Virus record (IMG/VR): IMGVR_UViG_3300028800_000171
Coordinates: 1-41,818 of that record
DNA from: a virus
Reading direction: 5' to 3' (one strand)
Length of the DNA stretch: 41,818 bases
The notes below the pieces were generated by a model that had not been told where the DNA came from, searched no databases, and saw only the letters and a list, made by a program, of their open reading frames with translations. Below are positions 1-41,818 of this stretch, piece after piece (within the stretch, counting starts at the first letter, position 1; every line of letters begins with the position of its first letter). Made by a program: the position numbers and the translations under genes.

Positions 1-1292
1 AGAGTACTTGGACCGCTTGCTACGTTACCAGCTTGATAGACAGTTCCGTTAAGTCCGAAAGCTCCATAGTCTTCTTTCTGAACGCTGCTTGCAGCTCTAG
101 AAAGCCATGTGTCTGCACCATCCTGGTACTGTTGAATGTAGTTGAGGGATCCACCGCCAGGGCCGGCATAGATCGATCCGTTTACAGATACTGCTGATGC
201 ACCCTGCAATCCTTGGTTTGTAATCTGAATACATGGAGCAGCTACTGTCCAGTAATTGGTTGCCTCAACATACTTATCAACAGAAGGTTGGTTGGTACCG
301 CTGGCATTAGGACCACTGATAGCATAGCCGTAATTGTTGAGTGCAGCAGCGCCGAATTCACGTCTCGTAGAATTCATGGCTGCTCTGATGTGCCAGTTAT
401 TGTTTACATCATTGTATAGTTCAAGGACGTTCTGAGTAGATGAGTTAGCATCTGTAAGCATTCCACCCATGAAGTATCCGTACGTGAGTGTAAAATTTGC
501 AGCGAACTGTTTTCCTGCGCTTAATGAAGCCACAGAACTCCATGTTCCTAACGAGTCGTTGTACTTGTCGGTGCTAGCTAAGATAGTAGAGCTACCATCT
601 TTGCCACCAGCGATATAACCAAAACCGTTCAATACAAAGCCTTCGGCTGGAATGTTAGATCTTATGGTTGTAAGATTACCAGTTTGTAGCCAGATATTTG
701 TATCATCGTAGTATCTGTATGCGGTGTTCAATCCGCCGGGACCATTCAGGCCACCAATGCTATAACCGAAACCGTTCAACGCGAAACCACCGTTGGAGTT
801 GTTAGCTACAGGCAGAGGCATCTTAATCAGCCAATAATCTCCACCGACCTCTTCTTGGTTGAAGGTGAGATTCTTAGAAGTAGTGAATGTATCTTGATAG
901 CCGGAACCAGCTAAGGCTGCTAGAGAACCACCTCTTTGAGAAGCGCTAAGTGCACCAGCTCCACCAGAGCCAGATGCTTCGTTAGATATATCCCACGTAC
1001 CAATGCTAGTGCCATTTGCTACAACCCTAAATGTAGATTGACTGTTAGCTGAGATGGCTAGAGCAAGAGTTCCACCATTGAAGTTAACGGTGACAACGCC
1101 GGTTGACCTGTTTAGGATGACAAACTTCATGCCGACTGGGCATGTGGTTGTATCGGGGAGGACTACAGTTTGAGTGGTAGTACCAGTGAACTCTTGATAA
1201 GTGATCGAGTTATTGACAAGGGTCGTCGTACCGGCAGAAGTTGCCGTAGTAGTGATCCTCTCAATGAGCGAGCCGTATTTTCCAAAACCCAT
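1..1292 (-). CDS. Kelch-repeat tail fibre protein (C-terminus beyond window)
   Basis: The frame is open from an ATG at 1292 to the window edge, about 430 residues with no stop. An in-frame TAG directly precedes the ATG and AAGGAA lies 8 nt upstream, so the start is firm. Residues 1-115 or so form a beta-rich fibre module (QEFTGTTTQTVVLPDTTT, RSTGVVTVNFNGG) that is clearly homologous to the middle of the fibre encoded at 2081-3442. After a Gly/Ser-rich linker come repeats of about 47-50 residues built as hydrophobic strand, GFGYIAGG or GYAISG, variable loop, then a Tyr/Trp pair (DKYNDSLGTWSSV). These are Kelch repeats, expected to fold as a beta-propeller; five are complete and a sixth is cut by the edge. 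I infer a receptor- or glycan-binding tip. Unlike the next three fibres it lacks their N-terminal anchor motif, so it may attach to another fibre. Confidence 0.85.
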   Translation of the reverse strand, partial: MGFGKYGSLIERITTTATSAGTTTLVNNSITYQEFTGTTTQTVVLPDTTTCPVGMKFVILNRSTGVVTVNFNGGTLALAISANSQSTFRVVANGTSIGTWDISNEASGSGGAGALSASQRGGSLAALAGSGYQDTFTTSKNLTFNQEEVGGDYWLIKMPLPVANNSNGGFALNGFGYSIGGLNGPGGLNTAYRYYDDTNIWLQTGNLTTIRSNIPAEGFVLNGFGYIAGGKDGSSTILASTDKYNDSLGTWSSVASLSAGKQFAANFTLTYGYFMGGMLTDANSSTQNVLELYNDVNNNWHIRAAMNSTRREFGAAALNNYGYAISGPNASGTNQPSVDKYVEATNYWTVAAPCIQITNQGLQGASAVSVNGSIYAGPGGGSLNYIQQYQDGADTWLSRAASSVQKEDYGAFGLNGTVYQAGNVASGPST

Positions 1293-1333
1293 CTATTCGA
1301 TTCCTTATCCGTGCTCTTAACACCAGATCGATA

Positions 1334-1346
1334 TAGTCTATTTTAC
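1334..1346 (-). promoter_or_regulatory. Candidate promoter motif GTAAAATAGACTA
   Basis: A 13-nt motif in the gap between the 1353-2015 gene and the Kelch fibre gene. It matches GTARAATAGRSTA, also found at 20051-20063 and 38638-38650 (minus) and nearly so at 38678-38690 (plus), each time in front of a gene. It resembles a -10 box; no convincing -35 box is seen. Its function is inferred from recurrence and position only. Confidence 0.4.
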
Positions 1347-1352
1347 TATGTC

Positions 1353-2015
1353 TTAAGCATAACCCATAGCTTGATACGAAATTACGTAGTTGCTAGAGTC
1401 GACTCCATCGTTCCACTCTACTGTGAAGGTAGAGTTCGTTTTATTGGTTACAACCACGGTCATAAACTGAGGGAATGGATCTGTGACATCCTGGAGCATG
1501 GCCATAACTGTGTAGCTGGTGCTGCTGAAAGGTATGTTGAGTGTAACCGTCAAGCTGTCAGCACCGAAAGGCACGACTGCCTCACCCATAGCAGCCACGT
1601 TTCCAGCGACTATATAATCTATGGCGTAGTTACCTGAGTCAGTAGGGGCATTCCATTGAACGGTGAAGCCGTTAACGGTCTTGTTGGTGACAATGACCTG
1701 CTGATACTGAGGATCTGGGTCGACAAGATTCACCATATCCACGAGCACGTCGTAGACTGGGCTTGTAACCGGGGTACTGAATGTTACAGTGATAGATGTG
1801 GCATTAGAGGAGATAGGAGCTTCGCCAGCGCGCGAATTGTTCGGTCCTGAGCCTGAGCCAAGGTCCTGCCAAGCACCAGCCTGGAAGATTCTAAATCTGT
1901 CCAGAACTTCGTTATAGTAAATATCCCCATCTGTACCTGCGGGATCTCCGCCACCGTACTCTGCCTGAGGATCAAGGGTGATACCCCTGTTGATCTTGAA
2001 AAAATTAGCCGACAT
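1353..2015 (-). CDS. Short tail fibre with two tandem beta-sandwich domains
   Basis: 220 residues; AGGGATAGGA precedes the ATG. Residues 1-50 or so carry the anchor motif shared with the next two fibres: an FKINRGITLDP-like strand followed by GDIYYN and an aromatic/Gly/Ala/Trp patch. The rest is two tandem copies of a domain of about 75 residues. Each has the pattern SxTVTFxxP, SYxV, D(P/A)FPQ, VVTNKTxxxFTVxWN, DSxNY and a final tyrosine strand. The same domain occurs once at the C-terminus of the 2081-3442 product. The pattern (edge strand, central NKT turn, C-terminal strand with NY) resembles H-type-lectin or Ig-like fibre tips, but I cannot fix the family. The likely role is cell-surface recognition at the distal end of a short fibre. 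Confidence 0.75.
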   Translation of the reverse strand: MSANFFKINRGITLDPQAEYGGGDPAGTDGDIYYNEVLDRFRIFQAGAWQDLGSGSGPNNSRAGEAPISSNATSITVTFSTPVTSPVYDVLVDMVNLVDPDPQYQQVIVTNKTVNGFTVQWNAPTDSGNYAIDYIVAGNVAAMGEAVVPFGADSLTVTLNIPFSSTSYTVMAMLQDVTDPFPQFMTVVVTNKTNSTFTVEWNDGVDSSNYVISYQAMGYA

Positions 2016-2058
2016 TGTCCTATCCCTTAAAGTTCACATTTCCCTAAAAAGGTATAGC

Positions 2059-2070
2059 TATATCTTATCA
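2059..2070 (-). promoter_or_regulatory. Candidate promoter element TGATAAGATATA
   Basis: An identical 12-mer occurs on the same strand at 5464-5475. Both copies lie in the short gaps upstream of fibre genes (ATGs at 2015 and 5439). The AT-rich TAAGATATA core resembles a -10 element. A related TTAAGATAGATATA occurs on the plus strand at 39214-39227, upstream of the gene at 39263. The promoter role is inferred from repetition and placement. Confidence 0.35.
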
Positions 2071-2080
2071 CTTAAAAGTC

Positions 2081-3442
2081 TTAAACGTTAGGAACAGCGA
2101 TATACTCTAATACGTAGTTTGCTGAGTCAGTATTGGCATTCCAGGTCACAGTGAAGCCTGTAGCACTCTTGGCCGTGATCTCTAGGGGCTGGAACTGAGG
2201 GAATGCATCTGTGACGTTCTTCATGTTCACAGTGAGTCCATAGCTAGTTGTACCTAGTGTAGAGCTGAATGTAACAGCCTGGCTAGTGGTACCGCTAGAG
2301 ATAGCCTGTTGGCCCGCCCTACCGCTGAAGCCTGTTACAGCAGCCCAACTCAGAACGCCTGAGCCGTTATTCTGCAGAAACGTCGTACCGACGCTTTGAG
2401 CAGCTGGCCAGGTAATGGAGTATGGGGTCACTGTAGAACCGGCGTTCATGGTGATTGCACCAGAGACAGTACCGTTTAGAAGAAGTGAAGGAGTAGCAAT
2501 AGACGTACTAAAGGTCTTAGCGCCGGCAAATGTCTGAGTGGTGATATTCACCATGCCAGGCACTAGGGCCGTTGCGCTCTGAGCGAACAACTGACTTCCT
2601 GAGATGACTAGACCGTTAGCAGAGCCTGCCTGCCCGTCGAATGTTCCGATAGTGTTTACAGGATAGGTAGTGACATCCCATACACCTGCGGAGGTTCCGT
2701 TATTGATAAGTGTAAAGGTGACTTGTGAACCACCGGGTAGCGTTGCAGCTAGCGAGCCACCGTTGAAGTTAACGGTTACTACTCCTGTAGACCTGTTCAT
2801 CACAGTGTACTGAGTACCGTTGAATAACGTTGTGGCATTAGGAAGAACTACAGTTTGAGTAGTCGTTCCTGTAAACTGTTGTCTTGAGGCACTTGCTACT
2901 GTAAGCGTGGTCGTGCCAGCTGCAGTAGCAGTAGTGAAGACATTCTCAATAAGGTTGTTTATCTGTGTATTCGCATTGGTATCGCGCGACATCACAGTGG
3001 ATGCGGTAGGTGCAGCTGTTGCTAACTGCCAACTTAAGTTACCGGAGCCGTCATTCTGTAGCAGTGTCGTGGAGCTAGCCGCACCCTGAGCACTGGGCCA
3101 TTTGACAGAATATGAGGTGGTTGTGTTCGCTGCCTGTAACGTTATAGCGCCAGAGGTTGACCCGTAGATGATGTAATTGAGGGCATTGATGTTGGTCCAT
3201 CTAAACGATGCAGAGCCAACGTTGATGCTGTTATCGACGCCAGGGAGCAAACTAGTGTTGATAGCTACGTTTGCTAGATTACTTAAAGCGTTGTTTGAGA
3301 AGGTGACGAAGACGCCGTTCTCGTAGAACTGGAATGTGTTCGTGCCACTGTCATAATAGACATCACCGTTTTCAGGCGAGGTAGGCAGCGTCGTTGGCTT
3401 AAGCGTTAAGCCATTTCTGATCTTTAAGTAGTTTAGCGCCAT
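2081..3442 (-). CDS. Modular tail fibre protein
   Basis: 453 residues; GGGAA lies upstream of the ATG. The order of modules is: N-terminal anchor (about 1-50, GDVYYDSGTNTFQFY); a shaft repeat ending in DGSGNLSWQ; a beta module (about 165-265) homologous to the N-terminus of the Kelch fibre; a second shaft repeat (SITWPAAQ then NNGSGVLSWA); and one C-terminal beta-sandwich domain of about 75 residues shared with the 1353-2015 product. The SGAITxxA, WPxAQ and GSGxLSW units are typical of trimeric phage fibre shafts. The protein looks assembled from interchangeable pieces also present in its neighbours, which fits recombination among fibre genes. I expect a trimeric fibre attached to the baseplate through its N-terminus. 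Confidence 0.8.
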   Translation of the reverse strand: MALNYLKIRNGLTLKPTTLPTSPENGDVYYDSGTNTFQFYENGVFVTFSNNALSNLANVAINTSLLPGVDNSINVGSASFRWTNINALNYIIYGSTSGAITLQAANTTTSYSVKWPSAQGAASSTTLLQNDGSGNLSWQLATAAPTASTVMSRDTNANTQINNLIENVFTTATAAGTTTLTVASASRQQFTGTTTQTVVLPNATTLFNGTQYTVMNRSTGVVTVNFNGGSLAATLPGGSQVTFTLINNGTSAGVWDVTTYPVNTIGTFDGQAGSANGLVISGSQLFAQSATALVPGMVNITTQTFAGAKTFSTSIATPSLLLNGTVSGAITMNAGSTVTPYSITWPAAQSVGTTFLQNNGSGVLSWAAVTGFSGRAGQQAISSGTTSQAVTFSSTLGTTSYGLTVNMKNVTDAFPQFQPLEITAKSATGFTVTWNANTDSANYVLEYIAVPNV

Positions 3443-3489
3443 GCGATTCCCAATCCTCGCTCAGTGCTGTCGTTATGCTGACAATGTTA

Positions 3490-5439
3490 TTATCGTCTAA
3501 ATTGCTTAACGTCAGCCCTCATTGTACGGTTTGCACCTTGGTTCGTAGTCGTATACGATACGACAACGTTAGCACCGCTTACAGTTGCTGACCAGATGAC
3601 TCCGCAATCTGCAGTTTCAGAGTACATATCCGAGATAGACGAGATTACTGTTCCACCATCGTTGGCTACCATTCTCAACGTTCCTACGCGAGTATCAACG
3701 TTCGTGGTGCCTGTCTCGATGACGTAAGCAATTTCCTGTCCGGCTGCGCTTGCATAAGCGAACTGGAACACGCCAACAGCTTGAGGACTTGCTTGATTGT
3801 CTGTCAAGGTTAGAGAGTCATTATAAGTCTCTACGACTACGTTCGATCCGCTCAAGCCTCTCTTCAAGGCAGCAGAGAAGAGTGATACGGCGCTTGCTGA
3901 GCTACTTACGATGAAGCCAGAAGCATCTGTAACTGGGACGATGTTGGCCGTGAGCGCAGCCATCTTGTTGAAGGCGATTGCAGCTGAAGCGTTGATGTCA
4001 GCATTCACGATGCTGCCGGTTAGAGCGAGCTTGCTGTAAGCGATCGCTGCAGAGGCAGAGATCTGAGTGTTTGTGATACCGCCAGCCTTAACTTCGAGCT
4101 GGTTGCTTCCGTTTACGTCGATGGTTGAGTTATCAACATTAGCAGAGACAACGTTACCAGCGATCTGAACGCCGCTAGTGAAGACGTATGAGAGACCTTG
4201 AGAAACCTGTGTGAATACAACTGGGTCAGTACCGATGGTTGTAATGTCATCAGATTCTCTGTAGATGAATCCTGGCATCGTTGCTGAGTCAGGACTGATC
4301 TCGATAGTTGCCCATTGAAGCTTAACTGCAGTGTTGGAATCTAGCGTACGAGTGAGGATATAAGGAGTACCACCGCTACCAACCTGCGATACGAAGTAGA
4401 TACCGTTGTTAGCTGGAGCAGCTTCATTCTTAACTAACAACCTGTCATTTAGAACGAGCGTTACGCCGTCCTGTGCGGGAAGAGCGCCGTTAGCATTACC
4501 GGTGAGGGTTGCGCCTACGCCAGCAGTTCCGTTATTATAAGTGTTAGCAGGAAGAGCGCCAGTTGTTGCTGATCTTGCAGTCTCTTTCCAGTTCAAGCCT
4601 TGTACGAGGTTATCAACGTAGTTCTTAGATACTAGATCGTTAGGGTTGACTGGCGCGCCGCTGTTCGTGATAACGAAGCCGCCCAAGCTTTGGTTGGCTG
4701 AGAACGCGTTAGAACCGTTAGCTAGGATTACTTGTCCGTAGTTGACGCCGTCAGTGGCCACTGTACCTGCAGCAAGATTCGTGATCTTGTTGGAGTTCAT
4801 GTTCAAAGGATTTGAGTTAATCTCAACGCCTGAGTTGGTCCAAGATAACTGCGTGCTACCGTTAGGGCTTAGCAATGCTCTGTTGAAGACGTCGATGGAC
4901 GTAAGGCCAGCATTATCCTCCAGAAGAGAGATAAATGCGGAGTTCCAAAATAGGGTAGCAGTACCGATGTTTCTAGCAGTGCTTAGTGGAACTAAGTCCT
5001 GGTTGATAGAGGTTGTGCCAGATAGGTTGCTTAACGTCTGGTTGGCGTATGCAAGAGAAGGAATGTCACCAGCTACTAGGGATCTGAAAGTTGGTTGTGC
5101 TACGCCGCCTGAGATAGGACCGGCTAGGACTGTGTTAGCAGATTGGTTGGCTAGCGATAGGGAGATCGTGCCAGAGCTTGTGATAGGACTGCCAGAGATC
5201 GAGAAGATTGTCGTAGCATCGCCGTCAGCTAGGGATACGCTGGTCACTGTACCGGCAGTTGCCGTTGTTGAGATAACCTGCCACGCCGTACCATTGTAGT
5301 AGTGAAGCGTATTTGTAGTCGTATTGTAGTAGAAGTCACCGGCTACAGCTGTACCTGGGTCAGAGGCAGCCTGAGGAGACGTAAATGCAAAGCCGTTTAA
5401 GAATACGACTTTACTTCCAAATTTTAACTCATTTGCCAT
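3490..5439 (-). CDS. Tail fibre protein with phage fibre shaft modules
   Basis: 649 residues; GAGGATAAGT precedes the ATG. It begins with the shared anchor motif (GDFYYNTTTNTLHYY, NGTAWQ). Next is a module very common in phage fibres (SLADGDATTIFSISGSP, ITSSGTISL, then FRSLVAGDIP). A block beginning LNWKETARSATTG then contains NDRLLVKNEAAPANNGIYFV, a domain I recognise from many myovirus tail fibres. Last come repeats of the AAIAYSKLALTGSI type and a C-terminal domain of about 100 residues (TDNQASPQAVGVFQF through RTMRADVKQFRR). That last domain also ends the 5487-9740 product, where it occurs twice. Probably a long fibre or a fibre-attachment protein. Host receptor unknown. Confidence 0.85.
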   Translation of the reverse strand: MANELKFGSKVVFLNGFAFTSPQAASDPGTAVAGDFYYNTTTNTLHYYNGTAWQVISTTATAGTVTSVSLADGDATTIFSISGSPITSSGTISLSLANQSANTVLAGPISGGVAQPTFRSLVAGDIPSLAYANQTLSNLSGTTSINQDLVPLSTARNIGTATLFWNSAFISLLEDNAGLTSIDVFNRALLSPNGSTQLSWTNSGVEINSNPLNMNSNKITNLAAGTVATDGVNYGQVILANGSNAFSANQSLGGFVITNSGAPVNPNDLVSKNYVDNLVQGLNWKETARSATTGALPANTYNNGTAGVGATLTGNANGALPAQDGVTLVLNDRLLVKNEAAPANNGIYFVSQVGSGGTPYILTRTLDSNTAVKLQWATIEISPDSATMPGFIYRESDDITTIGTDPVVFTQVSQGLSYVFTSGVQIAGNVVSANVDNSTIDVNGSNQLEVKAGGITNTQISASAAIAYSKLALTGSIVNADINASAAIAFNKMAALTANIVPVTDASGFIVSSSASAVSLFSAALKRGLSGSNVVVETYNDSLTLTDNQASPQAVGVFQFAYASAAGQEIAYVIETGTTNVDTRVGTLRMVANDGGTVISSISDMYSETADCGVIWSATVSGANVVVSYTTTNQGANRTMRADVKQFRR

Positions 5440-5463
5440 AACTTATCCTCATAAACCTATGCG

Positions 5464-5475
5464 TATATCTTATCA
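5464..5475 (-). promoter_or_regulatory. Candidate promoter element TGATAAGATATA
   Basis: Second identical copy of the 12-mer found at 2059-2070, here 24-35 nt upstream of the fibre ATG at 5439. See the entry at 2059. No -35-like box is evident. Confidence 0.35.
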
Positions 5476-5486
5476 TAGGAATCAAC

Positions 5487-8400
5487 TTAACTCCACTTCC
5501 TGATGGAGTACTTAAATGTTCCGTTAAAGCCTGTACTTGTCGACATATACATCACTGCAACGTCAGAACCGACTACGGTAGTCACAAAAGAAACCCCAGT
5601 AATGTTAGTCTCAGTATAGTCATCACTCTGTGACGATAGGCTCCCGTCGTTAGCTATTAATAGGCGACCAGTTCTATAGTTGCCGTTTCTTACCACTGAG
5701 TACTCTACAACTGCAAATGGGTTAGATACTGCATCATAGCTGAATAGGGCCGCAGGAGCAGATTGGTTGTCTAACATGGTTAGACCAGCTGAGAGTATGC
5801 TTGCACGTAGGCCACCTAGGATCATGTCTCCATTAGCGACGTCGATCAAGAAGTTACCGTTGCCGTCTAGCAACCCGCTGTTGTTAAACTGTATAGATTC
5901 ATTTGGTCCTGCTGCTACAGTGCTTCCACCGCCGCCACCGCTGTAGCTTGGCACGCCATTTGGACCGCCTGGGGTATTTGACCACCTACGGATCATAAGC
6001 TTCATCGTTGCATTGCTGCCGGTGCTCGTGCTGTTGTATGTAAGCGAGAAGTTTGCTCCGGATATTGCACCACTGAATTGGATACCACAGGCACCTAGGT
6101 AAGCTCCGCTTGTGGTGACATAAGCACTAGTTCCGTCGGATGTAACGTATACAGTACCAGTCTCTCTCGCAGCTCCTCTGTTCAAAGAGTAGTCGATAAT
6201 CATGTATTCACTACCAGCGTAGGTGATGGTGAACACATCGCCGCCGACCGTATTATCCGCTAATGTTGTCGTAATAAGATTTGACTGTTCCCAATAATCA
6301 GCGCCGTTGAAGTATCTAACGTAGTCGTTGAATACCCAGGTTGTACCGTTGAACTTACCGATCTGATCTCTGAAGCCGTTTCCGTCTTCAACCATCACAG
6401 TATCGCCATTGCTAGGAGCAGCAGCACCACCGAATGGAAACTGTAGCAACCAACCAGTGATGGTGGTACCAGTACCTTGTGCTGTATAAACTTCGTTGTT
6501 GCCAGAAGATAAGTTGGAAAACAATACCCTATCGCCAGCGTTCACCGTAAATCCGTCCTCAGTTACTGTGCCAGTTGGGAGTGTTGTGCTTACTAGATCA
6601 TAATATGTAACTCTGACAAGCGCTGCTCCACCTGGGATAAGTGGGATAGAACCTTGAACTTCAGTGCCGTTCCATAGGTATAGGCTAGCATCACTGAGTC
6701 TGCTTGCGATAACGATGACGTTTTCATCGATAGGTACATCGGCTGTGTTAGCAACAATGATTGGAGGCGTGCTAGCCATATTCCTGTTGATAACGACATA
6801 TGCCGACTGATTTACCAATAGGGAGATTCCTGGACTAGTGTCTGGTAGAGCAACCACTGCATTTCCTGGAGAACCAGGTTGTAGGATCGTCAACGAGCTA
6901 GATGCTGGTTGAAACGTGAATTCTTGTGCAGCACCGTTAGCAGTATTGACGGCAGTAGTAGCATTCGTTAGATACTTTAAGGTCTTATCTTGAGCCTTAT
7001 CCGCCATCATGGCAGTGAGCTTACTTGCACGCAACGTCAAGTTATCAGTAGTGTGCGAGTTGTAATCAGCCAGATTCCATAGAGTGTTATATGGTCCTGT
7101 GAAGTAATCTGGATGAATCTCAGCAAGCGAGCTCATCCCGATGAATCTTTGAATGTTGTCGGAGTCACCTTCGCCGATATCGATGGTTTCACCTTGGACA
7201 ACCTTGGTGATACCTTCTTCAGAGCGAACGTCAAGACGAGCAAGAGTTGCTGTACCAGCAGTTTCAGGGGCTGGAGGTCCAACAGTTGGTGTGACAGTGG
7301 CATTTGTCGCTGCACTGATAGTGACTGCAGCATTAAGCGCAAACAACCTACCGTTAACACTTCCACCGTCGATGGTGACGCTTGCAGAAGCAATCAATGT
7401 TCCTACGAACGTTCCAGTGCCGCTAACATTGAGGGTAGCTGAAGAACCGATTGCCCAGTAGACGTTAGAAGCCAAAGCTCCGCCAGTCAGAGTAATGGTT
7501 GGGGTGCCACCAGCACCAGTTGTTAATGTCGATGCAGTTTGAATCACAAAGATGTCAGTTGCAGAACCGTTTAAGGTAAGCGTTCCATTGCCAGAAGCAG
7601 CTAGAGATGCTGAACCTGATGAGAAGCTATAAACGCCTGCAGATAGGGTTTGTCCATCAAGGATAGAAGGAATGGTTGTTGAGCTTCTTGTTGAAAGATC
7701 TGTGTAGGCAGCAAGGGCATCTATCTGTGCTTGATGAGCAGCAGCGTTATTGATGTTCTCTGCACCAACAATAGTTCCTGGTGGGAAACCAGTAACAGAC
7801 GTTCCAGGATACAAGCCAAGGTCACCAGTGATAACGCTTGAACCAGTGTTAGTGATAGTTGATGCACCTAAGATAGCGTACGTAGCAGAAGTTGCTAGAG
7901 TAGGGCTACCAACTGGTGGGCTTGGGATCGAAGCACCTAATGGGAACTCAAACGTTGTTGGGCTCCTGTAGTTGATTACATACTCGTTATTGAAGTTAGT
8001 TGTTCCGGCGATAACGATGGTTTCACCAGACTCAAATCCGTTGTTAGCAGACTCAAGCTGTAAGCCGTAGCCATTGAATCTTGCTGCGGTTGTGCACAAC
8101 CCGTAGAAACCTGTGAACGTTCCGACAGAGGTATCAACCGTGTTGATGAAGAATGTATCTGCATCGATGACTTCAACTGTGTACGTTCCTGCTTGTCCAA
8201 CTGGTGCGGTAACCGTGATACGGTCTCCGTCTACCAATCCGTGGGCAGTTGCAATGATCTCTGCAGTGGTTCCGGTAGGCGATGCAGCTGATCCGTCGAC
8301 CATGCTGAGTGTACCAGACACTTCAACAGCGCTGATAGTTGCGATGTTTTCAATGGTATCGCTACGTAGCATCAACCAGATGAAGTCTCCACCAACTGCT

Positions 8401-9740
8401 GCGATAGCAGGGTTAGATCTAGCTTGAATGACGATGTCTGATGCGAGGTAAACACCTTGCTGATAATTAGCCTTGTCGATGCTACTACCACCAAGGTATG
8501 CAGAACTTAGTCTTACCGACTTCGCATTCGCAGGAGTAGTGACAGAGCCACCAAGATTAATACTGTCATAGAACTGCTCGACGCGTAGAGCTAGAGATAG
8601 CGGATCGCCAGCCTTGCTAACCCAGTCGCCTTGACTCAAGTTACTGAAGAAGCCGATGGAGCCGTTAGGTGAGTTGATGTATGGTTGACCGTTGGTCCAC
8701 GATACTGCTTGGTTAAGAACGTTGATCGACACGCCTCTAACGAGAGGGAGGTATGCTACATACTCATCAGGAATATCGATAGTGCCTGCACGAATGATGA
8801 TGTCAACAGGGGAGTTCACACTCTTGATAACAAGGTCTTCAGTCCAGGTGATCTCACCAGGAACAGATGAGCTATGCTCATACTTTCCTTTAGAGTAGAA
8901 GGTTGTAGCTAGAGCATCGTTGAAGATACTCACTAAGCTGAACGTCGATGTGTCCTCATACCAAAACTGTGTTCCACCAAGCTCTGCGAGCTTAGTCATC
9001 ACGGCATCCATCCACTGCTTGAGGGACAATAGGTTCTTATCGCCACCTTGGAATGGGTTGGGTCCTGAAGAAGACGTTAGAGTGATTGGCGTCTCTTGAC
9101 GCTCATACATCGTAGAAGGGACAGCTGGCCAAGCAAACGTTGCAGAAGGATTAGGTGATACGCCACCAGTTCCAAGTCTGAACATCATTGGTCTAGCATC
9201 TTCGATACTTGCAATAACTGAAGGTCCTACCGTAACGATAGCGATAGGTACTGTGTTATCTGGGAATGAGCCGGTAGATACGTTGACCTGAACCTGGATA
9301 ACGGATTCAGTATTTACTTCCTGTGTGAACTCTCCACCAACACCGCCGTTAGCATCTGGATCCCAGAATGCTCTTGTGTCCTCAGCGGTATTGAACGTGC
9401 TGAATACAAGGTAGACGTAGTTGGTTGCGTTCTTTCTTAACTCTGGAACAAGCGGTTGGGCATTTGGATCGCCGGCTGGTAAGCCGTAGTAGAAGGATCC
9501 TGCACCGGAACCTGGATAGTACATTGCGGAGTCAGCGATGCCGACAGAGATGTTTTGCGTACCAATGGCAGCTTCAGGATTGATGACTTCGAAGCCCTTG
9601 ATAATATAAGGGGTATCCTCACCGACTAAGGTCTGGATAAAGTATTTCCAGTCACCTGCGCCGTAGGAATCGATGCTGAGTAGATCTGGTAGATCTAAAC
9701 GCTCACCTGAGCTGACCAGTAAACGGCCAAGTACTGCCAC
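5487..9740 (-). CDS. Large baseplate/appendage protein with embedded DUF3494 domain
   Basis: 1417 residues, starting at a GTG with AAGGAGACAATT in front. The N-terminal 200 or so residues (GDWKYFIQTLVGEDTPYIIKGFEVI and beyond) look like a baseplate attachment domain. A region near residues 330-440 (SQGDWVSKAGDP, ANYQQGVYLASDI) is shared with the 2586-residue wedge protein. A TAHGLVDGDRITV-type beta repeat follows at about 490-530. A DUF3494 domain occupies about 612-815 (nt 7295-7905), bounded by proline-rich hinges (IPSPPVGSP before, VGPPAPET after). A fibre-type module with NAGDRVLFSN then follows, and the C-terminus holds two copies of the 100-residue module that also ends the 3490-5439 product. 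By position, after the wedge genes and before the fibres, it probably links baseplate and fibres. I do not recognise a precise T4 counterpart. Confidence 0.75.
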   Translation of the reverse strand: MAVLGRLLVSSGERLDLPDLLSIDSYGAGDWKYFIQTLVGEDTPYIIKGFEVINPEAAIGTQNISVGIADSAMYYPGSGAGSFYYGLPAGDPNAQPLVPELRKNATNYVYLVFSTFNTAEDTRAFWDPDANGGVGGEFTQEVNTESVIQVQVNVSTGSFPDNTVPIAIVTVGPSVIASIEDARPMMFRLGTGGVSPNPSATFAWPAVPSTMYERQETPITLTSSSGPNPFQGGDKNLLSLKQWMDAVMTKLAELGGTQFWYEDTSTFSLVSIFNDALATTFYSKGKYEHSSSVPGEITWTEDLVIKSVNSPVDIIIRAGTIDIPDEYVAYLPLVRGVSINVLNQAVSWTNGQPYINSPNGSIGFFSNLSQGDWVSKAGDPLSLALRVEQFYDSINLGGSVTTPANAKSVRLSSAYLGGSSIDKANYQQGVYLASDIVIQARSNPAIAAVGGDFIWLMLRSDTIENIATISAVEVSGTLSMVDGSAASPTGTTAEIIATAHGLVDGDRITVTAPVGQAGTYTVEVIDADTFFINTVDTSVGTFTGFYGLCTTAARFNGYGLQLESANNGFESGETIVIAGTTNFNNEYVINYRSPTTFEFPLGASIPSPPVGSPTLATSATYAILGASTITNTGSSVITGDLGLYPGTSVTGFPPGTIVGAENINNAAAHQAQIDALAAYTDLSTRSSTTIPSILDGQTLSAGVYSFSSGSASLAASGNGTLTLNGSATDIFVIQTASTLTTGAGGTPTITLTGGALASNVYWAIGSSATLNVSGTGTFVGTLIASASVTIDGGSVNGRLFALNAAVTISAATNATVTPTVGPPAPETAGTATLARLDVRSEEGITKVVQGETIDIGEGDSDNIQRFIGMSSLAEIHPDYFTGPYNTLWNLADYNSHTTDNLTLRASKLTAMMADKAQDKTLKYLTNATTAVNTANGAAQEFTFQPASSSLTILQPGSPGNAVVALPDTSPGISLLVNQSAYVVINRNMASTPPIIVANTADVPIDENVIVIASRLSDASLYLWNGTEVQGSIPLIPGGAALVRVTYYDLVSTTLPTGTVTEDGFTVNAGDRVLFSNLSSGNNEVYTAQGTGTTITGWLLQFPFGGAAAPSNGDTVMVEDGNGFRDQIGKFNGTTWVFNDYVRYFNGADYWEQSNLITTTLADNTVGGDVFTITYAGSEYMIIDYSLNRGAARETGTVYVTSDGTSAYVTTSGAYLGACGIQFSGAISGANFSLTYNSTSTGSNATMKLMIRRWSNTPGGPNGVPSYSGGGGGSTVAAGPNESIQFNNSGLLDGNGNFLIDVANGDMILGGLRASILSAGLTMLDNQSAPAALFSYDAVSNPFAVVEYSVVRNGNYRTGRLLIANDGSLSSQSDDYTETNITGVSFVTTVVGSDVAVMYMSTSTGFNGTFKYSIRKWS
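7295..7905 (-). other. DUF3494 (ice-binding-type) beta-solenoid domain, normal order
   Basis: Covers residues about 612-815 of the 1417-residue protein. The signature runs in the usual order: TYAILGASTITNTG, GDLGLYPGTSVTGFPPGTI, NNAAAHQAQIDALAAY (long helix), LDGQTLSAGVYSFSSG, GSATDIFVIQTASTLTTGAG, SNVYWAIGSSATL, GTLIASASVTIDGG, and NGRLFALNAAVTISAA. This is the pattern of microbial ice-binding proteins and related adhesins. It is strikingly similar to the copy in the 2586-residue protein, which suggests duplication within the phage or repeated capture from one source. Confidence 0.85.
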
Positions 9741-9759
9741 AATTGTCTCCTTGACTCAG

Positions 9760-9765
9760 ATTATA
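9760..9765 (-). promoter_or_regulatory. TATAAT box upstream of the 1417-residue protein gene
   Basis: TATAAT on the minus strand in the 46-nt gap, 19 nt before the GTG start at 9740. The same 19-nt spacing is seen at 29486-29491. No -35 box is recognised. Confidence 0.35.
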
Positions 9766-9786
9766 CTATATCTGAGGTTGTGAGCC

Positions 9787-12285
9787 TTAGTCCACAATTT
9801 GATAAACGGCGATAGTGCCATAAAGTTGCTCCGGGTAACGTACCAAGAAATCGATGAAGATACCTGCGCTTGCTACCGATGTAATTAAGTTCTCTAGAGT
9901 TACTCTAACCGCAGATGGGTTAGTGATGTAAGGTGGATACTCAGTGCCTATTCCACTCATGAGGTGCGGGCCCTTGTTATCTATAGCTACTATGCTAGAG
10001 CCAGCAGAGTGGCTGAATTGAAAGATGTAGGATGGGTCAATAACAATGGCTGTATCGTTTGGCGCGTATAGGTACCTAACAGGACCTTCCTGGGTGTTCA
10101 AACCATAGTCGAATACTACGAACCCGCCGGCGGCTGGGATGGTGTTTGGGGTCAAACTTAACAGTGGGACCACCTGACCAGCTTGAATACTTCCTACAAT
10201 CTGAGCTGTGTTCTCAGAGAGGACGAATGGAGCGGCCAGATCCCAGATGTATGTACCAGTGATTCTAGTGAAGCTAACTGGGAGCGCAGCGGTGATGAGC
10301 ACTAAAGATCCAACAGGTGACATGCCGATGGTATCAACTCTGGTAGACCCAGGGACAGTTGCCGTACCGTCCATACCAATACTTTCGTACGTGAACGTGT
10401 TACTTGTAACAGAGGTGATTACAAAACTTCCGTTGAGATTCTCATTGAAGGTGATAGCTTCTAAACCGCTGCCGGTAGCATTGTCGGTCATAGTCACTGT
10501 GGTTCCAGCTACATCTTTAACTAGAGTTCCTACAGGAATGTTAGCTCCAATAACTAGTTCACCTGGTGAAACTGTTGCGATGGGCGATACTCCGGAGATA
10601 GTGGGCGTTCCGTTACCGATGGTGCCAGTGCTGCTGGTGCTTAGGATTCCACTTGAACCATAGATGAATACTGTGTCCCCAACCTTGTAATCATGTGGAG
10701 TTGATGTAGTAGCTGTAACTATGTCACTAGTTCTTACTAAGCTAACTAGTGGATTCTCATCCAACGAAGCAAGTGCTGGAAGATCTGGGGTGATGCCGTT
10801 AAGCGTGTCGCCAGCAAAGATAACTGGGACGCTAGCGCCTGTGGCCGTTGCTGGAAAGTCAACTGTTACAGTGCTTCCTAGAATGTTGGTGATGAGAGCA
10901 TAAGATGGGATGCCAACCATGAACACGTTCTGACCAACGGCTAAACCCACGGTTGAAGCTACGTTCTGAATCAGGTTGCTGTTGATTTCGATATCACCAG
11001 TGGTCGTCAAGACAGACCTATCTGCATACGTATATTCAATAGGTCTTCCCTGAAACCTAGTATTGAATGTAGTTGAAGCGATGGTGTTCTCGCTTGAGGA
11101 GATGTACCTGGTTATGATCTCTTCCTCTTCCTGGAGCCAGAATGTTCCAGATAGTGGAAACTGAGATGCATCAGCTACAGTGATAGATGTTTGACTGTTC
11201 GTTGCTGTTACAACGCTCTCGGACCCATTAAGGTGGGCCGAACCAATAAGGGATCTCTTAACTACTGGAGGGGTGGCTGGTAGCTCTACGATGACTTCGC
11301 CTGGCGTAACTTCCCATGTAACCGCACGGTTATTCTGAGTGTATACGACATACTTGTTCGGTACGAAGAACTTGGTCTGAGTAGGATCAGTTTGCGTGTA
11401 GACGCCTGGGGTACCAAATAGATTGGTGAATGTGAAACTGTTCGTTCCTAGATTGATGTTGGTGATAGGAAACGAGCCAACGTTTCCAGGTATCAGAGAT
11501 ATTAGGACGTTGCCAACCTGTAGTTGATTCAGTCCTGGCGATGTGCCGCCGGTGTATTGAAACGTAACCTGGTCACCGATCTTGGTGACAGTCCACTGAG
11601 TGTTGTTGCCGTTGCCCGCTAGGAGTACGAACCCGTTGAACTGAAGGGGAATGTCTGCCCTACCGCCGACGATCTGCACTGATCCTTTAGAACCGATGGT
11701 ATTGGTGAATATCTTTACGAAGTTGCCCTTAGCAATGCTGTCGTAGTAATTCTCAGCGAAACTATGTTGAGCCTGTCTATTGATGGCTGCAACAACTTCT
11801 TGAGCGGTAGCTGCATTGATGTTGGTGAAATCGGACGCATTGAACTTGATGAGCTCGTCATATACACCGTCTACGGTATATTCTAGTTCCCACCCATCCT
11901 TGATGTTGTAAGGTGATGGCTGGCCAGACTCGATGAATGCAGTAGTAGTTTCTTTGGCAAAGAAGATGTCAAGTAGCTGATCGATGATGAGCTTAACCTG
12001 CTTAGGTTTGTAGGACATGATAGGAATGAACTGCTTGAACGTGGTATCGTCCATGCCCACGCCCTTTGGCCTAGCAACGCCGTCATTGGCTGCAAGGTTG
12101 TCTAAGTATGGTCTATAAGCTGTCTTAATAAAGAACTGCTTCTTAACTTCAATGATGAGATCAACGATGTTCTGGTCAGACTGACCCAAAGCAGTAACTA
12201 ACGCATTCCAGTTAGGATTATTCCTAGTGTTGAAGTGCGACGGCATCAGGTCATGGAGTTGATCAATTTTTGACTTGTTATCCAT
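9787..12285 (-). CDS. Baseplate wedge protein with beta-repeat modules
   Basis: 832 residues. The ATG follows the TAA of the 2586-residue gene by 1 nt, with no clear Shine-Dalgarno sequence, so translational coupling is likely. The first 120 or so residues are helical (HFNTRNNPNWNALVTALG, NLAANDGVARPKGVGMDD) and look like the N-terminus of a baseplate wedge protein. A segment near 130-210 (FNASDFTNINAATAQEVV followed by AINRQ) has a close relative in the 2586-residue protein. Further on are repeats of a beta module common in phage fibres (PGELVIGANIPVGTLVKDV, GTTVTMTDNATGSG) and an HDYKVGDTVFI-type repeat. Its place between the Baseplate_J protein and the appendages suits a gpI/gp7-like wedge role; the exact equivalent is uncertain. 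Confidence 0.7.
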   Translation of the reverse strand: MDNKSKIDQLHDLMPSHFNTRNNPNWNALVTALGQSDQNIVDLIIEVKKQFFIKTAYRPYLDNLAANDGVARPKGVGMDDTTFKQFIPIMSYKPKQVKLIIDQLLDIFFAKETTTAFIESGQPSPYNIKDGWELEYTVDGVYDELIKFNASDFTNINAATAQEVVAAINRQAQHSFAENYYDSIAKGNFVKIFTNTIGSKGSVQIVGGRADIPLQFNGFVLLAGNGNNTQWTVTKIGDQVTFQYTGGTSPGLNQLQVGNVLISLIPGNVGSFPITNINLGTNSFTFTNLFGTPGVYTQTDPTQTKFFVPNKYVVYTQNNRAVTWEVTPGEVIVELPATPPVVKRSLIGSAHLNGSESVVTATNSQTSITVADASQFPLSGTFWLQEEEEIITRYISSSENTIASTTFNTRFQGRPIEYTYADRSVLTTTGDIEINSNLIQNVASTVGLAVGQNVFMVGIPSYALITNILGSTVTVDFPATATGASVPVIFAGDTLNGITPDLPALASLDENPLVSLVRTSDIVTATTSTPHDYKVGDTVFIYGSSGILSTSSTGTIGNGTPTISGVSPIATVSPGELVIGANIPVGTLVKDVAGTTVTMTDNATGSGLEAITFNENLNGSFVITSVTSNTFTYESIGMDGTATVPGSTRVDTIGMSPVGSLVLITAALPVSFTRITGTYIWDLAAPFVLSENTAQIVGSIQAGQVVPLLSLTPNTIPAAGGFVVFDYGLNTQEGPVRYLYAPNDTAIVIDPSYIFQFSHSAGSSIVAIDNKGPHLMSGIGTEYPPYITNPSAVRVTLENLITSVASAGIFIDFLVRYPEQLYGTIAVYQIVD

Positions 12286-12286
12286 A

Positions 12287-15200
12287 TTATGCGATGCTTA
12301 TGTTGTTAGCTGCAATGATAGCTTTCTCGTTGCTCGAGAGAACTATACTCTGCGTGCTTGGTACTGGGTTAGTGAACACCACAGAGGCAACACCCTTAAT
12401 AGGCTGAATGTCTGCGATGATCTGCGACATGATGATAGGAGCTCCAACAGCGAGACCTTCCACATAATCGATGATAGCAGACTTGATGTTGTTAGATACA
12501 TCCCCTAAGTTCACACCGGCATTAGTAATAACGGTGAGTGCAAGGTTGACCTGGAACGGTAGTGGAGGTAGCGTCTCGATAGCACTTCCTACGGCACGTT
12601 GACCTGGGAAATCTGCAGCATCTGGCTCATAGCCGTCAACGATGCGTTGAACCTTCTGGAGTAGACCGGTGTAGTAGGTATATCCGTCGATTCCGATAAC
12701 TGTGTTGTTGCCGTATCCAAGCTTACCCATGTGGGTGATGCTTGTGAAGTTAGCAGGCGTGAACTTGTAGCTCCTGCTGTAAGGATAGATGTATACAGAC
12801 CTTAGGTTGCTCGAGGTGTCGTCTAGGACTGTATGCGTAACTTCTCTGATCGAGTAGAACTTGTTAGCAAGACTTTCGATAACGTAGAAACCACCTGGAT
12901 TCACAGAGAGTTGAACTCCAGATTGAGCGATACCTGCAGCGTTTGCTACCCTGATGAAAGGTCTGAATGTGGTTGCTTCAGTTCCGTATTCAACTACAGT
13001 ATAGCTACCAACGTTGTTGATGTTGAACCAGCTTGCGTCCACGATGTTCTGAACGAACAGCGTATCGCCTTCAACCACTGCATCACCTTCATAGATGGAG
13101 ATGTCAGAGGCATTCTGCAAGAACACACCCTTGTCATAGTCAGTGGCTTCACGATAGATAACGCCTGGAACGGTGTTCGTAGAACCGATATAGTTACCAC
13201 CAAGGTTAATCTGCGTAGCAAGAGCAGGAGAAGCATTGTTCATGCTTACAACCTGTAAGTAAGAGGTATCTGGATCAGAGAGCTTCTTAACCCAGTCACC
13301 GATCAACACGTCTTTGAACGATCCTACTGGACCGATGATGCTGTTGGTGTTAGCAACAAATGATACGTCAAGACCTTGGTTGTTGAAAGGTCTGATGGTG
13401 TTAAGTTGATCTGTTCCAATTGGGTTCAAGAACACGATCGAGTCATTGTCAACAGCTAGGACTCTGAACCTACCATTGTTGTTAGATGCGAAAGTTGTTC
13501 CCTTTAGGACGATGTAGTCGTCAACTGCAACACCGCAATCAACGAAGCTTGGGCTCTGTCCATCTTGTCTGCTGAGTCTCATCAACCCGTTGAAGCCAAG
13601 GCTTTGCATCCTGTAGCGAGTCTGTGTGAGTGTAGATTCGATGACAGAGGCGAATGTCGTGGTCTCAGTGAAGTCTGCGCCTGGTAATAAGAACGTGAAC
13701 TGGTTAGGGCTGGTTACAGTGATACCAGTGTAAACGCCATCTGCAATGTGGAAGCTATCTTGCAAGACGATGCTGTTGCCGGTGCTCAAGAAGTGTGGGG
13801 TCGCCGTGATCACAGAGACGATGTTTGCAGACCTACTGATGCTGACGATGTCTACGTATGTTGCGTGAGCAAGAGTCCACTGAATCACTGGGGTTGCGCA
13901 GATCTGCACAGTTCCAGATCCTACAGTGGTAGAAGACATTGCTTTGCCGAATGGGTTGACAACGTCTACGTAGTTAGAACCGATGTTTACAGCTACGATA
14001 GGTAGACCGGATACAGCCGTGTCGCCAGTTGGCTTAGCTTCATTATTCTGGTCCCAACCAGCTGACAGATTGCCAAACGCATAGATTAGGTCGCCTGGGT
14101 TTACGGTAGAGAACGAGATACCTACGCCGGTTGCCGTCCATCTCCAAACGAATCCTGCTGGGATACCGTAAGAAGCTGATACGTCTACAATAGTGAACGA
14201 CGTCCCAGAGACGATGCCGGTTCCCTTAGGATTAACAACATAGTCAAAGATGCCTGCACTGGTGTTCAGTACATCCATGGTGTCTGATGACTGTAGACGA
14301 TTTAGGCGCTCAACTCCGGCATTGTTCTGAAGGAGAACTGTGTCGCCTACGCTGAATGTATCTGGGAATGCTGGGACCTTAACTACAAGGTAGCTGCCGC
14401 TAGCGTCCGTATCTACTTCAGATTCGAGTTGGACATACATCTTAGATTGGTTACCAGTACCACCGACGAACTCGATAGCACCAGCAGATCCAAGGTTGTT
14501 AGACTTAATCTGAACATTCTTCCTGTCATCAGCGATGTTGATGGTCGCTACGATAGGGAGCTGAGATAGAGCTTTCTGTGTGAACTGATGGTAAAGATTC
14601 TGTACCGTTGTTGGTATGAGTTTGAACAACTCTCCGTTGGTAGGTACATCAAAGTTAGGAGCTGTATCCATTGAGTAGACGGATGGAGCAACGCCCTGCA
14701 ATACGTATGCGGTCTTAAGTGTGAAGTTAGGATTTGGGTTCTCGAACGACTTCACCCAGTTTACGCCGTCGTACATACCGACAAAGCCTTTTAAGGCAGG
14801 GTTGTTAGGGTTATGGCCATATCCTAGGGCAGTAGAGTTTCCAGCATAAGCGTACGTCTCTTCGTATGTTGATGACGTGATGGTTAAGCTTGGATTGCCA
14901 ACTGGTGTGGCATTCATCAAGGCACTGTTATTGATGGTAGCAGTGATCGATGCAACTGATGTGCCGGTGAGGGTAAAGATGTTGACGCCTGCTGGGTTAC
15001 TGATAACCTCGGCCGTGCTGCTGGTGCCATCAACTGAGGAGATGCTGAAACCAGATGTACCCATTGTAGCGTTGGGAACATTCCCGTTGAACGTGCGAGT
15101 GATGGTGTCTACAGGTCCAGCCACACCTACTGTGAACTTAGAGTCAGCATTTAAAGCTGCTTGAATAGCAAGTGCAACCGTGTTAGCATTTGCTCCAGGA

Positions 15201-18200
15201 CTCAAGCTAGAGATTCTGATTGATCTGTTAGCACCGTCGAAAGGTTGTGGAATTCCTTGATTGCCCACGTCGAACCATACAGCCACTGAGCCATTGTCGT
15301 CGTATAGGGTAAAGTACTTGCCGCTGAGAGAGTTGTTGTTAGTACCAGTTACGCCAACCAAGCCGCCGCCACCACCGCCAGGCTGAGCAGTAATCACTGC
15401 AGCTGCGCTGATAGTGACTGCGCCAGTGAGAGCGATGAGATCGCCGTTGATCGTGCCGCCTAAGGTATCTGTAATAGAAGCTTGAGCGATGACGTTACCG
15501 TTATGCGTACCAGCAGTACCTGAATTCAATGTAGCAGAGCTACCAACTACGAAGTATACGTTAGATGCTAGAGCTCCACCGGTCAATGCAATGGTTGCTG
15601 CGCCGCCCGCGCCAGTCGTGAGGGTGGAAGCTGTGATGATGACAAAGATATCTGTAGCAGAACCATTGAACGTCAACGTTCCTGGACCAGACTGAGCTAG
15701 TGTTGCAGCTCCTGATGAGAAGCTGTAGTAACCTGCCGTGAGGACTTGTCCGTCAAGGGCAGAAGGAATCGTCGTAGACGAATGAGTTGATAATGTGGTG
15801 TAAGCTGCAAGAGCATCATTTTGAGCGGTATGCGCTGCAGCATTGTTAACGTTTGTTGCACCAGTAACAGTGAAGGAACCAGTTACAGATGTTCCAGGAT
15901 AGAGACCAAGGTCACCATTGATAGTCGTGGTACCAACGCTGTTGGTTACAGCTGACGCGCCTAAGATGCCATATGTAGCTGCTGAAGCCAGCAAGCTGCT
16001 AGGCGTAGCTGGAGTGATGGTGAATCCAGACGTTCCAACGTTTCCGTTTGGTAGCGCACCGTTCTGAACGTTAGTGATCAAGAAGCTTGGACCGCTTACA
16101 GTCGCAGTGAGAGCTCTATCTTGGTTGATAGCTTGTGCAATCTTAGTAGCAACGGTAGAGGCTGAGTCATTTGCTAGGACGGTGCCAACCATCAAGTATC
16201 TATTTGCTCCGGCAGCTGGAGGTGCAGATGTACCGCCTTCATTGATCCAGACAGCAACGGAGCCAGCCGTATCATATACTAGGAAGTATGTCCCATTCAA
16301 CGATCCTGAGGTATCAGCTGCTGCAGTGAGACCGTAAGAGGTTGGAGTGCCGAGGATGTCAGCAACGGTTGTGAGTGTATCAACCTCTGGGGTTCCAGGT
16401 GTAGACACAGAAGCATTTGGGTTGAATACACGGATGGTATCTCCGCTGATGTTCTGAACGCTAAACTGTCCTTGGTTGGCATTGAATACGCCAGATGCAG
16501 CAACGACGCTGATTACGTCTCCAACCTGAACTGATGTGAAGTTGCCAGCACTAAAGGTGTAGTCATAATAGTTACCAGATGAGACTGCCCCGTTAGGGAA
16601 GTTTGTAGCAGTGTCAGGGTATGGGCCCTTGATAGCAATCGTGTCTCCGCCCGATAGGGAGATAGGTCTTGCGGCACCAGAGCCGAAGAAGTAAGAGAAC
16701 GTTGTAAATGAAGGTGTATTAACAAAGCTGGTGAGTGCAGCCTGGTTTGGAATCGTAGGATACTCGATATTGAAACGTAGGAAGTTTCCGTTAGGACCAT
16801 ACTCATCGGCCCTTACGATCATAGCTCCCTTGCCAGATCCAACTCCACCGGATGCGTACCAGTTTCTAGCTCTAGACCAAACGGCATAGTCGCTGAAGTT
16901 AGTGTGATTGAGGGTTGTGCTCCAGACGTTAGGATTCGAGAAGTCGATTCCTGTCTGGTTGTCAAAGTCATTAGCAGAGAACTCTGTGGTCGTAGGGATG
17001 AACGACATCGAATCAGAACCAGAGTTTACCTGACCAGTTCTTGCCATAGGGATGTTGATGGTGTTATTCTGAGGATCTTCGTCAACAACCACGACAACCG
17101 TGTCAGAGGCAGAAATTTGTAGTGGTCTTACGATCTCGAACTCGTCACCGACGGTATGATCCAAGCTAGTTCTTGCTAGAGCTTCTTGTGTTCCTACTTC
17201 GTCGCTGGCTAGGAGAGCAGCAATACTTCTAAGCTGATGCCTATTGTTTCCTCTAGTGAAGTTGACAATGCTGTCGTAATCTACATAGTCAATGTTGAGT
17301 CTACCAGTAGATTGGATGATCTCGCTGTAAGGTCCTGTCCATGGAAATGAGTCAGGAATAGAGTTAGCGGTGAGAAGACCTTTTGAGTCAACGAATACTT
17401 GTCTATTGAGCCATGTATCCATCTCAGATGGCTTAGCAATCTTGAAGAATGTGAGCAAAGTCTTATCAGAGACGATGGCTGCAACCTGCGATGGGTTGCC
17501 AAACTGAGCGCTATCTGTTACAGTGAACAGTGCCGATGCATTACCAACGGTAACTGGGATAGCGATGCTTCCACCGTTCTCAGTAGTGGATGTCACCTTA
17601 ACAGCATCAGACTGATACACGCTAGCTAGAACGTTGATGAGGTCGTTGTTGATGGAATCAACGATGTCATTGATGGTAGCTAGTGGTGGGTTCGGCGTGA
17701 ATACACCGAGCCAGATCTGAGGATAGCCGTCAGTGCTGAAAGCTTGGATGTCCGCAGTATCAGCGACAGAAACTGTCTGAGATACGATGTTCGAGCTTGG
17801 GTTCATCACATCGACGTAAGTATCTACTCCTGGGGTGATGTGCGATCCCTTGTCAACAATCTTGAACAGTCCAGTGTTACCTGCAGATAGCCAAGCAGTA
17901 GCTCTCTGAGTGATGTAAACAAAGTCACCAGGCAACAGAGACTCAAATGATCCTAGCAAGCTAGACATGATTCTCATGACGTTGCCGGATGGATTGCTGA
18001 TCGTAATCGTAGAACCGATGATGGTATCGACGGCGCGAGTGTTGCAGAATGTGGAATCAGGAACAACGATCATCTGTGCTGGGCGACCAAACGTATCCGT
18101 AGAGACGTTGAAGGTGCCGCTTGCAGAGGCAGCCGAGATTACGAATCCCTTGGCATCGGTGGTGCCAGCGGTGATCGTATCCCCAGGATTAATGGTTGTG

Positions 18201-20047
18201 AGCATCTCAAGGTTTCCCGTCTGCCTATTGAGAATAAACTGGCCAGTTTGACCGGTTGATGTCGTGGGCTGCGTAGGGAATAGTTGAGCTAGTAAAGATC
18301 CGCCAGTAACGTTAAGCGCTGATCCAGCGCCGGTCTGGTTAGAGTTCAAGATCATCGTCTGGTCAGAGGTTGCGCTAGCAGTAACGCCGGCAAACTGACT
18401 GTTGAATGCTATTACCCAATCGGCAAGCGTTAGGGATGCAAACGTCGATGCTCCTGGGAAGTTGCTAAGGCTGAAAGCTCTGTCTTGCTCAGGGGTGTTA
18501 TCCACCGAGATAGATAGGTCACCGTTACCAGTGATGTTCCAAGAAGCAAACGGTGCAGTCTCAAGCTGAGCTGTGATCGTCTTCTCTCTTAGGCGTGTGC
18601 TGTTCTGATACAGCGAGATGAACGAGAACTGAGCTACTGGGAACTGAAGAATTGTGTTGGCGTACAGCGATGGGTCATCGAGCGGTTGCTCTGCAGCTAC
18701 CTGGATAATCTCAGCATCGAACGCGTTTGGATACAGCAAGATGTTAGCTGAGTTATTTGTTAAGCGAGCACTAAAGTTCTTTACTTGGTTGTTGATTGCA
18801 ACAACAACTTCAGCAACCTGAGCAGCTGAGATGTTAACAAAGTCCGAGGTGTTGAAGAATACTGTCTCTTCTGAGCCGTCAACAGAGACCTTCAAGAAGG
18901 ATCCATCTACGAGGACGTATGGTCCGATACCAGTGTTGATGACCTGAGGTCTGGTAACAGGATAGTTGGCAAGCTGCAAGAATTGCTCTTTACCTGTAGC
19001 GTTCGTTAGAAGTGTGTCAACTGATTGTCCTGCATATGAAGGCTGGAAACCGTGTCCATCGTCTACATATAGAATAGCAGGCTGACCCAGTGCTGGGGAT
19101 TCAGCAATAACGGCAGAGGCAACCTGCTTACTGTCATCTGGATCCGAGACGCCGATAACCGCAGCCAAGATAGCTGCTGCAGTTCCTCTAGCTAGAGTGT
19201 TCGTGTAAGACTTGATCCTGTCTCTGAGTTCTTGGTCAGTCTCGATGTCCGTTCCACCGGTGAAGGCGGAGGTGTTCGATACTGCTGCTCCTGGGAACGG
19301 AGCCGTGCTGAACTGAATGATGGTGTTGATCGGAGCGTTTCCGATAGAGCCAGCAACGAGCGCAAGACCTGCGACATTGCTAACTACAGTTTCACCAGCT
19401 GGGAGAACTGCGTCTCTCAGAGTGACATAGTCAATCTCTGGGTTCTGATTGTTGGCAGGAATGTACACAACAGTTCCTGCAGCGATGAGTCTATCTGGCT
19501 GTCCTTGAGCATTGATAACCGTATCAGAGATGAGGTGGTTATTCTGCAAGGCTGACGATAGGTTGATCTGTGAGTATGTTGGGAATACCGTGATCGAGCT
19601 GTAAGCGATAGGACCTTCGAACGAAGTCGTGCCTCTACCGATGAAGAGGGTTCCACTTGCTGCCCAACCAGCTGTGTTGTTAACGAACAAGACAGTTTGT
19701 CCTTGAATAGGAGCTGGCTTGATGACGTATAAGCTTGTGCTTTGCTTAACGATGTTCGTATTGAAGATGCTGATATTGCCGGAAGCCTTCTGTGCAGGGT
19801 TACGGGTCAAACCAAAGTCAGCAGCTCTATTATCAAGGTCACTACCTGAGACTGTATCTATGTTTAATAGATTCAGTAAGCTTAGGATTGCAGCGTTGTT
19901 CTCAAAGTCATTTGCAGCGGCCGCTTCTAAGATAGTTAGAAGGACCGAACCTTGGTTCACATCGTTAAGTGGGGTATTAGCGATGATGGTGCGTATCATC
20001 GCACCTAGGAACTGGTTAAAGCTTTGAATCTTAATCTGTGATGCCAT
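12287..20047 (-). CDS. Giant Baseplate_J-type wedge protein with embedded DUF3494 domain
   Basis: 2586 residues, far longer than the roughly 300-660 usual for gpJ/T4 gp6 relatives. The N-terminus is classic Baseplate_J: PLNDVNQGSVLLTILEAAA, DTVSGSDLDNRAADFGLTR, then DIETDQELRDRIKSYTN and an ARGTAAAI segment near 265-295. The C-terminus closes the family (SAIETLPPLPFQVNLALTV, IMSQIIADIQPIKGVASV). Between them lie about 2000 residues of inserted beta modules: FFNTSDFVNISAAQVAEVV repeats, GDWVKKLSDPDT blocks, HFLSTGNSIVL repeats, and a DUF3494 domain at about 1350-1554. That domain is flanked by two homologous modules at about 1246-1344 and 1569-1669. The core should form the baseplate wedge ring, with the insertions projecting outward. 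The ATG is preceded only by weak GAGTAG and by a promoter-like motif at 20051-20063. Confidence 0.85.
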   Translation of the reverse strand: MASQIKIQSFNQFLGAMIRTIIANTPLNDVNQGSVLLTILEAAAANDFENNAAILSLLNLLNIDTVSGSDLDNRAADFGLTRNPAQKASGNISIFNTNIVKQSTSLYVIKPAPIQGQTVLFVNNTAGWAASGTLFIGRGTTSFEGPIAYSSITVFPTYSQINLSSALQNNHLISDTVINAQGQPDRLIAAGTVVYIPANNQNPEIDYVTLRDAVLPAGETVVSNVAGLALVAGSIGNAPINTIIQFSTAPFPGAAVSNTSAFTGGTDIETDQELRDRIKSYTNTLARGTAAAILAAVIGVSDPDDSKQVASAVIAESPALGQPAILYVDDGHGFQPSYAGQSVDTLLTNATGKEQFLQLANYPVTRPQVINTGIGPYVLVDGSFLKVSVDGSEETVFFNTSDFVNISAAQVAEVVVAINNQVKNFSARLTNNSANILLYPNAFDAEIIQVAAEQPLDDPSLYANTILQFPVAQFSFISLYQNSTRLREKTITAQLETAPFASWNITGNGDLSISVDNTPEQDRAFSLSNFPGASTFASLTLADWVIAFNSQFAGVTASATSDQTMILNSNQTGAGSALNVTGGSLLAQLFPTQPTTSTGQTGQFILNRQTGNLEMLTTINPGDTITAGTTDAKGFVISAASASGTFNVSTDTFGRPAQMIVVPDSTFCNTRAVDTIIGSTITISNPSGNVMRIMSSLLGSFESLLPGDFVYITQRATAWLSAGNTGLFKIVDKGSHITPGVDTYVDVMNPSSNIVSQTVSVADTADIQAFSTDGYPQIWLGVFTPNPPLATINDIVDSINNDLINVLASVYQSDAVKVTSTTENGGSIAIPVTVGNASALFTVTDSAQFGNPSQVAAIVSDKTLLTFFKIAKPSEMDTWLNRQVFVDSKGLLTANSIPDSFPWTGPYSEIIQSTGRLNIDYVDYDSIVNFTRGNNRHQLRSIAALLASDEVGTQEALARTSLDHTVGDEFEIVRPLQISASDTVVVVVDEDPQNNTINIPMARTGQVNSGSDSMSFIPTTTEFSANDFDNQTGIDFSNPNVWSTTLNHTNFSDYAVWSRARNWYASGGVGSGKGAMIVRADEYGPNGNFLRFNIEYPTIPNQAALTSFVNTPSFTTFSYFFGSGAARPISLSGGDTIAIKGPYPDTATNFPNGAVSSGNYYDYTFSAGNFTSVQVGDVISVVAASGVFNANQGQFSVQNISGDTIRVFNPNASVSTPGTPEVDTLTTVADILGTPTSYGLTAAADTSGSLNGTYFLVYDTAGSVAVWINEGGTSAPPAAGANRYLMVGTVLANDSASTVATKIAQAINQDRALTATVSGPSFLITNVQNGALPNGNVGTSGFTITPATPSSLLASAATYGILGASAVTNSVGTTTINGDLGLYPGTSVTGSFTVTGATNVNNAAAHTAQNDALAAYTTLSTHSSTTIPSALDGQVLTAGYYSFSSGAATLAQSGPGTLTFNGSATDIFVIITASTLTTGAGGAATIALTGGALASNVYFVVGSSATLNSGTAGTHNGNVIAQASITDTLGGTINGDLIALTGAVTISAAAVITAQPGGGGGGLVGVTGTNNNSLSGKYFTLYDDNGSVAVWFDVGNQGIPQPFDGANRSIRISSLSPGANANTVALAIQAALNADSKFTVGVAGPVDTITRTFNGNVPNATMGTSGFSISSVDGTSSTAEVISNPAGVNIFTLTGTSVASITATINNSALMNATPVGNPSLTITSSTYEETYAYAGNSTALGYGHNPNNPALKGFVGMYDGVNWVKSFENPNPNFTLKTAYVLQGVAPSVYSMDTAPNFDVPTNGELFKLIPTTVQNLYHQFTQKALSQLPIVATINIADDRKNVQIKSNNLGSAGAIEFVGGTGNQSKMYVQLESEVDTDASGSYLVVKVPAFPDTFSVGDTVLLQNNAGVERLNRLQSSDTMDVLNTSAGIFDYVVNPKGTGIVSGTSFTIVDVSASYGIPAGFVWRWTATGVGISFSTVNPGDLIYAFGNLSAGWDQNNEAKPTGDTAVSGLPIVAVNIGSNYVDVVNPFGKAMSSTTVGSGTVQICATPVIQWTLAHATYVDIVSISRSANIVSVITATPHFLSTGNSIVLQDSFHIADGVYTGITVTSPNQFTFLLPGADFTETTTFASVIESTLTQTRYRMQSLGFNGLMRLSRQDGQSPSFVDCGVAVDDYIVLKGTTFASNNNGRFRVLAVDNDSIVFLNPIGTDQLNTIRPFNNQGLDVSFVANTNSIIGPVGSFKDVLIGDWVKKLSDPDTSYLQVVSMNNASPALATQINLGGNYIGSTNTVPGVIYREATDYDKGVFLQNASDISIYEGDAVVEGDTLFVQNIVDASWFNINNVGSYTVVEYGTEATTFRPFIRVANAAGIAQSGVQLSVNPGGFYVIESLANKFYSIREVTHTVLDDTSSNLRSVYIYPYSRSYKFTPANFTSITHMGKLGYGNNTVIGIDGYTYYTGLLQKVQRIVDGYEPDAADFPGQRAVGSAIETLPPLPFQVNLALTVITNAGVNLGDVSNNIKSAIIDYVEGLAVGAPIIMSQIIADIQPIKGVASVVFTNPVPSTQSIVLSSNEKAIIAANNISIA
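15040..15340 (-). repeat. Second copy of the flanking duplicated module
   Basis: About 100 residues of the wedge protein (SLSGKYFTLYDDNGSVAVWF to MGTSGFSIS). It is homologous to the module at 16015-16310, sharing GSVAVW, GANR, an Ala-rich helix and N-x-GTSGF. The two copies bracket the DUF3494 domain. Confidence 0.7.
15385..16000 (-). other. DUF3494 (ice-binding-type) beta-solenoid domain, normal order
   Basis: Residues about 1350-1554 of the wedge protein. Visible signature in order: TYGILGASAVTNSVG, NGDLGLYPGTSVTG, NNAAAHTAQNDALAAY, LDGQVLTAGYYSFSSG, FNGSATDIFVIITASTLTTG, SNVYFVVGSSATLN, NGNVIAQASIT, and NGDLIALTGAVTISAAA, followed by a run of six glycines. It is much closer to the copy at 7295-7905 than to the sheath copy. 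Confidence 0.85.
16015..16310 (-). repeat. First copy of the flanking duplicated module
   Basis: About 100 residues (SLNGTYFLVYDTAGSVAVWI to VGTSGFTITPAT) immediately before the DUF3494 domain. It is homologous to the module at 15040-15340. The arrangement module-DUF3494-module suggests the DUF3494 domain entered between, or was carried in with, a tandem duplicate. Confidence 0.7.
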
Positions 20048-20050
20048 CGC

Positions 20051-20063
20051 TACTCTATTTTAC
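20051..20063 (-). promoter_or_regulatory. Candidate promoter motif GTAAAATAGAGTA
   Basis: Matches GTARAATAGRSTA, in the 27-nt gap before the giant wedge gene. The -10-like TAAAAT ends 9 nt before the ATG at 20047, which would leave almost no leader. See the entry at 1334. Confidence 0.4.
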
Positions 20064-20074
20064 TATGAACTACA

Positions 20075-21670
20075 TTAGCTGTAGTTGATGTTAAAACTAA
20101 TCGGGATAACCTGGTTACTACCTCCAGCGAGCCTCACCTCCATGTTGATGACGAAAGCTGGACTAGCATTTAAATTAGCTACGTAGAAGACTCCAAGTGA
20201 CTCTATGCGGTCAAACCTGCTATCCTGACCAACCTGGACAGTGAGCGAGTTAGTGATAGAGTTCTTGACGGCGTCTAAATTGCTGTTTTTGTTACCTATT
20301 ACGTTAACAAGACCAAAACTTTGGTGGTATCTGAGTTCGCCTAGCTCTGTGACAATCTTCAGACGCATCGCTTGGACGGCATTCTGTAAGCCATAGCTCA
20401 AGCTGAAGTCATGATTAGGGGTAAACATCAAATCGTCGTTCTCTCCGAGTAGGAGATCGATCCCAGCTTGCTTCTCATCCTGAGCACTGTTGGCCAAGAA
20501 CCAAGGTACAGTTTCCTGCCTGTTATTTGGTAGAGGCTCGCTAGAAGGGATAAGGATGAACAAGGCACTGTTCACCGTATCTGGTAAATAGACTCTTACG
20601 TAGGCGTCAGCAGCTGTGGTGTACTGCCCTAGGTTGCTAGCTCCGCTTAAGGTAATGATGAGATCACCAGTAGAGGCAATGCGCACTATGTTGATGATGT
20701 TTCTCTGGTCAGGGAAAAGTTGAGTATTGGACTGTAGGAAGATAGTTTGATTTACGTAAAACTTCTCACTGTTGTCGTTCCCGTTGACATCCGTTGAGGC
20801 AATGTTGATCTGGTTGCCAGATCCGTTGGACTGAAGTGGAACAGCCTGTCCAACCTCATCTATATATGGAGGTTGAAGACCGTTAGCCAAAGCAATATCG
20901 ATCCACTTGTTTGGGTCGCCTAGGTATCTGTTAGCTAGAGACTCTAAATCATCCCCGTAGTTGAATCTAACGAGTTGACCTGATGAGTACTGTCCAATGT
21001 TGACATCTGGGTTGTTAGCATTAGCTCTAGCAAGAGCGAATGGATCAACGGCTGTGTCGACTGCGAATAGGTTCGCTAAGATGAAGTCTACGGTTTGGAT
21101 AGAAGCTTGAAGTGTTGCTAGGTAAGAGGTATCGGCTACAGCTGGAATGGTTTGCTGTGCAACCGAGCTCCTATTGAACGTGGTGTTGTAAGTAGCATCT
21201 TCCATTCCTAGGATATCTGCATAGCGATCGCGATAGTCGGCAATGTTGGCTTGTAGTGCTAGGAAATCGTTCTTACTATATAGGGATACGGTGGTTGTCG
21301 CGTTATTTAGAAGGGTAGTCTCTTCATTGGTGAGATTGATGGACGAGATCTGAATGTTGTCGAAGACGGTGTAGAACCTGAACTGCGTTGCAGCATCTGA
21401 TAGCGGGTTGCTTACAGAGGGACTGTTCCTCTGAACGTCGATGAAGCTAGTGAAAGCGTTTAGCTGCTGCTGAAACAAGTCTGGAAACGTATATCCAGAG
21501 ACTTTAGCTAGCAGACTAGGAAGGATAAGATTCCAGTTCTGACTGAAGTAGTTCCATCTTAAAGGGATGATGGATGGAACGTCAGTGAGCACTAGAGCGT
21601 CGCCGCTTTGAACCTTAAACCAGAGATTGATGTTTGCGATGCTTTGATAGGCTTGAGCAAGTGTTGCCAT
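20075..21670 (-). CDS. Baseplate wedge protein: LysM plus gp25-like domain
   Basis: 531 residues. The ATG lies 2 nt after the previous stop, and that gene's last codons (GGT AGG TAA) supply the ribosome-binding site. Residues about 1-225 are helical and unrecognised. A LysM-like segment spans about 227-272 (VRFNYGDDLESLANRYLGD, NKWIDIALANGL). The C-terminal 130 residues or so (LTPNHD-like FTPNHDFSLSYGLQN, LKIVTELGELRYHQSFG, IESLGVFYV, final beta strands) match the gp25/XkdS-type wedge fold. LysM is frequent in hub-adjacent baseplate proteins, where it may help assembly instead of binding peptidoglycan. Position before the Baseplate_J gene is exactly where a gp25-like wedge gene is expected. 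Confidence 0.75.
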   Translation of the reverse strand: MATLAQAYQSIANINLWFKVQSGDALVLTDVPSIIPLRWNYFSQNWNLILPSLLAKVSGYTFPDLFQQQLNAFTSFIDVQRNSPSVSNPLSDAATQFRFYTVFDNIQISSINLTNEETTLLNNATTTVSLYSKNDFLALQANIADYRDRYADILGMEDATYNTTFNRSSVAQQTIPAVADTSYLATLQASIQTVDFILANLFAVDTAVDPFALARANANNPDVNIGQYSSGQLVRFNYGDDLESLANRYLGDPNKWIDIALANGLQPPYIDEVGQAVPLQSNGSGNQINIASTDVNGNDNSEKFYVNQTIFLQSNTQLFPDQRNIINIVRIASTGDLIITLSGASNLGQYTTAADAYVRVYLPDTVNSALFILIPSSEPLPNNRQETVPWFLANSAQDEKQAGIDLLLGENDDLMFTPNHDFSLSYGLQNAVQAMRLKIVTELGELRYHQSFGLVNVIGNKNSNLDAVKNSITNSLTVQVGQDSRFDRIESLGVFYVANLNASPAFVINMEVRLAGGSNQVIPISFNINYS

Positions 21671-21672
21671 GG

Positions 21673-22710
21673 TTACCTACCAAACAAGTTAACGCCGTTT
21701 ACGACCGATCCAACGACAGCTTTAGCAGAGTCAGAGATGCTCTTGATGCTTGACAGTAGGGATGAAGAGTTTACACCGCTGAGACCAAGATCGTTCAAAC
21801 GCTGGTTCAAATCCTCAGTGACCTGAAGCTTGAGACCTACGCCACGAATGTTGTAGCCTCTCATAGTGATGGAGTAGTAGTAGAGCATTGGGTTCTCAGC
21901 GCTTCTTCTAAGAACGAAGTTCCTGATAGCCACGTCGTACTGATTACCGTCTTTGTAATTGAAGAATGTAAGTGGGTGAGTGGTCCTAGGAATACCGCTA
22001 TTCTCAACGCCTGCAGCGTCCTTCTTATACTTGAGTAGGAAGCGATAGAGGTTGTGGAATGCAAGGTAACCAGTTTGATCTGTATAGACGCCGGTTTCTG
22101 GCTGAGGCGAACCAGCGCCACCGAGTAGTCCGTTGATTGCGCTTACTGCTTTGCTAGCCTGATTGAGAACGTTGGTGACCTGAGCAACAGTGTTCGAGAA
22201 GAACCCGCCGAGAGCAACGTTAGAGTTGATAGGAAACTTAGCTCTACCTGATTGAACAGACGAGTTGAATGCTGAGAAGTCATCACCATTGGAAGCAATA
22301 GGATAAACAACCTTTGGGGCTATACCGGTCGTGCCCTCGATGGTGATATCGAAGTACCTTACATCTGAGTGCTCTTCAACCGTTCCATATAACGTAGGCA
22401 CAACGTTCGTGGCAAAATTTGTCACGATATTGATGTTGCTTGGGTTGATAGGTAAGAACATCACAAACTCAGAGCCGTCTCTACGGTTCATCCTGAATCC
22501 ATAAGGCTTGGCGGCGTACCAGTTTGAAGCCGCAGGAGAATAGATCCTGCTCATCTGGAGTTCATTAGGCTTATTGGTTACAGCTATGTTCCCAACCGTC
22601 TTAGCAGAGCCACCGTTCTTGGTGAGATCATTAAGAGGCTTCTTGGGCGCCTGGGATGGACTAGGCGAACTTAAACCTAAATTATCTTGTAGAGATGTTA
22701 TCAGCGACAT
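21673..22710 (-). CDS. Baseplate/tube-proximal structural protein
   Basis: 345 residues. A Pro/Ser-rich N-terminus is followed by a beta domain (FVMFLPINPSNINIVTNF, HSDVRYFDITIEGTTG) and a conserved-looking stretch (YRFLLKYKKDAAG, TFFNYKDGNQYDVAIRNFVL, YYYSITMRGYNIRGVG). The last resembles the hub-proximal or tube-initiator proteins that lie between spike and gp25-like genes in several contractile phages. The helical tail (260-345) is Ser/Val rich. TATAAT ends 8 nt before the ATG and no strong Shine-Dalgarno sequence is visible. A structural role is secure from context; the precise function is not. Confidence 0.65.
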   Translation of the reverse strand: MSLITSLQDNLGLSSPSPSQAPKKPLNDLTKNGGSAKTVGNIAVTNKPNELQMSRIYSPAASNWYAAKPYGFRMNRRDGSEFVMFLPINPSNINIVTNFATNVVPTLYGTVEEHSDVRYFDITIEGTTGIAPKVVYPIASNGDDFSAFNSSVQSGRAKFPINSNVALGGFFSNTVAQVTNVLNQASKAVSAINGLLGGAGSPQPETGVYTDQTGYLAFHNLYRFLLKYKKDAAGVENSGIPRTTHPLTFFNYKDGNQYDVAIRNFVLRRSAENPMLYYYSITMRGYNIRGVGLKLQVTEDLNQRLNDLGLSGVNSSSLLSSIKSISDSAKAVVGSVVNGVNLFGR

Positions 22711-22740
22711 ACACTCACATTATATCCGGTTATCACTTAG

Positions 22741-23742
22741 TTACAGGGTTCCTTTGATCTGATTGATCTTGGCCTTGATCTGCTCAACCACAGGCCAGTC
22801 ATCTACGGCATTCAGTGGTGTACATGGTCCAACAGGCGATATAGTAGTTACTTTACCAAGAGCATCTATGAGTTGAGTGAGTTGATCCAATAGCTCGATG
22901 CCACCGTTTCCGATGGCCACCTTAGGACTATTGATCTTAGCTGTAGCACTAGCCGTCATGCTGTAATCTGTCGTAGTTTCAGTGATGGTGTTCTTTGAGT
23001 TAATCGTCAAGCTCTGACAAGTAAGTTGAACTGCTTGGCTAGACTTAGTCATCGTCAAAGAGATCTGTCCTGAGTTTACAGTGATGACTCCAGCAGCCTT
23101 ATCTATGTGGATGAGCTGAGGATCACTGTTAGCGTTGTCGTTGATTATCCAGCCACCAGTCATGTCGAACTTCATGAAGGTGCTTCCAACTGCTGTATCG
23201 TATGTAGCAGCTGGTAAAGCGGCTGCAGGCGAGTTGTTAAGCATCGCTAGATTGGTAGGCTGCCCTCTAAACGTCAGAGTCCATTCGCCATTAGCATTGA
23301 TGATGGTTTGTATGCCGTTGAACTCAGACTGATACTGGGGCCCAAGCGTTGCGTCAATGGCAGTGTGCCTTGCGGCATGCGTTAGACCGCCCAGGATGAC
23401 ACCCTCGCGTCCTTGACCGTTCAATTGGCCTACGAGCACAGCATCTCCAGCTTTTGCATCGAAGGCGTTTACGGGATCCGGGGCATCAGTGGTTTTGTAG
23501 CCACGGTTGATGTAGTCTTCATAGTTATAGACGCCACCGAACCTTCTCATCATTCGGCAGCTCATGTTGATCTTCTTGGCGTTACTCTGGGTCTCTACTA
23601 AGTAGATGAGTTCGCCAGTATCAGCGTCGTTGTAGGCGTTCTTCACGATACCGATGCGGATAAGACCGTCTACCTTATTTAGGGTCGACCTAGTGTCGGG
23701 GTCGGTCCAGATGCTACTATCTTTTACAATATTATCGTTCAT
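22741..23742 (-). CDS. Baseplate central spike protein (gpV/gp5-like)
   Basis: 333 residues. The ATG lies 3 nt after the hub stop, with GGGAGGTAA in the end of the hub gene as ribosome-binding site. Residues about 25-125 form an OB-fold domain (IRIGIVKNAYNDADTGELIY, AGDAVLVGQLNGQGREGVIL). Then comes a region with WTLTFRG, and a repetitive strand-rich stretch (about 215-285: ITVNSGQISLTMTKSS, LTINSKNTITETTTDYS, INSPKVAIGNGG) expected to form the trimeric beta-helix needle. The C-terminal 50 residues are helical. No lysozyme domain is fused, unlike T4 gp5. The role is to puncture the outer membrane at the tip of the tube. Confidence 0.8.
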   Translation of the reverse strand: MNDNIVKDSSIWTDPDTRSTLNKVDGLIRIGIVKNAYNDADTGELIYLVETQSNAKKINMSCRMMRRFGGVYNYEDYINRGYKTTDAPDPVNAFDAKAGDAVLVGQLNGQGREGVILGGLTHAARHTAIDATLGPQYQSEFNGIQTIINANGEWTLTFRGQPTNLAMLNNSPAAALPAATYDTAVGSTFMKFDMTGGWIINDNANSDPQLIHIDKAAGVITVNSGQISLTMTKSSQAVQLTCQSLTINSKNTITETTTDYSMTASATAKINSPKVAIGNGGIELLDQLTQLIDALGKVTTISPVGPCTPLNAVDDWPVVEQIKAKINQIKGTL

Positions 23743-23745
23743 CGG

Positions 23746-25503
23746 TTACCTCCCACGCAGCTTCTCTTGATCTGGGTCGATCGGGTGGTTAGGATCATTG
23801 ATGCCGTCAGATGTGCCAAGAGTGTTGACAGTGTTGATGAGACTTTCATCCTGTATGGTAGATGCCAACTCGTCAAGCGAGCCGCTTCCAACGATGTTTC
23901 TGCTCTGATTAACTAGGACACCCCTTACAAACTGTATCACTGTAACGAAGGTACGAGTATCATCGTTCTGAACTGTAAAAGTATGCTCAACATTCTCTAC
24001 GTGAGCAAGAACGTACGTCGTACTCTTGCTGTTCACTGCACCGTTATTGAGGTTAGCAGTAGGGTTTACTAATCCCGCTTCAAACAGGATGTTGTTGCCT
24101 ACGGCGATGTACTCTGTAGTTCCCTTGATGGTGAGCGTGCCGTTCAACAGCTTATGCGTGTCGAAGTACCATTCCTTTAAGAGGGCAATCCAGGCCGTTA
24201 GGTAGTCTGGGTCAAATGTACCGTTATTCTTCTTGCTTGGATCTACAGGGAACTGCTTGGTTCCAACGATGAGAGGTCTGAAGCCTTCCCTGTTGAAAGC
24301 GACCTCGTCGAAGCCCTGAGTCTTCTGAGCGGTCCAGTTTGCGATGATATTGAAGTCTTGAAACTGTGGCCTGATCTCTACGAAGTTGTACTTGTCGCGC
24401 CAGTTGGTTCCTACACTCACTGCGGTCACCATGACGTTGTCGATAACATGCGTCTTGATGTTGTTAAAGGCCGAGCGGAGCTTGGTTGTCTCTGCAGACA
24501 TAGGAAGATCAGTGCGATACGAGAATGGCTTGATCCTGTTGAATAGGGTGAGCGATGGACCAATCTTCCCGTTGTTACCCTGCTCCCACTCGATCTCGTT
24601 GTACATCTCGTTCAAGGCAGGATTACTGTTGTCCATCAATATCTGCCAGAATGTGTTTGTCCCTTGAAGAGAGAACGGATCGATGAAGCCGTAAGCCTCG
24701 TCAGTATCGTCGTAATCATCGTAAGCAGAGAGTCTGCCTACCTGAAGCGTAAGCAAGTCAGAGATCTTGATGGACTGGTTTATGTTGCCATCAGCATCTA
24801 TGAAGTTGAAATACTGAGCCATCTCAGTTGGGATATTGAAGTCGTAGACAGCTTTACCTAAACGTTGAATTGCATCTCCAGGCTTCGTCAGACCCTCTGT
24901 TGAGGCTCCGAAGATCCCTAGCAAACTCACTAGATTATCAGCAACCTTGAAACTCTGAGGCGAGTTGCCGTCACCGAACAGGGCTTTCTGCAACAAGATA
25001 GCTACTGTGTTCCCTTGATTGGTAGGATCACTAGAGGCAGCAATGAGATTATCGATATATAGAACGTTATTGAAGATGTGTCCCCAATCGCTTCCACTCA
25101 TGACATATCTAGAGTGTCTAGCGCCGTCATCATCTACGACGACGTCTAACTTAACGCCTTCGACCTTGCCGATCATCTTAACAAAGCGAGCATCGGCGTT
25201 CTTGAGTTGAGCGGGTGTAATAGGGAGATGAGACATCAAGATAGTGCACCAACTACCAGCTGTGATCTCTGATACCCAATCTCTAGTCGGAGCTAGTACA
25301 ACTTGGAATGAACCTACAGGGTTTCCCTTGCTCTTAGTCGTCTGAATGGAGACGCACGAGACAGTGCTCAGGATGCGACGGTTGACGTTGTTGATCGTCC
25401 CGATGTTCGCACCTTCTGCGCCTATCCTGTCGTCGTAGTTCCATACGATAACAGCAGCGTGAGGAGTAGTTATCTTGTAGTTGTTGGACTGGTTAAGTGC
25501 CAT
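23746..25503 (-). CDS. Baseplate hub protein (gp27/gpD-like)
   Basis: 585 residues. The first domain (SVQTTK-like VSCVSIQTTKSKGNPVGSF, VLAPTRDWVSEITAGSWCTI) is the tube-like beta barrel of hub proteins: a PxxxW and GxW pattern with a strand giving the field. It continues with an SGSDWGHIF segment. The C-terminus has YIAVGNNILFEAG and YVLAHVENVEHTFTVQNDDT, typical of the second hub barrel. It lies between tape measure and spike, the conserved place for the hub that joins tube to needle. The start ATG is preceded by an AT-rich stretch (AATAATAAATT) without a Shine-Dalgarno sequence. Confidence 0.8.
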   Translation of the reverse strand: MALNQSNNYKITTPHAAVIVWNYDDRIGAEGANIGTINNVNRRILSTVSCVSIQTTKSKGNPVGSFQVVLAPTRDWVSEITAGSWCTILMSHLPITPAQLKNADARFVKMIGKVEGVKLDVVVDDDGARHSRYVMSGSDWGHIFNNVLYIDNLIAASSDPTNQGNTVAILLQKALFGDGNSPQSFKVADNLVSLLGIFGASTEGLTKPGDAIQRLGKAVYDFNIPTEMAQYFNFIDADGNINQSIKISDLLTLQVGRLSAYDDYDDTDEAYGFIDPFSLQGTNTFWQILMDNSNPALNEMYNEIEWEQGNNGKIGPSLTLFNRIKPFSYRTDLPMSAETTKLRSAFNNIKTHVIDNVMVTAVSVGTNWRDKYNFVEIRPQFQDFNIIANWTAQKTQGFDEVAFNREGFRPLIVGTKQFPVDPSKKNNGTFDPDYLTAWIALLKEWYFDTHKLLNGTLTIKGTTEYIAVGNNILFEAGLVNPTANLNNGAVNSKSTTYVLAHVENVEHTFTVQNDDTRTFVTVIQFVRGVLVNQSRNIVGSGSLDELASTIQDESLINTVNTLGTSDGINDPNHPIDPDQEKLRGR

Positions 25504-25509
25504 AATTTA

Positions 25510-28323
25510 TTATTGGTGCGGAGGTAAAGACTTACTCTTGCTGTCTGTACTTATGCTCCCCATTCCTGATCTGTCAAGTGCCTTCTGAAGGACCTTGTCA
25601 AGTTTACCGATCGCGATGTTGAATCCGTCAACGTTGAGTCCCTTCTCGCCGCCAGCAGCTCTACCCGCAGCGGTTGTAGCACTCTTCTCCATGTTCGGCA
25701 TTGCCTTCTCTAAACCTTCGAACGCTACAGTGAGCTTGCCGATAGCAGCTGAAGCGCCGCCTAAGTTCTGCGCAGCAGTCTGAGCTGCAGTGCTCAACTG
25801 TTCAAAGCCCATGGTGCGCATCTTATCGAGCTGCGTCCTCATCGAGTTGTCAGTGGCAATAGTCATCGCAGCTGTACCAGCTGGTGCATTAGGATTGGTC
25901 TTCTGAGTAGCTCCGGTAACAGCAGCGAATAGCTCTGGTCCCTTCATGCCTTGTAATCCTGCAACCTGGCTAAGTGCAAGTCTTTGATCTTCTGGTAACT
26001 CGTCGAAACTCTTACCAGCTCTAGCAGCCTTCAACACTGAACCCTTGTCGTAGTTCACTGCGAATCCAGATCCTTTACCTTCAAGGAGCGTCATCTGACG
26101 ATCTTCGATAAGTGCAGATAGAAGTTTGCCTGAGTCTCTACCTCTCATGTCCACACCAGACTTCGTCAACGCATCGCGCTGCTTATCTGGAGACATACCT
26201 TGCAGAGACATCAATGTCTGTGTGTCGATACCTTGAGCTAAGATACTAGATACACCACCTAGTCCGGTCGTGCCTCTAATTCTAGCTGTAGCAACCATAC
26301 CTGCGTAGCTTACATCTGTGTTGGTGCCGATCGACTGAATTCTGTCTTGGATAGACGCTGCACGCTCAAGTGCTGCTTCCTTGTTAGGAGTATCTTTACC
26401 GATACCGGCCATCAAGAGAGATGCTGCGGCAGAGGTTGTATCAATGCCTAACGCTCTTCCTGAAGAGGTAGCAGCCATCTGAGCCGTATGGTCAGCTACT
26501 GCATTTAATGCCTTGGAAGAATCTAATCCCTTGCCTAATGCAACTTCAAGAACACCTGCTAACGCTGTTTGAGGATTGTTAGCTCCTGCTCCAGCGAGTG
26601 CAGACATGCGCTGCATGTTCTCTTGCATTGTTCCTAAGCCGCGAGACTCAAGACCACGAGCTGCAAAGATCTGACTCTCGTTGAATGTGCTGCCCATGTT
26701 AGCAACACCCATCTGAGCCATCTGAGCCATCTGTTCAGGGCTCATTCTAGCAGCAGTCATGCGTGTCATAGTACTGTCTGAGATACTTCTTCTTAGAAAG
26801 TTCTCACCTGCACCACCCATGCCGATAGCAGCAGAGCCCATGCCAACGCCGAAGTCTCTGAAGCCTTGCATTTGCTCAGCTCCAACTGCATTGATAGCTC
26901 TACCAACTTCTAATCTTGCTTGACGAGCAGCGATGTCCGCCTGTCCACCGCTAACTCCGCGAGCCAAGTCAGATCCTGCAACAGCGGTGGTCGCGACACC
27001 CTCCATCGTGTTGATGATGCCTTTTTCTCTGTTAGCTTGTGCAGCGCTTGTGGATAGAGCATTCTCACCGGCATTCAAGGTGGATGCTATATCGACTACA
27101 CCTGCAGCTGTCTGAACCATTCCGCCAGCAAGCTGTGCGCTCACTGCTGTGTTAGCTGCACCCTTTAAGGATGCACCGAAACCTTCAGCTCCACTAAACT
27201 GGGATAGGAGCATGAGAGACGCGATGTCTCCGCTTGCTGCTGACTTGTATGTTTGATACTTCTGATTCTCGAAGCTTGCATATCCTGTAGCATTCTGAGC
27301 TTGAGCTAACCTTTGGTTAACACCAATCTGTTGAACAGCTCCCGCTGCGGCACCAAAACCCGCTTGAGCGATGTTAGCGTACGCCATGAACGAATCACGT
27401 CCACCACGACCACCACCGCCACCAGCCATAGCATCTTGAGTCTTACCTAAATTCTCAGCAGTCTTCTCTGCCTTCTTCTGTAAATCGTCGAGGTTTGTCG
27501 CGCCCTTCTTGGCAGCGTCCTCTAATTCTTTAAGCGCATCGACAAGTTTCTTAGCTTGATTGGCTTCAAGCTCCTGAAGCTGTCCCATGCTTAGGTTCTT
27601 TAACCTACCGCCGCTTTCATTGGATTGTCCAAGCAGTGTCGCTGCTGCTTGTCCCTTTGCAGCAAGTGCGGACATCCTAGATTCTGGATCCATGCCGAGC
27701 TGTCTCTGCAAACGCATTGCAGAGTTGATGGGAGCCATCTCTCTAGCTTTGTCTTGAAGCTGCCTGTCAATGAGACCAAGCTCGCTCATCCTTTGAGGAT
27801 CAACGCCACGCTTAGATAGAAGACCTTCAGTGACCTCGCTTGCTCTACCCCTGAGAGAGTTCATCTCCCCGCGGATAGCTGCACTTCTAGATGCAAGAGA
27901 TCCGTACGGTGTTCCGACCATGCCTTGAGCCATGGCTTGTACGCCTTGGTCCTTGGACATCTCGTTTACCATACCGTTTATGCGGGTATCGTCGAATGCT
28001 CTGTTAACTTCGTTCTGAGCTTGCTGAGTGTAACGTTCTAGTCGGGCTTCTGCACCGATACGAATTCTAGGTTCAGTCCTAGATAACGTGTTTACGTTCT
28101 GCTTGTGAAATTTCTGGATGGGTTCATACTGGCGAGCTACGTCACCAAGATTCTCATAGACGTTTACACCTCTACGAGCTTCCTTAGCTTTTCTTCTAAG
28201 CTCACGTTCCTCTGCAGGAACTCTGTAGGCAGCTTGGCCAATCTCTGAGACGCGGTCTGTTAAGCTAGAACCTATCTCATTAGGATTGTTGCCGTTGTCG
28301 CTGCTGTTTGGGTCTTTAGCCAT
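25510..28323 (-). CDS. Tail tape measure protein
   Basis: 937 residues, Ala/Gly/Met/Gln-rich and largely helical. The N-terminal 300 residues are charged and heptad-like (TEVxxGLLSKRGVDPQRMSE; ALKELEDAAKKGATNLDDLQ; AEKTAENLGK). A GGGGGRGGRDSF hinge near 305 leads into a long small-residue, partly hydrophobic section (about 310-480). The C-terminus again has coiled-coil character. Gene position, directly after the two overlapping chaperone genes and one small gene, is diagnostic. At about 1.5 Å per residue, the rule for tape measures, the tail would be near 140 nm, if not processed. No lytic transglycosylase or peptidase motif was seen. Confidence 0.85.
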   Translation of the reverse strand: MAKDPNSSDNGNNPNEIGSSLTDRVSEIGQAAYRVPAEERELRRKAKEARRGVNVYENLGDVARQYEPIQKFHKQNVNTLSRTEPRIRIGAEARLERYTQQAQNEVNRAFDDTRINGMVNEMSKDQGVQAMAQGMVGTPYGSLASRSAAIRGEMNSLRGRASEVTEGLLSKRGVDPQRMSELGLIDRQLQDKAREMAPINSAMRLQRQLGMDPESRMSALAAKGQAAATLLGQSNESGGRLKNLSMGQLQELEANQAKKLVDALKELEDAAKKGATNLDDLQKKAEKTAENLGKTQDAMAGGGGGRGGRDSFMAYANIAQAGFGAAAGAVQQIGVNQRLAQAQNATGYASFENQKYQTYKSAASGDIASLMLLSQFSGAEGFGASLKGAANTAVSAQLAGGMVQTAAGVVDIASTLNAGENALSTSAAQANREKGIINTMEGVATTAVAGSDLARGVSGGQADIAARQARLEVGRAINAVGAEQMQGFRDFGVGMGSAAIGMGGAGENFLRRSISDSTMTRMTAARMSPEQMAQMAQMGVANMGSTFNESQIFAARGLESRGLGTMQENMQRMSALAGAGANNPQTALAGVLEVALGKGLDSSKALNAVADHTAQMAATSSGRALGIDTTSAAASLLMAGIGKDTPNKEAALERAASIQDRIQSIGTNTDVSYAGMVATARIRGTTGLGGVSSILAQGIDTQTLMSLQGMSPDKQRDALTKSGVDMRGRDSGKLLSALIEDRQMTLLEGKGSGFAVNYDKGSVLKAARAGKSFDELPEDQRLALSQVAGLQGMKGPELFAAVTGATQKTNPNAPAGTAAMTIATDNSMRTQLDKMRTMGFEQLSTAAQTAAQNLGGASAAIGKLTVAFEGLEKAMPNMEKSATTAAGRAAGGEKGLNVDGFNIAIGKLDKVLQKALDRSGMGSISTDSKSKSLPPHQ

Positions 28324-28329
28324 ATAGGC

Positions 28330-28665
28330 TTATTTTAACCTAAAAAGCCTAAAGAATCTGCCTATGATTGGAGTTGGGCTCAATGGTTGATCAACATTAT
28401 TGATCTGTCTGCAAGGGGTGACGTTGTTCACTACCAGCGTATTACCTAGGTTCAAATGGGAGCTCATACCTTCTAGCTGGGTATCGATCATGCCCTTGCT
28501 GATATTCTTGAGATTTGCACCCTGGGTAGTTGCCTTATAGCTATAAGGGTCTACCATGTACTTGACGGTCCCGTCGTTGGTGTACCTGTACTTTGAGTAT
28601 GGATTTGTGTGTAGGTTAGGCTTTTTCAAAGTCAAGCTCCAGATCTTCCCCGAACGACTCGCCAA
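28330..28665 (-). CDS. Small protein of unknown function between chaperone and tape measure
   Basis: 111 residues, basic and Asn/Tyr-rich (TNPYSKYRYTNDGTVKYMVD; PLSPTPIIGRFFRLFRLK). Its start overlaps the end of the 28616-29143 gene by 50 nt in another frame, and it ends 6 nt before the tape measure ATG. I do not recognise a family. The tight packing between chaperone and tape measure suggests a tail-assembly role or a minor tail component. Confidence 0.6.
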   Translation of the reverse strand: MASRSGKIWSLTLKKPNLHTNPYSKYRYTNDGTVKYMVDPYSYKATTQGANLKNISKGMIDTQLEGMSSHLNLGNTLVVNNVTPCRQINNVDQPLSPTPIIGRFFRLFRLK

Positions 28666-29143
28666 ACTGTTCCTTAGCTATGCGAAGCTGTTCTTCCATC
28701 CATTTAACGTTCTCAGGATTCTTTGTAGGATCCTCTTTTGGAGCAGCTTCCTCGCTTGCGGCCTTAGCCTTAAGCTTGTCGCGCTCCTGCTTCTCTTTAA
28801 GCTCAGCGGCTTCCATCTGCTCAGCCCAGTCAAGGTTAGCTTGATCCTTAGCCACTTCACTGTCAAGCTCTTCTTCCTTCAAGCGCTCTTCTTCAGCTGC
28901 TCTACGCTCAACACGATCATAGAACTCGTACAGAAGGTCTGCGAGTGTGTAAGATTCGAGTAGCGGATCTTTCAAAGGACGGTTATACTGCCTGGACCAC
29001 CAGCTCTTTAGAAAGAGTAGTAGCTGGCCTTCTTCGGTGAGTTCTGCGCGGGCGTTCTTGGCTGCAATGGCTCTTATTGAGTCTGCGATTCCGAGGTCGC
29101 TAATTCTTTGGGAGCTGCTAACTCCTTGACCTTCATTTTCCAT
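28616..29143 (-). CDS. Tail assembly chaperone (second, gpT-like position)
   Basis: 175 residues. Residues about 33-85 hold LTEEGQLLLFLKSWWSRQYN, RPLKDPLLESYTLADLLYEF, a motif I recognise from tape-measure chaperones of large myoviruses. The rest is a highly charged Glu/Lys/Ala helix (85-175). It overlaps the upstream chaperone by 70 nt and sits in its -1 frame, as gpG/gpGT pairs do. However, it has its own ATG with AGAGGATGA just upstream, and I see no good slippery heptamer, so separate initiation is more likely than frameshifting. Confidence 0.75.
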   Translation of the reverse strand: MENEGQGVSSSQRISDLGIADSIRAIAAKNARAELTEEGQLLLFLKSWWSRQYNRPLKDPLLESYTLADLLYEFYDRVERRAAEEERLKEEELDSEVAKDQANLDWAEQMEAAELKEKQERDKLKAKAASEEAAPKEDPTKNPENVKWMEEQLRIAKEQFGESFGEDLELDFEKA

Positions 29144-29466
29144 TCATCCTCTGCATCCAAAACCTTGTTGTACAGGATTACTAGAGCGTTCTCGTCCTTG
29201 ATCAAGCTGCCGCCCTGCGATTGCTTCCACCACTCAGGTCCGTCAATAACTTTTGCTCTCAGGTTTGCGAAGATCTCCGCAAGTCCTACAAGATCAGCTG
29301 ATGGGTTTGGGTAGCTACCTAGCAAGCGACTCTTCTCAAGCTCCATGGCATGTTTCTGGCCCATGGTGAGAATGCAGCGAACAGTAAACTGTCCATCATA
29401 CTTCTTGTAAGTCGTATCTCCCAAGACATCAACTTCAAACTGTGATTCGTTCTTTGGTAGTTCCAT
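29074..29466 (-). CDS. Tail assembly chaperone (first, gpG-like position)
   Basis: 130 residues. It opens with a short beta segment (ESQFEVDVLGDTTYKKYDGQ, FTVRCILTMGQKHAMELEKS) and continues helical to the end; the GDTTYKKYxGxF pattern is common in first chaperones of contractile tails. It follows the tube genes and precedes the tape measure, the standard place for proteins that bind and shield the tape measure before tube polymerisation. GAGG lies 9 nt before the ATG and a TATAAT box ends 19 nt before it. Confidence 0.75.
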   Translation of the reverse strand: MELPKNESQFEVDVLGDTTYKKYDGQFTVRCILTMGQKHAMELEKSRLLGSYPNPSADLVGLAEIFANLRAKVIDGPEWWKQSQGGSLIKDENALVILYNKVLDAEDEWKMKVKELAAPKELATSESQTQ

Positions 29467-29485
29467 CTATTAAACCTCGAGGACT

Positions 29486-29491
29486 ATTATA
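29486..29491 (-). promoter_or_regulatory. TATAAT box upstream of the first chaperone gene
   Basis: In GGTATAATAG on the minus strand, 19 nt before the ATG at 29466, in a 29-nt gap after the third tube gene. A -10-like element by sequence; no -35 is seen. Confidence 0.35.
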
Positions 29492-29495
29492 CCCT

Positions 29496-30167
29496 TTAGA
29501 TCTTAGGGAAAGGATTCGTAGTAGTACCGCCACCAGTTAGTGATCCAGGGATACCGGCAGGACCGGTAGAACCAAGAAGACGACTAGGCGCTGGAGGTGG
29601 TGAACCAGGCGAACTTGTAGGTGAAGTTGGAGCTGGCGAATCGTAGTTGTTCGATGGAGCTGGGCTCTTCTCGTCGATGAAGCCGATAGCTCTCCATCTC
29701 AAGGTTACCTGAGATAGCGAGTCAACTTTAAGCTCTTCAGAGCGTGTAACTATAACTGCCTTGTCGGTAGCAAAGATGATCTGGTTAGTTGCAGAGTCTC
29801 TTGCCTCGATGGATACGTAAGGTGCGAACAAGAATGATAGAACATCGGGTTGCCATCCTTGAGTACCAGCGCTTGTACCAGGAACGTGGAGTGCTGAGAT
29901 GCTTCCATCTACGCTAACCCTTTGAGGAGCAAGCTCGTAGGAAAGATAGTCGTCAACTGTGTTGATCTCTGTGTAGGTTGTATTAATATTCCAGGTAATA
30001 GCAAAGGCAAAACCAACGAGCTTCCCGTTGATCTTGAGCGTGCAGCGAGCGCCGCTCATGAACTTTGCATTTGGTCTGGTAGAGAATATGCCGGCTACAT
30101 TACCAGCAATGTTGTTTACTAGATTCTCTGCAAAACCCGGTGTATTGTCAAAACCTGTGCCTGCCAT
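29496..30167 (-). CDS. Tail tube paralogue 3, with Pro/Ser-rich C-terminal tail
   Basis: 223 residues. Residues about 35-165 match the two upstream tube proteins in layout: (S)GARCTLKINGKLVGFAFAI, a strand pair, an SVDGSISALHVPG turn, and a final barrel strand ending in WRAIGFIDE. Residues 168-223 are a low-complexity tail rich in Pro, Ser and Gly (PAPTSPTSSPGSPPPAPSR) not present in the other two. It starts 3 nt after the second tube gene, with an AT-rich leader and no Shine-Dalgarno sequence. It may be a tube-end or hub-proximal variant (like T4 gp54/gp48 versus gp19), but that is inference. Confidence 0.75.
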   Translation of the reverse strand: MAGTGFDNTPGFAENLVNNIAGNVAGIFSTRPNAKFMSGARCTLKINGKLVGFAFAITWNINTTYTEINTVDDYLSYELAPQRVSVDGSISALHVPGTSAGTQGWQPDVLSFLFAPYVSIEARDSATNQIIFATDKAVIVTRSEELKVDSLSQVTLRWRAIGFIDEKSPAPSNNYDSPAPTSPTSSPGSPPPAPSRLLGSTGPAGIPGSLTGGGTTTNPFPKI

Positions 30168-30170
30168 AAA

Positions 30171-30782
30171 TTATGAATTCTGCTGTCCTGTGCCAGATGC
30201 GTTTGCTTGATATGCATCACCGTCTACGTAGAGAGCGACAAACTCAAACCTGTCCAAACCTGGACTTCTCTTATTCAAACTAAAATCTGCTCTAGTTATA
30301 CGAGCACTTCTAACCTTGATAACACCGAGTGGATCGCCGTTAGGTTGCTTCTGATAAACTTCGATATCGAACGTTGTACCCTGTGAGTATGTACTTGGGT
30401 CAAGAGCTTCGTTAGCTCTACCGTCTGTACCACCGGATAATGGATTACCTAGGACTGATGGGAGATTGCTGAGTACTCCGCCGCCCCATACGCTGCCCCA
30501 GTTACCAACGCCGTTACCGGCATCGCTTGGGCTTACGCCGTTTGGTGGAGTCCCACCGATGTTGGCTTCTGCATTGTGGACGTACCTGATGATCGAGAAA
30601 CCGCCCGCAACGTTGTATCCTAGGGGCTCAACTGAGACGCCCTCGTACATGCCGAGAACCTTTGGGGTCTGATGCATGATCTGAACGGAGCACGTGAAAT
30701 CTGAGCAGAAGGCAACAGTCTTGCCGTTCAGCTTGATCTTAGCATTTGCTCCTGTAACGAAAAAGGGTCTTACACCAGCCAT
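30171..30782 (-). CDS. Tail tube paralogue 2
   Basis: 203 residues. Clear paralogue of the 30875-31450 product: both begin MAG, F(I/V)TGANAKI, a TVAF or VTFAY strand, M(G)xYE(G/A)VSxEP, NVAGGFSIIRY or SVSGELSVVRY, and a central Gly/Asn-rich loop, and both end in a strand with R(A)DFSLNKRSPGLDRFEFV or similar. The ATG follows an upstream terminator and has no Shine-Dalgarno sequence; TATAAT ends exactly 6 nt before it, which would make the A of ATG the natural +1. Confidence 0.8.
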   Translation of the reverse strand: MAGVRPFFVTGANAKIKLNGKTVAFCSDFTCSVQIMHQTPKVLGMYEGVSVEPLGYNVAGGFSIIRYVHNAEANIGGTPPNGVSPSDAGNGVGNWGSVWGGGVLSNLPSVLGNPLSGGTDGRANEALDPSTYSQGTTFDIEVYQKQPNGDPLGVIKVRSARITRADFSLNKRSPGLDRFEFVALYVDGDAYQANASGTGQQNS

Positions 30783-30788
30783 ATGTAA

Positions 30789-30794
30789 ATTATA
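30789..30794 (-). promoter_or_regulatory. TATAAT box 6 nt before the tube paralogue 2 ATG
   Basis: Lies between the terminator at 30812-30846 and the ATG at 30782. Exactly 6 nt separate the hexamer from the ATG, so a standard -10 would start transcription at the A of ATG (leaderless). No Shine-Dalgarno sequence is visible. Confidence 0.35.
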
Positions 30795-30811
30795 AGTTGA
30801 AAGGGGTTAAC

Positions 30812-30846
30812 TTAAAATAAAAGGGACAGCCCTTGCGAGCTGTCCC
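30812..30846 (-). terminator. Intrinsic terminator after tube paralogue 1
   Basis: Perfect 8-bp stem, plus-strand GGGACAGC (30823-30830) with GCTGTCCC (30839-30846), loop of 8. Read on the minus strand it is followed by a T-rich run (CTTTTATTTTAAG) at 30822-30812. It sits about 30 nt after the stop of the 30875-31450 gene. Confidence 0.85.
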
Positions 30847-30874
30847 CAGTATTGACTTAATTGAACTAAAGAGC

Positions 30875-31450
30875 TTAGCTGAGGTCGACGTCGCCCGAAG
30901 AACCAGCTTGAAACGAATCATCATAGCCAAGGATGCCTACGAAGCTTAGTCTGTCAACAAGGATTCCTCTCTTGTTGATACCAGCCGTCTTGCGGTTGAA
31001 GCGGCAGTCGGTGATGGTGATAACAGCACCGCTTGTTGGAGCACCTGCGTTAGTCTCTGCTGGAGACGTAGTAGCTGGGTTTCCAGAAGCAATCTTCTGA
31101 TAGACGTTCAAGTCCCATGTTTGCGAGATAAGCATATTCGCTGGGTTGATTTCGTCTGCACCGTTTCCACCGGTCTTGAAGTTAACGTTACCTAGACCGT
31201 TGCCGTTCACTGCAGCACCAGCCATGTTGTTAGCATTTGCGATGCCTGTGTAACGAACTACGCTCAGCTCACCACTCACAGAGTAGTTAACTGGTTCGTT
31301 CGACACTGCTTCGTAACGGCCCATGGTTTCGATAGGAACTGTGTCCACGACCACTGCGTACGATACGTCTGAAGCGTATGCGAAGGTTACACCACCTGCG
31401 GTGATCTTAGCATTTGCGCCTGTAATAAATGAGGGTACTTTACCTGCCAT
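30875..31450 (-). CDS. Major tail tube protein (paralogue 1)
   Basis: 191 residues; AAGGATGAAAAT precedes the ATG. Sequence features: FITGANAKITAGGVTFAYAS, DVSYAVVVDTVPIETMGRYE, PVNYSVSGELSVVRYTG, a Gly/Asn/Ala loop, WDLNVYQK, and a last strand RLSFVGILGYDD. This is the tail tube barrel of contractile phages. It directly follows the sheath gene and is bracketed by intrinsic terminators, giving it its own short transcript, as expected for a high-copy structural protein. Of the three paralogues it is the best candidate for the main tube subunit. Confidence 0.8.
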   Translation of the reverse strand: MAGKVPSFITGANAKITAGGVTFAYASDVSYAVVVDTVPIETMGRYEAVSNEPVNYSVSGELSVVRYTGIANANNMAGAAVNGNGLGNVNFKTGGNGADEINPANMLISQTWDLNVYQKIASGNPATTSPAETNAGAPTSGAVITITDCRFNRKTAGINKRGILVDRLSFVGILGYDDSFQAGSSGDVDLS

Positions 31451-31540
31451 ATTTTCATCCTTGCCAGTTCGGTTCTGGCCTACCTAGAATTTAACTCCAC
31501 AACATTGTGGATTAACTTAAAGATACCATGTCCTGAGTTA

Positions 31541-31580
31541 AACAAAAAGAAAGGCCCCAGTAGGTTTCCCTACCAGGGCC
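31541..31580 (-). terminator. Intrinsic terminator after the sheath gene
   Basis: Hairpin with arms GGCCC (31553-31557) and GGGCC (31576-31580), continued inside by GTAGG/CCTAC across a CA/CA mismatch. On the minus strand it is followed by TTTCTTTTTGTTT (31552-31541). It lies 33 nt after the sheath stop codon. Confidence 0.85.
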
Positions 31581-31612
31581 CGCATCATACCACCGGAGTG
31601 ATATGAGGACTA

Positions 31613-34429
31613 TTACGCAGTTGACGAAGCTCTTTGTAGAGTGATCGTCGCCAAGATGAAGTCGATACCTTCGACGAGCTTCACTACAACAGAGATGTTG
31701 ATGGTGTTGCCGACGATCTGTACGACGAGCTGCTTGTAGCCGTTAGGAGCATCAGTGGTCGAAACCGTGATGCCTTGAGCTAGGTAGCTTGACAAGATAG
31801 CGTCGCAGGTGCTCTTAACTTCAGCAGCAGAGACCGTGTTCTTAGCACCGACATAGATGTTCTCAAGTTGACTACGTAGGTCAAATGCGAGAACGTCAGC
31901 AGCGTACTGAACGTGAGCTCTGTTGTATACCCAGTTTGCATCAGCACCGTAGGTCGTGTTATCGAGCACTAGGCGGAAGCCACCAGTCTGAGGATGTTCC
32001 CAGAAGGTGATACCGTTCTGGATTGCATCATCGTACTGAGTGCCTGGGTTAAAGCCCTGAACAATCTGAGCTTCTGGAGTGTTCATAGACTGTGCAGTCT
32101 GACGAATTCCAGAGGTGTTGAAGAACTTGAAGGTCATTGGAGTTCCAACTGGGGAACCGCCACGAGCACCAGCGAGCAAGCAAGCGCCAGCCCATGGTTG
32201 GAACCATTGGATCTGACCAAGCGAGTTAACTTGCTTGATATCCTGGATGACAAGCTGGATACGCGAGTCAGCCAAGTTCTGGGCTTCAATCTTACAGTTG
32301 TTGTATGTGTCCTTCATCGACAAGTAGCCTTGACGCTCAGACTTCTCCTTAGTGGTTGCCATCAAGCTGAGGTGTGTCTTAACAGCTTGGTGAATACCGA
32401 GGATGGTGTAGTTTGAGCTTGGATCAGTGAGGCTGTCAGCAGCATCTGCAGAAGCGTCTCTCGAGAAGAGAGGCACAACAGAGTTGACGCGGATGGACTG
32501 AAACTGAGCAAGGGCATTGACGATGTCAGCTGTGTTAGTTCCACCGAGCGTTCCGCCAGCAAGGTAAGTTGCTGGTTGTGGGTCTGGAAGACCTACAACG
32601 CCTGGGTTGCTCAAGCTTACATTGCTTGAGTTGAGGAAGAACTGTTGAACTGCCGAAGCGTCGTTCTTGATCTGGGCTGGTTGCGAACCTGCAGAGCCGT
32701 TAGCTCCGAGGGCAGTAACTTCGTCCAAGATGCTAGGAGACATCTGACCGAACAATGTGCTGGTTAACGTTGCGCTCCAGTTTCCACCGGTGCTTGCGTT
32801 GATATAAGCAACGAGGGCACTTAGTGATGGGAAGTTCGCGAGGGTGATCGTGTACTCATGTGCAGAGTTGTTGATCAAGAACATCTGAGTAGCATTGATC
32901 GTTACTTGAGGAGCAACGCCGCCGTTTCTTCCGATGTCTAGAACAATCTGACCACCGACAGTAGCAGACTCTTGAACGAGCGTGCCATTGTTATTGATCG
33001 TGATAACTGCCATGTCTTCAGTCTCAGACACATATAGAGCAGCTGGAATGTTGACTGCAGCAAGCATCGTTCCACCGAGAAGCTGGAAGTTCTTGCCGTA
33101 GCCGTCGCGTTGTGAGTTAGATCCAAGCGCTTGAGCAATGTTGAGACTTGCTGCAGCGTTAGTTCCAGATGCGATGAACGACATTCCCGAAGGAAGGCCG
33201 AGCGACCAGTTGCTTCCGTTAGCGAGAGCAGCATTCAATGCTGAGATCGTTACCACTGGGGTAGGAAGAGTGAAGGTGTTGTCAAGCGAAGAAGCAGCTC
33301 CTTGGATACGAAGCTCGAACGACAATCCGCCGCCGCCTTCGATTGCACCTGGTGGGAAACCAGTAACAGAAGTACCTGGGCTTACGCCTACGCTTCCGTC
33401 AACAACCGTTGCGCCGGTGTTGGTTACAGCTGAAGCGCCCAAGACGCCGTATGCGCCTGCAGAACCAAGAAGACTTCCTGATTCAGCATTGATGTTGCTT
33501 GCTACGCTGATAGTGACTGCGCCGTTAAGAGCAATCAAGCTACCGTTGATCGTGCCGCCGCCAACAGTGATGCTGGTGTTAGCAATGATGTTACCGTTGA
33601 AGGTTTGAGCAGCACCGAGTGTTGCAGAACTTCCTACTTGGAAGTAGACGTTAGCAGCAGTAGCACCACCCGTTAATGCGATGATAGCGCCTGCGCCAGT
33701 GGTAAGAGTGCTTCCGATCTGGAAGTAGTAATTACCTGCGCCGTTCAAGGTGAGTGTAGCTGCAGCAGAGAGTGACATAGCTCCTGCAGAGGTATACACA
33801 CCAGGAGTAAGAGTCAAGCCGTCAAGAACGTTTTCACTGGTGCCTGCACCCATTGCTACGATGCTGTTGTAAGCACTGTGAGCCGCAGCTTGAGCTGCGA
33901 TTGCAGATGCGTCATTCAAGTGAGGCAGAGATCCGCCGGACACAGAGAATGGAGGACTGGTGAGGTCGAATGGAGCCGTTGAAGATACCTGAGCTACTTG
34001 AGCTGGTACAGCGACATCGGTGTACGTGATCTGATTTCCGTTTTGTCCGTAAACAACAGAGTCAAGAACTCCGTAGTTGTTTGGCAGAGTAAGCGAAGAC
34101 AGAGTAGATTCGTTAGTCTTATAGATGTAGACAGACTGAGCTCCACCTGGGATAGCTCCGTCAGCTGCTGGTGCGAACAAGAAGTTGCATGCATCAACTA
34201 GAGGACCGCTTCCATAAAGTGAGCGAATAGCTGGAAGTTGATCTGGTGAGAAGACATTGAGCGAGATGTCTGGGATCGTAGAACCTGGAGGTCCTGCGGT
34301 CGATTCACCGAAGATTGCGACCAATCCAGTTGGTCCGACAGGGAAGCCGCCGCCGAGGTCGATTAATTCCTCGGAGTAAGCACCTGGCTTATAAATTGTA
34401 GCTCCGTTAAACGTTACATTGATTGCCAT
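31613..34429 (-). CDS. Contractile tail sheath protein with inserted, permuted DUF3494 domain
   Basis: 938 residues; AGGAG lies 8 nt before the ATG. The N-terminus (ATIYKPGAYSEELIDLGGGF, PTGLVAIFGESTAGPPGS, GSGPLVDACNFLFAPAADG) and the C-terminus (IQWFQPWAGACLLAGARGGS, TPEAQIVQGFNPGTQYDDAI, YADVLAFDLR-like ADVLAFDLRSQLENIYVGAK, then FILATITLQRAS) are those of a phage sheath. About 205 residues (162-368) interrupting an outer domain are a DUF3494 beta-solenoid in permuted order (see 33326-33946). Sheath sequence resumes at GLSFELRIQGAASS. Large outer-domain insertions in sheaths are known to decorate the tail surface. Every subunit would carry one copy, so several hundred per virion if the tail is about 140 nm. 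A terminator follows. Confidence 0.9.
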   Translation of the reverse strand: MAINVTFNGATIYKPGAYSEELIDLGGGFPVGPTGLVAIFGESTAGPPGSTIPDISLNVFSPDQLPAIRSLYGSGPLVDACNFLFAPAADGAIPGGAQSVYIYKTNESTLSSLTLPNNYGVLDSVVYGQNGNQITYTDVAVPAQVAQVSSTAPFDLTSPPFSVSGGSLPHLNDASAIAAQAAAHSAYNSIVAMGAGTSENVLDGLTLTPGVYTSAGAMSLSAAATLTLNGAGNYYFQIGSTLTTGAGAIIALTGGATAANVYFQVGSSATLGAAQTFNGNIIANTSITVGGGTINGSLIALNGAVTISVASNINAESGSLLGSAGAYGVLGASAVTNTGATVVDGSVGVSPGTSVTGFPPGAIEGGGGLSFELRIQGAASSLDNTFTLPTPVVTISALNAALANGSNWSLGLPSGMSFIASGTNAAASLNIAQALGSNSQRDGYGKNFQLLGGTMLAAVNIPAALYVSETEDMAVITINNNGTLVQESATVGGQIVLDIGRNGGVAPQVTINATQMFLINNSAHEYTITLANFPSLSALVAYINASTGGNWSATLTSTLFGQMSPSILDEVTALGANGSAGSQPAQIKNDASAVQQFFLNSSNVSLSNPGVVGLPDPQPATYLAGGTLGGTNTADIVNALAQFQSIRVNSVVPLFSRDASADAADSLTDPSSNYTILGIHQAVKTHLSLMATTKEKSERQGYLSMKDTYNNCKIEAQNLADSRIQLVIQDIKQVNSLGQIQWFQPWAGACLLAGARGGSPVGTPMTFKFFNTSGIRQTAQSMNTPEAQIVQGFNPGTQYDDAIQNGITFWEHPQTGGFRLVLDNTTYGADANWVYNRAHVQYAADVLAFDLRSQLENIYVGAKNTVSAAEVKSTCDAILSSYLAQGITVSTTDAPNGYKQLVVQIVGNTINISVVVKLVEGIDFILATITLQRASSTA
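33326..33946 (-). other. Circularly permuted DUF3494 (ice-binding-type) domain in the sheath
   Basis: Residues about 162-368. The first part (171-313; nt 33491-33919) is what is normally the helix plus C-terminal solenoid: NDASAIAAQAAAHSAYNSIV, LDGLTLTPGVYTSAG, GNYYFQIGSTLTTGAGA, ANVYFQVGSSATLG, GNIIANTSITVGGG, NGSLIALNGAVTISVASN. A short linker (INAESGS) leads to what is normally the N-terminus (319-366; nt 33332-33475): LLGSAGAYGVLGASAVTNTG, DGSVGVSPGTSVTGFPPGAI. The break thus lies between TGFPPGAI and the long helix. The order is the reverse of the two copies at 7295-7905 and 15385-16000. Confidence 0.85.
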
Positions 34430-34462
34430 GGCAATTCTCCTAAGTCAGTTAAGTCAATACTA

Positions 34463-34468
34463 ATTATA
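34463..34468 (-). promoter_or_regulatory. Extended -10 (TGTTATAAT) upstream of the sheath gene
   Basis: TATAAT on the minus strand with TG one base upstream, 33 nt before the sheath ATG. The same 33-nt spacing is seen for the TATAAT at 37782-37787. No -35 is apparent. A plausible start for the sheath transcript. Confidence 0.4.
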
Positions 34469-34486
34469 ACATGGTGCTATAGTTAG

Positions 34487-34756
34487 TTACTTCAGTTTCA
34501 CGCCGTACTTCTTGAGTGCCTCGTTGTACGATTGTGCAGGCTCTTTCAAAGACAGTCCTCTTGCACGGAATTCTGCTTTAATGATCTCCTTATGATGCTG
34601 TGAAGGAATCTTCTTCTCGTTCATAGCCCACCAAGCATCAAAATCAAGCTTCATAGGCTGAACAGCAGGAGCCAGCAAAGGTGCTGGTGCTGCCGCTATC
34701 GGCTTAGGCGCTTCCTGCACTGGTGCTTTACGTGCATCTTGATATCTTTTAGCCAT
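34487..34756 (-). CDS. Small conserved-looking protein upstream of the sheath
   Basis: 89 residues; AAGGAG lies 6-11 nt before the ATG. The N-terminal half is Ala/Pro-rich (EAPKPIAAAPAPLLAPAVQP) and probably flexible. The C-terminal half is a compact charged helix pair: DFDAWWAMNEKKIPSQHHKE, IIKAEFRARGLSLKEPAQSY, ALKKYGVKLK. I recall similar WW, IPxxHHKEI and ARGL motifs in small phage proteins but no function. Its place between tail terminator and sheath suggests a virion or tail-assembly role. Confidence 0.65.
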   Translation of the reverse strand: MAKRYQDARKAPVQEAPKPIAAAPAPLLAPAVQPMKLDFDAWWAMNEKKIPSQHHKEIIKAEFRARGLSLKEPAQSYNEALKKYGVKLK

Positions 34757-34793
34757 ACTTAACTCCTTGTTTAATATTAACTCGCCTCAGCGG

Positions 34794-35558
34794 TTAAATG
34801 TTCTCGTCATCAGGTTCTAGGTAAGGGTCGTATAAGCCACACTCACCCTCTTCTACGTGATCTGCTATGATGCCCTTATTTGCTCTTCTATCAACTGTAC
34901 GTGGATCCACATCCAGGCTAGTAGCTATGTCGCAAGATACTGGGCCCTGTATAGAAGGATCTACGTTGACTTCACAGATTTCCTTTAGAGGATCCGCGTG
35001 CCAGAAATTCTGAGTCGTACATCTGAACCTTACCCACCTAGTCCAGATATTGTTGTTTGACTTATCTGCATCCTTACTGTAGTCAGAGGCGCTGTAAGTC
35101 TGTAACTTCAAACCCCACTTATGGGCTAGTAGTTTATACTTAAATAAGATGTAGCTCACTATGTAGTATAGCCAAATAACATGGTCACCACCACGGGTAA
35201 CATGAATACCAACATCAACCATCACTGTAAATACACCTGTGCCTATCTCAGAGTCGGGTCCAACTTCGGCCAGGTCATTTAAAGCAGCTTTTGACTCATC
35301 CTCAGTTTCGTTAGCAAGGTGAATACTGATACATGGGATCTTCTGGGCATTAAAGCTCCAAGCTTGAACCACTGGAATCTTGGTTGTAGAGAACCATTCC
35401 CAGATCTGATCCCTGTAAGCGGGACCAAAGTCTGAGTTAAGTTCAGGGTCGGCAAACTGTAGGAATAGGTCATCAAAGGCTGGCTTGTTAGCTCTCAACT
35501 CCTTGATACCGAAATCAATCAGTTTCCTTACGACTACTTCAGGCATTACGAAAGGCAT
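34794..35558 (-). CDS. Probable tail terminator/completion protein
   Basis: 254 residues. It starts within the stop codon of the previous gene (TAATG), with GGAGGG upstream. Residues 1-130 or so have the layout of tail terminators: helix (VVVRKLIDFGIKELRANKPA), AWSFNAQKIPCISIHLANET (a PxIxI strand), then TGVFTVMVDVGIHVTRGGDH and an aromatic helix (IWLYYIVSYILFKYKLLAHK). The C-terminal 60 residues are an acidic extension. Terminators of this kind cap the tube and sheath and lie just before the sheath gene, as here. Function assigned mainly from fold-like pattern and position. Confidence 0.6.
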   Translation of the reverse strand: MPFVMPEVVVRKLIDFGIKELRANKPAFDDLFLQFADPELNSDFGPAYRDQIWEWFSTTKIPVVQAWSFNAQKIPCISIHLANETEDESKAALNDLAEVGPDSEIGTGVFTVMVDVGIHVTRGGDHVIWLYYIVSYILFKYKLLAHKWGLKLQTYSASDYSKDADKSNNNIWTRWVRFRCTTQNFWHADPLKEICEVNVDPSIQGPVSCDIATSLDVDPRTVDRRANKGIIADHVEEGECGLYDPYLEPDDENI

Positions 35559-36202
35559 TAGAAACCCTCCTCGTATGACCTGACGATGTCTCTTATCTTG
35601 GCATCCATCGTGTCTTGTAGCTCTTTGTTAAGAGTGGTTACTTCGTTAGTGAAATCTTTAGTCTTAGCTGGTCTGACCCACTGCTGATTAGGATCTTGCT
35701 TACTTGTTGCAGTACGGAATTGGACGCTTCCTCTTGATCCTGTAGGTGAGATAGCGGCGTATTGTCTCTTAGCATTCTCGGCACGCTCAGCATTGATCTG
35801 CTTGGCGGCATCGTAGATGTTAGTAGAAACCTTTGGTCTCTCTCTGCCAGTAGCCCCGACAGGAATAACCTTATAAACACCAGACCCATCTTTCATGGGC
35901 TTAGCGTTGGTGAGAAGTCTGTTCAACATTGGATATGGCGGTTCACTGAACTCTAGGTTGCCAGACTCGGTACCGATCTCCATGCTGCCGGGATCTAGCT
36001 TCAAGTCATTGATAAACTCTGGGGATCTCTGCTCAACACCTGCCTCGATGGCAAGCTCCATTGCAGATGCTCCCTGCTCGTCGAATGCGTCAGAGATTTC
36101 TCTTCTAGCTTTGCTTACGATTATCTCGATAACTCTACCGTCTAAACCTTTGTTTCTTAGGTTTACCCTCAAGCGCTCGAGCTCGAATAGTATGTTAGCC
36201 AT
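35558..36202 (-). CDS. Neck/connector region protein, unrecognised
   Basis: 214 residues; AAGGCGG lies upstream and the start overlaps the Nudix gene end by 8 nt. An N-terminal helical part (LERLRVNLRNKGLDGRVIEI, SKARREISDAFDEQGASAME) is followed by a middle beta segment (PYPMLNRLLTNAKPMKDGSG, VYKVIPVGATGRERP) and a C-terminal helix. In other tailed phages an HK97-gp10-type or head-closure protein holds this place, but I see no diagnostic motif. Overlap with both neighbours shows it is translated as part of the neck operon. Confidence 0.6.
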   Translation of the reverse strand: MANILFELERLRVNLRNKGLDGRVIEIIVSKARREISDAFDEQGASAMELAIEAGVEQRSPEFINDLKLDPGSMEIGTESGNLEFSEPPYPMLNRLLTNAKPMKDGSGVYKVIPVGATGRERPKVSTNIYDAAKQINAERAENAKRQYAAISPTGSRGSVQFRTATSKQDPNQQWVRPAKTKDFTNEVTTLNKELQDTMDAKIRDIVRSYEEGF

Positions 36203-37748
36203 TAGGCTTGTCCGCCTTCTTTATAGCTCTGGCGCGCATGTCCTTAAGGAAGTTCTCTTTCTCAAGATCTTGCCAGTCCTGGGCAAAAGAGATGGTGATC
36301 TTTCCGTTAGGGGAGATTTCAATCTTTGGCTTGGTGAGGTAGGAGTAGTACTCATCGTGAACTCGGTCTTTATTAGCTGGGTTTGCTGAGAAGGCTTCAA
36401 CGACTTGTGGTCCTTTGCCTACGTTATCAATCTTGTCTTGTAACTCGCGAAGCTTGGATTCTAACTCATCAATGTCTTTGCCTACTGCCTGAGCAAGGGA
36501 GTTATGCTTGCCAGTAAGGTCATGCATCACTTCTTCAAGCTTATCGAAAAGCTTCATGATGCGGGCTTCAACTTGTTGAAGATCTACAGCCATACCGTTA
36601 CGAAGCGTCTCGCGGATGGTTTCCATCTCCTCGTAGATCTCGCCGATGTTGTGTCTCTTATAGTTGTCGATTAGCTCGTTAAGTCCGCCGTGAATGGCGT
36701 CGTCAGGAAGGTTCTTGTCGTCTAGAAGGTGTAGTTCCTTCTCGTCTTCTGGCATGTACCATTCGAAGACGCTCATCAGAGCTGCAGTGAGCTCAGGAAG
36801 AGACTTGTTAGTAAATTGATAGACAGTCTTATGTCCGTCGTTCACTCTTCCGGAGTAGACGTCGCTCATGTGTCTTCTAATGCTTAGAATATGTGTGTCA
36901 ATGTGGACTTCCTTGAAATCCTCATCTTCCATACCGTCAACAACCCTGCGAAGGGTTCTGAACATGCCGTTGCCGACTAGTCTCAGTGCGTCGCCGTGAG
37001 TAACTTCAAATACAGCATCAGCCTTCTGGCGGATGATGTTCTTCTCGAGGGCTTCCAAAGCAATCATCCCCTTCAGGGACTTGCCGAAACGCTTGCCTAC
37101 AAAATCTTTGAGTGGTTGTTTGCAACAGTCACGAAGCTCATCCCAAGGAATCTGGTCAAGTTCATACCATTTCCAATCTGTCATTGACTCATGTCCGTCA
37201 TCTGACTTGGTGCTCTTAGGCTTGCCACTTACGATCTCTGCTAGATACACTACCGTATTGTTATTATTGGTCGTGCCTCTCCAGATCTCATCCGTGATGC
37301 GACCAACGATGGTGGATTCTTCGTTTAATTCTCTTAATGCTGCTTGATCAAAACTTTCATTGGCTTCTAGGTGTCCACCAGGGAAAGCCTTGCCGCCTTT
37401 GTTGTGTTCGCCTAACAGGATCCTGTTGTTGGAGTCCATCACCATACAAGCCGCGCAGTTGCCGCGCTCCTTCTTGCTAAGGTATTCTTCAAAGGCCTTC
37501 TTCAGGTCCTTCTTGGACTTCTTCCTCTTGATACGATCTTCTTTGGTCTTCTCTTTGGCGCGCTTGTGATGCTCTTCGCCCCACGTACCGCCCCTATCGT
37601 TATGCTTGGATTCAGCTGCACCCTCACCAGGTGACGTATACTTGGCTGCTACAGACTTTGGGGGACGACCACGCGGACCGTCCTTCACGTTACCGTGGAC
37701 GATCGCCATCATCATTCTGTATTGACGTCTACTTACTGCTTGAGGCAT
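36195..37748 (-). CDS. Nudix-domain fusion protein in the neck operon
   Basis: 517 residues. The N-terminus (SRRQYRMMMAIVHGN, RGRPPKSVAAKYTSPGE) resembles a motif seen at the start of assorted phage virion-region proteins. It is followed by a Lys/Glu-rich helix (55-95). Residues about 97-215 are a Nudix hydrolase domain. Its box (G125, E131, R139-E140-L141, E143-E144) keeps the metal-binding glutamates; only the usual last Gly is Thr (T146). A helical domain (225-340) and a long coiled coil (about 365-445) follow, then a C-terminal domain of about 60 residues. Nudix enzymes hydrolyse nucleoside diphosphates linked to other groups. Why one is fused within a structural operon is unclear: it could be packaged in the virion, or act on host nucleotides or caps. 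TATAAT lies 33 nt before the ATG. Confidence 0.8.
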   Translation of the reverse strand: MPQAVSRRQYRMMMAIVHGNVKDGPRGRPPKSVAAKYTSPGEGAAESKHNDRGGTWGEEHHKRAKEKTKEDRIKRKKSKKDLKKAFEEYLSKKERGNCAACMVMDSNNRILLGEHNKGGKAFPGGHLEANESFDQAALRELNEESTIVGRITDEIWRGTTNNNNTVVYLAEIVSGKPKSTKSDDGHESMTDWKWYELDQIPWDELRDCCKQPLKDFVGKRFGKSLKGMIALEALEKNIIRQKADAVFEVTHGDALRLVGNGMFRTLRRVVDGMEDEDFKEVHIDTHILSIRRHMSDVYSGRVNDGHKTVYQFTNKSLPELTAALMSVFEWYMPEDEKELHLLDDKNLPDDAIHGGLNELIDNYKRHNIGEIYEEMETIRETLRNGMAVDLQQVEARIMKLFDKLEEVMHDLTGKHNSLAQAVGKDIDELESKLRELQDKIDNVGKGPQVVEAFSANPANKDRVHDEYYSYLTKPKIEISPNGKITISFAQDWQDLEKENFLKDMRARAIKKADKPNG

Positions 37749-37781
37749 AAGTTAAAGCCAGCTCCAATCCATTACTGATCC

Positions 37782-37787
37782 ATTATA
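37782..37787 (-). promoter_or_regulatory. TATAAT box upstream of the Nudix fusion gene
   Basis: Minus strand, 33 nt before the ATG at 37748, in the 59-nt gap after the zinc-knuckle neck gene. Preceded by CTTAAG; no -35 recognised. Could start a transcript for the Nudix, connector and terminator genes. Confidence 0.35.
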
Positions 37788-37807
37788 ACTTAAGTTGGCA
37801 GTTAACA

Positions 37808-38617
37808 TCAGGTTTTAACTAAGGTTTCAGCTGCAGTAGGCAGGAAATCTCTTCTTACAAGAACCTGCTGAGGAAGCCTACGAGCCGTCTTCTGACCGTT
37901 AACAAGTTCCTGTGTTACCCTGAGCTCGCGCAATGTCTGAACAACTAGATATACTGGGTTAGCATAGAACGACCATGTAAGAACCTCGCCATGACCTGTC
38001 ATAGGATCGAAACCTGGTTGTCTGCCGTCTATCCAGACAATGTCGCCTGTTGCGTTGATGGTGAAATCAGTTCCCTGTGCGTAAGTTTTTAACACTGTTC
38101 CATTTTGCAAGATGGAGCTAACATAGTCAACCTTCTCGATAGGATATCTGAGCTGCTGAACGTTTCCAGGTCTTGGCTCATACTCCTTAAGTTCCCATAG
38201 TCTAACAGTGAAGTCAGGAACAGTGAGTTTGTCGAACGAATTGAAGTCAGCCTCAGTCCCATCAGGATACTCAGTTGGCAATGTAACAACTGCAGTACCG
38301 ATTTCCCACACACCATGCGCTTCAAACGTCTTCTGGATAGAGTTGCCCGAGAAGGTTCCCCATATCTCTTGTGACGTATAGTACTGGAAGCCGTTGTTGT
38401 TACAGAACGGGCAGTTAGGTTGATGAGCATTGCTATCCAAGGTTAAGATGTTGGGGCATGGAGTTGCTTTAGCGTGGATAAGGCGAATACCACGGTTCTT
38501 AACCATGTCATCGAAGTTCCCACCACGGATGCTTGGATCCGGATTGTAGAAAGGCATCTCCGAGGGAGTGCTAGTCGGATAGTTTGGATAGATCTGATTT
38601 GGTTTGTCTTCGGCCAT
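37808..38617 (-). CDS. Neck/head-closure protein with zinc-knuckle-like motif
   Basis: 269 residues. Residues 54-72 contain C54, H65, C69 and C72 (CPN..., HQPNCPFCNNNG), a probable zinc site of the type found in several phage connector or minor capsid proteins. The rest is beta-rich: IGTAVVTLP, FTVRLWELKEYEPRP, a VDYVSS..LQNG.VLKTYAQGTDFTI segment, then WSFYANPVYLVVQTLRELRV. It is first in the minus-strand virion operon visible here, before the tail terminator, which fits a head-closure or neck role. Its promoter candidate is the left arm of the inverted repeat at 38642-38686. An AGGAG lies 17 nt before the ATG, farther than usual. Confidence 0.6.
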   Translation of the reverse strand: MAEDKPNQIYPNYPTSTPSEMPFYNPDPSIRGGNFDDMVKNRGIRLIHAKATPCPNILTLDSNAHQPNCPFCNNNGFQYYTSQEIWGTFSGNSIQKTFEAHGVWEIGTAVVTLPTEYPDGTEADFNSFDKLTVPDFTVRLWELKEYEPRPGNVQQLRYPIEKVDYVSSILQNGTVLKTYAQGTDFTINATGDIVWIDGRQPGFDPMTGHGEVLTWSFYANPVYLVVQTLRELRVTQELVNGQKTARRLPQQVLVRRDFLPTAAETLVKT

Positions 38618-38637
38618 ATGAGTCGACTTAACTCCTG

Positions 38638-38650
38638 TACTCTATTCTAC
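38638..38650 (-). promoter_or_regulatory. Candidate promoter GTAGAATAGAGTA (minus)
   Basis: Matches GTARAATAGRSTA; the -10-like TAGAAT ends 26 nt before the ATG at 38617. It forms the left arm of a 9-bp inverted repeat with the plus-strand copy at 38678. Confidence 0.4.
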
Positions 38651-38686
38651 CATCGGTAACATCTAATCGATGTGACTGTAGAATAG
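38642..38686. repeat. Inverted repeat forming a two-way promoter region
   Basis: Arms CTATTCTAC (38642-38650) and GTAGAATAG (38678-38686) are perfect complements, with an inner pair CATCG/CGATG. Each arm supplies a -10-like TAGAAT for one of the two divergent genes (starts at 38617 and 38707). Confidence 0.6.
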
Positions 38687-38690
38687 GATA
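38678..38690 (+). promoter_or_regulatory. Candidate promoter GTAGAATAGGATA (plus)
   Basis: Plus-strand copy of the GTARAATAG motif; TAGAAT ends 22 nt before the ATG at 38707. Near-mirror of the minus-strand motif at 38638. Confidence 0.4.
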
Positions 38691-38706
38691 TAGGATTTCT
38701 GAATCT

Positions 38707-38955
38707 ATGGATGGAGTACTGATATTAGAGCGCATAATTGCAGAAGAGGGCAACTGTTGCTGGGCGAGACCCGCTATCTGTAAGTCGTGTCCGCTGAGCC
38801 GCTTAGCTAGGTACGACAGCGGCGGATTCATGAGTTGCGTAGAAGCTCTGAATATAGATGGATTAAGTGAAGTAGAGGCCGATGCTAAATATAAAGAAGC
38901 TGCCATCAACAAGCTTGCAGAGCTCACACTTGATAACATCATCGAGAGCGACTGA
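38707..38955 (+). CDS. Small cysteine-rich protein, probable zinc binder
   Basis: 82 residues. Cys17, Cys18, Cys25, Cys28 and Cys44 are arranged as EEGNCC...ICKSCPLSRL...MSC, followed by an acidic helix (SEVEADAKYKEAAINKLAEL). It shares the G-x-C-x(n)-C-x2-C-P core and the helical tail with the next gene, so the two are paralogues. The stop codon overlaps the next start (TGATG), showing coupling. I recognise this type only as small phage proteins of unknown function. Confidence 0.65.
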   Translation: MDGVLILERIIAEEGNCCWARPAICKSCPLSRLARYDSGGFMSCVEALNIDGLSEVEADAKYKEAAINKLAELTLDNIIESD

Positions 38956-39194
38956 TGGCGCTTAACACCTCGGACAAGAACACTCTCGAAGAGATCGTTA
39001 AGCTAGATGGCCAATGTCTTGATTCCAAGAGATGCCAGAGATGTCCGTTTCGTGCTGCCTGCCTACCAGAATTCCTAAACCCCGTACCTCCAAGCCAACC
39101 CCAGCGTCTTAAGATGGCGCTAGATGTTCTTGCTCACCATTACCTGATCGACGACGAGTCGGGAGCAGACGAACATACCTGGGATAAAAAGTAG
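38955..39194 (+). CDS. Small cysteine-rich paralogue
   Basis: 79 residues. Cys21, Cys27, Cys30 and Cys36 (DGQCLDSKRCQRCPFRAACL) form a four-cysteine site, followed by a helix (PQRLKMALDVLAHHYLIDDE). Paralogue of the preceding gene, with which its ATG overlaps by 1 nt. Function unknown. Confidence 0.65.
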   Translation: MALNTSDKNTLEEIVKLDGQCLDSKRCQRCPFRAACLPEFLNPVPPSQPQRLKMALDVLAHHYLIDDESGADEHTWDKK

Positions 39195-39262
39195 CCCCGT
39201 TAACTTAAGAAATGTTAAGATAGATATATAGTCATATCTATATGACTAGGCAAGGAGGAACA
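39195..39262 (+). promoter_or_regulatory. Promoter/operator-like gap with a 9-bp inverted repeat
   Basis: The 68-nt gap holds an AT-rich TTAAGATAGATATA (39214-39227), similar to the TGATAAGATATA elements. It is followed by a perfect inverted repeat TAGTCATAT-ct-ATATGACTA (39229-39248) and then AAGGAGG (39252-39258) before the ATG at 39263. The palindrome lies where it could act as an operator or as an mRNA 5' hairpin. Confidence 0.45.
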
Positions 39263-39469
39263 ATGATCAACTATCTAGTATCGTTAGCTTTCTCCCTTGC
39301 GTTCTTGTACACCCTCACAAAAGGACGTTATATGGAAGGCCGCATCGATAAGATTGATGTTAAGCGCGATCGCCAGGAACTCATCAACCTCTATTACCGT
39401 ATGGAGTTGAAAGCATTTATCCAGGCCCTTCTGTACACTCAAGGCGTGAAGTTTAGTATAAAGTCCTAA
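39263..39469 (+). CDS. Small single-pass membrane protein
   Basis: 68 residues, starting at the ATG at 39263, because AAGGAGG lies 5 nt upstream; an in-frame ATG at 39242 has none. Residues 2-18 (INYLVSLAFSLAFLYTL) form one membrane segment. The rest is a charged helix (RIDKIDVKRDRQELINLYYR). Its stop overlaps the next start (TAATG). No family recognised. Confidence 0.6.
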   Translation: MINYLVSLAFSLAFLYTLTKGRYMEGRIDKIDVKRDRQELINLYYRMELKAFIQALLYTQGVKFSIKS

Positions 39470-39747
39470 TGTTCTACGACAAACTCACCATGGAAGAGGT
39501 TGCTAAGTTTTATAAACTACTCAACTTCCTCCGACGCCTCAGGATTATAGGGCACCTAGAAGCCCACACTGAGCAGGTCGAGAATGTCGTGTACGAGATG
39601 GAAGCTTACACCTTAGTCGACATGACTGACGCCAACTATAGAGTGGTGAAGGATAGCTATTCCTCTAGCAGGGAACGCATCAGTGCAGAGGATCTTCTTG
39701 AGAAACTGTATGGTAGACCTGCAGATGCCGTGTACAGGCGCAGCTAG
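39469..39747 (+). CDS. Small helical protein of unknown function
   Basis: 92 residues, coupled to the membrane protein by a TAATG overlap. Mostly helical with a basic patch (LLNFLRRLRIIGHLEAHTEQ) and a C-terminal basic end. Its end overlaps the convergent 39744-39983 gene by 4 nt. No recognisable domain. Confidence 0.55.
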   Translation: MFYDKLTMEEVAKFYKLLNFLRRLRIIGHLEAHTEQVENVVYEMEAYTLVDMTDANYRVVKDSYSSSRERISAEDLLEKLYGRPADAVYRRS

Positions 39748-39983
39748 TCTTTCTTGACGAAAGCTTTCTGATAAGACGCGAACATGTTTGGTGCCATGAA
39801 TATCTGGTCTGGTGTACCGCTGTTGTTCTGTACCTGCCGTATCATGATCTTGAGTTTCTCAGAGGTCGTGACTTCAGCGCTTCTAATGCCTAGCTTGAAT
39901 AGAAATTCTTTTAAGGTGACGATTGAGATTTCCCTCTCAAGCTGACTGGCTAAACCTATCATTCTTGGCAACTCGCTCACCAT
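39744..39983 (-). CDS. Small protein following the PagL-like gene
   Basis: 79 residues, helical (SQLEREISIVTLKEFLFKLG). Its ATG lies inside the last codons of the PagL-like gene (7-nt overlap, ATGGTGA), so it should be translationally coupled. Unrecognised; could instead begin at a nearby GTG. Confidence 0.55.
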   Translation of the reverse strand: MVSELPRMIGLASQLEREISIVTLKEFLFKLGIRSAEVTTSEKLKIMIRQVQNNSGTPDQIFMAPNMFASYQKAFVKKD

Positions 39984-40468
39984 GGGATCTCCACATGTAT
40001 GAGGATGAAGTCACGACCTCTGTTTGGACTCTCTAATCCTGCAGATGAGATGTGCTTGTAGTCTAACCCGATAATGTTGCCCTTGTTGTCTTTGACGCCG
40101 AGCAGCAAGTCTTGATTGAACTGGAAGATACCGCCAAGCTGGGTATCAGGACTAGTGATGCCACCTACACCCCACAGAGATCTCAACAATAGGTAACCTG
40201 GATTCACCTCAACACCGGTTGAGATGTTGCCGAAGCCAGAGCTACTCCTACCGCCTCCACCCTGATCTGCGAACACTCCACCCTCGTACTGATAGATGAA
40301 CGGACCAAACCAGTCATCTTCGTATCCTAAAGAGAACAGCTTAGTCTCACCCCTACCGGTCTCAGCACTTCCGAATATGCCTAGACCATACTGACCAAAG
40401 GTTCCTGCTAACACTATCTTAGCGGTGAGCATCGCCATGACGACCGCACCTATGATAATCTTTCTCAT
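39977..40468 (-). CDS. PagL-like lipid A deacylase (outer-membrane beta-barrel)
   Basis: 163 residues from the ATG at 40468, chosen because it overlaps the upstream stop (ATGA) and gives a clean signal peptide: RK, a hydrophobic core and a cleavage site near A21. An alternative ATG lies 15 nt upstream. The mature part alternates polar and hydrophobic residues in short strands and ends in IPW, the C-terminal aromatic typical of outer-membrane barrels. The motif GLDYKHISSAGLESPNRGRD near the end matches PagL enzymes, which remove the 3-O-acyl chain of lipid A using a His-x-Ser pair and a Glu 14 residues after the His. Here the equivalents are H139, S141 and D153 (Asp for Glu). Likely effect: remodelling host LPS during infection, for example against superinfection or immune detection. 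Family call from motif, not from a search. Confidence 0.65.
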   Translation of the reverse strand: MRKIIIGAVVMAMLTAKIVLAGTFGQYGLGIFGSAETGRGETKLFSLGYEDDWFGPFIYQYEGGVFADQGGGGRSSSGFGNISTGVEVNPGYLLLRSLWGVGGITSPDTQLGGIFQFNQDLLLGVKDNKGNIIGLDYKHISSAGLESPNRGRDFILIHVEIPW

Positions 40469-40671
40469 GCTATCTTCACCCATCTACGACCGTCGAAGAG
40501 TTCGACCTTGTCTTTGAAAAACATTACTGACCCATGAGGGACTGGATAGTATTCAGCAGTCTTGATACCTAGCAAACCAAGGAAGCGAATCAGCCCGAAC
40601 TTCTTGCTGGCATCCATATCCATAAAGCGAGTCCCCGTCACCATTGATTGTACGTAGCTGTTTGGATTCAC
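40465..40671 (-). CDS. Small protein upstream of the PagL-like gene
   Basis: 68 residues from a GTG at 40669-40671 that overlaps the preceding stop (GTGA). A hydrophobic stretch (FGLIRFLGLLGI) is followed by short strands (HGSVMFFKDKVELFDGRRWV). Ends in an ATGA overlap with the PagL-like start. Unknown function. Confidence 0.55.
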   Translation of the reverse strand: MNPNSYVQSMVTGTRFMDMDASKKFGLIRFLGLLGIKTAEYYPVPHGSVMFFKDKVELFDGRRWVKIA

Positions 40672-40829
40672 AGCTGATCCTCGGGCGGCATGAAGTAGAT
40701 GGTGTTGTGAGAGTCTTTATGAATGAGCGTTATGACGCCGCCCCAGTTGGCTTGTCCCTTTAGGATATTAAGCTTGAGCAATAGGTGCAGCAAGTGGTAG
40801 GTGCAGTTCTCGTGGCACACGTACTCCAT
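40668..40829 (-). CDS. 53-residue protein in an overlapping accessory operon
   Basis: Begins MEYVCHENCTYHLLHLLLKL and ends MPPEDQL; contains HxxC-type residues (C5, H6, C9, H12). The ATG shares bases with the upstream stop (TGATG at 40831-40827) and its stop overlaps the next GTG (GTGA). Coupling at both ends supports it as a real gene despite its size. No known family. Confidence 0.6.
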   Translation of the reverse strand: MEYVCHENCTYHLLHLLLKLNILKGQANWGGVITLIHKDSHNTIYFMPPEDQL

Positions 40830-41068
40830 CAGCGCCTTAGCTTCTCAACGCTATACTTGGTGCAGTAGACAAACTTCCTGTGAGTAGCTTCGATGGGACC
40901 TACCCTATCGACGTAGTACCTACGCTTATCTGGGTTTGCGCTGTCGTCATCCCTCTTGATGGTGCCGTAGCCTACGATGTATTGAAAGCGGATAGCACTA
41001 CCGAACATGTTGTAGTGCTTGTTACCCCAAGGATCGTGCATCTTGCGGACGCTTCTAGATATTTTCAT
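40829..41068 (-). CDS. Small basic protein of unknown function
   Basis: 79 residues, basic with aromatic strands (NKHYNMFGSAIRFQYIVGYG; RRYYVDRVGPIEATHRKFVY). Start overlaps the upstream stop (ATGA), end overlaps the 53-residue gene. Unrecognised. Confidence 0.55.
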   Translation of the reverse strand: MKISRSVRKMHDPWGNKHYNMFGSAIRFQYIVGYGTIKRDDDSANPDKRRYYVDRVGPIEATHRKFVYCTKYSVEKLRR

Positions 41069-41337
41069 TGATCCTTCTTCATCGGCTTGTACTTGAGTAG
41101 ATAGCGACTTACAGGTATGATCTGGGACTTTTTGAGGGCGTTGAAGTTCTCGAACTCGTGGCTAGACGATAGCATGATGTGGGTATTTACCCCAGGAACG
41201 TCGTTGAAGCCGTCAAAGTAGTGCCACTTAGCTTTGCCAGATTCCCCGTCAACCTTGTAGTCCTCGAATTTGCTAACCCCTAGATGGATATAGCGATAAC
41301 GTCTTGGACGGCGGCGCGGCTTGTATTGCTGGCTCAT
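41065..41337 (-). CDS. Small Arg-rich protein, first gene of the accessory operon
   Basis: 90 residues with an Arg-rich N-terminus (YKPRRRPRRYRYIHLG), suggesting nucleic-acid or membrane contact. It is first of a run of overlapping genes leading to the PagL-like gene. TATAAT ends exactly 6 nt before the ATG and no spaced Shine-Dalgarno sequence is present. Confidence 0.55.
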   Translation of the reverse strand: MSQQYKPRRRPRRYRYIHLGVSKFEDYKVDGESGKAKWHYFDGFNDVPGVNTHIMLSSSHEFENFNALKKSQIIPVSRYLLKYKPMKKDQ

Positions 41338-41575
41338 CCTAGGATTATACTGACGTGGAAACGTAAGAGTCTTATGTGCAGATTAAGAAGCTATCTCCCG
41401 AATCTATTCTTAAGACTGCTATATTGCAATTAATTAACACAATCGCCCTCGTAACCTATTGAAATTACAGGGTCGAAAACTACCATTACTAGTTAATCTA
41501 ACATAACGAAGTTTTAAGAACTGATTTCCGGTACGCGGGGTACAGTGGGCCCTCCCCGCCTAAGTCGGACTATAG
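41338..41575. other. Gene-free 238-nt gap with promoter box and GC hairpin
   Basis: No open frame with a ribosome-binding site on either strand. It contains TATAAT (41344-41349, minus) for the gene at 41337, and a GC hairpin with arms GCGGGG (41535-41540) and CCCCGC (41554-41559), without a T run. The hairpin follows the stop of the 41576-41803 gene. No tRNA-like cloverleaf is seen. Confidence 0.6.
41344..41349 (-). promoter_or_regulatory. TATAAT box 6 nt before the 41337 start
   Basis: AGTATAATCCTAGGATG: six bases between the hexamer and the ATG, as at 30789-30794. Suggests transcription starting at the ATG itself. Confidence 0.4.
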
Positions 41576-41803
41576 TTACCAACCTTGACGTGCAAAGGTT
41601 GCTTCTAAGTGTCTCTTCCTGACAATGCCAAGCTTTCCAAGCAAGATGACCAGATTCATAGTGGAGCGCCATTGGCTGAGAGCTGGCTCAAGCATGTAGT
41701 TATAGTTGACTCCAAAATGTAAACTCTCAAGCGCTCGCTTGATCGGGTAGTTCTCAAGCTCTCGCACACTCTTCTCTGCATTCTCTTTATGTATATCAAT
41801 CAT
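41576..41803 (-). CDS. Small helical protein near the right edge
   Basis: 75 residues, helical (KENAEKSVRELENYPIKRAL; WRSTMNLVILLGKLGIVRKR). Only 15 nt of upstream sequence are visible; they include CAAGAGTAGAGCTGT, a possible AGAG-type ribosome-binding site. No recognised family. Confidence 0.5.
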   Translation of the reverse strand: MIDIHKENAEKSVRELENYPIKRALESLHFGVNYNYMLEPALSQWRSTMNLVILLGKLGIVRKRHLEATFARQGW

Positions 41804-41818
41804 ACAGCTCTACTCTTG

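Follow-up and report, generated by a model that had tools for sequence, protein, structure and literature searches.

The minus-strand gene at positions 39977 to 40468 of the window, i.e. of the whole 41,818-nucleotide stretch of DNA analysed here, very probably encodes a genuine PagL-family lipid A 3-O-deacylase, made by a phage as an outer-membrane enzyme. This conclusion draws on the family, the predicted fold and the conserved residues of the protein, on purifying selection, on the overlapping neighbouring genes and on the spread of the gene among phages; the activity itself we infer. Genes for a tail sheath, a baseplate and a head are present in the window, in keeping with the phage setting assumed in the initial annotation. 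The best isolate match of its tail sheath is Myxococcus phage Mx1 (34% identity), which comes from cow dung and in which no PagL was found; the Gram-negative host proposed earlier fits. At the coordinates of the PagL ORF, the plus strand is riddled with stops. The ORF finder gives 40483 as the first ATG of this ORF. Its start is likely the ATG at 40468 (163 aa), which is preferred because it overlaps the stop of the upstream ORF and aligns with the starts of the relatives. Overlaps are present at both ends, so that PagL is the middle one of three overlapping small genes transcribed leftward, within an operon-like run of small ORFs that are otherwise without matches. The features are listed below (2erv is the solved structure of P. 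aeruginosa PagL).

39977..40468, minus strand: putative PagL-like lipid A 3-O-deacylase CDS, 163 aa plus stop (profile, fold, selection)
40465..40671, minus strand: upstream small ORF, its stop overlapping the PagL start as ATGA, with an LxxLLxxLGIK motif
39744..39983, minus strand: downstream small ORF, its start overlapping the PagL stop, with an LxxLLxKLGIRSA motif
40406..40468, minus strand: predicted Sec signal peptide, residues 1-21, cleavage between VLA and G, no lipobox Cys
40010..40054, minus strand: active-site block, residues 139-153, HISSAGLESPNRGRD, from the alignment with relatives and 2erv
40052..40054, minus strand: His139, aligned with the HxS histidine of 2erv
40046..40048, minus strand: Ser141, putative nucleophile, aligned with the HxS serine of 2erv and invariant in the viral relatives
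40022..40039, minus strand: Gly144 to Asn149, putative oxyanion-hole residues, both invariant in the viral relatives
40010..40012, minus strand: Asp153, putative triad acid, at the Glu position of P. aeruginosa PagL

The Pfam PagL profile (PF09411) matches the 163-aa protein at 37.2 bits, above the cut-off of 23. This match spans positions 64-134 of the 136 profile positions and lies in the C-terminal half of the protein, the N-terminal half being matched by fold alone. An NCBIfam search gave no match. All 32 aligned viral relatives match Pfam PagL, and a profile built from them retrieves 2erv at 1.2e-12, the next match being at 0.41. The AlphaFold2 model calculated with the alignment of these 32 relatives (pLDDT 92, pTM 0.83) presents eight strands after the signal helix, with H139 and S141 on strand 7 and D153 on strand 8. 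2erv is the top match with Foldseek (2.7e-5) and is ranked first by VIA-align 2 (Z 19.3, rmsd 1.5 A over 133 residues); the aligned structures share about 19% identity. The next fold match is OprF (Z 16.1 at 2.5 A). Like the matches to OmpA, OmpX and avidin-type folds it ranks below 2erv, and we took these matches as common barrel shape. The profile, the predicted eight-strand barrel topology, the H-x-S, an acid 14 residues after the His and the signal peptide, by which we judged PagL membership, are all found here and shared with P. aeruginosa PagL, as are the G and N of the active-site block. The PagL identity put forward in the initial annotation is backed by a profile match above the cut-off, by the conserved active-site residues and by structure prediction, which returned an eight-strand barrel and not another fold. 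The signal peptide, H139, S141, D153 and C-terminal Trp (W163) that it listed are all present in the sequence.

The signal peptide (MRKIIIGAVVMAMLTAKIVLA, followed by G) was called by reading the sequence by eye and from hydropathy rather than with a dedicated predictor. Its hydrophobic core has a mean Kyte-Doolittle value of 2.5, residues 2-14 form a helix in the AlphaFold2 model, and the signal peptides of the relatives end in A/S-G. Regarding the active site, a loose signature (H-x-S with an acid 14 residues on) has four occurrences in the 164 stop-to-stop frames of at least 60 aa in the window and thus carries little weight alone. The full PagL motif, H-x-[ST]-x-[AG]-G-x3-P-N-x-G-x-[DE], is found once in the same 164 frames. 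Only eight columns are invariant in the alignment of the 32 viral relatives, and seven of these are H139, S141, G144, P148, N149, G151 and D153; this invariance is biased since the set was gathered largely by searching for the same motif. The three closest relatives, which were gathered without the motif, retain the block, one of them with Gly for Ala143. Between the window and its relative L001, differences at first, second and third codon positions number 25, 12 and 72, and dN/dS is 0.07 (NG86) or 0.12 (YN00). Judged by this codon comparison, the PagL gene is under strong purifying selection. The dominance of third-position changes, together with the block kept in the three closest relatives, argues that the protein is maintained. 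A chance occurrence of the motif is ruled out by the profile match, the fold match and the selection tests.

The Asp in place of Glu, on which the initial annotation remarked, is correct for D153 but does not distinguish this protein, as bacterial PagLs often carry Asp. Among 299 Pseudomonadota genomes, four carry the full motif with a final Asp and nine carry it with Glu, one of the four being the centre genome of the draw, itself picked through the Asp pattern. In a collection-wide scan the Asp form was found in at least 120 stretches and, among the matches listed, all have the motif in an open frame. The Asp is therefore ordinary, and we discarded it as a sign of something unusual. Compared with PagL, the protein of the window has Asp instead of Glu (frequent in the family), Ser142 where PagLs have Asn after the catalytic Ser, and a basic residue before the acid. 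Of 28 clade relatives, 25 have a basic residue (R or K) directly before the acid and 13 have Ser following the catalytic Ser; neither occurs in any of 95 bacterial PagLs, a deduplicated sample made up of Asp types only. From these residue counts, it is the basic residue and the Ser, not the Asp, that set the phage clade apart.

In a tree of 138 PagLs, the protein groups with L001, L002 and L005 inside a clade of 29 rows (support 96/85). Of these rows, 28 are viral; the sole 'bacterial' row is the MAG contig L212, in which a phage-type ThyX and further phage-like genes surround PagL. The clade is supported and, from the labels and gene contents of its rows, effectively phage-only. Other viral PagLs are placed apart, i.e. 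in a Pseudomonas prophage group, a group around L029 and L093 and a group around L098. Six label changes are needed to explain the tree, and supported branches force at least five of these, which makes it likely that phages gained PagL several times. A motif scan of viral contigs gave at least 120 stretches. No PagL was found in 50,697 isolate phage records by tblastn with the protein of the window, L106, L093, L037 and a 40-aa Pseudomonas-prophage segment, and a first scan of genome contigs using close relatives gave no match. Many Pseudomonas-type prophage contigs (L011-L130, e.g. L044, L088, L011) carry a PagL distinct from the 2erv sequence. For the clade of the window, a host gene caught at a prophage edge was rejected because the neighbourhood is the same in the window, L001, L002 and L005, and because 28 of the 29 members are viral and the last comes from a phage-like MAG contig. 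The related copies appear to form a phage-only branch present in many large uncultured phages (the L001 contig has 176 kb), and the gene looks like a working tool.

In all four related contigs, PagL lies between a conserved Cys-rich small-gene pair and a run of tiny ORFs. The pair, at 38707-38955 and 38955-39194 (plus strand) in the window, has a C-x4/5-C-x2-CP pattern, adjoins PagL in all four relatives and has no Pfam match. As for the tiny ORFs, an LxxLLxKLGI(K/R)SA motif is found in about 37 of them (38-111 aa) in the four related phages. The ORFs with this motif cluster around PagL, and the two genes overlapping it are among them.

39469-41803 in the window: tiny-ORF motif cluster
2415-6206 in L001: tiny-ORF motif cluster
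2481-6905 in L002: tiny-ORF motif cluster
827-6587 in L005: tiny-ORF motif cluster

A tiny-ORF profile, built from the same ORFs, has 38 hits of at least 8 bits in the four loci versus one in reversed decoys; one of the 38, at 22331 in the window, falls outside the cluster. The motif was not found in Mx1, the members in the window have no convincing Pfam match, and one member searched against isolate phages gave no match. By their shared motif, the tiny ORFs look like an expanded phage-specific paralogous family. Other genes of these contigs deserve mention. L002 encodes a c-type cytochrome two genes downstream of PagL (5658-5996; Pfam Cytochrome_CBB3, 35.7 bits versus a cut-off of 27), and L126 has a weaker CxxCH protein at 2864-3148. 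The 517-aa protein at 36195-37748 of the window has a NUDIX hydrolase-like domain, through which a portal protein profile matches; similar proteins occur in L001, L002 and L005, and no isolate phage match was found for that of the window. In L005, two ORFs that read as HNH-type endonucleases (10019-10531 and 11140-11634) separate structural genes that are direct neighbours in the window.

Several known systems can be compared with this gene. It differs from bacterial PagL in being carried by a phage. LpxR (PF09982), a lipid A 3'-O-deacylase, is likewise an outer-membrane lipid A deacylase but belongs to a separate family and cuts at the 3' position; a Pfam scan of the protein at E up to 10, whose filters discard most matches above about 0.1, did not report PF09982. 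Of the 32 viral PagL-like proteins, 18 match PHROG 15758, an unnamed family of unknown function, to which the protein of the window has a weak match (E 0.077).

As to its mechanism, the protein would be exported by the Sec pathway during infection and would form an eight-strand barrel in the outer membrane. Ser141 would act as the nucleophile with His139 and Asp153, and the oxyanion hole would form around Gly144 and Asn149, residues that we take to have this role from the PagL structure. Acting in the outer leaflet, the enzyme would remove the 3-O acyl chain of lipid A by breaking its ester bond. The phage would likely benefit from an infected cell whose outer membrane is remodelled, either weakened or shedding vesicles for release, or with an LPS changed so that later phages adsorb less. 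Catalysis, the cleavage site, the timing and the purpose are what we infer for this PagL. From work on the Salmonella enzyme, PagL cuts the 3-O acyl chain of lipid A, its H163 and S165 are essential, and outer-membrane vesiculation is increased about four-fold only when it is active (PMC4958258).

The enzyme could act mainly in superinfection exclusion or receptor alteration, deacylated LPS packing differently so that phages using LPS or outer-membrane proteins adsorb less. It could also act mainly in release, the loss of one acyl chain weakening or vesiculating the outer membrane late and helping lysis. We regard each role as possible rather than probable, and the superinfection exclusion proposed in the initial annotation is as yet unsupported. 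The operon-like run of small, otherwise unmatched ORFs around PagL speaks for exclusion, as such runs are the kind of region that holds host-takeover genes. Phages do alter LPS against others, for instance by P22 GtrABC and D3 Oac, which are also phage-encoded changes of host LPS but target O-antigen sugars, not lipid A acyl chains; all the phage LPS modifications in that source concern the O-antigen, and lipid A is not mentioned there (PMC11436027). Moreover, a strictly virulent phage would profit less from exclusion than a prophage. Release is favoured by the position of independent viral PagLs, near two holins in L029 and between a Q-like antiterminator and a terminase in the prophage-type L044, by LpxR, which adjoins antiterminator Q on E. 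coli prophages (PMC13192938), and by the induction of vesicles by PagL. However, the Salmonella study reports that PagL expression did not itself trigger the envelope stress response (PMC4958258), and no lysis gene was recognised adjoining PagL in the window or in close relatives. The L044 and L029 neighbours and the prophage LpxR make release as likely as exclusion, and the two are left even because no lysis gene adjoins PagL in the window's own clade.

The small barrel could alternatively be a non-enzymatic surface protein that keeps the PagL fold, has lost catalysis and serves as a shield or adhesin, as other small outer-membrane barrels of phages do. Many phage proteins that share this general barrel fold carry no annotation beyond outer membrane protein, and Ser142 replaces the usual Asn. 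However, the active-site block is intact and conserved in close relatives gathered without the motif, and the fold is nearest to PagL and not to the OmpX, OmpA or PagP types, which makes this improbable. Immune evasion, also raised in the initial annotation, would mean that the phage reduces host endotoxicity for an animal-associated bacterium. It finds no support here and appears most unlikely: PagL-type deacylation does lower inflammatory recognition, but beyond this general effect nothing found points to an animal-associated host, and Mx1, the closest cultured relative judged by the tail sheath, is a Myxococcus phage from cow dung.

A phage PagL that deacylates lipid A thus remains our preferred reading. 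Lipid A deacylation has so far been known mainly as a bacterial adaptation, and the familiar alterations of host LPS by phages affect O-antigen sugars. In the titles, abstracts and passages covered from the literature on phages or AMGs with PagL, no phage-borne PagL was found. What is new is a phage-restricted branch of a known family; the mechanism is not new. We tentatively suggest that this branch may belong to the standard infection equipment of many large uncultured phages, in which lipid A deacylation by lytic phages would remodel the host outer membrane, with a substrate preference perhaps set by Ser142 and Arg/Lys152. The clade offers compact enzymes open to test and suggests a function for part of PHROG 15758. 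It also makes answerable whether lipid A deacylation during infection serves lysis or exclusion.
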